From Acidimicrobiia bacterium (GTDB taxonomy: Bacteria > Actinomycetota > Acidimicrobiia > Acidimicrobiales > Poriferisodalaceae): DNA of 64,000 bases. Each line of letters opens with the position of its first letter. Positions within the stretch are counted from its first letter, which is position 1. Positions 1-64,000 of the stretch are shown in pieces. The stretch spans positions 1 to 64,000 of the forward strand of contig JAJDVQ010000001.1 of assembly GCA_022826045.1 (NCBI GenBank). Reading direction: 5' to 3'. The notes beneath the pieces were generated by a model. The model searched no databases. It saw only the letters and a program-made list of their open reading frames with translations, and was not told where the DNA came from. The translations under genes were made by a program, and so were the position numbers.

Positions 1-99
1 GCCCGCCGAGCCCACAAACGCCACCTCGCCAACCGCGTCATCCGACGCATGTGGCGAGACGAAAAACACCGCACGAAGACCCAAATTCAGGCCGCCTGA
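1..99 (+). pseudogene. C-terminal fragment of a possible transposase
   Basis: An open frame enters from the left edge and stops at 97-99. It encodes a very basic tail (ARRAHKRHLANRVIRRMW...) rich in Arg, His and Lys. Short basic C-termini like this occur in IS110-type transposases, and an intact IS lies about 1.1 kb away, but the fragment is too short for a firm family call. The remaining part of the gene is outside the window, so whether it is intact cannot be judged. Confidence 0.3.
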
Positions 100-166
100 C
101 GACCCCACTTGACAAGGGATCGTCGGACAGACCCCCCGTGAGAGTCCGCCTTGCTGGCGGTCCGCG

Positions 167-1159
167 TCACGACACAGCGAACTTGCCCGACGGCGCGTCC
201 GCCTGCCCGAAGAGGTTCCAGCCCCAGCAGACCGCGGTGCCGTCGGCGCGCACCCCGCACGAATGGTGGCTGCCTGCTGACACGGCGACGAACTTGCCCG
301 ACGGCGCATCCGCCTCCCCGTCGCGGTTGAAGCCCCAGCAGACCGCGGTGCCGTCGGCGCGCAGCCCGCACGAATGGAAGGTGCCTGCTGACACGTCGAC
401 GAACTTGCCCGACGGCGCGTCCGCCTGCCCAAGGTAATAGCCATGCCCGTTGTCGTTGCTGCCCCAGCAGACCGCGGTGCCGTCGGCGCGCACCCCGCAC
501 GAATGGTCGTAGCCTGCTGACACGTCGACGAACTTGCCCGACGGCGCATCCGCCTCCCCGCTGGCGTTGTCGCCCCAGCAGACCGCGGTGCTGTCGGCGC
601 GCACCCCGCACGAATAGTTCACGCCTGCTGACACGTCGACGAACTTGCCCGACGGCGCGTCCGCCCGCCCGTCGCGGTTGAAGCCCCAGCAGACCGCGGT
701 GCCGTCGGCGCGCAGCCCGCACGAATGGAAGGTGCCTGCTGACACGGCGGCTGGCGACACGGCGGCTGGCGTTGTGTCGCTGGTTGCCTCGCCGCGGTTG
801 TCGATCCAAGCGAGCACTTTGCGCGCTGTGTCGAGCCGGTCTGTTCCGGCAAGGCGCACTATCACGTTCAGACCGGCTACAGCACTCTCAGGCACCGCTT
901 TGGTGCCACCAAGAACCACGACTTGCTGGCCGTCAATGAGCGCTTTGGCTTCGTCGGGCGCTACGACGCATTTCGTGTCGAGAACCTGCCACGACGCGAT
1001 CAGTTCCGCCATAGCCACATCACCCGCAGCCGACACCACAGCGTGCGTCTCGCCGCGGCAATCGGGTTCCGGCGTGGGGTGCGCCGAAGCGCTCGAAGCC
1101 GCCAACCCGACGGCCAGCGCTGCCGCCTGCACGACAGCCAGCAGTTTTCTCATGGTCAT
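167..1159 (-). CDS. Secreted RCC1-repeat protein with cell-wall-binding-type segment
   Basis: Predicted exported protein of 330 aa. Residues 1-27 form a signal peptide (basic MTMRK, a hydrophobic core, then an Ala-rich ASA cleavage site). Residues about 48-123 resemble a putative cell-wall-binding repeat (VVLGGTKAV, RLAGTDRLDTA). From about 136 to the C-terminus there are five RCC1-type repeats of 37 aa (one of 43) with the signature VSAG-x3-SCG-x-RADGTAVCWG and two Cys per repeat, likely forming a beta-propeller or part of one. Five blades are fewer than the usual seven, so it may oligomerise or lie open. An aggaag ribosome site precedes the ATG. Ligand and role are unknown; surface attachment or adhesion is inference. 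Confidence 0.75.
   Translation of the reverse strand: MTMRKLLAVVQAAALAVGLAASSASAHPTPEPDCRGETHAVVSAAGDVAMAELIASWQVLDTKCVVAPDEAKALIDGQQVVVLGGTKAVPESAVAGLNVIVRLAGTDRLDTARKVLAWIDNRGEATSDTTPAAVSPAAVSAGTFHSCGLRADGTAVCWGFNRDGRADAPSGKFVDVSAGVNYSCGVRADSTAVCWGDNASGEADAPSGKFVDVSAGYDHSCGVRADGTAVCWGSNDNGHGYYLGQADAPSGKFVDVSAGTFHSCGLRADGTAVCWGFNRDGEADAPSGKFVAVSAGSHHSCGVRADGTAVCWGWNLFGQADAPSGKFAVS
171..745. repeat. Coding tandem repeats, 111-bp unit
   Basis: Five near-identical direct repeats within the RCC1 protein gene. The block gacac-n-tcgacgaacttgcccgacgg recurs at about 171, 279, 390, 519 and 630, giving 108-111 bp spacing and one 129-bp unit carrying an extra six codons. Units one and four of the protein are almost identical, which suggests recent duplication or gene conversion. 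Such arrays can gain or lose units by slippage. Confidence 0.8.
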
Positions 1160-1214
1160 CTTGTGCTTCCTGTTCGCTGCGTCAGCGTGCTGCTGGTGCG
1201 CGTGGGCTAGCGTA

Positions 1215-2180
1215 AGAGGATGAGCGGATAGGCGGGGTCAGTGGGGTTGCCAGCGGTCGCGGTGGTCGATGAGCTTGATGGTGATGATCAGTGCGACGGC
1301 GAGGGCGAGCTGGGCTCGGCGGTGTTGGGGGTGCCGGTCGGTGTTGCGTCGGAGCTGTCCGTAGTTGGACAGCCACGAGTTGGCGCGCTCGACGGTCCAG
1401 CGCGGCCCCAGCGGCGCCGCGGCGGGATTGGCGCCGGCGCCGGGTTTGCGTTTGGCGGGCCGGCTGATGTCGTCGATGCCCGCGTTGGCTGCGGCCTGGT
1501 CGACGCGGGCGCCCCAGTAGCCGCGGTCCAGGTGCAGCGTGTCGATGTCGTGGTGCAGGCCTTGGCGTTCTAGCTCGGCCACGGTGGGCTCGAACAGCAT
1601 GATGTCGTTGCGGTTCGCGCCGTCGGCGGCCCATGCGACCGGGATGCCCGCCCCGTCGGTCGCCAGCGACCACTTCCATCCCAGTTTGCGCCTGTCAACA
1701 GGGCTTTTGCCGGTCCCCGCTCCGCCGCATGGCGCTTTGTGGGTCGATCCGTCGATGCACACCTCGGGCAATTGCAGGCCCATGATGCGGTCCCAGGCGG
1801 CGACCGCCTCCCCGGCTATCTGGTCGAACACCCCCGCAGCGACCCACTCGTCGCGTCGGGACCGCAAAGTGGTGTCGGACACCTCATAGCCCAGCAGGAT
1901 CTCCACCGACCGCCACGAGCAGCCCAGCGCCAGCCGCCAGATCATCCCCTGCAGGCACAGCCGGTCCGATGCCCGGGGCCGATGGCAGCCCAACGGGTGC
2001 GTGTCGGGCACCCGCGGCAGCAGCGGCCCCACCGCCGCCCAGATCACATCCACCACTGCCTTGGTCAGAGCGCGCATGATGAGCAGGCACCTCCACCATG
2101 TCGTCGATTGGAACGCCAACCCGCATCACAACGGGCCCAACCCGACGACTGGTGGATGGTCGCCTATCCGCGCGGCCTCT
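1215..2180 (-). mobile_element. IS5-family insertion sequence, apparently intact
   Basis: About 966 bp bounded by imperfect terminal inverted repeats. The left end reads AGAGGATGAGCGGATAGGCG, and the right end, reverse-complemented, reads AGAGGCCGCGCGGATAGGCG, so 17 of 20 positions match. It carries one full-length transposase gene on the minus strand. The left end is shared with a truncated copy at 42408, which fixes the boundary. A target-site duplication could not be resolved from the flanks (GTA left, AAG right). Confidence 0.75.
1238..2119 (-). CDS. IS5-family DDE transposase
   Basis: Transposase of 293 aa (279 if translation starts at the internal ATG at 2077, which has a GGAGG upstream). 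The N-terminal DUF4096-like region (RASDRLCLQGMIWRLALG) recognises the ends. The catalytic DDE triad is visible as CIDGST, LDRGYWG and VERANSWLSNYGQLRRNTDR, the last being the usual Y-2-R-3-E-6-R style block of IS5-type enzymes. Length is normal and there is no frameshift, so the element may be active. The gene fills nearly the whole element. The C-terminal 155 residues are closely similar to the fragment at 42431-42890. Confidence 0.9.
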   Translation of the reverse strand: MAFQSTTWWRCLLIMRALTKAVVDVIWAAVGPLLPRVPDTHPLGCHRPRASDRLCLQGMIWRLALGCSWRSVEILLGYEVSDTTLRSRRDEWVAAGVFDQIAGEAVAAWDRIMGLQLPEVCIDGSTHKAPCGGAGTGKSPVDRRKLGWKWSLATDGAGIPVAWAADGANRNDIMLFEPTVAELERQGLHHDIDTLHLDRGYWGARVDQAAANAGIDDISRPAKRKPGAGANPAAAPLGPRWTVERANSWLSNYGQLRRNTDRHPQHRRAQLALAVALIITIKLIDHRDRWQPH

Positions 2181-2207
2181 AAGCTAACCGCGGGCGCACA
2201 ACGGCGC

Positions 2208-3119
2208 TCAGAAGCGCTCAGCGCCACGCAGAGCGCTTCGGGGGCGCAGCAGGGCGATGAGGCTGGAGGTGTCCCAGCGGCCGCCGCCGAGTTCTTGAAT
2301 TCGCTTGTAGAACTGGTCCACGAGGGAGGTGACCGGCAGGGGAGCGCCGTTGCGCTGCGCCTCTGACAGCACTATGCCGAGGTCCTTGCGCATCCAGTCC
2401 ACGGCAAAGCCGAATTCGAATTCGTCGGCGGCCATCGTTGCGCCGCGGTTGGACATCTGCCACGACCCGGCAGCACCCTGCGAGATGGTGTCGAGCACGG
2501 CGTCGAGATCGAGGCCGGCTCGGCGACCGAACTCGAGCCCCTCCGACAGTGCCTGGACAAGGCCGGCAATGCAGATCTGGTTGACCATCTTGGTGAGCTG
2601 CCCTGAGCCGGCAGGACCGATCAGCGTGACCGCCCGCGCGTAGCAGCCGATGACCGGCCGTGCCCGTTCGAAGTGCTCGGCAGCACCGCCGCACATCACG
2701 GTGAGCACGCCGTTCTGCGCGCCGGCCTCGCCGCCGGACACCGGTGCGTCCACGAAGCCGATCCCGCGCTCGGCGCAGGCAGCGGCCAGCTCACGCGCCA
2801 GGTCGGCCGAAGCGGTGGTGTGATCCACGAGGATCGAGCCCTCGTCCATCGCGGCGAGCGCCCCATCGTCGCCGTAGGCCACGGCGCGCACGTCGTCGTC
2901 GGCGCCGACGCACATGAACACGATGGCTGCGCCGCGGGCGGCATCCGCGGGCGTTGCAGCCACCCGACCCTGGTGCTCGCCCGACCAGCGCTGCGCGACG
3001 CTCGCGGTCCGATTGAAGACAGCCACGCGGTGGCCCGCTGCAGCGAGGTGGCCTGCCATGGGGAAGCCCATGACGCCGAGCCCGACGAATGCGACATCAA
3101 CCGGCACGGTGGACTCCAT
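2208..3119 (-). CDS. NAD(P)-dependent 3-hydroxyisobutyrate dehydrogenase-family oxidoreductase
   Basis: Beta-hydroxyacid dehydrogenase of 303 aa. The N-terminal Rossmann fold has GLGVMGFPMAGHL. The substrate motif is DAPVSGGEAGAQNG, and the catalytic Lys lies in GSGQLTKMVNQ. The C-terminal helical domain is complete. The family oxidises 3-hydroxyisobutyrate, tartronate semialdehyde or related hydroxyacids; the exact substrate cannot be read from sequence. The start at 3119 was chosen because it places the Rossmann motif about 10 residues in. It overlaps the end of the upstream acyl-CoA ligase gene by 23 bp, suggesting translational coupling in a NicX-like/ligase/dehydrogenase operon. Confidence 0.85.
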   Translation of the reverse strand: MESTVPVDVAFVGLGVMGFPMAGHLAAAGHRVAVFNRTASVAQRWSGEHQGRVAATPADAARGAAIVFMCVGADDDVRAVAYGDDGALAAMDEGSILVDHTTASADLARELAAACAERGIGFVDAPVSGGEAGAQNGVLTVMCGGAAEHFERARPVIGCYARAVTLIGPAGSGQLTKMVNQICIAGLVQALSEGLEFGRRAGLDLDAVLDTISQGAAGSWQMSNRGATMAADEFEFGFAVDWMRKDLGIVLSEAQRNGAPLPVTSLVDQFYKRIQELGGGRWDTSSLIALLRPRSALRGAERF

Positions 3120-4620
3120 GGTTCTCGTCGAGCATTGCCCGTACCTCGTGTTTGCGTACCTTGCCGAGTGCTGTACGGGGAAGCTGATCGGTCCAGAACA
3201 CCGCCTTGGGATGCTTGAAGCGTGCAAGCTGCCCGTCGAACAGGCGCAGGAGCTCTGCGGCCTCGGTCTCAGTCCTGGGCACTGCGACGATGGCGGGCAC
3301 CTCGCCCCATCGCTCGTCGGGCACGCCCACGACGGTTGACTCTGCGACGAGATCGCTGCGAGCGAGGATCTCCTCGAGCTCGGCGGGGTAGATGTTCTCG
3401 CCCCCAGAGATGATCATGTCCTTGCGCCGGTCGTCGATGAAGATCCAGCCTTCGTCGTCGGCGTGGCCGACATCGCCGGTGCGGAACCACCCGTCGCTGA
3501 GCGCCTCGGCAGTGGCCTCGGCGTCACGCCAGTACTCCAGCAGCACGCTCGGCCCACGCACCCACAGCTCACCGCGCTCGCCCGGCGCCGCGTCCTCGCC
3601 GCCATCGGTCACGATGCGCACTTCGCACATGGTCGAGGGCTTGCCGCACGAGCCTGGGTGGATTGCTGCTTCGTCGCAGCGCAGGTGCACCGCGATCGGG
3701 GCGGTCTCCGTGGATCCGTAGATCTGCCCGACCGGCACACCCCGGTCGAAGAAGGGTGCGGTGGCAGCCGTCGGCACGGGAGACGATCCGGTCATGATCC
3801 CGCGCAGCGATCCGAGGTCGGCGGTGGCGAAGCGCGGATGGGCGGCGACGGCGGTCAGGGCGGCAGGCACCAGCACGGTCCAGGTCGGCTGCCACTGCTC
3901 GACGTCGTCGAGGAACTGCCCGGGGTCGAAAGCCCGCTCGATGAGCGCGGCCGCCCCACCCAGCAGAGCAGGGAGGGTCTGGATGTTCAGCCCGCCGACG
4001 TGGAACAACGGGATCGTGGTGAGCACCCGGTCGCGGCTCGTGAGGTCATGAGCGTGGGTGGAGTTGACGGCGTTCGCGGCCATCGCCGCCTGGTCCAGCA
4101 CTGCGCCCTTGGGATGTCCCGTGGTGCCCGAGGTGTAAGCCAGCAGCACCGGATGGGCGGGGGTGCCCCGACGCGGCGGGGGAGCACTCGGGGTACTGGG
4201 GCACTCCGGCTCGTCAGGCAGCGCCCGGATCTCGCACCCCGCACCGATCGATGCGGCATGCCGCTCGAAGGTCGAATCGACTACCAGCAGGCTGGGCTGT
4301 GCGTGTTCGAGGATCCACCGGTGCTCGGGCGGCGCCAGGCGCGAGTTCAGCGGCAGGTAGATGGCGCCCAGCCAGGAGCATCCGAGCATGAGCCGCAGCG
4401 CCGCCGGCCGGTTCGGGCCGAGCCACGCCACACGGTCGCCCTCGCCCACGCCGGCACCGGCCAGCCAGCCGGCCGTCGCGGCGATCTGGTCTGCGAATGC
4501 GCGGTATGTGTGCTCGACGCCTTCGAACGCGACGGCGGTCGCAGACGGCTGCCGGTCGGCCCACCGCTCGACGCGCGCGGCAAGATCGGCCCCAGCGGAC
4601 AGTGGTCCGGGATCGCTCAC
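3097..4620 (-). CDS. Acyl-CoA synthetase (AMP-forming, class I)
   Basis: Adenylate-forming CoA ligase of 507 aa with a GTG start. The phosphate-binding loop is AYTSGTTGHPKG; further motifs are YGSTE, GWFRTGDVG and RKDMIISGGENIYPAELEE, with the catalytic Lys near the C-terminus in PRTALGKVRK. It activates a carboxylic acid to acyl-AMP and then acyl-CoA in the cytoplasm. The family (medium/long-chain or aryl CoA ligases) is clear, the substrate is not. It sits between a NicX-like gene (46 bp upstream) and an overlapping dehydrogenase gene, so a role in degrading a ring-cleavage or branched acid is plausible inference. Confidence 0.88.
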   Translation of the reverse strand: MSDPGPLSAGADLAARVERWADRQPSATAVAFEGVEHTYRAFADQIAATAGWLAGAGVGEGDRVAWLGPNRPAALRLMLGCSWLGAIYLPLNSRLAPPEHRWILEHAQPSLLVVDSTFERHAASIGAGCEIRALPDEPECPSTPSAPPPRRGTPAHPVLLAYTSGTTGHPKGAVLDQAAMAANAVNSTHAHDLTSRDRVLTTIPLFHVGGLNIQTLPALLGGAAALIERAFDPGQFLDDVEQWQPTWTVLVPAALTAVAAHPRFATADLGSLRGIMTGSSPVPTAATAPFFDRGVPVGQIYGSTETAPIAVHLRCDEAAIHPGSCGKPSTMCEVRIVTDGGEDAAPGERGELWVRGPSVLLEYWRDAEATAEALSDGWFRTGDVGHADDEGWIFIDDRRKDMIISGGENIYPAELEEILARSDLVAESTVVGVPDERWGEVPAIVAVPRTETEAAELLRLFDGQLARFKHPKAVFWTDQLPRTALGKVRKHEVRAMLDENHGVHRAG

Positions 4621-4665
4621 GGTGCCTGCAGGATGTCGATGGGTGCCGGTTGCGAGCAGATCGCT

Positions 4666-5712
4666 TCAGGCCAGGTCGCCCTGCAGGGCGCCGTCGATCA
4701 CCACGGCTTCGCCGTCGAGGAACACGCTGTGGTTGCGCATGGGCAGGTCGAAGTGCCCCAGCGTGTGGCGCCCGGCGTGCTCGTTGGCGCCCGTCGAGTA
4801 GAGAAAGTTGCCGGCGAACGCTCGCTGCTCGGTGCCGTTGGTCTGGCTCCGGTCGTACATCGACAGGGTGTCCCACCGCGCTCCCGGGTTCATGCCCCAA
4901 CCCACGTGGCTGGTCGCATACGCCTCGCGGTCGCCCCACGCATCGGTGTAGCTGCGGAACAGCGCCGCGTCGGTGCCGACGCCCTCCACGTCGACGACGT
5001 AGTCTTCTTGGATTCGCAGCGTGACCGGCGACTCGATGTATCGCTTGAAGGTGAGGTTCATGTCGCCGCGGTCCATCACGATGGTGCCGTTCACGGTGTC
5101 GGCTTTGGGAAACGCCAGGCAGAGCCCGCCGGGCCAGTGGCTGATCGTGCCCGGCCGAGCGGTGTAGCCCCATCCGCCGCCGCACGGCGCCCCGTCGACG
5201 TCGACGACCAGATCGGTGCCCGCTGCCGAGGTGACGTGCATCTGCGAGGCAGCGATCAGCTTCTTGATGCCGACCTTGACTTTCGGCTCGAGGTCTGGCT
5301 CTGGCGAGAGACGCTCGAGGGCTTCGGGGTGCTCATTGGACACCATCAGGATCCGGGTGCCCTCGCCGAGGATCTTCGGGAGTTCCGGAGCGTGCAGGAG
5401 CCCTTCCACCGTGCAGTCGACCACGAAATCCACCGCGCCGAGCGCAGCGAGCACTGCCGCCGAGCCGGCGATGGCGTCGGACGCGCCCGTCGACCTCACC
5501 GGCACCGGCGCCGACTGGCGAGGCGTGGGCACCACGACGTGGACCGGCGGCGTGCCGAGCCGATCCAGGGCCAACTCGGCCAGGTTCACGTTCACGGCCC
5601 TGCTTTGGCTCTCGGACAGGATCGCTGCCGTCTGGGGCGGTTCGACGCCGCACATCTCGAAGACCGACGAGAAGGCATCGATCCACTTCGCTTCGATTCG
5701 CTCGACCAGCAT
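4666..5712 (-). CDS. NicX-like / M29-fold metal-dependent hydrolase or dioxygenase
   Basis: Protein of 348 aa resembling 2,5-dihydroxypyridine 5,6-dioxygenase (NicX), a family related to M29 aminopeptidases. The C-terminal block GRHTLGHFDLPMRNHSVFLDG contains the H-x-D pair that in NicX binds Fe(II); an upstream GDMNLTFKRYIESPVTL strand also fits. GGAG lies 6 nt before the ATG. No other nicotinate-degradation genes (hydroxylases, NicD, NicF) are present nearby, so a different substrate is possible. It is first in a three-gene minus-strand operon with an acyl-CoA ligase and a hydroxyacid dehydrogenase. Confidence 0.7.
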   Translation of the reverse strand: MLVERIEAKWIDAFSSVFEMCGVEPPQTAAILSESQSRAVNVNLAELALDRLGTPPVHVVVPTPRQSAPVPVRSTGASDAIAGSAAVLAALGAVDFVVDCTVEGLLHAPELPKILGEGTRILMVSNEHPEALERLSPEPDLEPKVKVGIKKLIAASQMHVTSAAGTDLVVDVDGAPCGGGWGYTARPGTISHWPGGLCLAFPKADTVNGTIVMDRGDMNLTFKRYIESPVTLRIQEDYVVDVEGVGTDAALFRSYTDAWGDREAYATSHVGWGMNPGARWDTLSMYDRSQTNGTEQRAFAGNFLYSTGANEHAGRHTLGHFDLPMRNHSVFLDGEAVVIDGALQGDLA

Positions 5713-5789
5713 CTGGTCCTCCAGATTCCCGCAGCCTGCTGACTATGCGCCAAGTTAGAGGCTGTGCGGAGCGCCGCGGCCGCTGGGTG

Positions 5790-6470
5790 TCAGGCTGCTT
5801 CTACGGCGGCGAGGTGGGCGGCGTCGTTGAACCGTCGTACTTGCCACAGGCACCGCCCGTTGAAATCGAGCAGCTCCAGCTCGGTGATGGCGGTCACCGA
5901 GGTGACCACGCCGACGCCCCGATGACTGGGCGGGATGCCGAAGGCCATCGCCATGGCCGCAGAGGCGATGCCGCCGTGGCACCCCACAAAGATCGTCTTT
6001 CCCGCATGGGCTGCGGCGATGTCGTTGAGCGCCTGTGCAACCCGGTGGCGGAAGCCTGCGCGGCTCTCACCGCCGTCCACCACGGGCGCGTATGGCTGGT
6101 CCATCGGCTGGATGAACCCGAAGCGCTCGCGCGCCGCCTCCCAGGTCATGCCGTCGGCAGGTCCGAGCCGCATTTCTTCGAGATCGTCGTGGAGATGGAC
6201 ATCGAGATTCCCGCGCTCGGGCCCGCTGCCGAGTGCTGGCAGCACGATGTCGGTGGTCTCGCGGGCCCTGGGCAGCGGCGAGGAGCAGACGACGTGCACC
6301 TCGGGTTCGCGGCCGGCAGCGAACCGGTCGCGCAGCGCCGCCGCTTGGGCGCGGCCCCGGTCGGTGAGGCCCCGACACCCCTGGGGTCCGCCGACGATTC
6401 CTTCGGCCATGGCGACGGATTCGCCGTGCCGGACGATCAGCAGCCGCGAGAGCAGTTGCTCGTCAGCCAT
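5790..6470 (-). CDS. Histidine phosphatase family protein
   Basis: Phosphoglycerate mutase-like phosphatase of 226 aa. The phospho-accepting His is in IVRHGES, the Arg in SSPLPRARET and the second His in GCHGG, so the catalytic core is complete. It removes phosphate from a small metabolite or protein; the substrate is unknown. The start at ATG 6470 gives about 10 residues before the RHG motif; a start at 6494 is also open. The start overlaps the stop of the upstream hypothetical gene by 8 bp, indicating co-transcription. Confidence 0.85.
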   Translation of the reverse strand: MADEQLLSRLLIVRHGESVAMAEGIVGGPQGCRGLTDRGRAQAAALRDRFAAGREPEVHVVCSSPLPRARETTDIVLPALGSGPERGNLDVHLHDDLEEMRLGPADGMTWEAARERFGFIQPMDQPYAPVVDGGESRAGFRHRVAQALNDIAAAHAGKTIFVGCHGGIASAAMAMAFGIPPSHRGVGVVTSVTAITELELLDFNGRCLWQVRRFNDAAHLAAVEAA

Positions 6471-6849
6471 ATCGCCTGCTGCCGACATCCACACCGCAAG
6501 ACTCTAGGTGTGCGCAACGGCTGCCGTTCGGCGCGGCGCCAGCCGGAGAGGTTGGCTCAGCGACGGTGCAGGCCGTGGTGAGTCTCAGTGAAGCCGGGTC
6601 GAACACCGGCACGGCTCCACTCCGTGCCTCCCTGGCCACGCAGAGCCCGGGAATGCCCTCGGCCGCTGTGACGACAGCGCCCACCGCGTCGACGAGATGC
6701 TCCGACTGACGCGAGAACACAAGCGCCTGGACGCCGTGGTGGGCCGCTGCAGCCGGGCGGGAGTAGCCGGCGCCTTCCAGCTGCTCGACCGTCGAAGCAA
6801 CGGTTAGGTCGGCGCCGTCGACAAACAAACAGAACTCATGCGTGGTCAT
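6463..6849 (-). CDS. Conserved hypothetical protein
   Basis: Protein of 128 aa starting MTTHEFCLFVDGADL. The core (FVDGADLTVASTVEQLEGAGY, then an Ala-rich helix and VVTAAEGIPGLCVARE) resembles a small actinobacterial hypothetical family that I recognise by pattern but for which I know no function. It has no signal peptide or membrane segment. It appears to be the first gene of a transcription unit with the phosphatase, and a good promoter candidate lies 80 nt upstream. The last 25 residues are Gly/Ser/Arg-rich and probably disordered. Confidence 0.6.
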   Translation of the reverse strand: MTTHEFCLFVDGADLTVASTVEQLEGAGYSRPAAAAHHGVQALVFSRQSEHLVDAVGAVVTAAEGIPGLCVAREARSGAVPVFDPASLRLTTACTVAEPTSPAGAAPNGSRCAHLESCGVDVGSRRYG

Positions 6850-6929
6850 CACAGGCGCCTTACCTCTCGTTGCATCGCTTGATGCCGGAAGCCGTGGTCG
6901 CATGGCCAAGCGTCCGGCCGGTCTGCGGC

Positions 6930-6960
6930 ACTCTAGTAGCGATTGCTTATCTACTGTCAA
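6930..6960 (-). promoter_or_regulatory. Putative promoter for the 6849 gene
   Basis: On the minus strand a perfect TTGACA (6960-6955) is followed by TAGAGT (6935-6930) after 19 nt; ACTAGA gives a 17-nt spacing. It sits in a short AT-rich island (about 6935-7010) that stands out from the GC-rich surroundings and separates two divergent genes. It leaves an 80-nt leader to the ATG at 6849. Confidence 0.4.
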
Positions 6961-7124
6961 GAGCTTTAGTTTCAACTAATTTCCATATTTTCCGTGTAGT
7001 TTAGGAATCTGTCTCTGGCAATCTGTTCGGGGCGGCCGCCGGCCCGCACGCCGCAGCGGGCGTGCATTCGCCAGCGGGACAGTCCGGAGCGCCGCGCCGA
7101 CGCGACCGGAAAGTGCCTGGGCCG

Positions 7125-7130
7125 TAGCAT
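7125..7130 (+). promoter_or_regulatory. Putative -10 box, near-leaderless start
   Basis: TAGCAT lies 8 nt upstream of the ATG at 7139, with no convincing ribosome site between. This matches the TANNNT-N6-9-start pattern seen repeatedly in the window. Confidence 0.35.
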
Positions 7131-7138
7131 GCGGCCCG

Positions 7139-7780
7139 ATGACAGGTGACACGGGGATGTCCACGCCGCAGCACATCGCCTATCGAGCGATGGTGGCCTC
7201 CGACGTCGGCTCGGTTCCTGTGGGGTGCATGGGCGAACCTGACGAGCTGGCAGAGCGGATCGCCAGCCTTGGATCCGCTGCGATCCTGGCATTCGAGGGA
7301 GACCGCCACGTCGGGCAGCTGCAGTTCCGGAGGTACATCCCCGGACAGCGAAGCCCCAACAACATCTGGGATCCGGTGTACTGGATGGACTTCGACGGCC
7401 GGGCGCCGACCCTTCCCCCCCGCACGATCAGCGTCTTCTGCTATCACGTCGGCCAGCTTGACGACACCGACGACCGCGACAGCCGCTACTTCGGTCGGGG
7501 CATCGGGGCCGGACTGCTCGACCGCATGCTGGAGTGGGCGGCCGCCACCGGCGCGGCGGCCGTGGTCGCGAAGGCGTCGCCGTCGTTGAGGCCGGTGATG
7601 GGCTTCATGGGCGGTCAGCCCGTCGAGGTCTACGAGGAGCGAGGCTTCCAGACTGTCGCAAGCTGGTCCGACCCCGATCTCGCCGAGGCGGTCGTCGAGC
7701 GTGGCATCGCGACCACTGAACAGCTTCCGGCCGCGGCCACCGTCAGCTGCTGCGTCCTGAACCTTTCCGAGCGCCGCTGA
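7139..7780 (+). CDS. GNAT-family N-acetyltransferase
   Basis: Cytoplasmic protein of 213 aa. The acetyl-CoA-binding loop is YFGRGIGAGLLDRMLEWA, with the closing strand motif VYEERGF near residue 165, typical of GNAT enzymes. The N-terminal half (GSAAILAFEGDRHVGQLQF) is the usual strand pair. Substrate is unknown; small-molecule or protein N-acetylation is possible. Starts at 7139 or the in-frame ATG at 7157 are both feasible; the -10-like box 8 nt upstream favours the first. It is followed by a serine hydrolase gene with its own ribosome site. Confidence 0.75.
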   Translation: MTGDTGMSTPQHIAYRAMVASDVGSVPVGCMGEPDELAERIASLGSAAILAFEGDRHVGQLQFRRYIPGQRSPNNIWDPVYWMDFDGRAPTLPPRTISVFCYHVGQLDDTDDRDSRYFGRGIGAGLLDRMLEWAAATGAAAVVAKASPSLRPVMGFMGGQPVEVYEERGFQTVASWSDPDLAEAVVERGIATTEQLPAAATVSCCVLNLSERR

Positions 7781-7847
7781 CAGAGCCTTCGGCCGATTCC
7801 TGAGCCGTAGCCTGCAGGACGGCGAGTAGCGAACACCGGAGGTTGTG

Positions 7848-9152
7848 ATGGGATCGATCACCTCAGACATCGAGCCAACCGTCGATCCGGCCGAGGTGGG
7901 CTTCGACGCCGGTCGGCTGGAGCGCATTGCCGCTCACCTGGATCGATATGTCGACGACGGGCGCCTGCCGGGCGTGTCGGTGCTGCTGACGCGCGGCGGC
8001 CAGACCGCCTACACACACCGCTACGGCCAGCGAGACTGCGAGCGGTCGCTGCCGGTCACCGCAGACACCATCTATCGCATCTACTCGATGACCAAGCCGA
8101 TCGTGTCGATCGCCGCGATGCAGCTGTACGAGCAAGGGTGCTTCCAGTTGAAGGATCCGGTCTCGCGTTGGATCCCGGAGTTTGCGAACGCACGCGTCTT
8201 CGCCGGCGGCAACGTGATGCAGTACCAGACGCGAGAACCGGCGAGCGAAGTGACCGTCCACAGCCTGCTGACCCATACCTCCGGCCTCACCTACGACTTC
8301 CACTTCGCCAACGAGGTCGACGCGCTGTACCGGGCCAACGGCTTCAACTGGGGTGCCCCCGGCAACCTCGAGGAAACCTGCGAAGCGCTCGCATCGCTCC
8401 CGCTGCTGTTCGATCCGGGCACCGAGTGGAACTACAGCTACTCCACCGATGTTCTGGGCCGTGTCGTCGAGGTCGTCTCGGGTCAGTCGCTCGACGAGTA
8501 CCTCGTCGACCACGTGATTGGGCCGCTCGGCATGACCGACACGGGCTTTCAGGTGCCACCCGCCGACGTCGAGCGCTTTGCGGCCAACTACACGACAGCC
8601 ACGCTGGCGGCACGCGAGGCAGCGGGCAACACGGGGCCGACGCCCCCGGCATACCGGCCCGACGACGCGGGCCTGGCTCGCACGCTGATGGATGACCCGC
8701 GCACGTCGGCCTATCTGGGACCGCCCAAGATCCTTTCCGGCGGCGGTGGCCTGGTGTCGACCATGGGGGACTACCACCGCTTCACCCAGATGCTGCGCAA
8801 CGGGGGCGAGCTCGACGGTGCCCGCGTCATCGGCCGGCGAACCCTCGAGTTCATGGCCAGCAATCACCTGCCTGGCGGCACCGATCTCACCGAGTGCGGC
8901 CGAGCGCTGTTCTCCGAGGCGGCCTTCGACGGTGTCGGTTTTGGCCTGGGCTTCTCGGTGGTGCTCGATCCTGCCAAGGCCAAGGTCGTGTCCAGCAAGG
9001 GCGAGTTCGCCTGGGGCGGGGCTGCGTCGACAGCATTCTGGGTGGATCCGGTCGAAGACATCACGCTCGTCTTCCTGACGCAGCTGCTGCCCTCCAGCGT
9101 CCACCCGATCCGCCCAGAGCTCAAGGCGCTCGTCTATCAAGCACTGGTGTGA
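7848..9152 (+). CDS. Serine hydrolase, beta-lactamase class C / esterase family
   Basis: Hydrolase of 434 aa. The nucleophile motif SMTK (residues about 81-84) is present, the second motif is YSYSTD in the position of Y-x-N, and the third (KTG/HxG position) is WGG in GEFAWGGAAS. This pattern fits the EstB-like or beta-lactamase-related esterases more than true antibiotic-hydrolysing enzymes. No signal peptide is evident, so it is probably cytoplasmic. ATG 7848 is preceded by CGGAGG with 5-nt spacing; a GTG at 7845 is in frame. Likely acts on small esters or amides; the substrate is unknown. Confidence 0.85.
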   Translation: MGSITSDIEPTVDPAEVGFDAGRLERIAAHLDRYVDDGRLPGVSVLLTRGGQTAYTHRYGQRDCERSLPVTADTIYRIYSMTKPIVSIAAMQLYEQGCFQLKDPVSRWIPEFANARVFAGGNVMQYQTREPASEVTVHSLLTHTSGLTYDFHFANEVDALYRANGFNWGAPGNLEETCEALASLPLLFDPGTEWNYSYSTDVLGRVVEVVSGQSLDEYLVDHVIGPLGMTDTGFQVPPADVERFAANYTTATLAAREAAGNTGPTPPAYRPDDAGLARTLMDDPRTSAYLGPPKILSGGGGLVSTMGDYHRFTQMLRNGGELDGARVIGRRTLEFMASNHLPGGTDLTECGRALFSEAAFDGVGFGLGFSVVLDPAKAKVVSSKGEFAWGGAASTAFWVDPVEDITLVFLTQLLPSSVHPIRPELKALVYQALV

Positions 9153-9302
9153 GGCCGGTCGCTGTGCCTCGGCGGCACCGAAAGTCGCCTGCTGTTGTTC
9201 TTGCAGTTTTTCCGCTCTTGTTCGCTGCGCTCACGGGCCGCTCGGGCCACGGACTCGCCTAGCGGCTCAGCCTCCGGCGCACAGCGCTGATTGACTGCGC
9301 AC

Positions 9303-10799
9303 ATGGCAGATTTCGACTTGGTCATCGTCGGCACCGGCTCGGCCAATTCCATTCCCGGTCCCGAGTTCGACGACTGGTCGATCGCGATCGTCGAACGCGA
9401 AACGTTCGGTGGCACGTGCCTGAACGTGGGCTGCATTCCCTCCAAGATGTTGGTGTACGCGGCCGATGTGGCCGACACTATCGCGACGGCGGGCGACTAC
9501 GGCATCGCCGCCAGCTTTGACAGCGCCGACTGGCCTGCCATTCGAGATCGCGTCTTCGGTCGCATCGATCCCATCGCCAGCGGAGGGCGCGACTACCGCT
9601 TCGGCGCCGAATGCCCCAACATCACCGTGTTCGAGGGGGATGCCCGTTTCGTGAGCGACCGGCGCCTGGCGGTGCGCATGGGCGACGGCAGCACCGAATC
9701 GGTGTCGGGGCGCCATGTGGTGCTCGGCGCCGGCGCTCGTGCGTTCGTGCCTCCGTACCGCGGCTTGGGCACGGTGCCGTTCCACACCTCTGACACCGTG
9801 ATGCGGCTGGATTCGTTGCCAGAGTCGATGATCGTGCTTGGCGGCGGGTATATCGCCTGCGAGCTGGGCTACGTGTTCTCGGCGCTGGGAACCAACGTCA
9901 CGGTGGTCAACCGGGGTGAGCGGCTGCTGCGGACCGAGGACGACGACGTGTCTGCGGCATTCACGACGGCGGCGCAGCGCCACTTCGACCTGCGCCTCGG
10001 CGCGACGGTGACCTCCGTGCGCGGCGGAGCCGCGACCGGCAGCACAGTGCGCGGCGGAGCCGCGATCAGCGATGCAGTACGTGGTGGAGCCGCGGAGTTT
10101 GTGTACGCCGCCGACGGCTCGCCCAGTGCCCAAGGCAACTCCTACACGGTCGAATTCGACCGTGGCGGGCGTGCCGAGGCGGTGAGCGCCGATGTGCTGC
10201 TGGTGACCACAGGCCGGGTGCCCAACGGCGATCAGCTCGCCCTCGACCTTGCAGGAGTGGATGACGACGACGGCCGCGTGCTGACCGATGAGTACTACCG
10301 CACCTCGGCGCCTGGCGTCTGGGCCTTCGGCGACCTGTCGAGCGAGACCCAGCTCAAGCATCTCGCCAACGCGCAAGTGCGGGCGCTGAGGCACAACCTG
10401 CTGGTGGCCGAGGGGCAAGCCGACGGCCCCATGCGCACCGTCCGGGAGGATCTGGTCCCTCATGCGGTGTTCTCGCACCCGCAGGTCGCCTCGGTCGGCC
10501 TCACCGAGCGCGATGCACGGGCGGCGGGTCTGCCGATCTCGGTGGCCAACAAGCCCTTCGGCCACACGGCGTACGGCTGGGCGATGGAGGACACCGCCAG
10601 CTTCGCCAAGCTCATCGCACACGCCGAGACCCGCGAGCTGCTCGGCGCCCACATCATCGGCCCCCAGGCGTCCACCCTGATCCAGCAGCTCATCCAAGGG
10701 ATGTCCTTCGGCCAGACGGTCGACCAGATGGCCCACGACCAGTTCTATATCCACCCGGCGCTGACCGAGGTCATCGAGAACGCCCTGCTCGAGCTGTAG
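9303..10799 (+). CDS. mtr: Mycothione reductase
   Basis: FAD/NAD(P)H disulfide reductase of 498 aa that reduces oxidised mycothiol (mycothione) in the cytoplasm. The FAD motif is VIVGTGSANS; the redox-active pair is GGTCLNVGCIPSKM; the NAD(P)H motif is GGGYIACELG; the second FAD site is VWAFGDLSS; the C-terminal catalytic His-Glu is in YIHPALTEVIENAL. The wording GTGS-N-SIPG...F resembles mycothione reductases rather than lipoamide dehydrogenases. An odd insertion in the NAD domain, with three copies of VRGGAA and about 30 extra residues (codons near 10015-10130), is likely a surface loop expanded by slippage. Confidence 0.82.
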   Translation: MADFDLVIVGTGSANSIPGPEFDDWSIAIVERETFGGTCLNVGCIPSKMLVYAADVADTIATAGDYGIAASFDSADWPAIRDRVFGRIDPIASGGRDYRFGAECPNITVFEGDARFVSDRRLAVRMGDGSTESVSGRHVVLGAGARAFVPPYRGLGTVPFHTSDTVMRLDSLPESMIVLGGGYIACELGYVFSALGTNVTVVNRGERLLRTEDDDVSAAFTTAAQRHFDLRLGATVTSVRGGAATGSTVRGGAAISDAVRGGAAEFVYAADGSPSAQGNSYTVEFDRGGRAEAVSADVLLVTTGRVPNGDQLALDLAGVDDDDGRVLTDEYYRTSAPGVWAFGDLSSETQLKHLANAQVRALRHNLLVAEGQADGPMRTVREDLVPHAVFSHPQVASVGLTERDARAAGLPISVANKPFGHTAYGWAMEDTASFAKLIAHAETRELLGAHIIGPQASTLIQQLIQGMSFGQTVDQMAHDQFYIHPALTEVIENALLEL

Positions 10800-10839
10800 C
10801 CGGCCGAGCTGTGGGCGGATCAGCCGCGGCCAGTCGGGT

Positions 10840-11817
10840 TCAGTCGATGCGGCGGGCGTCGGGGATGAGATTGATCTCCCAGATCACCTCTTCGAGCCGA
10901 TCCTCGGCCGAGACCGCCTCGTAGCGGCACGGTCGCTCAGGCGTGACCGTCGACGGCGCCGGCACCAGAATCGTGGACGGGCGGGGATGGCAGAACTGCA
11001 CCACGCTGAGTCGGCTCGTGTGCTGGCCTGGGTCGGCCTTGACGCGGTGCCAGCCGGCGCCGATCAGGCCGTTGGTGACGTGCTCCAGCATGATCCCCGA
11101 GTTGACGATGACGTGATCGTCCGGCGGCGCGGCATCGACCCACTCATCGTCGATGCGCACCTGCAGCCCGCGGCCGGTGGCCCTGGGCAGGGCGGTGATG
11201 AGGTTGATGTCGGCGTGCTCGTCGGCCCAGACGTGGCCCTCGCTGCCGCCGCCCGGGGCGTGTGACATGGGCGGGTAGTGGATGGCCCGGGACAGGTGCG
11301 TGCCGTAGGTGGTCATCCGGTCGAAGTAGGTCTCGTGGGCGCCGATGCCCTCGGCGATCACGCGCAGGAAGCGTCGCTGCAGCTCCACCAGTCGCCGATG
11401 GAACTCAGTGAGCGTCGCGCCGGCGCCGTCGATGTCGTCGTCGGGGAAGATCGACGGCCGGTACCAGCGGCCGTACTGCACGGTGAGCGGGTGGCCGACG
11501 GGCGGTTGATCGCTCCAGTTGAACATCTCCTTCCAATCGGGAAGGTCGGAGATGGCGGCGGTCTCGGTGAGTCGGCCGGTGTAGCCGCGGGCGCCGAACG
11601 ACGCCGCGTCGAGGTAGCGCTTCTTGGCGTCGGCCCCCAGCGCGAAGAACCGGCCCAGCACGTCGTACGCATCGTCGAGCAACCCGCCGGAGAGATCGTG
11701 GGCCGTATAGACGAAGCCCGTCCGGAGGCTCGACATCACGCCGTCGGTGACCGCCTTGCGCTGTGCCGCCGAGCCGTGCTCGAACGCCAGCAGGTCCACG
11801 TCCAGGATCTCGTCCAT
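10840..11817 (-). CDS. 2-oxoglutarate/Fe(II)-dependent oxygenase, isopenicillin N synthase type
   Basis: Non-haem iron oxygenase of 325 aa. Facial triad: H and D in DEHADIN and the distal His in GAGWHRVKA; the 2-oxoglutarate- or substrate-binding R-x-S is TSRLSV. The DIOX_N-like N-terminus (SLRTGFVYTAHDL) is present. Members hydroxylate or desaturate small molecules; no substrate can be inferred. It is the last gene of the block running from serB, 8 bp after the stop of the nadD-like gene and so probably co-transcribed with it. Confidence 0.82.
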   Translation of the reverse strand: MDEILDVDLLAFEHGSAAQRKAVTDGVMSSLRTGFVYTAHDLSGGLLDDAYDVLGRFFALGADAKKRYLDAASFGARGYTGRLTETAAISDLPDWKEMFNWSDQPPVGHPLTVQYGRWYRPSIFPDDDIDGAGATLTEFHRRLVELQRRFLRVIAEGIGAHETYFDRMTTYGTHLSRAIHYPPMSHAPGGGSEGHVWADEHADINLITALPRATGRGLQVRIDDEWVDAAPPDDHVIVNSGIMLEHVTNGLIGAGWHRVKADPGQHTSRLSVVQFCHPRPSTILVPAPSTVTPERPCRYEAVSAEDRLEEVIWEINLIPDARRID

Positions 11818-11825
11818 AGTGCCCT

Positions 11826-12398
11826 TCAGTCTTCCCGCTGGCGCGCCAACCAGGCCTCGTAGCGAGCTTGGTCGGTCCAGGCACCGGTCTCTGCGTCGAA
11901 GCGAGCCGCTTCGGGTGCCATCAGGGCCGAGTCGGTGGAGCGGGCCTGGGTGCTCGACACGGTGCCCACCCAGTCGGGCAGGTCGAGCACGAGTTCAGTG
12001 GGGCAATCGTGCGGGGGGCGGGCGGCGATGGCGACGGTCGGCAGCGCAGCGATGGACGCATCCCGGTGCGCTGGATCGTTGCCGTAGAAGACCGGGTCGT
12101 GAATCTGCTGCCACTTGTCGGCGCCCATGACGATCACGTCGAAGCCGGCTGCGATGTCCGACAGCAGCTGCGCATCGGTGACGTCAATCTCGAGCCAGTC
12201 GAGCGGAGCGGCGACCTGCTCGAGCACGGCGATCCGGTCGGCGAGGCGCGGACGCTGCACATCCTCCTTGGCCAGTGCCACCCGGCTCACCGTCCACATG
12301 AGCATGTCGAGGCGGTGCTGGGTGCGCACGGCTTCGCTGATGGCCAGATGAGCCGTTGTCGGCGGGTTGAACGAGCCGGGAAACACCCCCCGCCGCAT
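11826..12398 (-). CDS. NadD-like nicotinate-nucleotide adenylyltransferase family protein
   Basis: Nucleotidyltransferase of 190 aa. The N-terminal GSFNPPTTAH corresponds to the (H/T)xGH nucleotide-binding site of NadD/NadM/CoaD enzymes (here T-T-A-H), and SSTQAR near residue 155 corresponds to the ISSTxIR motif. Both motifs deviate slightly, so it may be a paralogue of the NAD enzyme NadD rather than the main one. It lies 86 bp after selD and 8 bp before the oxygenase gene. Confidence 0.65.
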   Translation of the reverse strand: MRRGVFPGSFNPPTTAHLAISEAVRTQHRLDMLMWTVSRVALAKEDVQRPRLADRIAVLEQVAAPLDWLEIDVTDAQLLSDIAAGFDVIVMGADKWQQIHDPVFYGNDPAHRDASIAALPTVAIAARPPHDCPTELVLDLPDWVGTVSSTQARSTDSALMAPEAARFDAETGAWTDQARYEAWLARQRED

Positions 12399-12484
12399 CG
12401 TGCTCGCGTGCAATGAGGAGGTTGCTGCCGCAGCGGTCGTTGCGGAGGCGCTTGCCGTGCCTTGCGAAGCGGCCACTGCGAACC

Positions 12485-13609
12485 TCAGTTTGATGAGGGT
12501 CCGGCGTTTCCGGCGACGGCACCGGCGATGGTGATCGTGCCGACGTTGCCGTCGACGAGTTCGCCGATCACCGCGGCGTCGTGGCCGTTGCCGCGCAGCT
12601 CGCGCACGGCATCGTGGGCGCGTGCGGGATCGCAGCTGAACAGCAGGCCGCCGGAGGTCTGCGGGTCGCCGAGCACAATGCGGGTGAGCTCGTCGCCGCC
12701 GTCGAGGCGCTCGACGAGGTGATCGAGGTTGCGCCCGGTGCCTCCGGGCACGAAGCCGCCGGTCGCAAGCCCAGTGACATCGGGCAATAGCGGCACTTCG
12801 CTGGCATCGACCACGGCACTCGCCTCGCTGGCTGCAGCAAGTTCTGCCAGGTGTCCGAGCAGGCCGAATCCGGTGACATCGGTGGCCGCAGTCGCTCGTG
12901 CGCTGATTGCAGCGGCGGCTGCCGCATCGTTGAGCCTGCACATCTCGGCTATGCCGGCCGCAGACGCCGCGTGCAGATCGCCGCCCGGCTCGGTGGCCTC
13001 GGGACCGGAACGCTTCAGCGCGGTCGCGAGCAGGCCGGTGCCGAGCGGCTTGGTGATCACGAGCGCCTGGCCCGGCTGGCCGCCGGCGTTGGTGAGCAGG
13101 CCCGTGCCGTCGCTGGCCGGCCGGCAAGTGCCAGTCACCGACATGCCATAGAGCGGCTCGGGCGCGTCGATGGTGTGACCGCCGGCCACCACCCAGCCGC
13201 CGTCCGCCGCGGCATCCGCACCGCCGGCGAGCACCTCGCCCAGCAAGTCCAGCGGGAGCACATCGCGCGGCCAGGCCGCCAGGTTGAGGGCGAACAGCGG
13301 ACTGGCACCCATCGCGTAGATGTCGCTGGCGGCATTCGCCGCCGCGATGCGTCCCCACGTGCGCGCATCGTCCACGATCGGCGCGAAGAAGTCGGTCGAG
13401 TTCACCAGCAGCCGGTCGCCGTCGAGCCGCCACACGGCGGCATCGTCGCTGGTGTCGGTGCCGACCACCAGGTCCGGGTGCGACGGGGGAGTCAGATGGC
13501 GCAGAACCTGCGCCAGCTCGGAAGGCCCGAGCTTGCACGCTCAGCCCGCACCGTGGCTGTACTGGCTCAGCCGGAACGCCGGGCTGTTCGCAGTGCTGTC
13601 GATTGGCAC
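12485..13609 (-). CDS. selD: Selenide, water dikinase (selenophosphate synthetase), UGA-encoded selenocysteine at the active site
   Basis: Makes selenophosphate from selenide and ATP, the Se donor for selenocysteine and selenouridine. Read through an in-frame TGA at 13543-13541, the protein is 374 aa and begins MPIDSTANSPAFRLSQYSHGAG-U-ACK. The TGA falls exactly on the catalytic Cys/Sec of SelD (Cys17 in E. coli, HGAGCGCK), and the conserved Lys follows three residues later. The remaining AIRS-type fold is complete: VGTDTSDDAAV, NAASDIYAMGA, VVAGGHTI, VTGFGLLGH, GDPQTSGGLL. GTG 13609 is the only good in-frame start; no strong ribosome site is seen. A hairpin follows the TGA. Reading from 13468 would drop the catalytic residues. 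It lies 62 bp after the DinB-like gene. Confidence 0.88.
13515..13543 (-). promoter_or_regulatory. Sec codon and candidate bacterial SECIS of selD
   Basis: The UGA at 13543-13541 is followed after 7 nt by a perfect 7-bp stem AGCUCGG (13533-13527) / CCGAGCU (13521-13515) with a 5-nt loop GCCUU. The loop starts with G, as bacterial SECIS loops require, and begins 14 nt after the UGA, slightly nearer than usual. Confidence 0.6.
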
Positions 13610-13671
13610 AGCGGCAACGGTACCGAGGCATGCACCTGGCTGAATGTCGACTGATTCGGGGTCTGCGCGGG

Positions 13672-14388
13672 CTACAGCTTGGTGATGCTGGGCGCGGGGG
13701 CGTCGGTCTCGCCCCAGTAGTGGGGGAGACGCAGATAGCCGAAGCGCGTCAGCTCGACCGCCGAAGCCAGCCCCTGGATCTCCTTGATCCGCTGAATGGA
13801 GCGGATGTGCGAGGCCATCTCGTAGAACAGCATCCAGATCGCGCACTCGAGCGTGTTCACGATCATGCGCTCGTCGTCGGGATCATGCCAAGCACCCCGG
13901 GGCAGCACCGTGATGGCGTCGTCCCAGAAGAGCGTGCTGTGACGTGACTCCACCATCTCTCGGAAGGTCTCGATCGGATGGGACGCGACCGCGTAGCGCA
14001 TCCAGCTCAGGCCCAGGTCCAGCTTGTCGAGCAGATCGGGCACGTCCCAGAACAGCTCAGGATCCAGCCGCAGATCGTGCTTGCTGTTGGGTCCCTGGTG
14101 ATGCTGGGACCACACGATGGGGTCGGGAATGTCGCCGTCGGGCCACAGCAGCATCCCGCAGCGCCGCTTCGCGAAGATCAGCGACACCCAGGCGATGTGG
14201 CTGATCTGGCGCCGGATCGACCACCACATCAGCTCCCGGTCGGGAGACTGGTCGTCGAGGTCGAGCTGGGCATCGCTCAGCCCGTCGACCTCGGCGCGCA
14301 GCCACAGATCGATGTGGGAGAAGTACGGCATCGTGCCGGCTGTGTCGTCAGCCGGCATCTCCAGCACCGAAGGATCGACCCGCGCCAT
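13672..14388 (-). CDS. DinB-superfamily-like protein
   Basis: Protein of 238 aa with a four-helix DinB-type layout: WWSIRRQISHIAW in the second helix and FYEMASHIRSIQRI near the C-terminus supply His residues that could bind a metal. The DinB/YfiT fold includes mycothiol-dependent transferases in Actinobacteria, but function here is unknown. ATG 14388 is preceded at 6 nt by a TAGCGT box, so it has its own leaderless-type promoter and probably drives selD, the nadD-like gene and the oxygenase gene as well. Confidence 0.6.
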   Translation of the reverse strand: MARVDPSVLEMPADDTAGTMPYFSHIDLWLRAEVDGLSDAQLDLDDQSPDRELMWWSIRRQISHIAWVSLIFAKRRCGMLLWPDGDIPDPIVWSQHHQGPNSKHDLRLDPELFWDVPDLLDKLDLGLSWMRYAVASHPIETFREMVESRHSTLFWDDAITVLPRGAWHDPDDERMIVNTLECAIWMLFYEMASHIRSIQRIKEIQGLASAVELTRFGYLRLPHYWGETDAPAPSITKL

Positions 14389-14394
14389 GCCCAG

Positions 14395-14400
14395 ACGCTA
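14395..14400 (-). promoter_or_regulatory. Putative -10 box, leaderless start
   Basis: TAGCGT on the minus strand, then ctgggc (6 nt), then the ATG at 14388. It lies in the 23-bp gap after gcvP and would make the DinB-selD segment independent of the gcv genes. Confidence 0.45.
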
Positions 14401-14411
14401 GGCGCGTTCAG

Positions 14412-17321
14412 CTAATCAGTCTCGAAGGCGCGGGGGTCTGGGCAGGCGCACATGAGGTTGCGGTCGCCGTAGGCACCGTCGATGCGGCTGACCGGCGGCC
14501 AGTACTTGTCTGCCACCTGCGTCGCCACGCCGGTGCCGGCCGGGTAGGCGGCCTCGGTGCGCGAGTAGGGGTGCTCCCACTCGTCGGCCAGCACGTCGAT
14601 CGCCGTGTGGGGTGCGTTGGCGAGCGGGTTGTTGTCGGCGGGCCACTCGCCCCCCGCCACCCTGTCGATCTCGGAACGGATCGTCGCCATCGCATCGCAG
14701 AACCGGTCGATCTCCGCCAGCGACTCGCTCTCGGTGGGCTCGATCATCAGCGTCCCCGCGACCGGGAACGACATCGTCGGGGCATGGAATCCGAAGTCGA
14801 TGAGCCGCTTGGCCACGTCGTCCACGCTGGCCCACTCCGAGAACGGCCGCAGATCCACGATGCACTCGTGCGCGACTAGCCCGTAGCGGCCTTGGTACAG
14901 GATCGGATAGTGCTCGCCGAGGCGCGAGGCCAGGTAGTTGGCCGACAGGATCGCCGTCTGGGTGGCCTGGGTGAGGCCGTCCACTCCCATCATGGCGATG
15001 TACATCCACGGGATCGGCAGGATGCCCGCCGAGCCCCACGGCGCTGACGAGATCGCTCCCGGACCGGTCTCGGGGCCGGCAGTGGGCGCCAGCGGGTGGT
15101 TGGGCAGGTACTTGGCCAAGTGCAGGCGGCACGCCACCGGCCCGATGCCCGGCCCGCCGCCGCCGTGGGGAATGCAGAACGTCTTGTGCAGGTTGAGATG
15201 GCTGACATCGGCGCCGAACGTGCCCGGCGCGGCGAGGCCGACGAGGGCGTTGAGGTTGGCGCCGTCCACATAGACCTGCCCGCCCGCTTCGTGCACCTTG
15301 AGACAGACCTGCCGGATGCCGTCCTCGTAGACACCGTGCGTGGAGGGGTAGGTGGCCATGAATGCGGCGAGCTGATCGCCGTGCTCGGCGATCTTGGCGT
15401 CGAGGTCGTCGAGGTCGACGTCGCCGTCGTCGGTGCAGCCCACCACCACCACCCGCATGCCGGCCATCACGGCCGATGCGGCGTTGGTGCCGTGCGCGGA
15501 AGAGGGGATGAGGCACACGGTGCGGTGGGCGTCGCCTCGGTCGTCGTGGTAGCCGCGGATGGCGAGCAGCCCGGCCAGCTCGCCCTGGGAGCCCGCATTG
15601 GGCTGCAACGACACGGCGTCGTAGCCGGTGATCGCCGCCAGCCACCGTTCGAGGTCGGCGATGATCTGGCGGTAGCCCTCCCACTGGTCAGGCGGCGCGA
15701 ACGGGTGGATGTCGGCCAACTGCGGCCAGGTCACCGGCGTCATCTCCGCTGCAGCGTTGAGCTTCATCGTGCAGCTGCCCAGCGGGATCATCGAGCGGTC
15801 CAGCGCCACGTCGGCCGAGGCCAGCCGGCGCAGGTAGCGCATCATCTCAGTCTCGGAGCGGTGCGAGTGAAAGGTGGGGTGCGTGAGGTACTTGCTGGTG
15901 CGCCGCAGCTCGGCGGCGATGCCCGACGGCGCCGAGGCTGCCAACCCTGCCACCGTGCCCACATCGGCCGAGCTGCCGCCTGCGGGCGTGCCGAACGCAT
16001 CCAGGAGGTGCGCGACCGTCGCTTCGTCGCAGGTCTCGTCCAGCGAGACGCCGACCGTGCCGGCGTCGACGCGCCGCAGGTTGAAACCCGCTGCGAGCGC
16101 AGCGTCCGCTACGAGGTCGGCGGCACCGGGGACCCCCACTGTCAGGGTGTCGAAGTAGGTGTCGTTGCGCACTCGCAAGCCCAAGTTGCCCAAGCCCGCG
16201 GCGAGCGCCGCTGTCAGCCGGTGCACCCGCCCAGCGATCTCGGCCAGGCCATCGGGACCGTGCCAGACCGCATACATCGAGGCCACCACCGCCAGCAGCA
16301 CCTGCGCGGTGCAGATGTTGCTGGTGGCCTTCTCTCGCCGTATGTGCTGCTCGCGGGTCTGCAATGCCAGGCGGTACGCGGATCTGCCAACCGCGTCCAC
16401 TGAAACACCCACGAGGCGCCCCGGCATCGAGCGGCGATGCTTCTCGCTGGTCGCGAGGAATGCCGCATGCGGGCCGCCGAAGCCGAGCGGCACGCCGAAG
16501 CGCTGCGAGCTGCCCACCACGATGTCGGCGCCCTGCTCGCCCGGCGGCTGCAGCACGCAGCACGCCAGCAGGTCGGCCGTGACGGCCGCAATCGCACCCG
16601 TGCCGTGCAAGGCCTCGATCACCGGTTGAAGGTTGCGGACGGCACCGCTGCTGCCGGGGTACGCCAGCAATGCGCCGTACACGTTGGCGGGTGCCAGATC
16701 GGTCGCCGGGTCGCCCACCACGATGTTGATGCCGAGCGGCTGGGCACGTGTGCACACCACATCGATGACCTGAGGATGGCAGTCGGCATCGACGAAGAAG
16801 CAGTCCGGCCCGCTGCGGGTGATGCGCCGCGCCATGGCCATCGCCTCAGCAGCGGCGGTGCCCTCGCACAGCAGCGACGAGTTGGCGATCTCCATGCCCA
16901 CGAGGTCGCACACCATCGTCTGGTAGTTGAGCAGCGCCTCGAGCCGCCCTTGGGAGATCTCGGGCTGGTACGGCGTGTAGGCCGTGTACCACGATGGGTC
17001 CTCCAGCACACCGCGCCGGATGACTGCGGGCGTGAGGGTGCCGTAGTAGCCCAGCCCGATCAGCGAGTGCACCTGGGTGTTGGCATTGGCCAGCCGTCGC
17101 ATCGCCGCGGTGGCTTCCTTCTCGGTCAGCGGACGGTCGATGCCGTCGAGCACGATCGGCTCGTCGATCCGGATCTCGGCGGGCACGGCGGTATCGACGA
17201 GTTCGGTGAGCGAGCTGAATCCGAGCCGCTTGAGCATGACGGCAACGTCGTCGGGACCCAGGCCGATGTGACGTGCTGCAAATGCTCCTACTGCGTTCGT
17301 GCCTACGGGGGGTTCACTCAT
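14412..17321 (-). CDS. gcvP: Glycine dehydrogenase (decarboxylating), P-protein of the glycine cleavage system
   Basis: PLP enzyme of 969 aa, full length for the fused (homodimeric) type. It decarboxylates glycine and passes the aminomethyl group to lipoyl GcvH. The PLP lysine is in [18 protein letters not shown] (about residue 710); the N-terminal half contains [10 protein letters not shown] and [17 protein letters not shown], and the C-terminal half GSCTMKLNA and [20 protein letters not shown] precedes the ATG. It is 70 bp downstream of gcvT and surely co-transcribed. No gcvH or lpd gene is in the window, so those must be elsewhere. Confidence 0.97.
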
Positions 17322-17391
17322 GCGTCATGCCTCCGCAAATAGGCGTTGTGCGGTTTTGTTCATATTCGCAGCGATCGCTCACAGCAGTCCA

Positions 17392-18531
17392 TCATGACGG
17401 CCTCCAGTAGCGGTGCTCCACGAACGGCAGCGGGGCGACCCGGCATGGCTCGGCGCCCTTGCGGCCCTCGGCAAACAGCTCCGTGCCGTCAGCCGAATGC
17501 TCGGTCGCCACATAGGCCATGGCGATCGGCGCTTCCACCGTGGGGCCGAAGCCGCCGCTCGTCACCATGCCGACGCTGGTGCCGTCGGAGGTGCTCAGCG
17601 CGGCACCGTCGCGAATCGGACGGCGGCCCTCGGCCGCGATGCCCACCCGCTGGCGCGGCGGCCCGCCAGCAAGCTGCGCCGTGATGATCTCCGCACCGGG
17701 GAATCCGCCGCCAGCGCGCCGCCGCTTCGGGATCGACCAGCCCAGTCCGGCCTCGGCTGGCGTTGTCGCCTCGGTGAGCTCGTGGCCCACCAGCGGCAGG
17801 CCCGCCTCGAGGCGCAGCGTGTCGCGGGCGCCGAGTCCTGCGGGGGAAACCTCGTCAGCGCTCAGCAGCAGCCGTGCGATATGGGTCGCCTCGCCTGCCG
17901 GAATGGCAACTTCGAACCCGTCCTCGCCCGTGTACCCGCAGCGCGACACCTCGCACTCGACACCGTCGATCGGCAGCGTGGCGGTGGACATGAACGCCAG
18001 CTCTGCGGCTTCCGGCGCCCAGCGAGCCAGCACGCCGGCCGCCGCTGGACCCTGCAGCGCCACCAGCGCCAGATCGGTGCGCACCTCAAGGCACACATCG
18101 CCGTTGTCGCCGCCGTTGACTGCCCGCAGCATCGACAGGTCGGCTTCGGTGCGCACAGCATTGACCACGATGCGCAGCCGATCGGCATGACGCGACACGA
18201 TCAGGTCGTCAAGCACACCGCCCGCCGCAGTAGTGAACAGCGTGTAGCGCATGCGTCCCGGCACGAGGCTGGTGACGGCACCCGGCACGCAGCCCTCCAG
18301 CCAGGCTGCCACGTCGCCTGTGTCATCGTTGCCCCCCGGATGCAGCTCGACGATGCCCATGTGGCTGACGTCGAACAGCCCTGCCGCCGTGCGGGTGGCG
18401 CGGTGCTCGGCCACGGTGCCGTTGCCGTAGCGCATGGGCAGCGCGTGGCCGCCGAAGTCGACCATCCGGCCGCCGAGTTCGGTGTGCAGGTCGAACAGCG
18501 GGGTGCGTGCGCCGCCGTTGGCGTCAGTCAT
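17392..18531 (-). CDS. gcvT: Aminomethyltransferase, T-protein of the glycine cleavage system
   Basis: Folate-dependent enzyme of 379 aa that releases ammonia from the aminomethyl-lipoyl H-protein and forms 5,10-methylene-THF. Motifs: FGGHALPMRYGNGTVAEH at the N-terminus, LFDVSHMG with the conserved Asp, CGYTGEDGFEV, and LGARDTLRLEAGLPLVGHEL. Length is normal. ATG 18531 is used (a TTG precedes it). It starts 19 bp after the Sec-containing ArsC-like gene and precedes gcvP. A dual glycine riboswitch was looked for and not seen in the short upstream gap. Confidence 0.95.
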   Translation of the reverse strand: MTDANGGARTPLFDLHTELGGRMVDFGGHALPMRYGNGTVAEHRATRTAAGLFDVSHMGIVELHPGGNDDTGDVAAWLEGCVPGAVTSLVPGRMRYTLFTTAAGGVLDDLIVSRHADRLRIVVNAVRTEADLSMLRAVNGGDNGDVCLEVRTDLALVALQGPAAAGVLARWAPEAAELAFMSTATLPIDGVECEVSRCGYTGEDGFEVAIPAGEATHIARLLLSADEVSPAGLGARDTLRLEAGLPLVGHELTEATTPAEAGLGWSIPKRRRAGGGFPGAEIITAQLAGGPPRQRVGIAAEGRRPIRDGAALSTSDGTSVGMVTSGGFGPTVEAPIAMAYVATEHSADGTELFAEGRKGAEPCRVAPLPFVEHRYWRPS

Positions 18532-18550
18532 CAACCGGTCCGGCTCAGCC

Positions 18551-18910
18551 TCAGTCGGCCAGCAGCTCGGCGATGCGGCCCTTCGGACGTCCGACGATGG
18601 CTCGGTTGCCGCGCACCACGACGGGACGCTGCATGAGCGCCTTGCGTCGGCTCAGCAGATCCACCACTGCGGCGGGATTGCCGACGTAGTCGTCGGCGTC
18701 GAGCCCCAGCTTGCGGAACTGCGAGTCCTTGCGCACCAGGTCTTCGACGGGGCCCTCGAGTATCGACACCAAGTGTTCGAGCGTCTCCCGGTCGGGCGGC
18801 GTCTTCATATACAGGACGACATCGGTATCGACTCCAGCTTCCTCGGCGACCGCCAAGGCATTCCGGGACGAGTTTCAATGCGGGTTGTGGTAGATAGTCA
18901 CCTCGGCCAT
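18551..18910 (-). CDS. ArsC-like reductase with UGA-encoded selenocysteine
   Basis: Thioredoxin-fold protein of 119 aa when read through the in-frame TGA at 18877-18875. It starts MAEVTIYHNPH-U-NSSRNALAV. In ArsC/Spx-family proteins this position is the catalytic Cys of HNPxCxxSR (Cys12 in R773 ArsC), and Sec is also residue 12 here. The rest is canonical: RKDSQFRKLGL, ALMQRPVVV and a C-terminal VGRPKG. ArsC enzymes reduce arsenate with glutaredoxin; some relatives have other substrates, so arsenate reduction is inference. A -10 box lies 7 nt before the ATG. A conventional call would begin at 18856 and lose the active site. It is followed by gcvT after 19 bp. Confidence 0.88.
18841..18877 (-). 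promoter_or_regulatory. Sec codon and candidate bacterial SECIS of the ArsC-like gene
   Basis: The UGA at 18877-18875 is followed after 16 nt by a 7-bp stem CCUUGGC (18858-18852) / GCCGAGG (18847-18841), one pair being G-U, closed by the tetraloop GGUC. The loop begins 23 nt after the UGA. Both spacing and the GGUC loop match the fdhF-type SECIS bound by SelB. Confidence 0.72.
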
Positions 18911-18917
18911 GGGGCCG

Positions 18918-18923
18918 AAGTTA
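18918..18923 (-). promoter_or_regulatory. Putative -10 box, leaderless start
   Basis: TAACTT on the minus strand is followed by 7 nt and the ATG at 18910, giving the ArsC-gcvT-gcvP unit a promoter separate from serB. Confidence 0.4.
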
Positions 18924-18964
18924 CCTGCGCATGACACCCAAGTCTGGTCATGCAGCCACGACAG

Positions 18965-20248
18965 TCATGGCAGCAACGACGAGAGCGGCCGCTCGGCATG
19001 CAGCGGCGGCGTCGAGGCGTCCGCGGCTTCGACTTCCTCGCGTGTGACGCCCAGCATGAACAGGATCGCGTCCAGGTATGGGACGTTCACGGTGGTGTCC
19101 GCCGCATCGGCGACCACCGGCTTGGCGTTGAAGGCGATGCCGAGACCCGCCGCTGTCAGCATGGGCAGGTCGTTGGCGCCGTCGCCCACGGCCACGATCT
19201 GCTCCAGCGGCACGCCCTCGATGTACGCGAGCTGGCGCAGCAGCCGCGCCTTGGCTTCGGCGTCGATCACTTCGCCGACCAGCTCGCCGGTCAGCCGACC
19301 GTCGCGGATCTCGAGCTCGTTGGCGTAGGCGTGATCGAACTTGAACCGCGTCGCCAGGTGATCGGCGAAGTGCGTGAATCCGCCGGAGATGATCGCCACC
19401 TTGTAGCCCAGCCGCTTCAGGGTGCGGGCGAAGGTGCGGGCGCCCCGCGTGAGGTTCATGTGCACGATGGCTGTGTCGATGATCGAGACGGGCTGGCCGG
19501 TCAGCAGCCGTACCCGCTTGCGCAGCGATGTCTCGAAGTCGATCTCGCCGGCCATGGCGGCTGCGGTCAGCTCCGCCGAGCGAGCCTCGTGGCCGGCCTC
19601 GGCGGCCAGCAGGTCGATCACCTCGTTGCGGATGAGGGTGGAGTCGACGTCCATCACGATCATGCGGGTCGAACGCCGTGACAGGCCGTGGGGCTGCACG
19701 GCGATGTCGATCCGGCGCTCAGCGGCCACCTCGATCAGGTCGGTGCGGAGCTTGTCGCTCTCGGCGCCCTCGACCAAGAACTCGTAGCTCCACACCGGGA
19801 AGCGGGAGAGGCGGTGGATGCGGTCGATGTTCCCGCCGCTGGTGGCGATCGCCCCGGTCACGACCGACAGGTCGGCGGGCTTGAGCTCGGGCGCCAGGGC
19901 GGTGACCACGAGGCGCTCCGCATGCTTGGTCGGCGTGGCGTCGACGACTTCGAAGTTCATCTCCAGGCCCCGCTCGTAGCCGAACAGCAGCACCTCTTTG
20001 ACCAAGTCTCGGCCTGCGGGGACCGTGATCGCGAGTCCGAGCGTGAGCTGTCGGCGCACGACGACCTGCTCCATGTCCTGCACCTCCGCGCCTGCACCCG
20101 AGAGCAGGGCCAGCAGGTCGGTGGTGATGCCCGGGCCGTCGGGGCCGGTCACCCGGATGAGGATCGTGTCCCTGGGCGCGACATCGCTGGCTGCATTGTC
20201 GGATGCATCGTCCGCAGCTTCATCGGCCGCATCGTCGTCGGGCGCCAC
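18965..20248 (-). CDS. serB: Phosphoserine phosphatase with N-terminal ACT domains
   Basis: Protein of 427 aa performing the last step of serine synthesis. After a 25-residue Asp/Ala-rich tail come two ACT-like regions (residues about 27-185), then the HAD phosphatase domain: DVDSTLIR (nucleophile, about 200), ISGGFT, and GDGANDLPML (about 355). Length and layout match mycobacterial SerB2. GTG start with a TAGCCT box 9 nt upstream. It heads the minus-strand block containing the Sec-ArsC, gcv and selD genes; serine is the precursor of both glycine and selenocysteine. Confidence 0.92.
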   Translation of the reverse strand: MAPDDDAADEAADDASDNAASDVAPRDTILIRVTGPDGPGITTDLLALLSGAGAEVQDMEQVVVRRQLTLGLAITVPAGRDLVKEVLLFGYERGLEMNFEVVDATPTKHAERLVVTALAPELKPADLSVVTGAIATSGGNIDRIHRLSRFPVWSYEFLVEGAESDKLRTDLIEVAAERRIDIAVQPHGLSRRSTRMIVMDVDSTLIRNEVIDLLAAEAGHEARSAELTAAAMAGEIDFETSLRKRVRLLTGQPVSIIDTAIVHMNLTRGARTFARTLKRLGYKVAIISGGFTHFADHLATRFKFDHAYANELEIRDGRLTGELVGEVIDAEAKARLLRQLAYIEGVPLEQIVAVGDGANDLPMLTAAGLGIAFNAKPVVADAADTTVNVPYLDAILFMLGVTREEVEAADASTPPLHAERPLSSLLP

Positions 20249-20257
20249 GGGTCGCGC

Positions 20258-20263
20258 AGGCTA
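20258..20263 (-). promoter_or_regulatory. Putative -10 box for serB
   Basis: TAGCCT on the minus strand, 9 nt before the GTG start at 20248. It forms a 64-bp divergent promoter region with ilvD. Confidence 0.35.
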
Positions 20264-20300
20264 CTGCCCAGACGGGCTATGAGAATTCGGGGCAGAGGCG

Positions 20301-20306
20301 TAGGCT
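20301..20306 (+). promoter_or_regulatory. Putative -10 box for ilvD, leaderless start
   Basis: TAGGCT followed by gaacgt (6 nt) and the ATG at 20313; there is no ribosome site. Confidence 0.45.
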
Positions 20307-20312
20307 GAACGT

Positions 20313-22148
20313 ATGCCGAGCTACCGATCTGTCACCTCCACAGCGGGCCGAAATCAGGCCGGGGCTCGAGCCTTGTGGCGTGCCACCGGCATGACCGACG
20401 AGGACTTCGGCAAGCCGATCATCGCCATCTCCAATTCGTTCACCCAGTTCGTGCCCGGCCATGTCCACCTGAAAGACCTCGGCCAGCTCGTCGCCCGCGA
20501 GATCGAGGCCGCCGGCGGTGTGGCGAAAGAGTTCAACACCATCGCCGTCGACGACGGCATCGCCATGGGCCACGACGGGATGCTCTACAGCCTGCCGTCG
20601 CGAGATCTCATTGCTGACGCGGTCGAGTACATGGTGAATGCGCACTGCGCCGATGCGCTGGTGTGCATCTCCAACTGCGACAAGATCACCCCGGGGATGC
20701 TCAACGCCGCGATGCGGCTGAATATTCCGACGGTGTTCGTCTCGGGCGGCCCGATGGAGGCCGGCAAGACGAAGCTGGCCACGCAGAAGGTCGACCTCAT
20801 CAATGTGATGGTGGTGGCCGCCGACGACTCGGTCAGCGACGAGGACGTCGCCGAGATGGAGCGGTCGGGCTGCCCCACGTGCGGTTCGTGCTCGGGCATG
20901 TTCACGGCCAACTCCATGAACTGCCTCACCGAGGCATTGGGCCTGTCGCTGCCCGGCAACGGGACGGTGGTGGCTACCCACGCAGACCGCCGTGAGCTGT
21001 TCCTCGAGGCCGGTCGCCTGGTGGTCGAGCTGTGCCGCCGCTACTACCAGGAAGACGACGCATCGGTGCTGCCGCGCTCGATCGGCAGCTTCGAGGCGTT
21101 CGAGAACGCCATGACGCTCGACATTGCCATGGGAGGGTCCACCAACACGATCCTGCACCTGCTGGCCGCGGCCCAGGAGGCCGAGCTCGACTTCACGATG
21201 GCCGACATTGACCGGCTGTCCCGCAAGGTGCCCAACATCTGCAAGGTGGCGCCCGCGTCGGAGTTCTTCCACGTCGAGGACGTGCACCGCGCCGGCGGAG
21301 TCATGGGGATCATGGCCGAGCTGAACCGGGCAGGCCTCATCGCCAACCAGGTGCCGACGGTGCACTCGCCGACCATGTTCGACGCCATCTCGCGCTGGGA
21401 CGTGGCCACCAACGACGATGCGTCGCTGGCCGAGTTCTTCCGGGCCGGCCCGGCGGGCATCCCGACGCAGGTGGCGTTCAGCCAGTCCGAGCGCTACCGC
21501 ACGCTGGACCTCGACCGCGAGCGGGGCTGCATCCGCTCGGTCGACTGCGCGTACTCCACAGACGGCGGACTGGCGATCCTGTACGGCAACCTCGCGCCCG
21601 ACGGCTGCGTGGTCAAGACCGCCGGGGTGGACGAATCCATCTGGGTGTTCTCCGGCCCGGCCCATGTGGTCGAGAGCCAGGACGAAGCGGTGGAGCACAT
21701 CCTCGAGGGCGAGGTCGTCGCCGGCGATGTGGTGCTTGTTCGCTATGAGGGTCCGCGGGGCGGCCCTGGCATGCAGGAGATGCTGTACCCGACGTCGTAC
21801 CTGAAGTCCAAAGGTCTCGGCAAGGCGTGTGCCCTGGTCACCGACGGGCGCTTCTCGGGCGGCACGTCTGGCCTGTCGATCGGCCACGTCTCGCCCGAAG
21901 CTGCCGCAGGCGGGCTCATCGGGCTCGTGCGCAGTGGCGACATCATCGAGATCGACATCCCGAATCGCACCATCAATCTCGCAGTTGACGATGCCGAGCT
22001 GGAACGGCGTCGCGCCGAGCAGGACGAGGCGGGCTGGCAGCCGGCCGAGCCGCGCCCACGCCAGGTCAGCACCGCACTGCGGGCCTACGCGGCAATGGCC
22101 ACCAGCGCCGACCGGGGCGCAGTGCGCGACCTGTCTCTGCTGGGCTGA
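20313..22148 (+). CDS. ilvD: Dihydroxy-acid dehydratase
   Basis: Fe-S enzyme of 611 aa that dehydrates 2,3-dihydroxyacids to the 2-keto precursors of valine, leucine and isoleucine. Iron-sulfur ligands and family signatures are visible: [12 protein letters not shown] and [17 protein letters not shown], then [19 protein letters not shown] near the C-terminus. Full length. It is transcribed away from serB, with its own leaderless-type promoter. The reverse strand carries a very long open frame here that is a codon-bias shadow. Confidence 0.96.
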
Positions 22149-22197
22149 GCAGCTCACGCTGACAGCCCTTCACGAGCCTTGATCGGTGGCTGCGCCG

Positions 22198-22203
22198 TAG
22201 TCT
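22198..22203 (+). promoter_or_regulatory. Putative -10 box, leaderless start
   Basis: TAGTCT, then 7 nt, then the GTG at 22211. Confidence 0.45.
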
Positions 22204-22210
22204 CGCGCCG

Positions 22211-23782
22211 GTGACCACCGTGGACGCAGCCGAGGAATCTCCGGTCCATCTGGACTCGGCGCGCGGCTGGGTGACCGCCTGTGGCGCAGCGATCGTCGTC
22301 ATGGCCGGCTTCGGCACCATCTACAGCTTCACCGCCTTCGCCAACGACATGGCCGAAGAGTTCGACACCGGCCTCGGCCCGATCTCGATCGTGTTCGGCA
22401 TCACCGTGTTCCTGTACTTCGGCAGCGCCCTGTTGTCGGGCCGCCTGTACGACCGGTTCGGCATCGTGCCGCTGCTGATCGTCGGCGGTGTCCTGTTTGT
22501 CGGTGGGCTGGTGGCCACGTCCTACGTGTCAGTGCTGTGGCACGGATACGTCCTGTACGGCGTCGGGCTCGGATTCGGCGGCGGTCTGTTCAACGCGCCG
22601 CTGTTCGCGCTGGTCGCCCTGTGGTTCGCCAAGCATCGAGCGATGGCTCAGGGCATCGTGGCGACCGGCTCGGGTCTCGGCACGATGATCTACGTCCCGT
22701 TCGCTCAGCGGCTGCTCGCCGAGCACGGCTGGCGCCTCGGCATGCGTTGGCTCGCGGTCATCGCAGTGGTGATCCTCCTCTTCGGGCTTGCAGTCATCAG
22801 GCAGCCGCCAAGAGTGCAGATGGGCAGCCCCCGCCGGCACCTCTCGCTGGTGCTGCGGACGCCGGCGTTCTGGCAGATGGGAACCTCCGGCATCTTCTTC
22901 ACGATCGCCGTCATCGGCACGATCGGGCTCATCATCCCGTTCTCCATCGACGACGGTGTGGAGGAGTTGGCGGCGGGTTGGCTGGTGTTCGCCGTCGGGC
23001 TCTCGAGCATTGTCGGCCGGCTCGCTCTGACGAGCTTGGCGAGACCCTTGGGTTCGGTTCGCCTGCTGAAGATCGCATTCAGCGGCCTGCCGGTGGCGTA
23101 CACCATCTGGTTCATCACGACACGCGTCGATGCGCCCGGCACCAAGTACGTGCTGCTGGTGGTGTTCGCCTCGGTGCTCGGCGTTTCCTATGGCGGATTC
23201 GTGGCGCTGCTGGGCGATGTCACCGCCCATCTGTTCGGCTTGGCGAGCATCGGCGCGGTGGTCGGCATCTTCTTCTTCTTTTCTGGCACGGGCGCCTTGA
23301 TCGGCCCGCCCTTGCTGGGCTTCACGCACGACGCGAGCGGCGGCGTCGGAGTGCCGATCTTGATGGTTGGTGTCATTGCGTTGGCGGGTGTCTTGGTACT
23401 CCTGCCGATGACTCGCCATCCACTGGCACTGCCGACCTACATCGGGCCTGGCGGGCCGCCGCCAACGCTTGCTGCCCCGGCCGCTGGGGCGCCCCGGCCG
23501 CTTCCACCGGTGCGGCTGCCGGGCACAGCGCCCGCCCCGGCTGCGGCCGGTGTCGCGGCCAGCGCTGCGGCCAGAACCGTGCAGCGACTGCCGGTGGCAG
23601 CCGGTGCGACCGCGCCTTCACCGGCTCCCACTGCGATCCCGGCCGTCCCGAGGGTGCGGCCGCTTGACGATGGCCTCGTGGCGGCAATGTCACAGCCGCG
23701 CTCCGCCGCCCTGCAAGATGCGCCACCCGAGGTGTTCTGGCCTGTAGCCGATGAGGCTGTCTCTTCGAACGGACAGTCATGA
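22211..23782 (+). CDS. MFS transporter, oxalate/formate or monocarboxylate type
   Basis: Inner-membrane carrier of 523 aa with about 12 hydrophobic segments between residues 18 and 400. The first helix begins WVTACGAAIVVMAGFGTIYSF, and the loop after helix 2 has SGRLYDRFG, an MFS motif-A variant. This resembles the OxlT/monocarboxylate branch. The C-terminal 115 residues are cytosolic and Ala/Pro-rich, with no recognisable domain. It lies 28 bp ahead of the thioesterase gene, so the two are probably co-transcribed; transport of a carboxylate or betaine-related compound is inference. Confidence 0.82.
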   Translation: MTTVDAAEESPVHLDSARGWVTACGAAIVVMAGFGTIYSFTAFANDMAEEFDTGLGPISIVFGITVFLYFGSALLSGRLYDRFGIVPLLIVGGVLFVGGLVATSYVSVLWHGYVLYGVGLGFGGGLFNAPLFALVALWFAKHRAMAQGIVATGSGLGTMIYVPFAQRLLAEHGWRLGMRWLAVIAVVILLFGLAVIRQPPRVQMGSPRRHLSLVLRTPAFWQMGTSGIFFTIAVIGTIGLIIPFSIDDGVEELAAGWLVFAVGLSSIVGRLALTSLARPLGSVRLLKIAFSGLPVAYTIWFITTRVDAPGTKYVLLVVFASVLGVSYGGFVALLGDVTAHLFGLASIGAVVGIFFFFSGTGALIGPPLLGFTHDASGGVGVPILMVGVIALAGVLVLLPMTRHPLALPTYIGPGGPPPTLAAPAAGAPRPLPPVRLPGTAPAPAAAGVAASAAARTVQRLPVAAGATAPSPAPTAIPAVPRVRPLDDGLVAAMSQPRSAALQDAPPEVFWPVADEAVSSNGQS

Positions 23783-23810
23783 GAGCCGACAGCAATGAGC
23801 AGGGACAGCC

Positions 23811-24359
23811 ATGAGCGCTGAGCCGCTGGAACCGCAGCCGACCGACGCTGTGTCCCGAGCTCCTGTCCCGGTGCTGGCTGGCACTGTGCAGGAAGGGTGG
23901 ATCGACTACAACGGCCACCTCAACGCCGGCTACTACCTCGTCGCCTTCGACGACGCCATCGCGCCGTGGATGGATTTCATCGGCATGGGCACCGCCCATC
24001 GTGAGGTACGTGACATCACGACATTCTCCGCGGAGAACCACATCACCTACGTGCGAGAGATCGGGCCCGATGAGCCGTATGTGATCTCGGTGCAGCTGCT
24101 GGGCTTCGACCGCAAGCGAGTGCACGCCTTCCAGACGATGACCCAGACCCGCGATGGCTACCTCGTGGCGACATGCGAGGTCATGTCGCTGCACATCGAC
24201 GGCCCGACCCGGCGTGTGGGGTTGATGGCCGACGAGCCCTACCGGCGGCTCGCCGAGATCTGGGAGGCACACCAGCATCTGCCGCTGCCGCCCCAGGTCG
24301 GTCATGTGATCAACATCCGGCCCTCAGACGAGGCCTCACTGCACCAAGACCTCGCCTAG
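23811..24359 (+). CDS. Hot-dog thioesterase, betainyl-CoA thioesterase-like
   Basis: Protein of 182 aa with one hot-dog fold. WIDYNGHLNAGYY holds the Asp/His region, followed by THIxY-type and LGFDRKRVHAFQTM strands and VATCEVMSLHID. The sequence closely resembles the thioesterase domain fused to, or encoded beside, L-carnitine dehydrogenases, which hydrolyses betainyl-CoA to glycine betaine. The other carnitine genes lie 8 kb downstream on the other strand (32420-35710), which supports this reading. AGGGA precedes the ATG. A general acyl-CoA thioesterase role is the alternative. Confidence 0.72.
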   Translation: MSAEPLEPQPTDAVSRAPVPVLAGTVQEGWIDYNGHLNAGYYLVAFDDAIAPWMDFIGMGTAHREVRDITTFSAENHITYVREIGPDEPYVISVQLLGFDRKRVHAFQTMTQTRDGYLVATCEVMSLHIDGPTRRVGLMADEPYRRLAEIWEAHQHLPLPPQVGHVINIRPSDEASLHQDLA

Positions 24360-24479
24360 GGCCTGTGCACGGCCAAGCCGCCGGCGCCGCTCGCCGTTCG
24401 GCGGCGTGTACGCGGCAGCGCCGTTCGGCCTCACAGACTCGGCGACGGCTGACGCCGGTCGAGATCGCGGTGCCGTGAC

Positions 24480-24485
24480 TATGTT
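24480..24485 (+). promoter_or_regulatory. Putative -10 box, leaderless start
   Basis: TATGTT followed by gcggcc (6 nt) and the GTG at 24492. Confidence 0.45.
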
Positions 24486-24491
24486 GCGGCC

Positions 24492-25244
24492 GTGGAGATC
24501 TTCGGCGTGGTCAATGCCTCTCCGGACTCGAAGGCCGACTTCTCTGTCGTCGAGGGCTGCGCCGAAGCTGCCGCCCGGGGGGCCGAGCTGCTGGCAGAGG
24601 GCGCCGACCACTTCGATCTCGGGGGCGAGGGTTCCACAGCCGGCAGCGACGAGGTGAGCGCCGACGACGAGTGGCAGCGAGTGGAAGGGCCGCTGCGCGG
24701 GCTGCTGTCGCTGGGCGCAGAGGTGGCGATCGACACCCGCAAGCCCGAGGTTGCGCGCCGAGCCCTCGACGCCGGCGCGAAGGTGCTGAACGCGGGCGAT
24801 GCACTGCAGTCACCCGAGATGGTCGAGCTCGCCGCCGAGCGCGGGGTCACCGTGGTGCTCCCCTTCATGCTGGGACGCGACTTTCGCAGCGTCCGCGACG
24901 TGCGCGGCGATCCGGTGACGGTCATGGTGGAGTGGTTCGCCTCGCGGATCGAACGCCTGCACCAAGCCGGCGTCACCCAGCGGCTGCTGCTCGACTGCGG
25001 CGTGGGCTTCGGCCCGCACGACATGGACTGGCCCGAACGGGCGGCATACCAGCGGGCCATCTACAGCGGCCTCGGCGAGCTGCGCCGTTTCGACCTGCCC
25101 CTGTACGTGCCCGTGCCCTGGCTGCAGACCCCCGACCGCCTCGAACTGCTCGACCTGGCGCTCTCCCAAGAGCCCGACTACGTACGAGCCCACCGCCCCG
25201 CCCAAGTCAGCGAACACCACGCAGCCCTCACCACCACAGCGTGA
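24492..25244 (+). CDS. Dihydropteroate synthase-like (pterin-binding fold) protein
   Basis: TIM-barrel protein of 250 aa. VNASPDSKADFS, HFDLGGEGSTAGS and VAIDTRKPEVARRAL correspond to the folP motifs NVTPDSFSDGG, DIGGESTRPG and ISIDT. The C-terminal KxxH/SRK-type pterin-binding segment of true FolP is not clear (VRAHRPAQV), and the protein is somewhat short, so it may be a DHPS paralogue rather than the folate enzyme. GTG start, leaderless-type promoter. It converges on the vapBC pair with only 10 bp between stops. Confidence 0.7.
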   Translation: MEIFGVVNASPDSKADFSVVEGCAEAAARGAELLAEGADHFDLGGEGSTAGSDEVSADDEWQRVEGPLRGLLSLGAEVAIDTRKPEVARRALDAGAKVLNAGDALQSPEMVELAAERGVTVVLPFMLGRDFRSVRDVRGDPVTVMVEWFASRIERLHQAGVTQRLLLDCGVGFGPHDMDWPERAAYQRAIYSGLGELRRFDLPLYVPVPWLQTPDRLELLDLALSQEPDYVRAHRPAQVSEHHAALTTTA

Positions 25245-25254
25245 AAGGTCGTTG

Positions 25255-25641
25255 TCAGACCCGCGTGATCGTGACGTTGTCGGCGTGGTTGGCGAGAGCG
25301 CTGAGGTCGTCGATGTCCCCGGTGAGCACGGTGCCGCCGGGTTCGGCTGTCGCCACCACCAGCGCGTCCACTGCTGAGCCGCGCCCGGCGAGCGCTCGCA
25401 GCACTCCGGCCCGTCGCGCGAGCGGCTCAGAGACCTCCTCTACCACGGCGCACCACTTCAGCACCCGGTTGACCGCCGCATCGGTTCGCGGCCTGCCGCT
25501 CAGCGACTCGGCGAGCACGACGGTCGGAACGACCGGCGGCCAAGTCGCTGCGAGCGCGAGAGTCGCCGCGAGTTGTGCTCTATTGCGCCCAGACTCGGCC
25601 AGACGGCTCAGCCCGCCTGAGTCCAAGACCAACGACGTCAC
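25255..25641 (-). CDS. PIN-domain ribonuclease toxin (VapC type)
   Basis: Protein of 128 aa. PIN-domain acidic residues are visible in LVLDSGGLSRL (Asp7), VVLAESLSG (Glu near 45) and GSAVDALVVATA (Asp near 92). VapC toxins cleave RNA, often tRNA. It lies 17 bp after a small gene encoding a ribbon-helix-helix-like protein, the expected antitoxin, and completes a minus-strand TA operon. Confidence 0.82.
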   Translation of the reverse strand: MTSLVLDSGGLSRLAESGRNRAQLAATLALAATWPPVVPTVVLAESLSGRPRTDAAVNRVLKWCAVVEEVSEPLARRAGVLRALAGRGSAVDALVVATAEPGGTVLTGDIDDLSALANHADNVTITRV

Positions 25642-25658
25642 GATGCTCGCCGAAGCCG

Positions 25659-25943
25659 TCAGTCTTCAGGATGGCGCGCCTGCCGGGCCGCAACAGTCTC
25701 CGCACCGGCACGCAGCGACTCGATGATCTCGCGAGCTTTGTTCTCGGCCCACTCGACTTCCTCTGCGGAAGGAGGTCCTAGCTCGGCGAAGATCTCTTGA
25801 GCCCACTCTTGCGTCAGACGAGTTTTCTCTCGACGCTCGCAGTGTGCTCGCACGGCATCCTGCAGCAGGCCCGATGGCGAGAGCCCTTGCGACTTGACAA
25901 TGTTGTAGAGCTCATCGGAGAGATACACCTGCATCCGCGGCAT
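25659..25943 (-). CDS. Antitoxin of the VapB type
   Basis: Protein of 94 aa. The N-terminus MPRMQVYLSDELYNIVKSQG followed by SGLLQDAVRAH fits a ribbon-helix-helix DNA-binding domain. The acidic C-terminal half (EEVEWAENKAREIIESLRAG) would wrap the toxin. It is directly upstream of the PIN toxin. The frame stays open upstream to 26459, but the TATATT box 6 nt before this ATG marks the likely true start. Confidence 0.78.
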   Translation of the reverse strand: MPRMQVYLSDELYNIVKSQGLSPSGLLQDAVRAHCERREKTRLTQEWAQEIFAELGPPSAEEVEWAENKAREIIESLRAGAETVAARQARHPED

Positions 25944-25949
25944 ACGCCC

Positions 25950-25955
25950 AATATA
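25950..25955 (-). promoter_or_regulatory. Putative -10 box of the TA operon, leaderless start
   Basis: TATATT on the minus strand, 6 nt before the ATG at 25943, in an AT-rich patch; a likely site for autoregulation by the antitoxin. Confidence 0.45.
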
Positions 25956-26251
25956 CACACAATCGCCCAGCGCTCGATTCGAGCCGGAGTGGTCCCCGTT
26001 GCCGAAACCACAGCAGCCTTGGTCGCGCAACGCTTGGGCGTTGCGTCGGAGTTCAGTGGCGGCGCGGCGTGAGAGTCTCATGCGACGACCGCCGGTGGCG
26101 GCTTCGAAAATGACTGCGCACCAGAGACCGTCGGCGGGTACGGTCGCCGGCAGTGGCCGATCCCCTAGCGCAGTTTCGAGCACTCCCCTGATGGTGGCAC
26201 CGCGGCGACGGCTCACCTGCATCACGCGCGCAACCTCACGCGAACCGACAA
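25956..26251. other. Gap without a supported gene
   Basis: This stretch lies between the TA operon promoter and a small membrane-protein gene. The minus strand is open (DRPLP, LWCAVIFEAATGG, RRAATELRRNAQ) and has some protein-like character, in frame with the antitoxin. It has no start signal and no recognisable family, so it may be the remnant of a decayed gene. Confidence 0.4.
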
Positions 26252-26590
26252 CTAGCGAACCTCGTCCGGGTGTCGTCGGCGCTCGATCCAGGACGCGAGC
26301 CACATAGCGGTCCCGCTCGACATCAGTATCCCCAGAGGCGCCAAGACCGCTTCCCAAGGATTGTCCCTGACAGCAGTACCGAACACGACAGTGCACACTC
26401 CGACAGCCCCGGCAGCCACGCCGACAGTCCGACTGACACGCGTGGCGTTCCTCCAGCATCGCAACACGAACTGCGCCACGTAGACGGCTAGGCCGACAGC
26501 CGCTGTCGCGGCAACCAGATAAGCGAGTATCACAAGAACCGATTCATCTGCATCTGACGCCTGCCTCATTGCGGTAGTGGCCAGGCTCAA
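26252..26590 (-). CDS. Small membrane protein, unknown function
   Basis: Protein of 112 aa with three hydrophobic segments at about residues 18-45, 56-73 and 82-102, ending in the basic tail ERRRHPDEVR. No family is recognised. It has no strong ribosome site. It lies in the accessory region between the TA pair and the nucleotidyltransferase gene and may be a membrane component of an unidentified accessory system, which is inference only. Confidence 0.5.
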   Translation of the reverse strand: MSLATTAMRQASDADESVLVILAYLVAATAAVGLAVYVAQFVLRCWRNATRVSRTVGVAAGAVGVCTVVFGTAVRDNPWEAVLAPLGILMSSGTAMWLASWIERRRHPDEVR

Positions 26591-26685
26591 AGAACTTGCT
26601 GATGCGGCATCAGTTTATTGCCCAGCCGTACTTCTCCTGAATTTCACTTCCTGGCTCCAATGTCGTCGAATGCAGAACAAACAAG

Positions 26686-26717
26686 CTCGCTACCATACAC
26701 TGATGTATGGTAGCGAG
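26686..26717. repeat. 13-bp perfect inverted repeat, possible operator
   Basis: CTCGCTACCATAC (26686-26698) and GTATGGTAGCGAG (26705-26717) are separated by 6 nt. No T-run follows, so it is not a classic terminator. It sits in the 370-bp divergent gap upstream of the MNT-HEPN gene. The motif CTCGCTA recurs as TCTCGCTATC at 26942, close to that gene's start, suggesting a regulator binding both places. Confidence 0.45.
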
Positions 26718-26930
26718 TTCTGGCCGTCCTCCCCATCGTGTCAAGTGCACCCTCTGCGCAGATTCGTATCGGGAAGCTTGTACAGAACCCTGACGGCGTG
26801 AGATCACGGGCTCTGACCGCGTCGGCGAGCATGACCGGCGGTTACGTCTATGTGCAGGAGTTTGAACGCAAGCGGGATTGGCATCTCGCACCGACACGCG
26901 AGATGTACAGAATGCTGGTCATATCGACCG

Positions 26931-26948
26931 AGCGAAACCGGTCTCGCT
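26931..26948. promoter_or_regulatory. Near-palindrome 12 bp upstream of the MNT-HEPN start
   Basis: AGCGAAACCGGTCTCGCT pairs with itself except at one symmetric position pair. Its position just before the ATG at 26960 fits an operator. It shares the TCGCTA half with the palindrome at 26686-26717. Confidence 0.4.
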
Positions 26949-26959
26949 ATCATCGGTCT

Positions 26960-27919
26960 ATGGTGACTGCGGCACCGACCATGGTTGATGCCCGTCGCGC
27001 TGCAGAGGAATTGATTGCCGCTGGCGCGGGGCGAGTCTTGCTGTTTGGCTCGCTCGCGCGCGGCGAGCAGCGCGGGGCCAGCGACATTGACCTTGTCGCT
27101 GTCTACGATGACCTCGACTATGCGGAGCGTGCTCGACGGCGATGCGCACTCGAGCGGCGAGCACGCTCAGCAACAGGTTTCGACGTAGATGTCATGGTCA
27201 CCGACCTGCCGGAATGGACAGTGCGCACGGAGCAGGTTCCTGCGTCAGTGGAGGCGCGAATCGCTGCAGAGTCCATCTGCCTCGCCGACAGCGACCGGCA
27301 CGGCAGCATCGACTGGAGCAAGGAGGTCGGTTTGCCTGACACCCCAACGGCGGAACTCGAGGCCCGCTACACCGACATGTCCAACGCGTTGCACCGCCTG
27401 ACCCGATGGCTGCCGCCGACGCTTGAAGAACAGGATGCGGCGCGAGACGCCGATGCAGAGACGCTCAGGGCCGACGAAGCGGTTCGATTCGCGGCAGCTT
27501 GTGCCGAAGTCCACATGGCTGTGGAGTGCGCGGCGAAGCTGATTCACGTTGTTCATGCGGATACCGCCCCGCCCCACACCCACGTGATTTCGGGCCTGCT
27601 GGCACACGAGCGGGTTCTTGCCCCTGTAGTTGACGAGTTCGAGCGCTTGGCCGGCACAGGTGTCGACCTCGCCGACCTGCACTTCTGGCGCCAAGGCGGT
27701 GCCTATACCGCGGATCGGCCGCTTCCCGCATTCGACGAGCACTATCTGCGCCTGCATGTCCAAGCGTCGATCCGAATCGTTCGTTTCGCCGCCGAACAGG
27801 CCGGGGGCGTCGGTCTCGACGACGGCATTGTGATGCTCCTGCGACGTCGCCTCGACAGATGCGAGGCAGTCGCCGCTGAACCCATGCGCGTCGCGGCATC
27901 GCCGGTCAGCGACGGATGA
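26960..27919 (+). CDS. Minimal nucleotidyltransferase fused to a HEPN-like domain
   Basis: Protein of 319 aa. The N-terminal nucleotidyltransferase has LLFGSLARGEQRGASDIDLVAV, the GSxxRGxxxxxSDIDL signature, and a third acidic site in FDVDVMVTD. The C-terminal half (about 130-300) is helical (RFAAACAEVHMAVECAAKLIHVV) and fits a HEPN domain, but no RxxxxxH nuclease motif is evident. In MNT-HEPN toxin-antitoxin pairs the MNT protein AMPylates and silences the HEPN RNase; here both are in one chain. The start at 26960 was preferred over upstream ATGs because the NTase fold begins there and the preceding 70 codons look non-coding. Confidence 0.72.
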   Translation: MVTAAPTMVDARRAAEELIAAGAGRVLLFGSLARGEQRGASDIDLVAVYDDLDYAERARRRCALERRARSATGFDVDVMVTDLPEWTVRTEQVPASVEARIAAESICLADSDRHGSIDWSKEVGLPDTPTAELEARYTDMSNALHRLTRWLPPTLEEQDAARDADAETLRADEAVRFAAACAEVHMAVECAAKLIHVVHADTAPPHTHVISGLLAHERVLAPVVDEFERLAGTGVDLADLHFWRQGGAYTADRPLPAFDEHYLRLHVQASIRIVRFAAEQAGGVGLDDGIVMLLRRRLDRCEAVAAEPMRVAASPVSDG

Positions 27920-28119
27920 CCCGCGAGCCAGGCAGTGCTTGATGTCGGCAGCAATGGCCGCACGACGGCACAGGCCATCTGCTCCGAGTCTCTCCAGCAG
28001 CTCCAGGTTCGCTCACGGCCCCGAATGCGACAGCGCCTGAACGGCACGGCGGCCCAATCGAGGTCGTGATCTATGATGCCTCCGACGGCGGCGCAGCCAT
28101 CGAGATGCAGGGAGGGTCA

Positions 28120-29274
28120 ATGAGCTTGGCAGATGAACTCGTCAAGGCGTCGGCGACGCTGGCCTCGGGAAGACTGACCACCGAGGCTGGGGTACAGACG
28201 GCGGTCATTCGTCCCATACTGCGCTCACTGGGCTGGGACGACACCGACCCTCAGCAGTGGCAGGTGGAGTACCAAGTCGGCAGTGGCCGTGTGGACGAGG
28301 CGCTCTTCGGACCACTCGGCGGCCCGCTTGTCTTCATTGAGGCGAAGAAACAAGGCAATCTCAGCGTCAGGGCCGAAGACCAGTTATTCGGCTACGCGGC
28401 GCACAAGGGTGTCCCGATCCTCGTGCTCACAGACGGAGACACCTGGGACTTGTACCTGAGCATGGCGGCGGGTGAACCGACTGAGCGGCGATTTGCTCAC
28501 CACACTTTGACGGAGTCGAACAACCTCGGCGTCGTTGCAGGTGACTTGGCGGAATTCCTGGGCCGAAGCGCCGTGGCAGCTGGAGACGCCCACGATGCGG
28601 CCAGTGAGCGCTTGAAGCAGGTCAAGGACCGAGAGACCGGCAAGAGCGGGCTTGCGTCGGCATGGGCAGCACTGCTGACAGAACCGGACGGACTGCTCCG
28701 GGACATGCTGATCGAGAAGGTCGAAGAAGACGTCGGGGCTCGACCCGAGCCAAGAGACGCAGAGGAGTTTCTGCGACGACAAGTTGGACCAGTCGCGGCC
28801 ACCGTCGGAGTTCACACATCTGTCACCCATCCGATTGCCGCCGTCTCATCACCGGACCAAGTGCCACCATGGCCCACCGCGGGTCAGGATTCAGCGGTGG
28901 CCGCGGGCCGGATTGTCGGTGTCGTAGTCAGAGGAAATCGACACCAGGTCGGGAGCGGACGGGCGACGATGGCCCTGTTGGCGGGCGTATTGCAACGACA
29001 GAATCCGGAATTCTTGGAGCGATACCGCGACGAAGCCGCCCCCGGCGCTCACAAGCGACCGCCGGCGGTGCGAGATGACGCGTTGAATGACCGCCTGAAA
29101 GACCAGATTCGAGAGAAGAGATACCGACAAGTCGACGGGTCTTCCGAATGGTGGATCTACGTCAACCTCAAGACAAATGCGCAGGCCGAGCGGATGCGCA
29201 TGATGGCCAAGGTCGCTGGTTTGTCTTGGGGAACCGATGAAGGCGTACGGCTCATGTACGGCGTCGCCGGTTGA
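28120..29274 (+). CDS. Type I restriction HsdR N-terminal-like nuclease protein
   Basis: Protein of 384 aa with strong ribosome site GGAGGG 3 nt before the ATG. The N-terminal 150 residues match the HsdR_N / DUF4145-adjacent PD-(D/E)xK family: VQTAVIRPILRSLGWD, then VDEALFGPLGGPLVFIEAKKQ with the D...E-x-K catalytic set, and ILVLTDGDTWDLYL. The C-terminal part (EWWIYVNLKTNAQ and MMAKVAGLSWGTDEGVRL) is a small domain often attached to stand-alone HsdR_N proteins. No helicase or methylase partner is adjacent. It may be a solitary defence nuclease or a DNA-binding regulator. Confidence 0.75.
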   Translation: MSLADELVKASATLASGRLTTEAGVQTAVIRPILRSLGWDDTDPQQWQVEYQVGSGRVDEALFGPLGGPLVFIEAKKQGNLSVRAEDQLFGYAAHKGVPILVLTDGDTWDLYLSMAAGEPTERRFAHHTLTESNNLGVVAGDLAEFLGRSAVAAGDAHDAASERLKQVKDRETGKSGLASAWAALLTEPDGLLRDMLIEKVEEDVGARPEPRDAEEFLRRQVGPVAATVGVHTSVTHPIAAVSSPDQVPPWPTAGQDSAVAAGRIVGVVVRGNRHQVGSGRATMALLAGVLQRQNPEFLERYRDEAAPGAHKRPPAVRDDALNDRLKDQIREKRYRQVDGSSEWWIYVNLKTNAQAERMRMMAKVAGLSWGTDEGVRLMYGVAG

Positions 29275-29513
29275 ATCGCTTCGCCGGGACTCCACTGAGG
29301 GCCTGAGCGGAGCAGGCAGCCGAGGGTCCAGTGTTGATCCGCGTTTGTGCCGACTCCGAAGGTTGAAACTGACCAATCCGCGGAGCACTTGGCGTCGGGC
29401 GTGCCGCCTTGGTCAGCGACATCCAGCGAAGTGGCCATGGCCCGAGGACCGCCGCGATGCAATTTGACCTCATGGAATCAGCCGTGTGCGACAGGTGCCG
29501 CGAAAGCGGTGGT

Positions 29514-31859
29514 CTAGCCGGGGGCGGGTTCTAGGGCTACTCGGACGTGCTTGTGGTGGGGGGTGAGTGAGAGCCAGTCGCGGTCTTCGATGTCGGTGAG
29601 CTCGTTGACGGCCACGCCGTGGATCTTGTGCTCGCCGTCTTCGTCGGGATACTCGGTGCCGAATCCGTGGGGGAGTGTCACATGGCCGGCCATGACTGTG
29701 TCGGTGACCTCCGCCGGTGCTTCGGCCTCGCCGCGCTTGGAGACGATCCGCACCCGGTCGCCGTCCACGACGCCGAGCGTGGTGGCGTCGTCAGGATTGA
29801 TCCGCAGCGAGCCGGCTTTGTCTTTCTTGCGCCACTCGGGATCACGGATCACGTCGTTGGCGTTGGACGATCGGCGCTCGCCCGCTGAGAGCACGAACGG
29901 GAAGCGGTCCTGCCCGATGGCGGGTTCCTCGTCGGCCAGCGACCGGAACTCGTCGGTGAGCTCCTCGATGAACAGGTGGATCTTGCCGTCGGGGTGCGCG
30001 ATGCGGTCCCACGTCTGGGAGTACTCGCTGACGCTGTAGATCATTCCCGACGGCGAGTCGACGAGCTTGTCGAACAGGTTGCTGGCCAGCTCCAGCCCCT
30101 CACCCTCGACGCCCGCAGCCCGCACCTCGTCCGGGTAGCGCATCGAAGCCTGCATCGCAGAGCCGAACATGATCGCCGCCGGCGCCATGTTGCCCAGCGT
30201 CGGCCCGAGCGAGTCGTACAGGACGACCGGCAGCTTGGCCCCCACATCAGGATCGGACGTTGACGCCTGTCCGAGCGCCTCGATGAACGCCTCACGGCCC
30301 TGCTGGGCCGCATCGGCCAGCCCATCGGTGCCCGCGGGGCGTCCGCCCATCGCAGCCACCAGCCGGCTGTGGATCTCGGCCTCGGGCAGCGACTCGCCCA
30401 GCGGCTCGAGGATCGGGTGGCGCACCTGGAAGTAGTTCGCAGGCATCTCGCCGGCGAAGAACGTGGCCTCGGGCTTCTCGTACTGCGAGCAGGCCGGCAG
30501 TACGTAGTCGGCCGCCCGAGCCGTCTCGGTCATCGCCACGTCGATCACCACCAGGCACTCCAGCTTGGCGAAGGCCTCACGGAACCGCTTCGAATCCGGC
30601 AGCGTGTGCAGCGGGTTCGCCGACTCCACGATCATCCCCCGGAAACGGTTCGGGTGATCGGTGTCGATGCAGTCGGGAATCGCGGCGCAGGCGACGAGGC
30701 CCGACAGCATGGCGTTGCCGGTGACGGGATCGACCTCGCCCTCGCCAGAGTGGCCGCAGATCGGAGCAAGGCGCAGCGGCAGGTTCATGCCGCCCGGCTT
30801 GGCGAAGTTGCCGGTCACCAGGTACAGCAGCCGCTGCAGCCAGCTGTTCAGCGTGGAATGGGGCGCCATCTCGATGCCGAGGTCTTCCTCGGTGGACAGC
30901 GACTTGGCGGTGCCCATCGTGCGTGCGGCGGCTCGCAGATCAGTCTCGTCGATGCCGCACTTGCGAGCGCAGTCGGCGATGTCGGTGCCCGAGATCAGGT
31001 CGTGCAGCTCATCCCAGCCGGTGCACTGCTCCGCGAGGAACTGCTCGTCGGTCAGCCCCTCCTCGACCATGATCGCCAGCAGCGCCGCCAACGCCCACGC
31101 ATCGGTGCCGGGGCGCACCCGCAGGTGATGGTCGGCCATCGCTGCGGTCTCGGACACCCGCGGGTCCATCACCACGAGCTTGCGCTCGTCGTCGTTGCGG
31201 ATCTTGTTGAGCTCGTTGCGGGACTCGGGGAAACCATGGCTCTGCCAGGGGTTCTTGCCGATGAACACCGCACAGTCGGTGTGCTCGAAATCGCCCATGG
31301 CGCCGAGGTTCTGCCTGCCGAACATCTTGCCCTGCGCCCAGAACATGCCGGTCTTCTCTTGGGCGAGCGCATTCGACCGGTACTTGACGCCCAGCGTCTG
31401 CAGCACGCCGCGGGCATACGCGCCGGGGAAGTGGTTGCCCTGCCCGCCGCCGCCGTAGTACAGGATCTTGTCGCCGCCGACCGAATCACGGATGCCGGTC
31501 AGGCGTTCGGCGACTTCGGCGATGGCAACGTCCCACGACACCTCTTCGAAGGTGCCGTCGTCGTTGCGGCGCAGCGGGGTGGTGAGGCGGTCGCGCCCGT
31601 TCTGGTAGTAGTCGATCCGCAGGGCTTTCTCGCAGGTGTAGCCCTTCGAGGCGGGGTGCTCCTTGTCGCCCCGCACACGGGTGATCTTGCGGCCGTCGAG
31701 CCGTACCTCGATGCCGCAGTTGTTGGAGCAGAGCACGCAGGCGGTCTTGTGCCAGACCTTGGTGGGGTCCTCTTCGGCGCCGTTGGTCGCCGCAGCGGCG
31801 GCCGGAGCGTCTGTGCGCTTGGCTCGAAGTGCTGCGAGTCGGGCGTTGGCATCGGACAT
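29514..31859 (-). CDS. Molybdopterin-dependent oxidoreductase, formate dehydrogenase/nitrate reductase-like
   Basis: Cytoplasmic enzyme of 781 aa (no Tat signal). The N-terminal [4Fe-4S] motif CVLCSNNCGIEV with a fourth Cys in GYTCEKAL is followed by MGD-binding domains (GKNPWQSHGFPESRNEL, MDPRVSETAAMADHHLRV, YVLPACSQYEKPEATF) and a C-terminal molydopterin dinucleotide-binding domain (DRVRIVSKRGEAEAPAEVTD). At the place where formate dehydrogenases carry the Mo ligand Sec or Cys the sequence reads SNALAQEKTGMFW, with no Cys/Sec/Ser ligand obvious, so chemistry cannot be assigned. It stands alone on the minus strand, opposite a P450-type ferredoxin gene. Confidence 0.85.
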   Translation of the reverse strand: MSDANARLAALRAKRTDAPAAAAATNGAEEDPTKVWHKTACVLCSNNCGIEVRLDGRKITRVRGDKEHPASKGYTCEKALRIDYYQNGRDRLTTPLRRNDDGTFEEVSWDVAIAEVAERLTGIRDSVGGDKILYYGGGGQGNHFPGAYARGVLQTLGVKYRSNALAQEKTGMFWAQGKMFGRQNLGAMGDFEHTDCAVFIGKNPWQSHGFPESRNELNKIRNDDERKLVVMDPRVSETAAMADHHLRVRPGTDAWALAALLAIMVEEGLTDEQFLAEQCTGWDELHDLISGTDIADCARKCGIDETDLRAAARTMGTAKSLSTEEDLGIEMAPHSTLNSWLQRLLYLVTGNFAKPGGMNLPLRLAPICGHSGEGEVDPVTGNAMLSGLVACAAIPDCIDTDHPNRFRGMIVESANPLHTLPDSKRFREAFAKLECLVVIDVAMTETARAADYVLPACSQYEKPEATFFAGEMPANYFQVRHPILEPLGESLPEAEIHSRLVAAMGGRPAGTDGLADAAQQGREAFIEALGQASTSDPDVGAKLPVVLYDSLGPTLGNMAPAAIMFGSAMQASMRYPDEVRAAGVEGEGLELASNLFDKLVDSPSGMIYSVSEYSQTWDRIAHPDGKIHLFIEELTDEFRSLADEEPAIGQDRFPFVLSAGERRSSNANDVIRDPEWRKKDKAGSLRINPDDATTLGVVDGDRVRIVSKRGEAEAPAEVTDTVMAGHVTLPHGFGTEYPDEDGEHKIHGVAVNELTDIEDRDWLSLTPHHKHVRVALEPAPG

Positions 31860-32107
31860 GCTGGTTCCTTGGCGGCAGGCGGCGTGGACACCGCAAGGCT
31901 ACGGCCCAGTCAAGTTTGCTGCCGGGACCGGAGGCGAAGCCGTGGCTCGAGCGGCCCGTGATCGGAGCGCACAAGAGCGGGACGTCAGCGGCGCAGTCGC
32001 GGTCCGGGAGGTCGGTGCGGCGCTCTACCGCGCTAGCTTCAGGCCATCTGGGGCACCGCCGTGCCCCGCAAGTGTTCGGCCCCAGCGGCCTGCAGGAAGG
32101 AGTGTCC

Positions 32108-32302
32108 GTGCGGATCAGTGTGGATGCCGACAAGTGCCAAGGGCACAACCGCTGCTACTCGCTGGCGCCTGAATTGTTCGATGTGGACGACTACGGCTAC
32201 GCCACCGCGGCCGGCGACGGCGAGGTGCCCGCAGGCATGGAAGACAAGGCTCGTCTTGCTGCGGCGAACTGCCCCGAATACGCGGTGCTGATCGAGGAAT
32301 AG
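32108..32302 (+). CDS. Ferredoxin, [3Fe-4S]/P450-redox-partner type
   Basis: Protein of 64 aa starting at GTG with AAGGAG 7 nt upstream. DADKCQGHNRCYSLAPELF and ANCPEYAV give the C-x5-C...CP spacing of short actinobacterial ferredoxins that deliver electrons to cytochromes P450. It is not next to a P450, but two P450 genes lie at 49.7-54.4 kb. It faces the molybdopterin oxidoreductase gene divergently across about 250 bp. Confidence 0.85.
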   Translation: MRISVDADKCQGHNRCYSLAPELFDVDDYGYATAAGDGEVPAGMEDKARLAAANCPEYAVLIEE

Positions 32303-32419
32303 CGGTCGCCGCATCTCCGCCTGAAGCGAGCTGGGGCGGGCTGCGCCGACTTGGCGCGCGTCCTGGGATCAAGCTGCAGCGCAGAGCGCGGCCAACGCCG
32401 GAACGCACCGCACCGTCGT

Positions 32420-33553
32420 CTAGTTGCGTGCCGAGAGTCGACGGCGCAAGACAGCCAGGCTGCGGCCGGCGCCCCAGTCGTTGGCCTCCAACGCCAGCAG
32501 CACATCGACGATATTGCGGTCTCGCGCTGCGCAGAGTTCTTCGATCGGTTGACCGCCGGACTGCTCGTCTGATTGGGCGATCAGCGTGGCGATGAACTCC
32601 GGGGTCAGTTCCGGCACGTCGGTGAGCTTGGTCCACGGCTGCTGCAAAGCCGGGCCGAAGTGCTCGATGAAGTGCCGGAAACCGCCCTCGCCGCCAGCCG
32701 TGGCGTAGGTCTGGAAGACACCCATCTGCGCCCAGCGCAGCCCGAACCCCAGCCGCATGACGTCGTCGATCTCGGCGACGGTGGCGACGCCGTCGTGGAC
32801 CAGCCACAGCGCTTCGCGCCACAGCGCCTCCAGCAGTCGGTCCGCCACGAATCCGTCGATCTCGGATCGCACCCGCAGCGGCGACATGCCAGCAGCCGAC
32901 AGCCAGCCCATCACCTTCTGGACTGCATGCTCGGAGGTGTCGCTGCCGGCTAAGACCTCGACGAGCGGCAGCAGGTACACGGGATTGAACGGGTGCGCCA
33001 CGACGAGCCGTTCCGGGTGCTTCATATGCGCCTGAAGCTCGCTGGGGCGGATGCCCGATGTGGACGACGCGATCACCGCATCGGGCGCAGCAGCGGCCTC
33101 GATCTCGGCATAGACGGCATGCTTGATCTCCGCTCGCTCGGGCACGCACTCGTGGATCAGTTCGGCACCGTCCACCGCTAGCGAACAACCTGCCGCCGGA
33201 TCGGCCAGCGCCACTGTGCCCCCCGCGTCGTCGGGTCCGTCGTTTGGCCCGTCGGCAGCTTCCGCCGTGTCCGGCTCGTTCGCGGTCTCGGCCGTGCCGC
33301 TGTCTGGACGCACAGCGGGCCGCCCGTCACTGAGCAGGCCCAGCCGCCGCCACGCAGCGCATGCAGCTTCGAGTGTTCGCTCGACGCCGGCGCGGGCGCT
33401 CGGCGACGGGTCGGCCACGTTGACGTCAACGCCGCACAGCGCCCAGCGCGCAGCCCACGCTGCGCCGATTACCCCGGCGCCGACCACGCACACGCGAGCG
33501 GGCAGCCTGCTTTCGGCAGCGCCCTCTTGGCCGATGGAGGACCGGTCGGTCAA
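32420..33553 (-). CDS. L-carnitine dehydrogenase (3-hydroxyacyl-CoA dehydrogenase family)
   Basis: Oxidises L-carnitine to 3-dehydrocarnitine with NAD+. Protein of 377 aa. The Rossmann motif is VVGAGVIGAAWAARWAL (residues 23-39); further motifs are ASSTSGIRPSEL, RLVVAHPFNPVYLLPLVEV and the C-terminal domain MRLGFGLRWAQMGVF, which is characteristic of carnitine dehydrogenases. The TTG start at 33553 overlaps the stop of the cleavage-enzyme gene by 3 bp. The usual C-terminal thioesterase is absent; a separate one lies at 23811. An acidic, Pro/Asp/Ala-rich insertion of about 35 residues follows helix 3 (codons near 33180-33320). Confidence 0.82.
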   Translation of the reverse strand: MTDRSSIGQEGAAESRLPARVCVVGAGVIGAAWAARWALCGVDVNVADPSPSARAGVERTLEAACAAWRRLGLLSDGRPAVRPDSGTAETANEPDTAEAADGPNDGPDDAGGTVALADPAAGCSLAVDGAELIHECVPERAEIKHAVYAEIEAAAAPDAVIASSTSGIRPSELQAHMKHPERLVVAHPFNPVYLLPLVEVLAGSDTSEHAVQKVMGWLSAAGMSPLRVRSEIDGFVADRLLEALWREALWLVHDGVATVAEIDDVMRLGFGLRWAQMGVFQTYATAGGEGGFRHFIEHFGPALQQPWTKLTDVPELTPEFIATLIAQSDEQSGGQPIEELCAARDRNIVDVLLALEANDWGAGRSLAVLRRRLSARN

Positions 33554-34437
33554 GGCCGCTTCAGTTCGAGCTTGTCGCGGACTTCGTCGGGGCCGATGAC
33601 CCGGTAGTTCATCGCTTCGAGGATCTGCTTGGCCCGTGCCGTCAGATCGGCATTGGTCGCCAGCCGCCCTCGTTCGAGATACAGGTTGTCTTCGAGGCCC
33701 ACCCGGGCGTTGCCGCCGGCGACGGCTGCGAGCGCCACATAGGGCAGCTGATCGCGCCCCAGAGCGAACGCCGAGAACGTCCAGTCGTCGGGCACGTTGT
33801 TGACCATCGCCATGAACGTGTTCAGGTCCGGCGGGGCGCCCCAGCGGATGCCCATGCACAGCTGCACCATCACCGGCGCTTCGATGACCCCGGCTTCCAC
33901 CAGCGATCTGGCCTCCCAGAGCTGGCCGGTGTCGAACGCCTCGATCTCGGGCCGCACGCCCAGCGACTGGATCTGGCGGGCCATCTCCATGAGCGTGTCG
34001 TGGGTGTTGGCGGCGACGTAGTTGCCCTCGCCGAAGTTCATCGTGCCGCAGTCGAGCGTGCAGATCTCCGGCAGCAGCTCGCGCACGTGGGCGAGGCGCT
34101 CGGTGGCGCCGGCCATGTCTGATCGCACTGGGTCGGGCGGCAGCGGCTGCTCGACTGAGCCGATCACGAAGTCGCCGCCCATGCCGGCAGTGAGGTTCAG
34201 CACGACGTCGGTGCTCGATGCCCGCACCCGCTCGACGACCTCGCGGTAGCAGTCGACATCCCGCCCGGCGTCGCCGGTGATCGGGTCGCGCACATGCACA
34301 TGGCAGATGGCGGCGCCTGCGTCGGCGGCGTCGATCACATTCTGGGCGATGTCGGCGGGCGTGTAGGGCACCTTGTCGGATTTGCCCACCGTGTCGCCAG
34401 CCCCGGTGACAGCACAGGTGATGAAGACATCAGGCAT
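33550..34437 (-). CDS. Beta-keto acid cleavage enzyme (BKACE), dehydrocarnitine-cleaving type
   Basis: Zn-dependent Claisen-type enzyme of 295 aa. The metal and substrate motifs are ICHVHVRDPITGDAGRDVDCYREVV, LNLTAGMGGDF, EIEAFDTGQLW and GGNARVGLEDNLY. BKACE members cleave a beta-keto acid with acetyl-CoA; beside carnitine dehydrogenase the expected reaction is dehydrocarnitine + acetyl-CoA to betainyl-CoA + acetoacetate. The substrate is inferred from context. Start overlaps the upstream dioxygenase gene by 8 bp; stop overlaps the carnitine dehydrogenase start. Confidence 0.85.
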   Translation of the reverse strand: MPDVFITCAVTGAGDTVGKSDKVPYTPADIAQNVIDAADAGAAICHVHVRDPITGDAGRDVDCYREVVERVRASSTDVVLNLTAGMGGDFVIGSVEQPLPPDPVRSDMAGATERLAHVRELLPEICTLDCGTMNFGEGNYVAANTHDTLMEMARQIQSLGVRPEIEAFDTGQLWEARSLVEAGVIEAPVMVQLCMGIRWGAPPDLNTFMAMVNNVPDDWTFSAFALGRDQLPYVALAAVAGGNARVGLEDNLYLERGRLATNADLTARAKQILEAMNYRVIGPDEVRDKLELKRP

Positions 34438-35710
34438 CAGCGGGAATCCTCTCTTCGGCACCGGCTTGCCCGGTGTGCGATGCATCGGCACCGGCTTGGC
34501 CGGTGCGCAGTGCGGCGGCGCGGCGCAGCAGCACGCGCAGCCGGGAATAGAACTCGTCGGTGTCCATGTAGGCGCCGATGAGCCGTCGGCGGGTGCCCGC
34601 AAGCGGCTCGAAGCCGTCCCGCCCGTGGAGCACCCGACGGTTGTCGAACACGACGATGTCGCCGGGACGGAACGGGTAGCGCATCTGAAACTGATCTGAC
34701 CCAGCGGCGGCGCTGAGGACGCGCATCGCCGCATAGGCCCGGTCCATGTCGTCGATGGCCATGGCCCCGAACGCCCGCACAGGGTGGAACGCCCGGTAGG
34801 TGTAGGGAATCCGGCCGTCGCCGGTGTCGATGACGGGGCCCTGCCAGCGGTGGTCGTGGTCGGGCGATCGATTGAAGAACACCCACTCCAGCGTGGTGAG
34901 CGCCTCGAAGGCGTCGGGCTCGTGCGCGTGCAGGTGCTCGGCGATGGCCAGCCCGTCGGCCATGGTCGACCATCCGCCCTCCACGCTGTTCTCCACGCAG
35001 TGCAGCAGCTGCAGGCCCGGGGGGACTTCCCGGGTCGGCAGATCGGTGTGCGGCGCGAGACGCTGCCCGGTGTTCGCCAGCGAGGTCGGCGTGATGTCGA
35101 CATCGACGTGCCACGTCAGACCGAAGTTGGAGTCGCGTATCGCACCGATGCGGCATGCCACCTTCGCAACGGTGCCGGGGTCGGTGCCGCAGCCCGCGAG
35201 GCGCACGAGGCCGTGACGGGCGAGATCGCAGAGCACGGCGGCCAGCGCGTTGTCGTCGTCCAGCGAGGCGAGACCGTCGTGCGTTGCCGGTTCGGAGCGG
35301 TCCGCCGCCGTCCATGCCACCGGCTCGGGAATGTCCGCGAATGGTGCATGGCGCTGCTCGGCGACATGGCGCAGCCACCCGGGGTGATACGAGGCGTCGC
35401 GCTGCTCGGGCTCAAACGTCACCTCGAGCGCACCGCCGACCACGTCCAATCGACCGATGGACAGGTTCCCGACCAGGTGAGCCGGATCGAGCTCGCATTC
35501 ACGGGTGACCGGGTCGATGCCTCCGGGACCGAGCGCGTTCTCACGCAACCACACGGGGTGACATTCGAGCGTCGTACCGTCGGGCCAGGCGAGCTGGGCA
35601 CTGCCGTGCGCGGTGAGCGACGCCGAAGAGAGCGCCGACCACGGGTAGCTGTAGTAGTCGGGTGTCGGAAGCTCGCGAGCAGGCGGATGGGCCCGGCCAT
35701 GCTCGGTCAC
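34430..35710 (-). CDS. Gamma-butyrobetaine hydroxylase-like 2OG/Fe(II) dioxygenase
   Basis: Protein of 426 aa with the BBOX layout. The N-terminal DUF971-like domain is present (WPDGTTLECHPVWLRENA, DASYHPGWLRHVAE), then the TauD-type catalytic domain with LAPHTDLPTREVPPGLQLLHCVEN (first His and Asp) and RRVLHGRDGF (distal His), and RRRLIGAYMDTDEFYSRLRVL at the end. It hydroxylates gamma-butyrobetaine to L-carnitine. GTG 35710 has GAGGGG 4 nt upstream; GTG 35725 is an alternative. The C-terminal tail carries a short duplication (TGQAGA twice). First gene of the carnitine operon. Confidence 0.83.
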   Translation of the reverse strand: MTEHGRAHPPARELPTPDYYSYPWSALSSASLTAHGSAQLAWPDGTTLECHPVWLRENALGPGGIDPVTRECELDPAHLVGNLSIGRLDVVGGALEVTFEPEQRDASYHPGWLRHVAEQRHAPFADIPEPVAWTAADRSEPATHDGLASLDDDNALAAVLCDLARHGLVRLAGCGTDPGTVAKVACRIGAIRDSNFGLTWHVDVDITPTSLANTGQRLAPHTDLPTREVPPGLQLLHCVENSVEGGWSTMADGLAIAEHLHAHEPDAFEALTTLEWVFFNRSPDHDHRWQGPVIDTGDGRIPYTYRAFHPVRAFGAMAIDDMDRAYAAMRVLSAAAGSDQFQMRYPFRPGDIVVFDNRRVLHGRDGFEPLAGTRRRLIGAYMDTDEFYSRLRVLLRRAAALRTGQAGADASHTGQAGAEERIPADA

Positions 35711-35906
35711 TGACCCCTCGGTCACCGGCCATATTGTCTCACAGCCTGCGCTGAAGCTGGTCCATCGCGAGCGCACCAAACATGCATGTACGGCCGCACA
35801 CCGCCGATCGGCCCACGTGACCGCGGGAGCGTGCTCGCGACACTCACGCCTGCGAGCAGCGGGGCTGAACTGCGCTCCTGCCCGGCGACCGACGGCACGA
35901 GATCGT

Positions 35907-35912
35907 TACGCT
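35907..35912 (+). promoter_or_regulatory. Putative -10 box, leaderless start
   Basis: TACGCT followed by 7 nt and the GTG at 35920, in the 209-bp divergent region shared with the carnitine operon. Confidence 0.45.
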
Positions 35913-35919
35913 GCCGCCC

Positions 35920-36750
35920 GTGACCAGCGCTGATGCCCAAGTGCCGAGATCCGACGTGTACACCCACGGTCACCAGCCGGCGGCCGTTACGCAGCATGCC
36001 AAGCGCACGGCGGAGGACTGTGCGGCGTTCGCACGTCACGTGATCGGCACCGACTCGCAGATTCTCGATGTCGGCTGCGGCCCGGCCTCGATCACGGTCG
36101 GCCTCGCCCGCTGGGCGGAACGCGGCCACGTCACGGGCATCGAGGTCACCGATGAGATCTTGGCCACTGCCGCAGCCACGGTCGCCGAAGCCGGCGTCGG
36201 CAACTTGACACTGGCCAACGAGTCGGTCTACGAGCTGCCCTATGACGACGGCACGTTCGACTTGGCCTATGCGCATCAGGTCTGCCAGCACCTGTCCGAC
36301 CCCGTCGCGGCGATTCGCGAGATGGCCCGTGTGGTGCGCCCCAGCGGCTGGGTGGCCGTGCGCGACTCCGACTACTCCACCATGCGGCCATACCCATCCA
36401 GCGACGAGATCACCCGCTGGCGGGAGGTGTACCGCGCGGTGTGCCGTCACAACGGCGCCGAGCCTGACGCCGGGAGGCACCTGTACGCATGGTTCCGGCA
36501 GGCCGGCCTGCCCCAAGTGCAGATGTCCGGCGTCGTGCAGCAGTTCTGGACCGACGAGACCCGTCGCAACTGGGGCCGTTCGTGGGCTGACCGCTGCCTG
36601 AGCACCGCGTTCGCGCGCCAGGCAGTCGAGTACGGATATGCCGATCGAGACGAGCTCGAGTGGATTGCCGCTGGCTGGCGCGCCTGGGCTGACAACCCCG
36701 ACGCCTACTTCCACTACGTCCACGGTCAAGCCCTCGCCCAAGTCGCCTAG
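35920..36750 (+). CDS. Class I SAM-dependent methyltransferase, UbiE-like
   Basis: Protein of 276 aa. Motif I is ILDVGCGPASITVGLA, motif II/III is LAYAHQVCQHLSDP, and post-motif REMARVVRPSGWVAVRDSDY is typical of Methyltransf_11/UbiE-type enzymes. No membrane segment. The acceptor is unknown. It is divergent from the carnitine operon; a link with methylated amines is possible but unproven. Its stop overlaps the stop of the convergent kinase gene by 4 bp. Confidence 0.82.
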   Translation: MTSADAQVPRSDVYTHGHQPAAVTQHAKRTAEDCAAFARHVIGTDSQILDVGCGPASITVGLARWAERGHVTGIEVTDEILATAAATVAEAGVGNLTLANESVYELPYDDGTFDLAYAHQVCQHLSDPVAAIREMARVVRPSGWVAVRDSDYSTMRPYPSSDEITRWREVYRAVCRHNGAEPDAGRHLYAWFRQAGLPQVQMSGVVQQFWTDETRRNWGRSWADRCLSTAFARQAVEYGYADRDELEWIAAGWRAWADNPDAYFHYVHGQALAQVA

Positions 36751-37691
36751 CCGGCATCTCCACGCTCATGGCTGCCCCGCGGCGTGCCGAAGGCGGAATC
36801 CAGTTCGGCGGCAGTGGGTGGATCGGCACCGGCGCGTGTGCAGGTGATCGCTGCGGCAGCGGCCGCACGCTCGGCAATTGAATGCCAGTCGGCGAGGCTG
36901 ATCCCACCGAGGGCGTCCCGGTTGCCGCCCAGCAGATCCCACGCAGACGCCAGCACGGATCCGACGAAGGCGTCTCCCGCGCCGACCGAGTCGACGACGT
37001 CGACGGCGGGCGCAGCCACATCGGTTGCGCCGACGGCGGTGTACACCGCAGCTCCCTCGGCGCCACGGGTGATGAGCACGGCGACGGCTCGCCCGTCGAG
37101 CAGTTGAGCGGCACAGCTCTCGGCGGAGCGTCCTGGCCAGATCCAGTCGATGTCCTCGTCGGAGGCCCGATAGAGGTCGGTGGCATGCAGCCACCGCTGG
37201 TGGAGGTGGTCCCAGCGCTGCCGGTCCGAGATGACAGCAGGTCGGACGTTGGGATCCAGCGAGACGATGCCGTCGTGATGTTCCGCGAGCCGGGCCAATA
37301 CCTCGGCCGTGCGCCCGCGGAACATGCCGAGCGTCCCGCCGTGCACGATGTGCGGCCCGCGCCCGAAGGGGGACAGGTCGGCGGATCCGAGCGCTGTGTC
37401 GGCGGTGTCGGTTCCCTCGAATCGGAACGATGGACTCGGTGTCAGGGTGACGATGGCGCGCGCGGTGGGCTCGGGACCTCGTTCGGCGGCTCGCAAGTCG
37501 ACCCGGTTTCGCTCGAGGTGCTGCCAGATGAGCTCGCCGTCGGCATCGGTCGACACCCGGCCGACGAACGCGCTCGGCGCATCCAGCCGGGCCGCGGCGA
37601 TCGCCGCGTTCATCGGCCCGCCGCCGGGCACCGAAACGGGCGCGTCGCCGCCCAAGACATCCACCAGTGCCTCGCCGCAGCAGACGATCAC
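36747..37691 (-). CDS. PfkB-family carbohydrate kinase, fructokinase-like
   Basis: Sugar kinase of 314 aa. The N-terminal CCGEALVDVLG and GGGPMNAAIAAARL correspond to PfkB signature 1, and DSVGAGDAFVGSVLA to signature 2 with the catalytic Asp. It phosphorylates a sugar, probably fructose, with ATP. The GTG start at 37691 places the first strand at residue 2. It follows the HhH-GPD gene by 28 bp. Confidence 0.85.
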   Translation of the reverse strand: MIVCCGEALVDVLGGDAPVSVPGGGPMNAAIAAARLDAPSAFVGRVSTDADGELIWQHLERNRVDLRAAERGPEPTARAIVTLTPSPSFRFEGTDTADTALGSADLSPFGRGPHIVHGGTLGMFRGRTAEVLARLAEHHDGIVSLDPNVRPAVISDRQRWDHLHQRWLHATDLYRASDEDIDWIWPGRSAESCAAQLLDGRAVAVLITRGAEGAAVYTAVGATDVAAPAVDVVDSVGAGDAFVGSVLASAWDLLGGNRDALGGISLADWHSIAERAAAAAAITCTRAGADPPTAAELDSAFGTPRGSHERGDAG

Positions 37692-37719
37692 CGTGGTGCC
37701 TCGATAGAGCGTGTCGCGC

Positions 37720-38319
37720 TTAGTCCTGCTTGGACTTGCCGACAGCTTTCTGGTTCTTCTTCCAGAGCCGGACTTCGGCGAGCGCATCAGGCCCGTCGAT
37801 GTCGGCCACCGAACGCGGCTGGCGGTCGGCGAAGGGGCCGGCCACGGCCTTCCAGCCGCGGGGTGCCACGCCGAAGCGCTTCGCCAGAATCGCCACGAAG
37901 ATCTTGGCCTTCTCGTCGCCGTAGCCGGGCAGCGTCCGCAGCCGGTCATACAGCGCCTTGCCGCTGCGCACATCAGCCCAGACGGCGCCAGCGTCGCCGT
38001 CGTAGTGCTCGACGATGTGGCGGGCCAGCTCGCCGCAGCGTTTCGCCATCGATCCGGGGAAGCGATGCAATGCCGGCTTGGTCTTGAAGGCAGTCTCGAG
38101 CTCGTCGGGATCCATCTCGGCGATGGCGGCTGGCGAGAAGCGGTCACCCAGACGTTCGGCCAGCCGGATCGGCCCCTTGAACGCCCATTCCATCGGGATC
38201 TGCTGGTCGAGCATCATCCCCAGCAGCAGTGCAAACGGGTCGTCCCGCACAAGCTGATCGGCCTCCGGATCGCCCGTGACCGCCAGCGTCCCCCCGTCCT
38301 CACCCGCACTGCTCGCCAT
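37720..38319 (-). CDS. HhH-GPD base-excision DNA repair family protein
   Basis: Protein of 199 aa. The glycosylase-like core has LLGMMLDQQIPMEWAFKGP and the helix-hairpin-helix LRTLPGYGDEKAKIFVAIL. The catalytic Lys/Asp of classical members cannot be placed with certainty, as in many small actinobacterial HhH-GPD proteins. A Lys-rich tail (KKNQKAVGKSKQD) may contact DNA. ATG 38319 has a TAGCGT box 8 nt upstream. Confidence 0.8.
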   Translation of the reverse strand: MASSAGEDGGTLAVTGDPEADQLVRDDPFALLLGMMLDQQIPMEWAFKGPIRLAERLGDRFSPAAIAEMDPDELETAFKTKPALHRFPGSMAKRCGELARHIVEHYDGDAGAVWADVRSGKALYDRLRTLPGYGDEKAKIFVAILAKRFGVAPRGWKAVAGPFADRQPRSVADIDGPDALAEVRLWKKNQKAVGKSKQD

Positions 38320-38327
38320 AGAGCCGC

Positions 38328-38333
38328 ACGCTA
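38328..38333 (-). promoter_or_regulatory. Putative -10 box, short leader
   Basis: TAGCGT on the minus strand, 8 nt before the ATG at 38319. Confidence 0.35.
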
Positions 38334-38392
38334 CCGCGGCGTACTCTGCGGCTGGCGTGCCGCCGCGCAGATTGTGACAGGTGGCATAGCCG

Positions 38393-39805
38393 ATGAGACG
38401 GCAGTTTGGCGACGGAATGGCGACAGAACTCAGCGACTTGGCTGCCGGAATGCGACTGTCAGGCGTCGTGGCGAACAGCGACGTCACCGTCGTGGCTGTT
38501 CAGATGCACGGGACGGCGTCCGCCACGTTGACCTACCGCACCACGGGTGGCCAGCTCGGTGAGCGGCTCATCACGGTCGCCGATCTTGCCGATGTGAGCG
38601 AGGTAGCCGAAAGCCATTGGTCGTTCGATGCGGATGGGGCGATGTTCAAGCTGGCCTCGGAGGCCCGGCGCATGCAGATGGCCCACCTCGCGGACCCGTT
38701 CGCAGCGGTTGACACATCGAACATCGACCCCTACCCGCACCAGATCGACGCCGTCTACAACCGCCTGCTGACGCTCAAGCCGCTGCGGTTCCTGCTGGCT
38801 GACGATCCTGGTGCTGGCAAGACGATCATGTCGGGTTTGCTCATCCGCGAGCTGATGCTGCGCGGCGACGTGGCCCGGTGTCTCATCGTCGCCCCAGGCA
38901 GCCTCGTCGAGCAGTGGCAGGACGAGCTGTGGGACAAGTTCGGTCTCAGCTTCGACCTGATGTCGCGCGAGAGCGTCGAAGCGTCCCGCACCGGCAACCC
39001 GTTCGTCGAGCGGAACCTGCTCGTCGCCTGCATCGACCAAGTGGCCAGGTCGGACGATCCGCGCGACCGCCTCGCTGCGTCCGATTGGGACCTCGTGATT
39101 GTCGACGAGGCCCACAAGATGTCGGCTCACCGCTACGGCGACGAGTTGCGCCGCACCAAGCGCTTCGAAGTCGGCGAAGTGCTCCGCGAGTGCACCCGCC
39201 ACTTCCTGTTGCTCACGGCCACGCCGCACAACGGCAAGAACGAGGATTTTCTGGCGTTCATGACGCTGATCGACCCCGAGCGGTTCGAGGGGCGCCTGCG
39301 AGCCACGAACGGCAGCTCTTCACCGGCTGCCATCCATCACTCGCTGCGACGTCGACGCGATCGCCTGGCCGGCCAGGCAGCGGAGCTTCGGCAACTCGCC
39401 GCCACGGGGGCGCCTATTCCCGTGCCCGAGCTGCCCAAGGGAGTCCGCATCGCTGATCTGGACGACTTCGACTTCGACGACTTCGACGACTTCGACGAAT
39501 CGGAGCTTGCCGAGCTCGAGAGCCTGACGGTCGATGCCGCCACGGCGGCCGCCACCGCCGACGAGCTTGACGCCGAAGTGCGAATCCTGGATCGCTTGGT
39601 GGAACTGGCCGACGGCGTTCGCCGCAGCGGCGTGGACGCCAAGTGGACCCGATTGCGAGACCTGCTGCGTGCTGAGCAGTTCGGTTCAGCACAGTGGAGC
39701 GCCGACCCTGACGACGGAGGCGGCGCCCGCAAACTGATCGTGTTCTCCGAGCACCGCGACACCCTCGACTACGTCGCGGGCTGTATCGCCGCTGAGCGCG
39801 GCTGA
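38393..39805 (+). pseudogene. SNF2-type helicase, N-terminal fragment
   Basis: Fragment of 470 codons. It contains the first RecA-like domain: DPGAGKTIMSGLL (Walker A), CLIVAPGSLVEQW, VIVDEAHKMS (DEAH) and LLLTATPHNGKNEDF. After an Asp/Phe-rich linker it reaches KLIVFSEHRDTLDYVAG, the first motif of the second RecA domain, then stops. Motifs V and VI (the GEGLN and QRFGRIHRIGQ region) are missing. A fragment in another frame continues 17 bp later with the C-terminal part of the same protein, so an internal deletion plus frameshift has broken the gene. Start at 38393 or the ATG at 38417. The full protein would resemble large defence-type helicases such as DISARM DrmD. Confidence 0.8.
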
Positions 39806-39821
39806 TCCAGCCCTCGGCCCC

Positions 39822-41030
39822 GTGCATGATCGCTACGCACGGGTGACATTCGACAAGAGCCACATGCAGCCCGGAGCCGGAGCAGCCCGCGCCCCGGGTC
39901 CGGCCGACGACAGGGCAGAGCTGATCTCGCCCGGCAGTGTGCTGCTGTCGGCGGTGGCCGGCAAGGTGCTCGATGATCACGGCCACACGTTGCACAACGG
40001 CGCTGTGCTGGTGGATACCAGTGACCCTTCAACGGAACCACGGCTGCTCGTGTACCTGGACCATGTGGTGACTGATAGCCGATTGGTGAACGGTGCTCGT
40101 CAAATGGTGTCACGCCGGTTCCAGTACGTGGAGGTTGATCAGCAAGGCACTGCCAGCGACCCGGGCGCCGAGCCGTACCTCGAATATGCGTCGCTGACTG
40201 CCGAGCAGGAGGCGCTGCTGGCCGGACATCTGGACTCCGCATGGGCTGGACCCGCGACGGAGTCGGTTGCCCGCGACTGGGCGATCGAGCACCTGGCAGG
40301 GCCGCACCTTGAATCAGTTGCTGCGGTGGTGCAGGACCGAGTGGAGCGAGTGAGTGACGCCGTTCGGGTTCGGCTGGAGTCTGAGATCCGCTACTGGGAT
40401 CGACGCACGAACGAGATCAAGACGCAGGAGATAGCAGGCGGCACGCCCAAGCTGAACTCATGTCTCGCTCGGCGACCTGCCGACGAGCTCGCCGCCCGAC
40501 TGCTGCGCCGCCGCGCTGAGCTTGCTTCCGAGGCCGATCTCCACAGCAGCCTGCCGACGGTGGTCGCCGCCGCGGTGATCGTGCCCCAAGGTCTGCTGGA
40601 AGCGCTGGCCGGCGGCGCACCCGACCCGACCGCAGCAGCCGACAAGGCAGAAACCGATCGGCGAGCCGTGGCAGCGGTCATGGCCGCCGAACGCGCCTTG
40701 GGTCGTCAGCCGACCGAACAGGAGCACGCGAACCCCGGCTTCGACATCATGTCCGTCGACCCTGACACCGGCAACCATTACTTCATCGAGGTGAAGGGTC
40801 ACCTGCCTCGCACCGACGAGATTCACGTCAGCGCCCGCCAAGTACGCCAAGCCCAGAACGGCCCGGACCGCTGGCGCTTGGCAGTGGTGTCGGTGCCCGA
40901 TGACCCCAACGCCCGGCCTCAGGTTCGCTACTTGGTCAAGCCCTTCGCTGACACGACGATGCCAACTGCCATGACGAAGGTCGGGCTCAAGGTGGCGGCG
41001 CTACTGGCCGACGCCGGACCACCTCGCTGA
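39822..41030 (+). pseudogene. SNF2-type helicase, C-terminal fragment with DUF3883 domain
   Basis: Open frame of 402 codons that lacks its own promoter and begins in mid-protein (RYARVTFDKSHM, then ELISPGSVLLSAVAGKVLDDH, matching the post-helicase region of these enzymes). The C-terminal DUF3883 domain is intact: NPGFDIMSVDPDTGNHYFIEVKGH, a PD-(D/E)xK-like nuclease motif. It lies in a different frame from the N-terminal fragment. Translation from GTG 39822 is possible, but a function without the helicase core is doubtful. Confidence 0.75.
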
Positions 41031-41049
41031 CCAGCACGGCCATACTTGG

Positions 41050-41175
41050 CCCGACAAGAGAAAAGCCCGACGCTGTCGCAGCGAACTGCAACCAGCACCG
41101 GGTTCGGTAGCGGCCACTATAGGCAGTGGAACGCAACGTTCCAAGCACCACAACCGCGAGGAGCGGTCACCAGCC
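41050..41175. repeat. Structured non-coding repeat, copy A
   Basis: About 125 bp, most conserved in 41114-41175. CCACT-ataggc-AGTGG (41114-41129) and GGAACG-caa-CGTTCC (41128-41142) form adjacent or alternative hairpins. A second copy occurs at 46123-46245 with base changes that keep the pairing. Both copies lie between convergent genes in the accessory region. Nature unknown: MITE, ncRNA or bidirectional terminator. Confidence 0.6.
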
Positions 41176-41276
41176 GGGCTCAGCCAGGCCGGCCGGCGTC
41201 CGAGCTCTGCGGCCAAACTCGCTTGGCCGCCAAGTACAGCCCGAACCCGTCTGCTTGATCAGCGCCGGGCTCGGTA

Positions 41277-41441
41277 TCAGGAACTTGACGACTTGTCGTC
41301 GCCGCCTCCTTGCGAAGATGGTTCTCCGCCGGGAGCAGGGCCTTTGGGCAGCTTCGACACGTCGACAGAACCCTTGGGTGCGTACCCACCGTGGCGCTCG
41401 ACGCGCTCTGTTTGCCTGCTGTCTCGTGCCTTATCGGTCAT
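41277..41441 (-). CDS. Small hydrophilic partner of the DUF6338 protein
   Basis: Protein of 54 aa. It is rich in Gly, Ser, Lys and Asp, with a core RHGGYAPKGSVDVSKLPKGPAPGG and no Cys or hydrophobic segment, so probably unstructured alone. Its ATG lies inside the end of the DUF6338 gene (11-bp overlap), which indicates translational coupling. I recall similar small proteins following DUF6338 genes in other actinobacteria, so the pair is probably a conserved module; its function is unknown. Confidence 0.6.
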   Translation of the reverse strand: MTDKARDSRQTERVERHGGYAPKGSVDVSKLPKGPAPGGEPSSQGGGDDKSSSS

Positions 41442-42162
41442 CGTCAGGACTCTCTGCTGCGGGCCTAGTCTCCGAACTCGGCTTCGAAGCCCGATCCAAG
41501 TTGACGAACTCAAGATACTCGACCTCGTCCCACTTGATGAGGAGCCCTCCGCCGGTGAAGTCAGGTGCCGCAGAACCGTGGGACGCATTGCCGTCTTGCC
41601 GCTGGTGCTCGCGATACCTGATCGCGCCAGAGCGCTGGTCGAGGTGCAGCGCTTGCCCGACGTAGAGGTCGAGCGCTTCCGCTTCCCCGGCAGCGTACGA
41701 AGGCGGCAAACCGGTGTCGTCGAACAGCCCACCGATCCAGGCACCCGACTTCATGCGGCATCGCACGAGGCCGGAACGCTGACGCTCGAAGAGGTGATCC
41801 CACGCTCGCGGTGCGCGCCGAGAGCCCAGCAGCAACATCACCCAGCGCTTGTTGTGGCTTACGGCTCGCCCGATCGTCCAGCCCACGACCAGTGGCACGA
41901 GCAGGTACGCAACCGGGAGGAGCGCCAAGGCACGCGGAATCGGATCGCCTGCGGCGAAGGACTTCCAGTAATTCGCGTAGATCCAGTACACGGGCCAACT
42001 GCCAGCAGCCCAGATGGCGGCAGAGAGGCCTCCGAGACGCAGTAGCCAGTCGCGCAGACGGTTGCCGTAGCTCAGAGTGTGTCTGCGGTACCCCCATGCC
42101 GCGCAGGCCCCGGGCAGCAGCACGATGCCGACGACAACGACCCCTTGAAGCAGGGAGGTCAT
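41431..42162 (-). CDS. DUF6338-family membrane protein
   Basis: Protein of 243 aa. Three hydrophobic segments (about 5-24, 42-62 and 80-103) are followed by a cytosolic domain: AWDHLFERQRSGLVRCRMKSG, WIGGLFDDTGLPPSYAAGEAEALDLYVG and a C-terminal GGLLIKWDEVEYLEF. This matches the DUF6338 arrangement. Function is unknown. It lies in a defence-rich region between a decayed helicase gene and an IS remnant, and overlaps a 54-aa partner gene. Confidence 0.7.
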   Translation of the reverse strand: MTSLLQGVVVVGIVLLPGACAAWGYRRHTLSYGNRLRDWLLRLGGLSAAIWAAGSWPVYWIYANYWKSFAAGDPIPRALALLPVAYLLVPLVVGWTIGRAVSHNKRWVMLLLGSRRAPRAWDHLFERQRSGLVRCRMKSGAWIGGLFDDTGLPPSYAAGEAEALDLYVGQALHLDQRSGAIRYREHQRQDGNASHGSAAPDFTGGGLLIKWDEVEYLEFVNLDRASKPSSETRPAAESPDDDR

Positions 42163-42407
42163 CGAACCGGGTCCCGCGCGGTGTCATGAGCGGCGACGGA
42201 ATGCACCCGGCGGGTGCTTGCCTCAGGGTTCTGCTGGCGATGAGACGGATCGGGCATCGACATGTGAACGTAGCGACACGCCTCCGACTCGCCAAACAAA
42301 TTTCGGTGGATCTCAGTCGTACTCAGGTGGTCACCTCAGTGACCGAGTCGCCGTTCGGCAGGTTTGGCTTCGACGAGTTGAAACGAAGAGTTCGGGGTTG
42401 CGCTGTT

Positions 42408-42890
42408 AGAGGATGCGCCGATAGGTGGGGTCAGCGGGGTTGCCATCGGTCGCGGTGGTCGATGAGTTTGATGGTGATGATCAAGGCGACGGCGAGGGCG
42501 ATCTGGGCGAGGCGGTGCTGGGGTTTGCGGTCGGTGTTGCGGCGTAGCTGGCCGTAGTTGGACAGCCACGAGTTGGCGCGCTCGACGCGCCAGCGCAGCC
42601 CCAGCGGCGCCCGGGCGCGCTCGCCGCGGCTGCCAGGCGGCCGTTTGGGGGGCCTGCTGAGGTCGTCGATGCCGGCGGCGGCTGCGGCCCGGTCGACGCG
42701 GGCGCCCCAGTAGCCGCGGTCCAGGTGCACTGTGTCGATGTCGTGGTGCAGCCCCTGCCGCTTGAGCTCGGCCACGGTGGGCTCGAACAGCATGATGTCG
42801 TGACGGTTCGCGCCGTCGGCGGCCCAGGCGACCGGGATGCCCGCCGCGTCGGTCGCGAGCGACCACTTCCAGCCCGTTTTGGCCCTGTCA
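42408..42890 (-). mobile_element. Truncated IS5-family element (second copy)
   Basis: The left end AGAGGATGCGCCGATAGGTGGGG matches that of the intact IS at 1215 apart from a few bases. The element encodes the last 150 or so residues of the transposase (GWKWSLATDAAGIPVAWAADG through the stop at 42431), including the second Asp and Glu of the DDE triad but not the first. Homology ends near 42890, exactly where the AlbA_2 gene begins, and no right end is present. Confidence 0.82.
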
Positions 42891-44206
42891 AGCGGCGAGA
42901 GACAGGCTTCCTCGAGCTCAAGGAGGTCCGCTTCTCGGGGTCGAGAGTGACCGGGCCGACACTGCATGAACTGGCGGACGAGCTGGCGGCGTTCGCGAAT
43001 AGCCAAGGCGGGGTGCTCGTGCTGGGCGTGGAGGACAAGTCTCGCGACATCGTCGGCATTCCTCACGACAGGCTTGACGACGTCGCTGACTTCGTGAAGG
43101 AGGTCTGCAACGATTCGGTCGCCCCTCCGATCGAGCAACTGGTGCTGGACAGGCTCTCTGTGCCTTCGGGCAGCGGGCGCACAGTGAGCATCGTGAAGGT
43201 CGAGGTTCCCCGCAGTCTGTTCGTTCATCGCGGCCCGGGCGGCTATTGGCATCGCGTCGGTGACTCGAAGCAGGTCATGACGCCGGAGTTCCTCGCTCGC
43301 CTCTTCCAGCAGCGCAGCCAGACACGCCTGATCCGGTTCGACGAGCAGCCCGTGGTCAGCGCACGCTTTGATGACCTCTCCGAGCATCTGTGGACGAGGT
43401 TCCGGACATCGCGTTCGTACGACGAGCGTGAGACGTTTCTGGTCAAGCTAGGCATGGCTGCCCGAGCCGGCGATGGGAAGGTCCGGCCGACAGTCGTCGG
43501 CGTGCTGATGGGCAGCGAGGCACCCGAGCGCTGGCTGCCGAATGCGTATGTGCAAGCGGTGGCGTATCGGGGCAGCTCGGTCACCAGTGATGCTGTCGCA
43601 GCGAACTATCAGTTGGACGCGGCTGACATCACGGGGTCCTTGGACCACCAGATCATCGAGACAAGCCGGTTCGTGCTCAAGAACATGCGCCGGGGTGCAT
43701 CCAAGGACGTTGGGCGCGTCGATGAGCCGCAGTTCGACATGTCGGCTGTGTTCGAAGCGCTGGTGAACGCCGTCGCGCACCGGGACTACGCCATGCACGG
43801 GGCGAAGATCCGCTTGCGCCTCTTCACGGACCGGTTGGAGCTGTTCTCGCCGGGTGCTCTCGCGAACTCCTTGACTGTCGACTCCTTGCGGTACCGCCAA
43901 ACAGCTCGCAACGAAACGGTTTGCAGCTTGCTGACGCGATGCCCGGCGCCGGGTGAACCCTGGCTCACCGAAGGCCGCGCTCACTTCATGGAGAAGCGCG
44001 GCGAGGGCGTGCCGGTCATCCTCGACAACAGCGCCGCGCTCGCAGGACGGGAACCCGAGTACCGGGTCCTCGACGACGCCGAACTGATGTCGACGATCCA
44101 TGCAGCGCGAACGGACGGCTTCGACGGCCGAGAGGTCTGTCAGCCGCGGAGGCATTCGCGACTGTCTGCCGTGGCGGGCTTACGCTGCGCCGATGGCTCG
44201 ACCTAA
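42725..44206 (+). CDS. AlbA_2 / RecG-like ATP-binding protein, 5' end replaced by IS sequence
   Basis: From about 42890 the frame encodes an AlbA_2 DNA-binding domain (GFLELKEVRFSG, LAAFANSQGGVLVLGVEDKS, DIVGIPHDRLDDV), then a middle domain and the C-terminal RecG/HATPase_c_4-like region (VFEALVNAVAHRDYAMHG, IRLRLFTDRLELFSPGAL). This is the usual architecture of predicted transcriptional regulators and defence-associated proteins. Its native start is missing: the first about 55 codons are antisense IS sequence with no ribosome site, and no ATG/GTG/TTG follows the junction before the domain. It is therefore either an IS-fused product or inactive. Stop overlaps the next gene's start by 14 bp. 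Confidence 0.72.
   Translation: MHCVDVVVQPLPLELGHGGLEQHDVVTVRAVGGPGDRDARRVGRERPLPARFGPVKRRETGFLELKEVRFSGSRVTGPTLHELADELAAFANSQGGVLVLGVEDKSRDIVGIPHDRLDDVADFVKEVCNDSVAPPIEQLVLDRLSVPSGSGRTVSIVKVEVPRSLFVHRGPGGYWHRVGDSKQVMTPEFLARLFQQRSQTRLIRFDEQPVVSARFDDLSEHLWTRFRTSRSYDERETFLVKLGMAARAGDGKVRPTVVGVLMGSEAPERWLPNAYVQAVAYRGSSVTSDAVAANYQLDAADITGSLDHQIIETSRFVLKNMRRGASKDVGRVDEPQFDMSAVFEALVNAVAHRDYAMHGAKIRLRLFTDRLELFSPGALANSLTVDSLRYRQTARNETVCSLLTRCPAPGEPWLTEGRAHFMEKRGEGVPVILDNSAALAGREPEYRVLDDAELMSTIHAARTDGFDGREVCQPRRHSRLSAVAGLRCADGST
44181..44186 (+). promoter_or_regulatory. Putative -10 box, leaderless start
   Basis: TACGCT followed by gcgccg (6 nt) and the ATG at 44193; located inside the 3' end of the AlbA_2 gene. 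Confidence 0.45.
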
Positions 44207-45443
44207 ATCCAAGCACGGCGGGCGTGTCACGCCCAAAGGCACCCGTCCGAGCGCACGCGGCGGCAAGCCCCAGCTTGACCCGCAGACTCGCCACTGGCTC
44301 GAGCTGCTCGAGGCCAGCGCCGCCAGTCTGGCGGACGGGTGTCCCGATGCCGACGAAGCCGACCGCTGGGCCTCCGTCGTGCAGGATCTCGTCGCGTTTC
44401 CCAACGCGCCCGGCGGCATCCAGCCGACGCAGGTGCTCGCCCGCGCCCAAGAGCTCGGCGGCGCTGCGGGTGCTGCCATGACAGCCGCGCTTGCTGCGTA
44501 CGGTCCCACGCGTGGCCGCCGCACGGCCCGACGGCAACTCGATCAGCTTGCGGCCTCGGGTGACGCCCCGCCGTGGGCGACAGCCATAGGGCAGGCGGCC
44601 CCAGTCGATGCCTTCATGTGGAGAGACGAGTGGTGTGAGGACTGCGCAATCACGATCCGCTACGAGCGTCCCGACGGCAGCCGCCATGGCTTGACGGTCG
44701 AGATCGGCTGGTTCGTGCTGGGAGCGGCGCGCGGTTTCGATCTGTTGTCCGAGCGCGACAGCTGGAGAGCGCCCGGGGCGGACAGCCCGGGAGTCGAACC
44801 GCTGAGCTTGGCCGATGCCCGCGCCCTGTGCGTGCGTTCCCTCGATCTCTTCACGGCCACGGTGGTGGCCGACGAGGCAGTCGCAGCTGACGAGATCCCC
44901 GATTTTGATGGCATGGACTTGGGCTTTCTGGCCGAGCAGCGGCTCGGTCTGCTGCCCGCAGGGGGCAGCGACGCTGCGCTGTTTCCCGTGGCGCCTCCGG
45001 ATCGCAGCGCCGAGCTGGACGAGTTCGAGCGCGCACCCCGTCCGGCGGGCGAGGGCGATGCCGAGTTCTCGGCCATGGTCTCGGGGCTGCGCTTGTTCGG
45101 GCTGATGTGCCGAGACGGCGATGCTCTGCACTGGACGCCGTGCCGGGTGGACGCTTTCGTAGAGGACTTCATTCCCGATCAGAGCCCGACCGATGGCCCA
45201 GGGTGCCTCGCATGCGGCGAGCCGCATCCTGACCCGTTCGACGAGGCCTACATGTCCACCGTCGAGTCGGCGTTCCCGAGATGGCTGCGTTTCGCGGCCG
45301 AATGCTCCGGGCAGAGCAACGACCGCTTGGACGAGAACTTGGCAGCAGCCGCTGAAGGGTTCGCGTACTGGCGAGCCGCAGCCCTCGAGCACGGCGAGGC
45401 TCAGATCGCCCTGCCCGATCTGTGGCTCCCGCGCTCAGCCTGA
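44193..45443 (+). CDS. Conserved hypothetical protein
   Basis: Protein of 416 aa of unknown function. It begins with a basic linker (MARPKSKHGGRVTPKGTRP), then mostly helical, acidic sequence. WRDEWCEDCAITIRYERPDGS and CLACGEPHPDPFDEAY contain paired Cys that could bind metal. No catalytic motif, signal peptide or membrane segment is visible. ATG 44193 was preferred over 44100 because of the leaderless-type box 6 nt upstream and because it begins after the preceding gene's domain. Function not assigned. Confidence 0.6.
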   Translation: MARPKSKHGGRVTPKGTRPSARGGKPQLDPQTRHWLELLEASAASLADGCPDADEADRWASVVQDLVAFPNAPGGIQPTQVLARAQELGGAAGAAMTAALAAYGPTRGRRTARRQLDQLAASGDAPPWATAIGQAAPVDAFMWRDEWCEDCAITIRYERPDGSRHGLTVEIGWFVLGAARGFDLLSERDSWRAPGADSPGVEPLSLADARALCVRSLDLFTATVVADEAVAADEIPDFDGMDLGFLAEQRLGLLPAGGSDAALFPVAPPDRSAELDEFERAPRPAGEGDAEFSAMVSGLRLFGLMCRDGDALHWTPCRVDAFVEDFIPDQSPTDGPGCLACGEPHPDPFDEAYMSTVESAFPRWLRFAAECSGQSNDRLDENLAAAAEGFAYWRAAALEHGEAQIALPDLWLPRSA

Positions 45444-45518
45444 ATCAGCCGCTCCGCACTCGATGTGCTGCTGCATGCGAGTCCAAACCGGGCGCGCAGC
45501 CGAGACGGCCGACAGCAA

Positions 45519-45554
45519 TATGATGTGCATTAGAGTGAGGCAACTGACATCATA
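45519..45554. promoter_or_regulatory. Inverted-repeat operator upstream of the RHH-RelE pair
   Basis: TATGATGT (45519-45526) and ACATCATA (45547-45554) form a perfect 8-bp inverted repeat 20 nt apart, with TAGAGT between them as a possible -10 box. TA operons of this type are bound and repressed by their own antitoxin, which makes this the likely operator. The GGAG ribosome site follows at once. Confidence 0.5.
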
Positions 45555-45564
45555 GGAGTTTGCC

Positions 45565-45786
45565 ATGATGCAAGTCACTGCCAGGGTGCCCGACAGCGTC
45601 ATCGAGACGCTGGATGCAGCAGCGGCCGAGCTCAAGCGCAGCCGCGCCGATGTCATCCGGCAGGCACTCGAGCGCTACGTGGAGGACTATCTCGACGTCG
45701 GCATCGCGCTCGAACGCCTGCGCGACCCGACCGATCCCGTGCTCGACTGGGATGACGTCAAGCGTGAGCTACTCGCTGCGGATTAA
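45565..45786 (+). CDS. Ribbon-helix-helix antitoxin (CopG/RelB type)
   Basis: Protein of 73 aa. QVTARVPDSVIETLDAAAAELKRSRADVIRQALERYVEDY is a complete ribbon-helix-helix domain. The C-terminal 25 residues (LERLRDPTDPVLDWDDVKREL) would bind the toxin. GGAG stands 8 nt before the ATG pair. Overlaps the RelE-type toxin gene and is preceded by an inverted-repeat operator. Confidence 0.85.
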   Translation: MMQVTARVPDSVIETLDAAAAELKRSRADVIRQALERYVEDYLDVGIALERLRDPTDPVLDWDDVKRELLAAD

Positions 45787-46024
45787 GGCGAGCGCGGCGA
45801 AGGAGCTGTCGCGCATCGAACGCGCCGACCGCGAGCGCCTCATCGACGCAATCGATCGGCTCCGTGAACATCCGCTGGTGGGGGCACCGCTGAAGGGTGG
45901 CATGCGGGGCCTGCGCAGAACTCGGGTAGGCGACTACCGAGTGCTGTACGAGGTGCAGCACGACGTTCTCGTCATCCTCGTTGTGCGCGTCGCACACCGT
46001 CGCGATGCATACCGCCGCAGCTGA
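45752..46024 (+). CDS. RelE/ParE-superfamily toxin
   Basis: Protein of 90 aa (86 if it begins at GTG 45764). YSLRIKASAAKELSRIERADRERLIDAI, then LKGGMRGLRRTRVGDYRVLYEV and VRVAHRRDAYRRS give the full RelE fold with its basic catalytic-type residues, including Arg in GDYRVLY and the C-terminal H-R-R-D-x-Y-R. RelE toxins cleave ribosome-bound mRNA. Overlaps the antitoxin gene by 35 bp in another frame. The exact start is uncertain as neither candidate has a clear ribosome site. Confidence 0.85.
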   Translation: MTSSVSYSLRIKASAAKELSRIERADRERLIDAIDRLREHPLVGAPLKGGMRGLRRTRVGDYRVLYEVQHDVLVILVVRVAHRRDAYRRS

Positions 46025-46122
46025 CGAGCAGAGCCAACTGCGGAGCCGTCAGCTGACCTCGGTGGGTGCCCGGCCAGTGGACTTGGCACCGAGTCGGCAG
46101 CGCTGGTCGGCGCGTCCCCAGA

Positions 46123-46245
46123 TAAAGGAAGACCCGGCACCGCCGCAGAAGCGGTTGGCACCGGGTGGGTGCCACCCACTATAGGCGGTGGAACGCTATG
46201 TTCCAATCACCACGACTGCGAAGACCGCGAAGCGAGTCACCAGCC
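46123..46245. repeat. Structured non-coding repeat, copy B
   Basis: Homologous to 41050-41175. The core CCACT-ataggc-GGTGG (46176-46191) and GGAAC-gctat-GTTCC (46190-46204) keep both stems, with U-G replacing U-A in the first. It lies between the convergent RelE and NYN genes and runs 9 bp into the NYN gene's 3' end. Confidence 0.6.
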
Positions 46246-46893
46246 AGCGGGGCACCGGATGCCGGTCACTGACTCGGGCAGCTGACACGAACGGAAGTCA
46301 CTTGCTGCGAGCCAGTACCACCAGTGACCGCCGGGGCCCTCGTCCCGGTCACCTCTCAGGTGCCCGGCGGTCGGCGTGCCGCGCGGGTTCACGGTGCCCA
46401 CCGGCACGAGCGACCGTGCATGCACAGCGGGCAGTCGGAGATCGCTGTCGTTGGTCATCAGGATCGCAGCATCGATCTGATCCGTGTGCAGGTCGATGAG
46501 CAGACGCGAAGCGACGTTGACGTCCGACCCTTTCTCCTCCTGAACTTCGATTTCAGCAACGCGTCCCTCTGTCGTGTCCACCCCTCGCGCTGTTCGCGTG
46601 ATGAAGGTGCCGAGTTCGATGTCGACCGTGCCGCTGGCCCGGAGCGCATTGAGGTAGGCCTGCTGGCGATGTCGGGCACCGGGGTCGCCCTGACCACTCA
46701 CCAAGGCGGTGCAGTACACGATGCGCGAGACATGCGCTCCCGCGGCAGTCCAGCGGCGATTTCCGCTGGTCAGGCGTTCGACGAGAGCGTGCAAGTCGAG
46801 CCAGCGCCAGCCCGGGCTGCTCCGGCCACAGAGTCGTCTGCCGCCGTAGTAGACATTGAGGCCATCGACATACGCACCGACACGCACTAGCAC
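46237..46893 (-). CDS. NYN-domain (PIN-like) predicted ribonuclease
   Basis: Protein of 218 aa. The acidic active site is visible: YVDGLNVYYGGR (Asp), EEKGSDVNVASRLLID (Asp) and ILMTNDSDL (Asp pair). GGHWWYWLAASDFR is the conserved C-terminal part. NYN proteins are metal-dependent RNases of PIN-like fold. Start is GTG (46893, or the in-frame GTG six bases later). It converges on the RelE toxin gene and is divergent from the DUF2188 gene. Confidence 0.82.
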   Translation of the reverse strand: MLVRVGAYVDGLNVYYGGRRLCGRSSPGWRWLDLHALVERLTSGNRRWTAAGAHVSRIVYCTALVSGQGDPGARHRQQAYLNALRASGTVDIELGTFITRTARGVDTTEGRVAEIEVQEEKGSDVNVASRLLIDLHTDQIDAAILMTNDSDLRLPAVHARSLVPVGTVNPRGTPTAGHLRGDRDEGPGGHWWYWLAASDFRSCQLPESVTGIRCPAGW

Positions 46894-46943
46894 AGTTTAC
46901 ATTGAGATAGACTGAAATCTCCAGTAGCCAGAAGGGACCTGAC

Positions 46944-47111
46944 ATGGGCGATAAGCGGCTGATCGTCAAGAACCGGGAGGGTGGCTGGGATGTGCGTGCG
47001 CCTGGCGCTCACAACCCTGACTCGCAGCACGCCACCCTCGGCGAGGCCGAGAAGGCAGCCTTCGAGTGGAGAGAGAGAGTCGGCGACGCCAAGGTCTCGA
47101 TCATCCTCTAG
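46944..47111 (+). CDS. DUF2188-family small protein
   Basis: Protein of 55 aa, easily missed because of its size. IVKNREGGWDVRAPG followed by LGEAEKAAFEWRE fits the DUF2188 pattern (a short beta strand pair with GGW, then a helix). GAAGGGA lies upstream of the ATG at a good distance. Divergent from the NYN gene across 50 bp; function unknown. Confidence 0.72.
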   Translation: MGDKRLIVKNREGGWDVRAPGAHNPDSQHATLGEAEKAAFEWRERVGDAKVSIIL

Positions 47112-47173
47112 CCGCGCCCTGAACCCGCAATCTGACTCGGCTCGTCGCGGGCGCCCTCGGCTGCTGCCATTGT

Positions 47174-47371
47174 CTATGCGCTTGGCCGTGCGGCCAGGCT
47201 TTCGTATCGTCGCTGAGCTTCAGCGGCCGAGTTGCCGAGCAGTTCGCCGATGCGCTCCCACGAGGTGCCTTCATCTCGTGCCCAGCAGACTGCTTCGGCA
47301 ATCTGGTTCCGGCTGACCTCGGTGGGCTCTTCGATGACGCGCTCGGCGCGCGCCGCGAGGTCGAGCCGCAT
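47174..47371 (-). CDS. Small helix-turn-helix-like hypothetical protein
   Basis: Protein of 65 aa. IAEAVCWARDEGTSWERIGELLGNSAAEAQRRY matches the pattern of short actinobacterial HTH proteins (AVxxARxxGxSWxxIGxxLGxSxxAAxxRY). It has the size of a DNA-binding accessory protein. The reading frame stays open upstream, but the coding signal weakens there and an overlapping plus-strand gene is more likely. No clear ribosome site. Confidence 0.55.
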   Translation of the reverse strand: MRLDLAARAERVIEEPTEVSRNQIAEAVCWARDEGTSWERIGELLGNSAAEAQRRYESLAARPSA

Positions 47372-47374
47372 CTC

Positions 47375-47806
47375 GTGTCGGGGTCCGGTACGAAGCCCAG
47401 CCAATCGATCGACTCGCACCAGTCGACTACGAACAAGCCAACAACCACTGACCAAACCCTCCCAAATTTGGGGGGGGGAAGCCCACTGCCGCTGGGCGAC
47501 GTCGAGTTGGGCGTCCGCTACACGAAGACGGTCGAGCATGCCGGCACGGCCACCTTGTGGCAGCGCGTCGGCGACGGGTCCGTGCAGGTACTTGGAACTG
47601 TCGACCTCGAGACGATGCCGTACCGGCAGTTGCTGTACGGAATGGACATAGGGCGCGACCTCGGGCCCACGGTGAGCGCCGCCTACGTCGGGCCGAACGA
47701 GTTCCAGGGCACCCTGCTGCACGTGGAGTTCCGCTTGGAGAACGACCGCGACGATCTGCGCGCCGCAGCCGTGGTCGAAGCCGAGAACGCGCTGGTCGAC
47801 CAGTAG
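47375..47806 (+). CDS. Hypothetical protein with poly-G tract near the 5' end
   Basis: Frame of 143 aa from a GTG start. From residue about 40 the sequence looks protein-like (DVELGVRYTKTVEHAGTATLWQRVGDGSVQVLG, then LETMPYRQLLYGMDIGRDLGPTVSAAYVG). It belongs to no family I can name. The first 30 residues are low-complexity Ser/Thr. A run of nine G residues at 47470-47478 lies in frame in this segment, so slippage would switch the frame. The true start could be downstream of the tract. Confidence 0.5.
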   Translation: MSGSGTKPSQSIDSHQSTTNKPTTTDQTLPNLGGGSPLPLGDVELGVRYTKTVEHAGTATLWQRVGDGSVQVLGTVDLETMPYRQLLYGMDIGRDLGPTVSAAYVGPNEFQGTLLHVEFRLENDRDDLRAAAVVEAENALVDQ

Positions 47807-47812
47807 GCCCGC

Positions 47813-49696
47813 TCAGGGCTCGATCAGTGGTGCCGTGGTGAACACGGTGAGGCTGGCCAGCAGCGACTGCAGCAGGGCTCGATCGCCGGTGACCTCGGCG
47901 CGGTCGAGCGCACTGGCGTCGTTGAGCGCAGCGAAGAGCGTGGCCCGGTCGGTGCGGACCGAGGCGACGGCAGCAGGATCGACCGCATTGGCCCGGTGGT
48001 GCACAGCGGAACGGCCGACGCCGAGCACGTGATCCTCGCCGAGGTCGGTGAAGCGGAAGTTGAACGTGACCGGCCCCGCATCGAACGCGTCAGGGTCGAA
48101 CCGCACGCCGATCACGTCGAACAGGTGCTCGGCGCCCATGGCTTGGGACATGTCGCGAGTGGGCACCCGACCCCAATCAGGTGTGCCTTCCCGCAGCTCC
48201 TTGGCGCCCATCAGGTAGGCGTTGCGCCACGTCGCCGACTCGGACTGGTAACCGAGCTGTTCGAGCGCATCGGCTTGCAGGGTGCGGGCCTCGCGGTTCG
48301 CCGGGTCGGCGAACACCACGTGGTTGACCACCTGGGCCACCCAGCGGTACTCGCCCCGCTCGTAGCACTCGCGGGCTCTGGCCAGCACGGCATCAGCGCC
48401 GCCCATGAACTCGACGTAGTTGGCGGCCGCCTCGGCCGGCGGCAGCGGATTGAGATTGGCCGGGTTGCCGTCGTACCAGCCGAGGTAGCGGTTGTAGACG
48501 GAGCGGCAGTTGTGCGACACCGTGCCGTAGTAGCCCTGCACGTGCGATTCGCTGAACTCGGCCGGCAGCCGCAGCCGGGCGGCGATCTCGGTCGGCCGCA
48601 GCCCCTGGTTGGCCAAGCGCATCGTCTGGTCGTGCATCCAGCGGTACAGGTCGCGTTGCATCGACAGGAAGCCCCGCACGTCGGCGTTGCCGAACCGGGG
48701 CCAGTGGTGGCTGGCGAACATGACGTCGGAGTCGTCGCCCCACATTTCGAGCGCCTCGCCGATGTACTTGCTCCACGCCAGCGCGTCGCGGGTCTGCGCG
48801 CCCCGGATCGGGTAGAGGTTGTGCATCGTGTGCGTGCAGTTCTCGGCCATGCACAGCAGGTTCTTGTCGGGAAAGAAGAAGTTCATCTCCGCGGGCGCTT
48901 CGGCGTCGGGCGTGTTCTGGAACACGATCCGGATGCCGCTGAGCTCGCGCTCCTCCCCAGTGCGGGTGATGACGTCGGTGGGCGCCAGCAAGTCCGAGCG
49001 GGCGAGACCCATCGCCGAGCCCAAGCCGCAGTCGACGTGGCTCAATGGCCCGGGGGGCAGCAGCGGCCCGAACTGGTACGCAGCCCGCCTGCCCATGATC
49101 GGGCCGGCGATGACGAACTCGCTGACCACCTCTTCGAGGAACCCGTCCGGCGCAACGATCTCCACGTCGCCGCTGGCCACCGCCTCGGCGTCGGTCACGC
49201 CCAGCACGCCGCCGAAGTGGTCGGCGTGGGAATGGGTGTAGATGATTGCCCGCACCGGTCGGGCACCCAGCGTGCTGTTGGCGAGCTCCAGTGCCGCCGC
49301 CGCCGAGGGCCGGGTGGTGAGCGGATCGATGATCAGCCAGCCGTCGGAACCTGCCAGGAACGTGATGTTGGCGATGTCATAGCCGCGCACCTGCCAGACG
49401 CCGTCGGCCACCTCGAACAGCCCGTGATGGACGTTGAGCCGCGCCTGCCGCCACAGGCTCGGATGCACCGACGGGGGCGCCTCGGCTGATTCGTTGACGA
49501 AGGCGTGACGGGCCACATCGAACACGACGTGGTCGCCCATCAAGACGCGACCGTCGTCGATCTGGGCGATGAGTCCACGGGAAGCCCGCTCGAAGTCGCC
49601 CGGGTCATCGAAGGAGACCACCGCTGCGCTGTTGGCCGCGGCCGTGACCTCCGACGGCTCCCTCGGTCCCGCCATATCGGCCTCGTCGGCAGTCAC
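47813..49696 (-). CDS. SdsA-type alkylsulfatase (metallo-beta-lactamase fold)
   Basis: Hydrolase of 627 aa, full length for the SdsA1/YjcS family. The Zn-binding motif is IYTHSHADHFGGVLG; MAENCTHTMHNLYPIRGAQTRD holds the second metal/substrate region. The dimerisation and C-terminal SCP-2-like sterol-carrier domains follow (WYDGNPANLNPLPP; NHVVFADPANREARTLQADALEQLGYQ). It releases inorganic sulfate from primary alkyl sulfates such as dodecyl sulfate. There is no signal peptide, unlike Pseudomonas SdsA1, so it likely acts inside the cell. It follows the P450 gene by 43 bp. Confidence 0.9.
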   Translation of the reverse strand: MTADEADMAGPREPSEVTAAANSAAVVSFDDPGDFERASRGLIAQIDDGRVLMGDHVVFDVARHAFVNESAEAPPSVHPSLWRQARLNVHHGLFEVADGVWQVRGYDIANITFLAGSDGWLIIDPLTTRPSAAAALELANSTLGARPVRAIIYTHSHADHFGGVLGVTDAEAVASGDVEIVAPDGFLEEVVSEFVIAGPIMGRRAAYQFGPLLPPGPLSHVDCGLGSAMGLARSDLLAPTDVITRTGEERELSGIRIVFQNTPDAEAPAEMNFFFPDKNLLCMAENCTHTMHNLYPIRGAQTRDALAWSKYIGEALEMWGDDSDVMFASHHWPRFGNADVRGFLSMQRDLYRWMHDQTMRLANQGLRPTEIAARLRLPAEFSESHVQGYYGTVSHNCRSVYNRYLGWYDGNPANLNPLPPAEAAANYVEFMGGADAVLARARECYERGEYRWVAQVVNHVVFADPANREARTLQADALEQLGYQSESATWRNAYLMGAKELREGTPDWGRVPTRDMSQAMGAEHLFDVIGVRFDPDAFDAGPVTFNFRFTDLGEDHVLGVGRSAVHHRANAVDPAAVASVRTDRATLFAALNDASALDRAEVTGDRALLQSLLASLTVFTTAPLIEP

Positions 49697-49739
49697 GCCG
49701 ATGCCCGCTTCCCGTGACCCACTGCCGGAGATCGGCGCC

Positions 49740-50978
49740 TCAGCCGACGGCGGGGAAGCGGATCGGCAGGTAGCGAGGACCGCGCACCTGCCCGCCGGCC
49801 CAGGTGACTTCGTCGGGCTCGCTCACTTCGAAGTCGGGAATCCGCCGGAACCAGGTCCGCAGCGCGATGTCCATCTCGAGCCGCGCCAAGTTGGAGCCGG
49901 CGCAGCGGTGGATGCCCGCACCGAAAGCGACGTGACGGTTGTGAGGCCGGTCCAGGATCACTTCGTCGGGACGGTCGAACACTTCAGGGTCACGGTTCGC
50001 GCCGGGGAAGTTCATCAGCACCTTGCTGCCCGCCGGGATCGTGACGCCGCCGTAGGACACGTCCTCGGTGGCTCGGCGCCCCATGGTGACCGGGGCGTAG
50101 AAGCGCAGCAGCTCCTCGATGGCCGTCGGCCACAGTTCCGGCTCGGCCACCATGCGCTCGCGGTCCGCGGGGTGCGTGCCGAAGTGCCACAGCGCCGAGC
50201 CGATCGAGCTCCAGGTGGTGTCGATGCCCGCGATGAGCTGCAGGTTGAGCATGCCCACCACCATGACCGGATCGATCAGGCTGCCCTGATCGTCAGTTCC
50301 GGCAAGCAGCGCTGAGACGAACCCGTCGTCGGGGTCGGCCTGCTTCTCCTCGACGACCTCGTAGAAGAACTGCCGGATCACCTTGCGGTACTTGATGCGG
50401 AGCTGGGGATCGGTCAGCCCCAGCTCCAGCAGGCAGCGCACCCAGTGCGTGAACTCTTCCACCCTGCCCTCGTCGATTCCCAGCAGGTGCGCGATGACCC
50501 GGGGCGGGATCTGCTGGGCGTACTGACCGGCGCCATCGGCCTTGCCGGCATCGATGAAGTCGTCGATCAGGCGATCCGCCAGTTCTTGGGTGTAGTCGCG
50601 GTGCGCCTCTACGGCCTTCGGCGAGAAGTGCGGCAGCAGCAGCCGACGGGTCCAGCCGTGGATGGGCGGGTCTTCGGAGATCGGTGCGGCGTTGGTGCCG
50701 TACTTCTCGAACGTCGGGTCCGACAGGAGATCTTCGATCACTTCCGGCGGGGGCGAAGTCACCAAGGGGTCGCTGCTTGACAGCTCGGGCACCATCTTGG
50801 ACATCGCCTGCACGTCCTCGTAGCGAGTCGGCAGGAAGGAGCCGCCCCAGCGCTCGGTGCGGGCGATAGGGCAGCGGCCCCGTAGTTCCTCCCACACCGG
50901 CGCGGGATCGCGCACGTAGCCGGGGTCGAAGATGTCGTAGTCGGTATCCCAGTCGTCGACGGGTGCGGTGTCGGTCAT
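49740..50978 (-). CDS. Cytochrome P450
   Basis: Soluble haem monooxygenase of 412 aa. The I-helix oxygen motif is IAGIDTTWSS, the K-helix ExxR is EELLRFYAP, and the haem loop is FGAGIHRCAGSNLARLE with the Cys ligand. It needs a ferredoxin and reductase; the P450-type ferredoxin at 32108 is a candidate partner. It lies between the double-TetR gene and the alkylsulfatase gene on the same strand. Its C-terminal half closely resembles the other P450 at 53163, so the two are probably paralogues. Confidence 0.94.
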   Translation of the reverse strand: MTDTAPVDDWDTDYDIFDPGYVRDPAPVWEELRGRCPIARTERWGGSFLPTRYEDVQAMSKMVPELSSSDPLVTSPPPEVIEDLLSDPTFEKYGTNAAPISEDPPIHGWTRRLLLPHFSPKAVEAHRDYTQELADRLIDDFIDAGKADGAGQYAQQIPPRVIAHLLGIDEGRVEEFTHWVRCLLELGLTDPQLRIKYRKVIRQFFYEVVEEKQADPDDGFVSALLAGTDDQGSLIDPVMVVGMLNLQLIAGIDTTWSSIGSALWHFGTHPADRERMVAEPELWPTAIEELLRFYAPVTMGRRATEDVSYGGVTIPAGSKVLMNFPGANRDPEVFDRPDEVILDRPHNRHVAFGAGIHRCAGSNLARLEMDIALRTWFRRIPDFEVSEPDEVTWAGGQVRGPRYLPIRFPAVG

Positions 50979-51042
50979 CGGGGGCTCCTGTGTCGGGTGC
51001 GGTTCCAGTTCTTCGGAAGGGTTCTGACGGGGGCCTGGGGCG

Positions 51043-52224
51043 TCACGAGCTTGCGTATTTCTCGAAGTTCAGCAGCTTCGCCAGCACGCTCGCAGCGTAT
51101 TGCTCGAGCTCCTCCAGTCTGCGGCCCAGCGCGGCCCCGAGCAGCGGCTCGAACAGGGACCAGGCGAGCTGCGTGGCCGCGACGATGAGATAGCGACAGC
51201 GCTCGGACGGCCCGGGCTCGCCGTGACGCATGCGATGGCGGGCGAGCAGGGCGCTCACCACGGGGAAATGGTCATCCGCGAGCGCCAATTTGGCATCAAG
51301 AGCAACCCGGGTCAGCGCACGAACGTAACCAGGGTGAGCTCGCATCGAGAAGAAATCCGGCATCGAATCCGGACCTGACTCGGCCGCATAGAACTCGTCG
51401 CGAATCTGGCGTGATGCATGCTCGAGCACTTCGGCGGCCGAGCCGAAGTAGTGGTGGATCAGCCCGTAATTCACCCCCGCCCGAGCGGCCAGCTGACGCC
51501 CGGAGATGGCCGCTGGGGTCCGATCGGCCAGCAGTTCCACGCCTGCGGCCACCAGGCGCGTTTCGACCTCGGCGCGGCCCCGCTCTGCGCTGAGCGAGGC
51601 TGGGCGTGATCCTCGAGGCCGCACCGGCCGCGGCGCGATGGCGCTTCCGGCGAAGGGACCCCTGCCTGCGTGCAGACGTTCGATCGTCGTCACCAGCTCG
51701 CGATCGACGAGGTCTGCGTGATCGTCCAGCGTCGCGGAACGCGTCAGCGGCGTGCGGTGGATGCATACGCCGAGCTGCATCGAGCACGACAGCGCCACCA
51801 GCGTCGCCCGGGCGGTGGCATCCAGTTCAGGACGGAGGATCTGCAGGCCGCCGGAGTATCGCCGGACGACGGGGTTCTGGGGTCGCAGCGTCAGCGCGGC
51901 CTCGTCGAGCTGGATGTTGGCCAGGACACGCACGAACGACTCGTGGCGCACGGCCACGCCCGGTGTGGGCACCAGGGCGCCGGGCGGGAAGGCATCGTCG
52001 AGGTAGGCGTCTCCCAGCCGGTCGAGCACCTGGCGGCAGAGTTCGCGCTTGGAGCCGAAGTGGCGGTGGATCTGCGCGTAGTTGACGCCCGCGGCTGCTG
52101 CGATGCGACGGCCAGAGACCGCCGAAGGAGGCTCCTGGGTGAGCAGCTCGGTGGTTGCATCGAGCAGTGCTGTTGCGGGGTGCGGTGCCGCCGTGTCGAC
52201 CGGCGCCGCGTCGAGTGCAGCCAC
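51043..52224 (-). CDS. Tandem TetR-family regulator (two TetR units in one chain)
   Basis: Protein of 393 aa. There are two complete N-terminal-type HTH domains: residues about 20-65 (SGRRIAAAAGVNYAQIHRHFGSKRELC) and about 225-270 (SGRQLAARAGVNYGLIHHYFGSAAEVL). Each is followed by a helical ligand-binding region. A single TetR is about 200 aa, so this is a head-to-tail duplication or fusion that may act as an intramolecular dimer. GTG start with TAGATT 6 nt upstream. It heads the P450-alkylsulfatase operon and faces the dioxygenase operon, so it probably controls both. Confidence 0.88.
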   Translation of the reverse strand: MAALDAAPVDTAAPHPATALLDATTELLTQEPPSAVSGRRIAAAAGVNYAQIHRHFGSKRELCRQVLDRLGDAYLDDAFPPGALVPTPGVAVRHESFVRVLANIQLDEAALTLRPQNPVVRRYSGGLQILRPELDATARATLVALSCSMQLGVCIHRTPLTRSATLDDHADLVDRELVTTIERLHAGRGPFAGSAIAPRPVRPRGSRPASLSAERGRAEVETRLVAAGVELLADRTPAAISGRQLAARAGVNYGLIHHYFGSAAEVLEHASRQIRDEFYAAESGPDSMPDFFSMRAHPGYVRALTRVALDAKLALADDHFPVVSALLARHRMRHGEPGPSERCRYLIVAATQLAWSLFEPLLGAALGRRLEELEQYAASVLAKLLNFEKYASS

Positions 52225-52230
52225 ATGGCT

Positions 52231-52236
52231 AATCTA
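52231..52236 (-). promoter_or_regulatory. Putative -10 box of the TetR operon, leaderless start
   Basis: TAGATT on the minus strand, 6 nt before the GTG at 52224, within the 63-bp divergent region that must also hold the promoter of the dioxygenase operon. Confidence 0.45.
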
Positions 52237-52287
52237 GGCGAGCAGGGCGACGGTGCCGCGCCCAGCGAGCCGCGAAGGGGAACGAGC

Positions 52288-53133
52288 ATGCGTATCAACG
52301 CCGTGCAGCCGAAGGATTACAACCGCATCCGGGTCGAGCCGCTGACCGGCACGATCGGCGCCGAGATCCCCGATGTCGACCTGCGTGATCTCGACGACGA
52401 GCTGATCGCCGAACTGCACGATGCCTGGATGGACCACAAGGTGCTGTTCTTCCGCGATCAGGACCTGACCCAGGCCCAGCATGTGGCGTACGGGAGGGCA
52501 TACGGCGAGCTGGAGGTCCATCCCTTCACGCGCAATGTCGACGAGCACCCCGAGATCATCGTGCTCGAGTCCACAGCCGAGAAGTTCCAGGCCGCCGAGA
52601 CCTGGCACTCCGACGTCACGTTCCGCGAGTGCCCCCCGCTGGGCTCGGTGCTGCTGGGCCGCCTCATCCCGCCGCACGGCGGCGACACCTGCTGGGCCAA
52701 CATGGAGCTCGCCTACGAGCAGCTGCCGGACGATGTCAAGGAGCAGATCGACGGGCGCTACGCCATCCATTCCTACGTGAAGGCATTCGGCAGGTCCATG
52801 AGCGAGGCCGAGCGGGCCGAGACAGCAGAGCGGTTCCCTGACCAGAAGCACCCGATTGTGCGCACGCACCCGGTGACCGGACGCAAGAGCCTCTATGTGA
52901 ACCGGACGTTCACCCTCACCATCGACGGGATGTCGCCCGACGAGAGTCGTGACCTCCGGTATCTCCTCTACGACCAGGCCAGCACGCCGGAGTTCCAATG
53001 CCGGTTCCGCTGGCGTCCGGGGTCGATCGCCCAGTGGGACAACCGCTGCACCCAGCACTATGCGGTGCCCGATCACGGCGGTCTGCATCGCCGAATGGAG
53101 CGGGTCACGCTGGCCGGCGACCGCCCCGTCTGA
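52288..53133 (+). CDS. TauD/TfdA-family 2OG-dependent dioxygenase (AtsK-like)
   Basis: Protein of 281 aa. The iron ligands are in ETWHSDVTF (H-x-D) and TQHYAVPDHG (distal His); the 2OG-binding Arg is in HRRMERVTLAGDRPV. HKVLFFRDQDL and GGDTCWANMELAYEQLP are family blocks. The closest patterns are the taurine and alkylsulfate dioxygenases (TauD, AtsK), which oxidatively cleave sulfonates or sulfate esters; the adjoining alkylsulfatase and sulfatase genes favour the latter (inference). AAGGGG 8 nt before the ATG. First gene of a plus-strand operon of up to seven genes. Confidence 0.88.
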   Translation: MRINAVQPKDYNRIRVEPLTGTIGAEIPDVDLRDLDDELIAELHDAWMDHKVLFFRDQDLTQAQHVAYGRAYGELEVHPFTRNVDEHPEIIVLESTAEKFQAAETWHSDVTFRECPPLGSVLLGRLIPPHGGDTCWANMELAYEQLPDDVKEQIDGRYAIHSYVKAFGRSMSEAERAETAERFPDQKHPIVRTHPVTGRKSLYVNRTFTLTIDGMSPDESRDLRYLLYDQASTPEFQCRFRWRPGSIAQWDNRCTQHYAVPDHGGLHRRMERVTLAGDRPV

Positions 53134-53162
53134 TCGGCGAACCCCAGGATCCGGGCACCGAG

Positions 53163-54389
53163 ATGACCTACACCGACGACTCGATCACCGGCGATACGGC
53201 ATCGGCCATCCCGCCGGTCGACGATTTCGCCACCGACTGGGACTTCAACGACCCCGCGTGGGTGAACGACCCGTTCCCCATCTGGGAGGACCTGCGCGGA
53301 CGCTGCCCGATGGGCCACTCGGAGCGGTTCAACGAGGGGGTGTGGCTGCCGTTGCAGTACGACGACATCGTCGAGATCGCCAACGACACCGCCACGTTCT
53401 CCAACGTCCATCACGGCATCCGCCGCGGTGGCACCGTCGATCGCGGCTTCTTCCCGCCGATCAACAGCGATCCGCCCGATCACATGGAGATCCGCCGCAC
53501 ACTGCTGCCGTTCTTCGCTCCTAGGCGCATCGAGGGCTGGCGCAGCCACATTGCCGCCGACTGCGAGGCACGGGCCGCCGCCATCGCCGAGCAGGGCCAC
53601 GGCGACGCAGCCGTCGACTACAGCCAGCACATCCCGGTCGGCGCGATCGCAGCCATCTTGGGCATCGACCCTGCCGACGGCGACAAGTTCCGGGCCTGGA
53701 TCTTCGACATCCTCTCAGTCGGGCCCAGCGACGGCGCCGTGATGCAGCAGGCGATCATCGAGGTGCGCGAGTACATGGCCAAGGTCATGGCGGAGCGCCG
53801 AGCGGTGCCCGGCGACGATCTGATCAGCCACTTGGTCACGACCGAGATGGGCGGCGAGCCGTTGCCCGATCACCTCATCGAGCGGATGCTGGTGCTGCAG
53901 CTCATCGCGGGCATCGACACCACGTGGAGTTCGATCGGTGCAGCGCTGTGGCACCTGGCCGTCCACGACGACGACCGCCGCAGGCTCGTCGCCGAACCCG
54001 AGCTGCTGCCTACGGCCATGGAGGAGTTCCTCCGGGCGTACGCGCCGGTGAACGTCGCCCGGCGGGTCACCACTGACACCGAGGTGAACGGCGTCGAGAT
54101 GAAAGCCGGGGATCACGTCATGATGACGTTCCCCATCGGGTGCCGCGATCCCGAACGGTTCGAGCGGGCCGACGAGGTCGTGATCGACCGGGGCGAGAAC
54201 CGTCACATCGCTTTCGGGGCCGGCATTCACCGCTGCATCGGCTCGAATCTGGCCCGCCTCGAGATGGAGATCGCGCTCGGGACCTGGCTGCGGTACATGC
54301 CGGAGTACTCGATCGCCCCCGGGGCTGAGGCCACCTGGTCCACCGGTCAGATTCGAGGACCGCGGTCGATCCCCATCGTCGTCGATTGA
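53163..54389 (+). CDS. Cytochrome P450
   Basis: P450 of 408 aa. I-helix IAGIDTTWSS, ExxR in EEFLRAYAP, haem loop FGAGIHRCIGSNLARLEME. The whole C-terminal half tracks the P450 encoded at 49740 on the other strand, so the pair arose by duplication. It starts 29 bp after the dioxygenase gene. A hydroxylase role in the same pathway, such as alkyl-chain or terpenoid oxidation, is likely but the substrate is unknown. Confidence 0.94.
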   Translation: MTYTDDSITGDTASAIPPVDDFATDWDFNDPAWVNDPFPIWEDLRGRCPMGHSERFNEGVWLPLQYDDIVEIANDTATFSNVHHGIRRGGTVDRGFFPPINSDPPDHMEIRRTLLPFFAPRRIEGWRSHIAADCEARAAAIAEQGHGDAAVDYSQHIPVGAIAAILGIDPADGDKFRAWIFDILSVGPSDGAVMQQAIIEVREYMAKVMAERRAVPGDDLISHLVTTEMGGEPLPDHLIERMLVLQLIAGIDTTWSSIGAALWHLAVHDDDRRRLVAEPELLPTAMEEFLRAYAPVNVARRVTTDTEVNGVEMKAGDHVMMTFPIGCRDPERFERADEVVIDRGENRHIAFGAGIHRCIGSNLARLEMEIALGTWLRYMPEYSIAPGAEATWSTGQIRGPRSIPIVVD

Positions 54390-54398
54390 CAACTGTTA

Positions 54399-54411
54399 CG
54401 CAATCGTTGCG
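54399..54411. promoter_or_regulatory. Small palindrome upstream of the ABC transporter genes
   Basis: CGCAATCGTTGCG is a perfect 5-bp inverted repeat with a 3-nt centre, 100 bp upstream of the substrate-binding protein gene. It may be an operator for a TetR-type protein; no second copy was found near 52.2 kb. Confidence 0.3.
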
Positions 54412-54513
54412 CGTCGCGGCGCGCGGCACCTTGCAGTCTCACTAACGTGCAGCCAATTGGCTAGCGCCGTGAACCTCAGGGGTCGGCGCGGAGAAATCTG
54501 GGAGGGCAATCTC

Positions 54514-56211
54514 GTGAGAGGGCCTACGCGGCGTGTGATGCGCCTCATGACCGTGCTGCTGGCGTTCGTGCTTGCAGCAAGCGCCTGCGGCGGCGGCGAT
54601 TCGGATTCCGGGTCGGGAACGGCGTCGGCGACGACCGCAGCGCCTGCGACGACTGCTGCGGCGGCACCTGCGCCTGCCACCACGCAGGCACAGACACAGG
54701 TGACTATTGCGGCGGTCGAGCAGACCACCACCACACAAGGTGCGGTGACCACGACTCAAGCCCCCCTGCCACCGCCTGTGGGCACCCTGCGCATGGTCGA
54801 GTTCTCCCCGGTGACCAGCTTCAACCCGGCCGCATCGCAGTCGGCGCAGAGCGCGTACCACTACCCGGCGTATGACACGCTCACCCGCCAGCGCAACGAC
54901 TTCAGCTTGGCGCCGTCGCTGGCGACCTCGTGGACACAGCCGTCGCCGAACGTGTGGCGCTTCACCGTGCGTGACGACGTGGTGTTCCACGACGGCGCTG
55001 CATTCAACGCCCAAGTGGCCGCGGACAACATGCTGTACCACGCCAACTTCCCGGGCAATCCGAACGCGGCGACGTGGGCGGCCTTCCTCGACGCTCGTGT
55101 GATCGACGACACCACCTTCGAGGTCGAGTTCTCGGTGCCCGCACCGCAGTTCCCGCTGGAGATGTCGATGGTGATGGGCATGATGATCAGCCCGAACGCG
55201 CTCGACGGCAGCGACCTCACCCGCGACCCGCAGGGTTCGGGGCCGTGGATCTGGTCTGACGCCGACAGCCAGGCCGGCGTGACCGAGGTGTACCACCTCA
55301 ACCCGAACTACTGGAACCCGGCCGACCAGGGCGTCGAGACCGTGACGGTGACGGCCGTGCCCGACAACAACGCACGCCTGAACGCGCTGCTGACCGGCGA
55401 GGCCGACATCATGTCCACCACGCGGGACGCGCAGATTGACGCAGGCGTGGAGGCCGGGAACGTGCTGATCTCGGTGCCGAACTTCTTCGCCTATCTCATC
55501 GTCACCGACCGTGCCGGCGAGTTCGACTCCCCGCTCGCCGACCAACGGGTGCGGAGGGCGATCCTGCTCTCGCTGGACCGTGACGCGTATGCGAATGCGA
55601 TGCACTTCGGAAAGGCGGACAGCCTCGGCGGCATCTACCCGCCGGCGTTCAGCCAGTTCAACGTCCCCGAGTTGGACACCAAGTACACCTACGACCCCGA
55701 AGAGGCCCGGCGCCTGCTGGCCGAAGCGGGCTACCCCGACGGGGTGACCATCCGCATGCCGATCATGCCGGCCATCAACCCGATCGTGGAGTTCGTGGTG
55801 CAGATGCTGGGAGCGTCGGGCATCAGCATCGAGCTGATCCAGATCAACAACGGCGAGCTGGGTCCCGGCACGGCCACTGCACAGTGGGGCATCTCGTGGT
55901 TCCGCGACCTGCTGGTGCACCCGGCGCGCGACCTGGGCAAGTTCATGGGCGAGGCCGGTCGATTCAACGCATTCGGCCTTGACGACCTCGACGACCTCGA
56001 AGCCACGCTGGTCGAAGCGCTGAATGCACCGTCGCCCGAGGAGGGCTACGAGCTGTACGCAGCGGTCATGGAGGGTCTCATCGATCGCGGCGCGGTGATG
56101 CCGCTGGCTCACGGCGGTCAGAACGCTCTGTACGCCCCGTACGTGACTGGCGTGTCGCTGGGGTTGAACATGCAGGCACCGATGCCCTACGGCGTCCGAA
56201 TCGACGGCTAG
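54514..56211 (+). CDS. ABC transporter substrate-binding lipoprotein, family 5 (peptide/nickel/opine type)
   Basis: Lipoprotein of 565 aa. The signal peptide ends in the lipobox LAASAC, so Cys is lipidated and the protein is anchored outside the membrane. A Thr/Ala-rich linker of about 65 residues follows, then the SBP_bac_5 domain (TLRMVEFSPVTSFNPA, WRFTVRDDVVFHDG, LSLDRDAYANAMHFG). Family 5 proteins bind peptides, opines, sugars or other organic solutes. GGAGGG is 7 nt before the GTG start. First of the transporter genes. Confidence 0.92.
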   Translation: MRGPTRRVMRLMTVLLAFVLAASACGGGDSDSGSGTASATTAAPATTAAAAPAPATTQAQTQVTIAAVEQTTTTQGAVTTTQAPLPPPVGTLRMVEFSPVTSFNPAASQSAQSAYHYPAYDTLTRQRNDFSLAPSLATSWTQPSPNVWRFTVRDDVVFHDGAAFNAQVAADNMLYHANFPGNPNAATWAAFLDARVIDDTTFEVEFSVPAPQFPLEMSMVMGMMISPNALDGSDLTRDPQGSGPWIWSDADSQAGVTEVYHLNPNYWNPADQGVETVTVTAVPDNNARLNALLTGEADIMSTTRDAQIDAGVEAGNVLISVPNFFAYLIVTDRAGEFDSPLADQRVRRAILLSLDRDAYANAMHFGKADSLGGIYPPAFSQFNVPELDTKYTYDPEEARRLLAEAGYPDGVTIRMPIMPAINPIVEFVVQMLGASGISIELIQINNGELGPGTATAQWGISWFRDLLVHPARDLGKFMGEAGRFNAFGLDDLDDLEATLVEALNAPSPEEGYELYAAVMEGLIDRGAVMPLAHGGQNALYAPYVTGVSLGLNMQAPMPYGVRIDG

Positions 56212-56294
56212 GCCTGCCCGTCACACCACCTTGGGCCGTCAAGTAACTTTCGCGGACTTGGCGGCCCAGCGCAGACGGCACACCGACGTGGTGG

Positions 56295-56313
56295 CCGGGC
56301 CGCCGCGGCCCGG
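56295..56313. terminator. GC-rich hairpin between binding-protein and permease genes
   Basis: CCGGGCCG-ccg-CGGCCCGG is a perfect 8-bp stem 84 nt after the binding-protein stop and 37 nt before the permease start. It has no T-run, so it is probably a partial terminator or an mRNA-stabilising structure that keeps binding-protein expression above that of the downstream genes. Confidence 0.45.
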
Positions 56314-56350
56314 CCGCCGCGGGTGCCGTTGCCGAACAGGGGGGTGCTAG

Positions 56351-57295
56351 GTGCTTCGACTGCTGGTCAGTCGAGTGCTCGCGGCAATCCCGCTGATGCT
56401 CATGGTGGCCACGCTGGTGTTCTTTTTGGCCCAGCTCAACCCGGTCGACCCGGCAGCCACCATCATGGGCGACGACGCCGACTTGGAGTCGCTGGCTGAG
56501 AAGCGCGCCGAGTTGGGCATCGATCGCCCGCTCGTGGTGCAGTACTGGGATTGGCTGAACAGCGCAGTCGTCGGAGATCTCGGCACCAACTGGTTCAACG
56601 GCGAGGAGATCACCACCGAGCTGCGTGACCGCATCCCGGTCACGCTGTCGATGGTGTTCGGGTCGCTGATCGTGGCGCTGGGCATCGGCAGTGCGTTCGG
56701 CGTGCTGGCGGCGCTCAAGGCCGGCAGATGGCCCGATCGCACCATCACCGTCGCCTCGTCGCTGGGGCTCGCGGTGCCCAACTTCTGGATCGGCTTGGTG
56801 CTCGCCTACTACGTCGGCGTCAAGCTGCAGTGGCTTCCGGCCATCTGGCCCACGACCCGGCCCGACTCGCTCGCCAGATGGATCGAAGCCCTGATCTTGC
56901 CGTGCGTGGCGCTGGGGATCTCGGCATCGGCGGCCATCGCCCGGCAGGCGCGCTCGTCGATGATCGGCGTGCTCCAGCGTGACTACGTGCGCACGGCGCT
57001 AGCCAAGGGACTGCCGGTGCGCCGCGTGGTGTCGCGTCACGCCATTCGCAACGCAGCGATCCCGGTGGTGACGCTGGCGGGCTTTCAGACCTCGGCGCTG
57101 ATCGGCGGGTCGATCTTCGTCGAATTCGTGTTCAACGTGCCGGGGCTCGGCCGCTTCGGGGTCGACGCCATCCTGCGCCAGAACATGCCGGCCCTGCTCG
57201 GATTCGTCATGGTCACCGCAGCGGTGGTGGTCGTCGTCAACATCGTGCTGGATCTCAGCTACGCCTGGCTGAACCCGAAGGTGAGGCCGGAGTGA
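56351..57295 (+). CDS. ABC transporter permease, DppB/OppB type
   Basis: Membrane protein of 314 aa with about six transmembrane segments. The first is VLAAIPLMLMVATLVFFLAQL. The large periplasmic loop with LGIDRPLVVQYWDWL is typical of the DppB group. The ATPase-contact EAA-like loop is DYVRTALAKGLPVRRVVSRHAIRNAAIPV. GTG start with a G-rich ribosome site. The stop overlaps the start of the fused permease-ATPase gene in GTGA. Confidence 0.93.
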   Translation: MLRLLVSRVLAAIPLMLMVATLVFFLAQLNPVDPAATIMGDDADLESLAEKRAELGIDRPLVVQYWDWLNSAVVGDLGTNWFNGEEITTELRDRIPVTLSMVFGSLIVALGIGSAFGVLAALKAGRWPDRTITVASSLGLAVPNFWIGLVLAYYVGVKLQWLPAIWPTTRPDSLARWIEALILPCVALGISASAAIARQARSSMIGVLQRDYVRTALAKGLPVRRVVSRHAIRNAAIPVVTLAGFQTSALIGGSIFVEFVFNVPGLGRFGVDAILRQNMPALLGFVMVTAAVVVVVNIVLDLSYAWLNPKVRPE

Positions 57296-59415
57296 GCGAC
57301 GCACTCGCCGGACTGGGCGGTTCCGCCGACGCAGGCGAGCTCGCGAGCCCCGCGCCCATGCCCCAGGAGTCAGCCGCGGGAGCCACCCGGAGCCGCTTCT
57401 GGGCGCGCCTGCGGCGAAACAAGGTGGCGATGGCGGGAGCGGTCTACCTGGTCCTCGTGGTGATAGCGGCGATCTTCGCCCCTCTGCTCACCTCGCATGA
57501 CGAGACGTTCGCCACCCGATTCCAGGACATCCTGTTCAGCCCGGGCGAGGCGGGCTACGTGCTCGGCACCGACCACGTCGGGCGGGACATCCTGACGCGC
57601 ATCTTCTTCGGGGCGCGGTACGCCCTGATCGCAGGGGCCGAGGCCGTGCTGGTGGCGCTTGTCATCGGCGTGCCGTTCGGGCTGGCCATCGGCTACTTCC
57701 GCGGCTGGGCCGACCGGATCGGCATGCGGTTCGTCGAGATCGTCGTGGCCGTGCCTGCCGTCGTGATGGCGATGGCCATCATCACCGGCCTCGGCACGGG
57801 ACTCACCAACGCCATGCTGGCGATCGGCTTGGTGTTCTCGATGATCATCACCCGCTTGGTGCGGGCGGAGGTGTTCGCGGCCCGCGAGGAGTTCTACGTG
57901 GACGGCGCCCGGGCTGCGGGCGCGTCGGACCGGCGCGTCATGTGGCGGCACATCCTGCCCAATGTGGCGCCCCCGCTGATCGTGCAGACCACGTTGCTGT
58001 TCGCCCAGGCGGTGCTGGCCGAGGCCGCGCTCAGCTTCCTGGGCATCGGCGCCGATGCCAGCCAAGCGAGCTGGGGCCGGATGCTGCGCGATGCAGAGCT
58101 CAGCATCGATCGCACGATCTGGCCGGCCATCCCGCCGGGGATTGCCATTTTCCTCACGGTGGTGGCGTTCAACGTCTTCGGCGACGGGTTGCGCGATGCG
58201 TTCGCCCGTGAGGCCCGCGGCGGGCGCGTCGGCGTCGGCGATGTCATGCCCAAGGAGCGCAACGCTGCATCGGCGCCTCCATGGCCGCCCGGCAGCGACG
58301 ACCCCCTGCTGAGCCTGCGAGGGCTCGACATCGTGTTCCCTAAGCCCGGTGAAGGCACCGACATGACCGTCGTGCGCGATGTCAACCTCGATATCGGCCG
58401 GGGCGAGGTGATGGCGCTCGTCGGCGAGTCGGGTTCGGGCAAGACCATCACGGGACTGTCGTTGATGGGCTTGGTGCCCGACCCGGGCCAGGCCAGCGCC
58501 GAGTCGATCGTGCTGGACGGCCGGGAACTGGTCGGGATGGACTTCAACGATCTCCGATGGATCCGCGGCCGGGAGATCGGCATCATCTTCCAGGAACCTT
58601 CAGCGGCGCTGAACCCTGCCTACACGGTCGGCCGCCAGGTTGCCGAACCGCTGCGGGTCCACTTGGGCATGTCGAAGCGCGAAGCCCGTGAGCGTGTGAT
58701 CGAGCTGTTCACCGAGGTCGGCATACCCGACCCCCACAAGCGCATCGATGCGTTCCCGCACCAGTTTTCCGGCGGCATGGCTCAGCGGGTCATGATCGCG
58801 ATGGCGCTGTCGTGCGAACCGAAGCTGCTGATCGCGGATGAGCCCACGACGGCGCTGGACGTGACCGTGCAGGGCCAGATGCTCGATCTGGTGAGCGAGT
58901 TGGCCCGCTCGCGTGGCGTGTCGGTGCTGCTGATCACCCATGACCTGGGCGTCGTGGCCGACCTGGCCGATCGGGTTGCGGTCATGTATGCGGGCGAGAT
59001 CGTCGAGACGGGCCGCCTCGCCGATGTCTTCGCCACACCGCGCCATCCCTACACCGAGGGTCTCATCGCGGCGATCCCGCGCAACGAGCCACGCTCGGGC
59101 GATCTGCCCACGATTCCGGGCGTCGTGCCGCCGCCGTGGGCGTGGCCCGACCGGTGCCACTTTGCAGACCGCTGCCTGTATGAGGCAATCGAGTGCCGGC
59201 GCGGCCCCGTGGAGCTGAGGCCCATGGGAGCATCGCTCACACGCTGCGAGCGCAGTCACGAACTTGAATTGCGCGGAGTGCAGCACGCATCTGTGGTGGC
59301 CATCGCAGGATGGGAACAGCCGTCCGGCGAGCCCGGGTCCGGCGGTGTGATGCCCGGCCTCCCGCCCGGCGGTGTGATGCCCGGCCTCCCGCCCGGCGAA
59401 GGAGGGCCGGCGTGA
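57292..59415 (+). CDS. Fused ABC permease (DppC type) and ATPase (DppD type)
   Basis: Protein of 707 aa joining two subunits normally made separately. Residues 1-310 are the permease: helix 1 AGAVYLVLVVIAAIFAPLL, GTDHVGRDILTRIFFGARYAL, and the EAA loop DGARAAGASDRRVMWRHILPNVAPP. Residues about 335-640 are the ATPase: Walker A GESGSGKT, signature FSGGMAQRVMIAMAL, Walker B LLIADEPTTALD, and the C-terminal oligopeptide/dipeptide-transporter region with Cys. The tail holds a twice-repeated GGVMPGLPP unit of 27 bp. GTG start and stop both overlap neighbours by 4 bp. Confidence 0.92.
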   Translation: MSDALAGLGGSADAGELASPAPMPQESAAGATRSRFWARLRRNKVAMAGAVYLVLVVIAAIFAPLLTSHDETFATRFQDILFSPGEAGYVLGTDHVGRDILTRIFFGARYALIAGAEAVLVALVIGVPFGLAIGYFRGWADRIGMRFVEIVVAVPAVVMAMAIITGLGTGLTNAMLAIGLVFSMIITRLVRAEVFAAREEFYVDGARAAGASDRRVMWRHILPNVAPPLIVQTTLLFAQAVLAEAALSFLGIGADASQASWGRMLRDAELSIDRTIWPAIPPGIAIFLTVVAFNVFGDGLRDAFAREARGGRVGVGDVMPKERNAASAPPWPPGSDDPLLSLRGLDIVFPKPGEGTDMTVVRDVNLDIGRGEVMALVGESGSGKTITGLSLMGLVPDPGQASAESIVLDGRELVGMDFNDLRWIRGREIGIIFQEPSAALNPAYTVGRQVAEPLRVHLGMSKREARERVIELFTEVGIPDPHKRIDAFPHQFSGGMAQRVMIAMALSCEPKLLIADEPTTALDVTVQGQMLDLVSELARSRGVSVLLITHDLGVVADLADRVAVMYAGEIVETGRLADVFATPRHPYTEGLIAAIPRNEPRSGDLPTIPGVVPPPWAWPDRCHFADRCLYEAIECRRGPVELRPMGASLTRCERSHELELRGVQHASVVAIAGWEQPSGEPGSGGVMPGLPPGGVMPGLPPGEGGPA

Positions 59416-60488
59416 GCGAGCCGCTGCTCCACATAGACGACGTGACGATCGTCTTCCCTGGCGGGAGAGGAGCGCTGCCGTGGCAGAAGCTGCCCGACGT
59501 CCGGGCGGTGCAGCATGTGTCGTTGCAGATCGACGCCGGCGACACGCTGGGGCTCGTCGGGGAGTCGGGGTCGGGCAAGACCACGCTCGGCCGCGCCGTG
59601 CTGCGCTTCCTGCGACCCGAGAGCGGATCGATACGGCTCGGCGACTTCGACGTCACCGGGTTCGGTCGCCAGGTGCCCACCGAGTACCGCAAGACCGTGC
59701 AGGTGGTGTTCCAGGACCCGGTCGGCTCGTTGAACCCCTCGATGGTGGTCGGCGCCATCATCGCCGAGCCCTTGCGCATCCACTTCGGCATGGACTCGGG
59801 AACGGCGCGAGAGCGGGCCGGCGAGCTGCTCGAGCAGGTCGGGCTGCAGCGCCATCACCTCGATCGGTACCCCCATGAGTTCTCGGGCGGCCAGCGGCAG
59901 CGCATCGCTGTGGCACGAGCGTTGGCAACCGAGCCCGATCTGCTGGTGCTCGACGAGCCCGTCTCGGCGTTGGATGTCTCCACCCAGAGCCAGGTCATCA
60001 ACCTGCTCGAACGCCTCCAGCGCGAGACCGGTGCGGCCTACCTGCTGATTGCCCACGACCTGGCCGTGGTGCGTCATACCTGTCACCGCATCGCGGTCAT
60101 GTACCACAGCCGCATCGTCGAGCTCGGAGACTCTGACGACATCTGTGAACGCCCGGCGCATCCCTACACAGAGCTCCTGCTGGCGTCGATTCCCGATCCC
60201 GACCCGGCGGTGCAGCACGTCAAGTCACAGCGCCGACGCGAGCTGGCCCAGGGCGTGGCGGGGGCCAGCGGTCGAGCCCCGACCGACAGCTGCCCGTTCG
60301 CCGAGCGATGCCCCCATGTGATGGACGTGTGCCGGGAGTCGTTCCCCGAGCCGGTTCCCACTGCCACAGGCGGGACGGTGTGGTGCCACCTGCACACCAG
60401 TGGGCCGATGCTCGGCGGCCAACCGGTGAGCGAACTCGCAGCGGGTACCTCGACGGCCCAGGTCTCGCCACCAGCGGCTGATGGCTGA
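59412..60488 (+). CDS. ABC transporter ATPase, DppF/OppF type
   Basis: ATPase of 358 aa. Walker A is GESGSGKTTLG, the Q-loop QVVFQDPVGSLNPSM, the signature FSGGQRQRIAVARAL and Walker B LLVLDEPVSALDVSTQSQ. The C-terminal CPFAERCPHVMDVC is the Cys-rich segment of oligopeptide ABC ATPases, which may hold an Fe-S cluster. It powers import together with the fused permease-ATPase and DppB-type permease. GTG start overlaps the upstream stop; its end overlaps the sulfatase gene by 8 bp. Confidence 0.93.
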   Translation: MSEPLLHIDDVTIVFPGGRGALPWQKLPDVRAVQHVSLQIDAGDTLGLVGESGSGKTTLGRAVLRFLRPESGSIRLGDFDVTGFGRQVPTEYRKTVQVVFQDPVGSLNPSMVVGAIIAEPLRIHFGMDSGTARERAGELLEQVGLQRHHLDRYPHEFSGGQRQRIAVARALATEPDLLVLDEPVSALDVSTQSQVINLLERLQRETGAAYLLIAHDLAVVRHTCHRIAVMYHSRIVELGDSDDICERPAHPYTELLLASIPDPDPAVQHVKSQRRRELAQGVAGASGRAPTDSCPFAERCPHVMDVCRESFPEPVPTATGGTVWCHLHTSGPMLGGQPVSELAAGTSTAQVSPPAADG

Positions 60489-61866
60489 GGAACCAGGATC
60501 CGAGCCGGGCAGTCCCGACGCCGGCCGTCCGAACATTCTGTTCGTGTTCGTCGACAACCTCGGCTACGGCGAGCTGGGCTGCTACGGCGGCGGCGAAGTG
60601 CGGGGCGTGCCGACGCCGAACATCGACCGTCTGGCAGCCGAAGGCATGCGCCTCACCAACATGAACATGGAGGCGCAGTGCACGCCGTCGCGTTCGGCGG
60701 TGATGACGGGCCGGCTCCCGATCCGCTCCGGAACCGTCCGCATCCCGTTGCCAGGCCAGCCCAGCGGCTTGACCCGCTGGGAGATCACCCTGGCGGAGCT
60801 GCTGTCCTCGCAGGGCTACCGCTGCGGTCACTACGGGAAGTGGCATCTGGGCGACAGTCCGGGACGCCAGCCGCACGAGCGGGGCTTCGACGAGTGGTGG
60901 GGCCTGACCGAGACTCACGACTCCTCGTTGTGGTCCTCCGAGGCGGGCTACGACCCCGAAGTCGTGCCTCCCGAGCAGCTGTTGGAAGGTCGCCGAGGCG
61001 AGCCGAGCACACCAGTGGGCGCCTACGACCTCACCCAGCGAGCGTTGTTCGACGCCGAGGCGTTCGGGCGCGGCGAGGACTTCATGCGTCGCTGCGTCTC
61101 GGAGGGGCAGCCGTTCTTCTTGTACCTGCCGCTGGCGTTCCCGCACTTCCCGACGCTGCCGCACCCCGACTACGCCGGCGTCACCGGCCTCGGCGATTTT
61201 GCCGATGCCTTCCGCGAGACCGACGACCGGATCGGCCGTCTGGTCGGGGTGCTCGACGAGCTGGACATCGGCGGCGACACCTTGGTGATCTTCACGAGCG
61301 ACAACGGCGCGGAGGACGTCCTGCCGTGGAGAGGCTGGACCGGCCCGTGGGGCGGCTCGTACTTCACCGCCATGGAGGGCAGCCTGCGGGTGCCGTTCAT
61401 TGCCCGCTGGCCGGGCCGCATTCCCGCAGGACGGTCGAGCAACGAGCTGGCGCACGCCACCGACATCTTCACCACGCTGGCGAGGGTGGCCGGGGCCGAG
61501 GTCCCCGATGACCGGCCCATCGACGGCGTCGACCTGATGCCATGGCTGGAGGGCCCGTCGGACAGTTCCGGGCGTGAATCGGTGCTGTGCTTCGTGGCAG
61601 ATCGGCTGCACGCTGTCAAGTGGCGCCACTGGAAGCTCCACTTCATCTGGCAGGAGTACATGGGCGATCCGCCGGTCGAGCTCAGCATCCCGCGTGCTTT
61701 CAATCTCTACGACGATCCCCGGGAGCGCCACGACGTGTTCCTGCCGTCCAACACCTGGGTCCAGCGGCCGGTGATGGCTGCGATGGCGAAGTTCTGGGAC
61801 AGCGTGGCCGCGCACCCGCTGATCCCGGTAGGAGCGGAGGATCCGTACGTGCCTCCTGCTGTGTGA
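60481..61866 (+). CDS. Type I sulfatase (formylglycine-dependent, arylsulfatase family)
   Basis: Protein of 461 aa. The sulfatase signature EAQCTPSRSAVMTGRLP carries the Cys of C-x-P-S-R that is converted to formylglycine, so a formylglycine-generating enzyme must exist elsewhere. Metal-site motifs are ILFVFVDNLGYGELGCYGG and FTSDNGAED; YGKWHLGDS is the second family signature. No signal peptide, so the enzyme acts in the cytoplasm, fitting desulfation after import by the ABC system encoded just upstream (8-bp overlap). Confidence 0.92.
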   Translation: MAEEPGSEPGSPDAGRPNILFVFVDNLGYGELGCYGGGEVRGVPTPNIDRLAAEGMRLTNMNMEAQCTPSRSAVMTGRLPIRSGTVRIPLPGQPSGLTRWEITLAELLSSQGYRCGHYGKWHLGDSPGRQPHERGFDEWWGLTETHDSSLWSSEAGYDPEVVPPEQLLEGRRGEPSTPVGAYDLTQRALFDAEAFGRGEDFMRRCVSEGQPFFLYLPLAFPHFPTLPHPDYAGVTGLGDFADAFRETDDRIGRLVGVLDELDIGGDTLVIFTSDNGAEDVLPWRGWTGPWGGSYFTAMEGSLRVPFIARWPGRIPAGRSSNELAHATDIFTTLARVAGAEVPDDRPIDGVDLMPWLEGPSDSSGRESVLCFVADRLHAVKWRHWKLHFIWQEYMGDPPVELSIPRAFNLYDDPRERHDVFLPSNTWVQRPVMAAMAKFWDSVAAHPLIPVGAEDPYVPPAV

Positions 61867-61876
61867 AGGACACAAG

Positions 61877-63190
61877 ATGAGCAAGCAGTCGAACACAGCC
61901 GACGAGGCGGCGGGCCACGGATCGGCCCAGGGCATCCTGGCCGGCATCAGGGTGGTGGAGTTCGCGCAGAACGCAGCGATCCCGCACTGCGGCCGCCTGC
62001 TGGCCGGCATGGGCGCCGACGTCGTCAAGGTCGAGCCGCCCGGCGGCGATGCGATGCGATCGCTGGCCTCGCTGGCGCCGATGGAGGCAAAGGCCTACGC
62101 GCTGATCAATCCCGGCAAGCGGGCGATGGTGCTGGACCTGAGCCATCGGGATGCAGCCGAGGTCGTCGACGGGCTCTTCGAGTGGGCCGACGTGGCGCTC
62201 GTGGCTTTCAAGCAGGGCGATCTCGAGCGCTACGGCATCGACCCCGATCATGCGCTCGAGGTCAATCCGCGTCTCGTGTATCTCGCGCACACCGCGTTCG
62301 GGCCCGAGGGCGCCGATTCCCGCCTCGGCGGCTACGACGTTCTGGTGCAGGCCCGCAGCGGCGCCGGCTTCATCATGAACCGGGCCGAGCAGGGTGTGCC
62401 GACGAGCACGAGACCGGCGGTGAACGACTTCGGCACCGGCATGATCTCGGCCCTGGGCGTGGTCGCTGCGCTGCGTCACCGTGACCTGACCGGCACGGGC
62501 CAGCGTGTCGACAGCTCCCTGCTGGGCACGGCGATGTCACTGGCCACGCCGATGATCGGCGGCTTCGAGAGCGACGAGGAGGTGCTCGCCGAGCTGAAGC
62601 AGGATGTTGCTGCGGCCCGTTCCGCCGGCATGGGCTTCGTGGATCAGCGGCGCATGTACGAGGAGCGGATCATCCCCGGCGCGGGCGCGTTCCGGATCTA
62701 CTTCCGGACGTACATGACCGCCGACGGCATGATCAGCGTGGCGGGCCTGAGCCCGGCGCTGCGCCAGAAGTTCCACGAGGTCACCGGCCTGCCCGACGTG
62801 GACTTGCGTGCGCCGCACACTGACGAGTTCGACGAGTTCGTGGCGGAGGCGGAGCGGTTGTTCCGGACCCGTACGACCGCCGAATGGCTAGAGGCGTTTC
62901 GGGAAGTCGAGTTCCCCTGCGGTCCGTACAACCTGCCCTATGAGGCACTGGAAGACGATCAGATCCGGGCCAACGACTACGTCGTCGACCTCAAGCACCC
63001 GGCGTTCGGGCGCTACACGACATCGGGGATGCCGTTGCGTTTCAGCGAGGTCGGCAACCCGGTGCTGGGTGCGTCCCCGCAGTACGGCGAGCACACCCGC
63101 GAGATGTTGGCCGAGCTCGGCCTCGATGCAGACAGCGTCGAGCGCCTCGTCGCTGCGTCCGTCGTCGCCGACGGCCCGCCGCCGGAGTGA
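61877..63190 (+). CDS. CaiB/BaiF-type (class III) CoA transferase
   Basis: Protein of 437 aa. ILAGIRVVEFAQNAAIPHCGRLLAGMGADVVKVEPPGG is the N-terminal signature, and GYDVLVQARSGAGFI contains the catalytic Asp. PRLVYLAHTAFGPEG and the C-terminal GEHTREMLAELGLD also fit. It transfers CoA between acids; partners are formyl-, oxalyl-, carnitinyl- or benzylsuccinyl-type compounds in known members. Here it is 10 bp after the sulfatase gene, so it probably activates the desulfated acid for breakdown. Confidence 0.9.
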   Translation: MSKQSNTADEAAGHGSAQGILAGIRVVEFAQNAAIPHCGRLLAGMGADVVKVEPPGGDAMRSLASLAPMEAKAYALINPGKRAMVLDLSHRDAAEVVDGLFEWADVALVAFKQGDLERYGIDPDHALEVNPRLVYLAHTAFGPEGADSRLGGYDVLVQARSGAGFIMNRAEQGVPTSTRPAVNDFGTGMISALGVVAALRHRDLTGTGQRVDSSLLGTAMSLATPMIGGFESDEEVLAELKQDVAAARSAGMGFVDQRRMYEERIIPGAGAFRIYFRTYMTADGMISVAGLSPALRQKFHEVTGLPDVDLRAPHTDEFDEFVAEAERLFRTRTTAEWLEAFREVEFPCGPYNLPYEALEDDQIRANDYVVDLKHPAFGRYTTSGMPLRFSEVGNPVLGASPQYGEHTREMLAELGLDADSVERLVAASVVADGPPPE

Positions 63191-63292
63191 TTCCCAACGG
63201 CCTCGGCCGGCCGATCTGATGCAGGATCGGTGGGGGAGCGGGCCCCGGGAGCTGCCGGGTGCCGGCCGCGCCGCGCAGCGATGGCGCCCGGA

Positions 63293-63688
63293 TCAGTGGG
63301 CGGGACCGGGGCCGTCGATCTTCCAGTAGGTGCGTTTGGCTGCGACCCGGCCGTCTCGCAGCGGGTAGAGGTCCACGGCGTGGGAGCAGAATCTCTCGCC
63401 CCGTGAGTCAGTGCCGGACACCACGAACGTCTGCACGATGAGGTCGTCGCCGGCCATGCGCTCGTCCACATCGTCGTAGCGGACATCGGACCATTCGAGC
63501 TTGCGTCGGCGGAACTCCGCCGCCATCTCTTCGGGACCTTGCAGCACCCGCCCGGCAGGCTCATCTGACGATGCCCCGGCGTGTAGTTCCCACACGAAGT
63601 CGGCGGTGACGGTGGCGGCCAGCGCGTCGGCGTCGCAGCGGAACATCGCCCGCTTGAAATCCTGGAACACCGGCGGGATCTCACTCAC
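63293..63688 (-). CDS. NTF2-like / SnoaL-like protein
   Basis: Protein of 131 aa with the cone-shaped NTF2 fold: FQDFKRAMFRCDADALAATVTADFVWE, then VLQGPEEMAAEFRRR and SHAVDLYPLRDGRVAAKRTYWK. Members include small-molecule isomerases, hydrolases and many of unknown function. It converges on the CoA transferase gene and is divergent from a short ORF at 63773. Confidence 0.8.
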   Translation of the reverse strand: MSEIPPVFQDFKRAMFRCDADALAATVTADFVWELHAGASSDEPAGRVLQGPEEMAAEFRRRKLEWSDVRYDDVDERMAGDDLIVQTFVVSGTDSRGERFCSHAVDLYPLRDGRVAAKRTYWKIDGPGPAH

Positions 63689-63760
63689 GGTGGTGATCTT
63701 GTCACCTTCGGGCGTCTCGATATCGGCCTCGGCGCATCTGTCCCGCCCGGGACGCAGGAT

Positions 63761-63766
63761 TAGTCT
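63761..63766 (+). promoter_or_regulatory. Putative -10 box, leaderless start
   Basis: TAGTCT followed by ccggcc (6 nt) and the ATG at 63773, the same layout as at ilvD and the TetR gene. Confidence 0.4.
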
Positions 63767-63772
63767 CCGGCC

Positions 63773-63955
63773 ATGGCAGGCAAGGTCATCCGTTCAGAAG
63801 CGCTCATCGAGGCGCACCCGGTCCCCGAGCTGATCCGCTCCGGGGCATTCGCGCCGGCGGTGAACTGTGCCGCCCGCTCGCCGTCGACGGTCACGATCTC
63901 CATCTGTGCTTCCAACGTCGGGCGTCGTCGCCACTGCGTCAACAGTGGACGCTAG
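63773..63955 (+). CDS. Short ORF, possibly the start of a truncated gene
   Basis: Frame of 60 aa beginning MAGKVIRSEALIEAHPVPELIRS. The first 20 residues look like a genuine protein N-terminus and the leaderless-type promoter supports the start, but the later half (SICASNVGRRRHCVNSGR) is Ser/Arg-rich and does not resemble a fold. It may be a gene cut short by a frameshift or deletion, or a non-coding frame. No family recognised. The last 45 bp of the window show nothing further. Confidence 0.35.
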   Translation: MAGKVIRSEALIEAHPVPELIRSGAFAPAVNCAARSPSTVTISICASNVGRRRHCVNSGR

Positions 63956-64000
63956 CTGTGCCGCAGATTCTGGTCAGCGGGAAGCGCTGCCGCCTCGGTG

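Follow-up and report, generated by a model that had tools for sequence, protein, structure and literature searches.

A selenocysteine (Sec)-containing 'arsenate reductase' family with a UxxS motif was reported from the Sargasso Sea with 14 sequences (Zhang 2005, PMC1088965). The same family appears as 'ArsC 1', with 77 sequences, in the GOS study of 2008 (PMC2398784), and it is also listed in reviews of 2022 and 2026, with MBT3519430.1 as an example (PMC9312934, PMC13188914). In the Cys-dependent ArsC of E. coli, arsenate is bound by an Arg60/94/107 triad that is missing from YffB proteins (PMC3169414). Here, we describe an arsC gene in a 64,000-nucleotide stretch of Acidimicrobiia DNA, hereafter the window. 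An earlier note on this DNA had called the gene product a selenoprotein and had pointed to Sec-containing ArsC-like proteins in selenoproteome surveys, in agreement with the literature (PMC1088965, PMC2398784, PMC13188914). The features of the locus are listed in Table 1.

Table 1. Features of the window that bear on arsC(Sec), with the evidence for each.
Feature	Position	Strand	Evidence
arsC(Sec), ArsC-type arsenate reductase, 119 aa	18551..18910	(-)	Pfam ArsC, TIGR00014, homology to solved structures
In-frame UGA, arsC codon 12, predicted to be read as Sec	18875..18877	(-)	aligned with catalytic Cys12 of ArsC
Putative bacterial SECIS (5' arm 18858-18852, GGUC loop 18851-18848, 3' arm 18847-18841)	18841..18858	(-)	covariation, invariant loop
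serB, upstream neighbour of arsC	18965..20248	(-)	TIGR00338 241 bits, synteny
gcvT, downstream neighbour of arsC	17392..18534	(-)	TIGR00528 297 bits, synteny
gcvP, conserved in cluster	14412..17321	(-)	TIGR00461 1355 bits, synteny
Conserved uncharacterised protein (238 aa) between gcvP and selD	13672..14388	(-)	synteny
selD, selenide water dikinase (start GTG 13609 a guess)	12485..13609	(-)	TIGR00476 357 bits
Mycothione reductase	9291..10799	(+)	NF005884 607 bits

The in-frame UGA of arsC and its homologues

The arsC gene opens with ATG GCC GAG on the minus strand, continues through CCG CAT TGA AAC TCG and stops at a second UGA (18553-18551). The standard-code reading cuts the gene off at its active site, and the longest table-11 open reading frame in this frame starts at TTG 18856 and encodes 101 residues that lack the active site. 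Reading through the first UGA yields a 119-residue product (MAEVTIYHNPHUNSSRNALAVAEEAG...). The Pfam ArsC score rises from 35.1 bits for the short form to 51.2 bits for the full form, passing the gathering score of 24, and the TIGR00014 score rises from 57.1 to 92.2 bits. TIGR00014 is the best family for the product, yet 92.2 bits lies below its 106-bit equivalog cut-off, and the product is therefore filed as an ArsC-family protein and not as a certified equivalog. Homologous ArsC structures have been solved (3rdw, 2mu0 and 1jzw), and the host genome yielded no PF03960 gene besides arsC(Sec).

What does the UGA at codon 12 encode? The codon is aligned with the redox Cys of homologous proteins. 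A scan of GTDB genomes provided 25 relatives, with TGA at codon 12 in 23 and TGC in two, and a search of 198 Acidimicrobiia genomes provided 29 further loci that were read. Codon 12 is TGA or TGC, and nothing else, across these 54 homologues, and UGA occupies it in 37 of the 55 ArsC genes read, the window's included. The occurrence of UGA at this codon is thus well beyond chance. Furthermore, selA scores above cut-off in all 19 genomes of the class with a TGA inside the ArsC match, compared with 134 of the full set of 198 (Fisher p = 4e-4, a value that ignores shared ancestry); in five of the 19, the TGA lies within the match and its exact position was not read. No selA was found in the genomes of the close Cys homologues G019, G095, G040, G004 and G035, in the case of G040 and G004 by its absence among the matches listed. 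In the tree, the Cys gene of G019 is placed with Sec members of its own family, and the best estimate of the number of Sec/Cys changes is seven, only three of which are forced by well-supported branches. This joint pattern of codon 12 and selA is as predicted for Sec/Cys exchange and unlike that expected of pseudogenes, and the exchange is seen to track the presence of selA.

Two further features of these genes were observed. In two genomes, a further ArsC-like match that contains one TGA (G187:C55:35816-36139 and G169:C30:2844-3170) is located 2-8 kb from the first Sec-arsC gene. Directly 5' of the ATG (18911-18930 in the window), GGTAACTT or GGTAGCTT is found in nine of ten arsC genes of the window's clade, and the same nine upstream regions contain no clear Shine-Dalgarno sequence. 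In this clade, arsC is possibly expressed from a leaderless transcript.

The SECIS hairpin and the selenocysteine machinery

A hairpin with a G in its apical loop is positioned just 3' of the arsC UGA. Its sequence is CCUUGGC-GGUC-GCCGAGG, in which the 7-bp stem begins 16 nt and the GGUC loop 23 nt past the UGA. Among 22 distinct arsC sequences, the stem is paired in 154 of 154 cells (100%) and the GGUC loop is invariant. Both sides have changed in pairs 22-35 (UA to GC or CG) and 24-33 (GC to AU), giving 12 double-change cells. Neither this result nor the covariation score was reached by any of 500 shuffles; since only two pairs carry double changes, the number of such pairs does not by itself exceed that in the shuffles. 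The codons of residues 18 (GCC), 20 (GCG) and 21 (GTC) are likewise invariant, and the most synonymously conserved six-codon segment of arsC spans codons 18-23, which score 0.85 where the rest of the gene averages 0.48. At the corresponding place, the Cys homologues have no such hairpin. In a sister group of six loci (L050, L053, L054, L056, L058 and L059), the GGUC hairpin is replaced by a different one whose loop (CGUGC or CGUGA) starts 17 nt past the UGA, and the SECIS has apparently shifted its position in the gene.

The host assembly (3.64 Mb in 104 contigs, 91% complete) contains selA (386 bits), selB (268 bits), selC and selD. Its one tRNA-Sec scores 67 bits against the 47-bit Rfam cut-off, and ARAGORN agrees on this tRNA, with anticodon TCA. 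The selD gene, which the earlier note overlooked as a Sec gene in the arsC cluster, has its own in-frame UGA at 13543-13541 (minus strand), in the GAG-U-ACK loop, and its table-11 open reading frame starts at 13468, beyond the active site. A TGA is present in 15 of the 17 SelDs that score above cut-off in genomes with arsC homologues. By these features, the selD gene of the window is itself a predicted Sec gene. A further candidate, an MshC-like gene on contig C97 with one TGA, was rejected as a selenoprotein gene, given that the TGA is 5' of its start codon.

Other origins of the arsC UGA can be weighed against these data. A single base separates TGC from TGA, so that a pseudogene or a sequencing error could in principle have converted a Cys codon into a stop. 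However, the same TGA recurs in 23 separate genome records and in more genomes of the class, the protein sequence beyond it is conserved, the SECIS shows covariation and the genomes possess Sec machinery; such an origin is refuted by this combination and retains a negligible probability. Translation from the internal TTG would match the table-11 open reading frame and produce the 101-residue protein. That reading is scarcely credible, because the residues 5' of the UGA, as well as the UGA itself, are conserved in homologues, which would not be the case for an untranslated stretch. We consider it equally improbable that UGA is a sense codon for Trp or Cys, through either general reassignment or a suppressor tRNA. 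No point in support of this reading was found, the UGA sits at a Cys active site and has a hairpin close by, and tRNA-Sec, selA, selB and selD are all present; general recoding is rejected because the neighbouring genes serB and gcvT, like arsC itself, terminate at UGA.

Four things can be read in the sequence, namely the arsC UGA, its SECIS, the Sec machinery and a conserved active site. From these, we infer Sec insertion at residue 12, and the arsC product is almost certainly a Sec-containing ArsC-family protein. The claims of the earlier note hold in this respect. The TGA at codon 12, at the site of the catalytic Cys12, was placed exactly, as were the 7-bp stem and the GGUC loop 23 nt from the UGA, and an ordinary annotation does start at 18856 and lose the active site. 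The proposed bacterial SECIS is supported by covariation, and the selenoprotein assignment by the Sec machinery, the restriction of codon 12 to UGA and UGC in relatives and the SECIS covariation. The note had also named two findings that would speak against it; instead of a genome devoid of selA, selB and tRNA-Sec, all three were found along with selD, and instead of relatives with an ordinary stop and no downstream conservation, the relatives keep the downstream protein and have UGA or UGC at codon 12.

The gene cluster and the putative function of Sec-ArsC

The gene order serB-arsC-gcvT-gcvP-(238-aa protein) is common to most of the window's clade and to a marine MedAcidi-type clade. About ten genomes of these two clades carry selD on the arsC strand, 6-8 kb further downstream, as confirmed in the three stretches that were read. 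The cluster serB-arsC(Sec)-gcvT-gcvP-X-selD(Sec) is conserved in two divergent clades. This neighbourhood is not shared within 5 kb of arsC in the distant Sec homologues (L019, L021 and L027-L030), and the cluster is thus typical of part of the class. The earlier note had regarded the context beside gcvT and serB as undescribed; the context is real and conserved, and no paper on the cluster was found in our incomplete coverage of the literature. The 238-aa protein has no Pfam or NCBIfam match, and its marine-clade counterpart, in the same place, is ~52% identical; a by-eye assignment as DinB-like was rejected for want of such a match. In both stretches whose open reading frames were listed, a nucleoside-hydrolase-like gene (named by eye) is located between the 238-aa protein gene and selD (L079 6036-7130 and L080 3099-4070). 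This gene is absent from the window.

The best explanation for the arsC product is a classical (glutaredoxin-type) ArsC in which Sec would replace the catalytic Cys12. Residues H8, U12, S15, R60, R95 and R108 are conserved in the ArsC alignment, and the product contains the complete HX3[C/U]X3R motif and Arg triad (H8, U12, R16, R60, R95 and R108). During translation, SelB with Sec-tRNA-Sec would bind the GGUC hairpin when the ribosome meets the UGA, leading to Sec insertion. The Sec-tRNA would be made by SelA from selenophosphate supplied by SelD, which is encoded ~5 kb from arsC. In the mature enzyme, Arg60, Arg95 and Arg108 would hold the arsenate for attack by the Sec selenolate, which lies beside His8, and arsenite would be released. 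The product has no cysteine at all, and an outside partner thiol would therefore be needed to resolve the oxidised Sec. Given the mycothione reductase gene of the window and the MshC-like genes of the host genome, which score below the family cut-off, mycothiol is the likeliest candidate for the thiol that re-reduces the oxidised Sec. No mycoredoxin was found in the host genome by TIGR02200.

Is arsenate the physiological substrate? We consider this probable. Neither ArsB nor Acr3, the two exporters sought, was found in the 91% complete host genome, and a role in arsenic resistance, which would lack the usual exporter, is accordingly made less likely. Sec-ArsC could instead be a selenol-based thiol or selenium reductase tied to selD and one-carbon metabolism, with a physiological reaction other than arsenic detoxification. 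Consistent with this alternative, no exporter was found, and arsC is clustered with the Sec-type selD, gcvT, gcvP and serB and not with ars genes. However, no aligned sequence departs from HX3[C/U] or from the Arg triad that binds arsenate, and TIGR00014 is the best family of the product. We therefore regard the alternative as unlikely. Still more doubtful is the specific proposal that Sec-ArsC belongs to a selenium gene neighbourhood and acts outside arsenic detoxification, for example by supplying SelD or one-carbon metabolism with a reduced thiol or selenium species, a role that would, if true, account for the exporter not being found. Arsenate reduction by a Sec-dependent classical ArsC is our preferred reading.

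Comparison with known ArsC-family proteins

The window's protein has the fold family in common with the YffB/Spx branch of the ArsC superfamily. It differs from YffB, which has no Arg triad (PMC3169414), and from Spx, whose models score far below TIGR00014 on the window's protein. The 'arsenate reductase 2', or arsenate reductase-like selenoprotein (NF041106), is an ArsC superfamily selenoprotein too, with a UxxC motif in place of the UxxS of the Cys-free window protein. The E. coli ArsC of the plasmid R773 type (1i9d and 1jzw) has the same fold family, HX3[C/U]X3R and the Arg60/94/107 triad at 32% identity; in contrast, the window's protein is predicted to have Sec for Cys12, is not encoded in an ars operon and is probably not glutathione-based.

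By motif and family, the arsC gene of the window belongs to the published UxxS Sec-ArsC family and would not represent a new kind. Like that family, it combines ArsC membership (COG1393/PF03960/TIGR00014), a predicted Sec at the catalytic position, UxxS (U12-N-S-S15) and a downstream SECIS. No paper on the selenoproteins of Acidimicrobiia was found in our incomplete coverage of the literature. Our additions are modest, namely the conserved cluster, the apparently relocated SECIS of the sister group and a host in which no ArsB or Acr3 pump was found. Sister enzymes with Sec and Cys, along with two SECIS positions in one gene, form a natural set for asking why a reductase keeps selenium. The published accounts of UxxS Sec-ArsC proteins, in the parts available, mention neither Acidimicrobiia nor a cluster with selD. 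With the window's gene, this selenoprotein family of marine metagenomes is placed in assembled genomes that have the complete Sec machinery and a conserved gene order around arsC.

Follow-up and report, generated by a model that had tools for sequence, protein, structure and literature searches.

The window, as we call the whole stretch of 64,000 nucleotides analysed here, contains an intact and conserved gene for a double-TetR repressor of the Mce3R kind, a design that is rare but has been described before. The new part is a predicted near-palindromic operator, located at the promoter of tetR itself and at a transporter operon. We consider it probable that the protein acts as a single-chain repressor, in which the N and C halves would pair within the chain, clamp two near-palindromic operators and be released by a ligand. 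The family is far from Mce3R in sequence and brings together a predicted operator, two sites per intact locus and relatives in the form of two unfused genes; it also includes relatives with a single TetR gene close to the shared core site, and fusions that arose independently more than once. With it, the reasons for TetR gene fusion can be put to the test, as can the question whether fusion permits operator asymmetry.

Two TetR units in one reading frame

The gene occupies positions 51043..52224 on the minus strand, with a GTG start at 52224 and a stop ending at 51043, and encodes 393 amino acids. Translation of the window shows a frame that is open throughout (0 internal stops). The whole protein matches TetR_N (PF00440) at 75.4 bits in two stretches, and when each half is searched by itself, as the original prediction proposed, both score above the Pfam cut-off of 24 (N half 45.0 bits, C half 33.1 bits). 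The first HTH covers residues 20-65 (52030..52167, minus strand; recognition helix VNYAQIHRHF) and the second residues 224-269 (51418..51555, minus strand; VNYGLIHHYF). A genome profile search puts them 204 residues apart, in agreement with the spacing of about 205 claimed beforehand. Each HTH is followed by a ligand-domain-sized helical region, also as claimed: the helices of the AlphaFold models span about residues 59-186 (51667..52050, minus strand) and about residues 263-384 (51073..51438, minus strand). The linker between the halves (about residues 190-214; 51583..51657, minus strand) is helix-free until 217 in the models. The two halves align at 35% over 103 residues, and of seven TetR_N matches in the genome at E 0.001 two fall in the double TetR. 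The top NCBIfam model for the protein is BetI, at 52.7 bits far below its cut-off of 201.3. Both halves of the predicted models have the all-helical fold with a C-terminal ligand domain and match solved TetR chains (Z 10-13 per half), so that a loss of the TetR fold in one half, which would have spoken against the original prediction, is not seen.

That one half alone serves DNA binding, with the other vestigial or purely structural, is in our judgement very improbable. Such a division of labour would fit the fused relatives from Rhodospirillaceae and the paralogues in the genus, in which the N HTH scores far below the C HTH (about 29-48 against 60-79 bits). In the window protein, however, both HTHs are intact, reach similar scores against the family profile (104.6 and 107.4 bits) and pass Pfam.

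The full-length fused gene is present in 7 of the 11 genomes of the genus, our own included. The six others carry uninterrupted frames of 396 to 457 codons that cover the query, at identities of 98, 94 and, in four cases, 70%; the remaining genomes have either no match (three) or distant paralogue matches only (G004). A genome of the same family adds a fused frame of 386 codons at 50% identity. The fusion is therefore real, and neither a product of chance nor an assembly join. Relatives do occur as two separate overlapping genes, which would suit an assembly, frameshift or read-through artefact, but with a gene intact at 70-98% identity across the genus, and again in the family, we rejected this explanation and grant it practically no credence; likewise the stop or frameshift between the halves that would have undone the original prediction is absent.

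More distant fused proteins were found in Acidimicrobiales (L028, 39%) and in MAGs labelled Rhodospirillaceae (L029, L035, L036) and Gammaproteobacteria (L030, L031, L033). Further double TetRs in the genus (L064:4878-6185, L065:8401-9690) have a poor N HTH, about 39 against 61 bits. Four others (L066:7215-8453, L067:9251-10483, L095:1393-2598, L098:1378-2685) have N and C halves that are mutually closest in the tree; because their own halves are nearest kin, L066/L067/L095 and L098 represent separate fusions by internal duplication. A fused relative in G018 is apparently split over two contig ends (L070 on G018:C51 and L071 on G018:C32).

The fold of the double TetR was predicted with two single-chain AlphaFold models, built from 9 sequences (pLDDT 81.9, pTM 0.82) and 15 sequences (pLDDT 85.7, pTM 0.85). 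Foldseek gave Mce3R (9b7y) as the sole PDB match of model 1 at E 0.001 or better (E 2e-6), with loose agreement (TM 0.44-0.45, rmsd 9.5). VIA-align matched the models to 9b7y at Z 21.3 and 22.3 over 342 residues (model range 9-387; rmsd 6.8 and 6.0 A), and its next-best rows were single TetR chains covering one half (Z 13.1 and 12.8); the absence of other double TetRs from these fold-search lists excludes nothing. Since both models align with 9b7y over both halves, the two complete TFR units of the polypeptide are predicted to be placed roughly as in Mce3R. The models thus support the proposed covalent pseudo-dimer of two TetR halves in one chain and make it an already known kind, and it is the likelier because relatives are encoded as two adjacent overlapping genes. 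The structure prediction proposed as a check of intramolecular dimerisation agrees with it in the placement of the halves. Pairing itself, with the intrachain four-helix bundle between the halves that belongs to the Mce3R kind, would go beyond what single-chain models show.

Two chains could instead pair N with N and C with C, giving a four-HTH dimer with two clamps on symmetric sites. We hold this arrangement to be unlikely, although TetR units normally homodimerise and the single-chain models are compatible with it. The authors of the Mce3R structure drew it as an alternative before the structure was available, and Mce3R also forms a dimer of chains, according to the account of that work (PMC11667970). 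Against it stand the Mce3R-like placement of the halves in the models and the predicted operators described below.

Neighbouring genes and predicted operators

As the original prediction had it, tetR lies between two divergent catabolic sets. Behind it, and likewise on the minus strand, are a cytochrome P450 (49740..50978) and an SdsA1-type alkyl sulfatase (47813..49696). On the plus strand, divergent from tetR, are a TauD/TfdA-type dioxygenase (52288..53133) and a second cytochrome P450 (53121..54389); the closest solved relative of both P450s is P450cin. An ABC-transporter operon of the peptide/nickel type follows on the plus strand. Its solute-binding protein is given as 54457..56211, the earliest possible start being taken, though GTG 54514, behind GGAGGG, is the likelier one. 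The stretch 56351..60488 comprises a permease (56351-57295), a permease-ATPase with both domains in one 707-residue frame (57292-59415) and an ATPase (59310-60488); behind the transporter are a sulfatase (60481-61866) and a family III CoA-transferase (61877-63190), both also on the plus strand. These gene names suggest a role in the breakdown of sulfate esters, terpenoids or lipids.

The window also carries a sulfatase remnant at 47495-47803 (plus strand; residues 649-750 of 750). At this place a full-length sulfatase, 63% identical to that of L027, is found in L021, L024 and L025; here the rest of it has been replaced, whether by a deletion, by an insertion or by a join in the assembly. Beyond the window, the same contig carries a further sulfatase of full length (L075:7976-10195), with about 51% identity to that of L027.

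Alignment of the region preceding tetR revealed a conserved stretch over its start codon in 7 of 7 sequences from the genus. The candidate site in it has the 16-bp form YTAGCC-N4-GGCTGC, which occurs at two places 2,232 bp apart. Predicted operator 1, TTAGCCATGTGGCTGC (52217..52232, minus strand), spans the start codon of tetR in the divergent region between tetR and tauD, and predicted operator 2, CTAGCCAATTGGCTGC (54449..54464, minus strand), lies upstream of the ABC-transporter operon. It is a conserved candidate for the palindromic or near-palindromic operator that a two-HTH TetR clamp would bind. Because of its position over the start codon, operator 1 falls only half within 52225-52287, the stretch originally proposed for footprinting. 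A -10-like TAGATT (52231..52236, minus strand) ends 6 nt before the GTG, suggesting that the tetR message is leaderless. In L027, whose protein is 50% identical, the site again covers the start codon. In L028 the site (L028:5915-5930) occupies the position of the start codon expected from the alignment, where the codon reads GTA, and the first start codon of a usual kind follows about 60 bp further on.

A site matrix was built from six entries of the fused family, five of them distinct and none carrying the symmetric arm, and was used to scan the collected loci, 898,203 bases with repeats. The scan found the second site of the window, 54449-54464, and its counterparts in L021 and L023-L026, and none in L022. 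It also brought out a symmetric site, TTAGCC-N4-GGCTAA, at loci with unfused tetR pairs (L032, L034, L037, L041, L042, L085, L086; L034 ends at a contig edge, where the downstream TetR alone is visible), at the fused gene of G018 (L070) and near single TetRs of Nocardia and Rhodococcus (L058, L061, L063), along with weaker matches elsewhere (scores 11-18). The L070 site is upstream of the gene and faces an ABC solute-binding protein gene. Those near the single TetRs (L058:2908-2923, L061:6761-6776, L063:5884-5899) accompany proteins with the helix VNYGLIHHYI, beside a family 3 amidohydrolase gene. At two Rhodospirillaceae MAG loci that carry a fused relative with a weak N HTH (about 30 bits), the half-degenerate sites TTAGCCATATGCATAA (L035:9312-9327) and TTAGCCATATGTATAA (L036:3848-3863) are equidistant from a downstream frame.

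After removal of duplicates, 8 of the 43 named loci (463,727 bases in all) had the symmetric palindrome, with 10 different sites among them, against at most 2 sites for each of the other 179 half-site permutations. With five-letter arms no excess was seen in the same 43 loci (TAGCC 11, best permutation 11), and with 3 mismatches allowed the count in the window was near chance (7 against 3.8). A wider regulon could not be established in the own genome, where matches to looser patterns were scattered and fewer than those of reversed controls (15 against 34, 10 against 87 and 37 against 110). Among the matches listed in the open-access literature, neither an operator of this form nor a natural TetR gene pair was found; TTAGCC does appear in one candidate site of the BkaR report, where it is marked unbound (PMC3920632).

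The arms of the predicted operator are slightly unequal. Sixteen of 17 fused-family sites (13 from the genus, two from L027, one from L028 and one from L070) have the arms YTAGCC and GNAGCY, L070 being symmetric; the 13 genus sites were selected for the GGCTGC arm, which the search pattern fixed, and the second L027 site is weak (13.1 of a matrix score of 27.5). The inner AGCC/GGCT arms match and the consistent differences are confined to the outer one or two bases, so that the asymmetric operator suggested in the original prediction is partly supported, in these outer bases, and a strong asymmetry was not seen: compared with the TTAGCC-N4-GGCTAA of the pairs, the fused-family YTAGCC-N4-GGCTGC is near-palindromic with slightly unequal arms. 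These sites also speak against the pairing of two chains on symmetric sites. Indeed, both sites in each intact locus of the genus combine YTAGCC with GCAGCC, though the pattern fixed one arm, and the exact symmetric TTAGCC form is absent from the own genome.

The recognition helices suggest which half reads which arm. In the 15 fused proteins aligned, the helix of the C half reads VNYGLIHHYF without exception; this helix recurs in 5 of 7 downstream genes of the pairs (VNYGLVHHYF in the other two) and in most single TetRs of L038-L060, while the N-half helix in the genus is VNYAQIHRHF. Probably, then, the YTAGCC arm belongs to the C half and the GNAGCC arm to the N half, and the changed arm would be the one read by the N half. 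The N half has an Arg54 that, by a near one-residue offset and the residues named for Mce3R, probably corresponds to Mce3R Arg53. As a simple rule for the changed arm this residue found no support, L070 having Arg there and a symmetric site. For most single TetRs with VNYGLIHHYF (L038-L057, L059, L060) no good site was found in their own loci.

Within the genus, the presence of the site follows that of the gene. The exact form YTAGCCNNNTGGCTGC has 13 occurrences in the 11 genomes, all at the tetR locus: it is found in 7 of 7 genomes with the fused gene (twice in six, once in G001) and in 0 of 4 without it, for which a random draw gives p 0.003, relatedness not being allowed for. Its reversed control yields 10 matches in the same genomes, scattered. 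In the G001 record (L022) the second P450 matches in part only, and the locus therefore differs or is misassembled there. In the class, the symmetric form TTAGCCNNNNGGCTAA occurs in 6 of 345 genomes, with three copies in G222, two each in G261 and G384, and one each in G056, G189 and G363; two or more copies are restricted to the three genomes in which an unfused tetR pair was found. The reversed control of TTAGCCNNNNGGCTAA occurs in about 43 of the 345, with two copies in 4, so two copies alone are unremarkable and it is their coincidence with pairs that is remarkable (1.5e-7 by random draw, the cut at two copies having been set once the data were known, and with no correction for relatedness). 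As the pair search scored only five candidates per genome, some pairs were possibly missed.

This co-occurrence bears on another reading, in which the start-codon site belongs to the promoter and the start of translation, or else to a different regulator, with the double TetR binding at some other place. The overlap of the site with the -10-like hexamer, the start codon and codons 2-3 would agree with that reading, as would the single symmetric copies in three of the 345 genomes without a detected pair and the 23 near-relatives that have the same C-type helix and no site in their own loci. We nevertheless think it decidedly unlikely: within the genus the site tracks the gene and within the class it tracks the pair, no tetR start is near the second copy at 54449-54464, the copy in L028 does not coincide with a usual start codon, and the single TetRs of Nocardia and Rhodococcus also have the site nearby.

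The single-chain repressor that we favour would work as follows. Two complete TetR units, the N half and the C half, would pair inside one chain, for which Mce3R is the precedent; with its own halves paired, a single polypeptide would suffice for the clamp of two HTHs, for which ordinary TetR proteins need two copies. The clamp would bind the 16-bp YTAGCC-N4-GGCTGC at both predicted sites. Binding at 52217-52232 would block tetR itself, the P450 and alkyl sulfatase that follow it and, probably, the divergent dioxygenase-P450 genes, while binding at 54449-54464 would block the ABC-transporter operon. A pathway compound would then occupy one or both ligand domains and free the DNA, as for TetR proteins generally. 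The lineage would probably descend from two overlapping tetR genes whose products paired on a symmetric site.

Unfused TetR pairs and the history of the fusion

Adjacent unfused TetR gene pairs were found in Acidimicrobiia (L032, L037, L041, L042, G261, G384). A 4-bp overlap between the two genes in L037, L041 and L042 suggests translational coupling. The sites in the pair genomes are near frames read as ABC ATPase, P450, AMP-ligase, enoyl-CoA hydratase and acyl-CoA dehydrogenase, names given mostly by reading and, for the P450s, by comparison. The P450s at the symmetric sites of L034, L153, L155 and L158 share 59.9-62.6% identity with the P450 of the window at 49740-50978. A synteny argument from the enoyl-CoA hydratase failed, the L027 enzyme being 30% identical to those of the pairs.

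A first quick tree, from which 10 distant TetR rows had been removed beforehand, had weak joins and long branches. A second tree comprised 50 halves, with L021, L022, L026 and many single TetRs left out; five identical halves had also been dropped from the material. One of its branches (95/84) has on one side the N halves of the window family, the proteobacterial N halves and the upstream genes of the pairs. On its other side are every C half and downstream gene, together with the single TetRs and the N halves from two further fused groups; N half and upstream gene alone are joined at 79/73. That all fused TetRs of the tree go back to a single origin was rejected: forcing the N halves into one group lowers the log-likelihood by 114 units, and forcing the C halves by 120 (p <1e-50). 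In the same kind of test, a late internal duplication of the window N and C halves gave p 0.11, and the grouping of the window C half with the downstream genes of the pairs p 0.21 (p 0.22 when the proteobacterial C halves are added). The swapped groupings of halves and genes (p 0.09 and 0.06) were not rejected at 0.05.

The likely order, to judge from these comparisons, is a pair first and a fusion later. More tentatively, it is possible that a coupled heterodimer pair acting on a perfect palindrome became fused, and that the N half and one operator arm then drifted together to a slight asymmetry at both promoters; two clamps might also pair, as proposed for Mce3R, and bridge the operators 2.2 kb apart.

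Comparison with known TetR systems

BetI and other single-unit TetRs share with each half of the window protein the TetR_N HTH and the TetR-like fold, but they are one unit long and form homodimers, whereas the window protein has two units in one chain. The unfused pairs of Acidimicrobiia have related halves, the same operator core and a related P450 target, and differ in being two genes with a symmetric operator where the window has one gene with an unequal-armed predicted operator. To our knowledge, no description of these pairs has been published. Engineered single-chain Tet repressors reportedly are laboratory constructs made from one and the same TetR. Like the window protein, they have two TetR units joined in one chain (PMC1797012).

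Mce3R (Rv1963c, Mycobacterium tuberculosis, 9b7y) differs from the window protein in several respects. The sequence match is weak and limited to the HTH (22.2 bits, rank 23 among PDB sequences, below many single TetRs), and identity to the window model in the structure alignment is 13%. Mce3R adjoins an mce operon, whereas the genes at 47813-63190 encode P450s, a dioxygenase, sulfatases, an ABC transporter and a CoA-transferase; judged by sequence match and neighbours, the window protein is no evident orthologue. Mce3R is reported to bind 25-bp non-palindromic sites at the mce3 operon, whereas the window site is a predicted 16-bp near-palindrome. The likeness lies in the design. Mce3R too has two TetR units in a chain of about 400 residues, and it is the best and only strong structural match over both halves. 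In its cryo-EM structure, the first of a double TetR by its authors' account, both HTHs on one site come from one chain, and the same report mentions 204 similar double-TFR proteins predicted earlier in Actinomycetes (PMC11667970). Mce3R is also described as autoregulated and divergent from a repressed operon, with lipid-related targets (PMC11667970, PMC2277422), which resembles what is predicted for the window gene.
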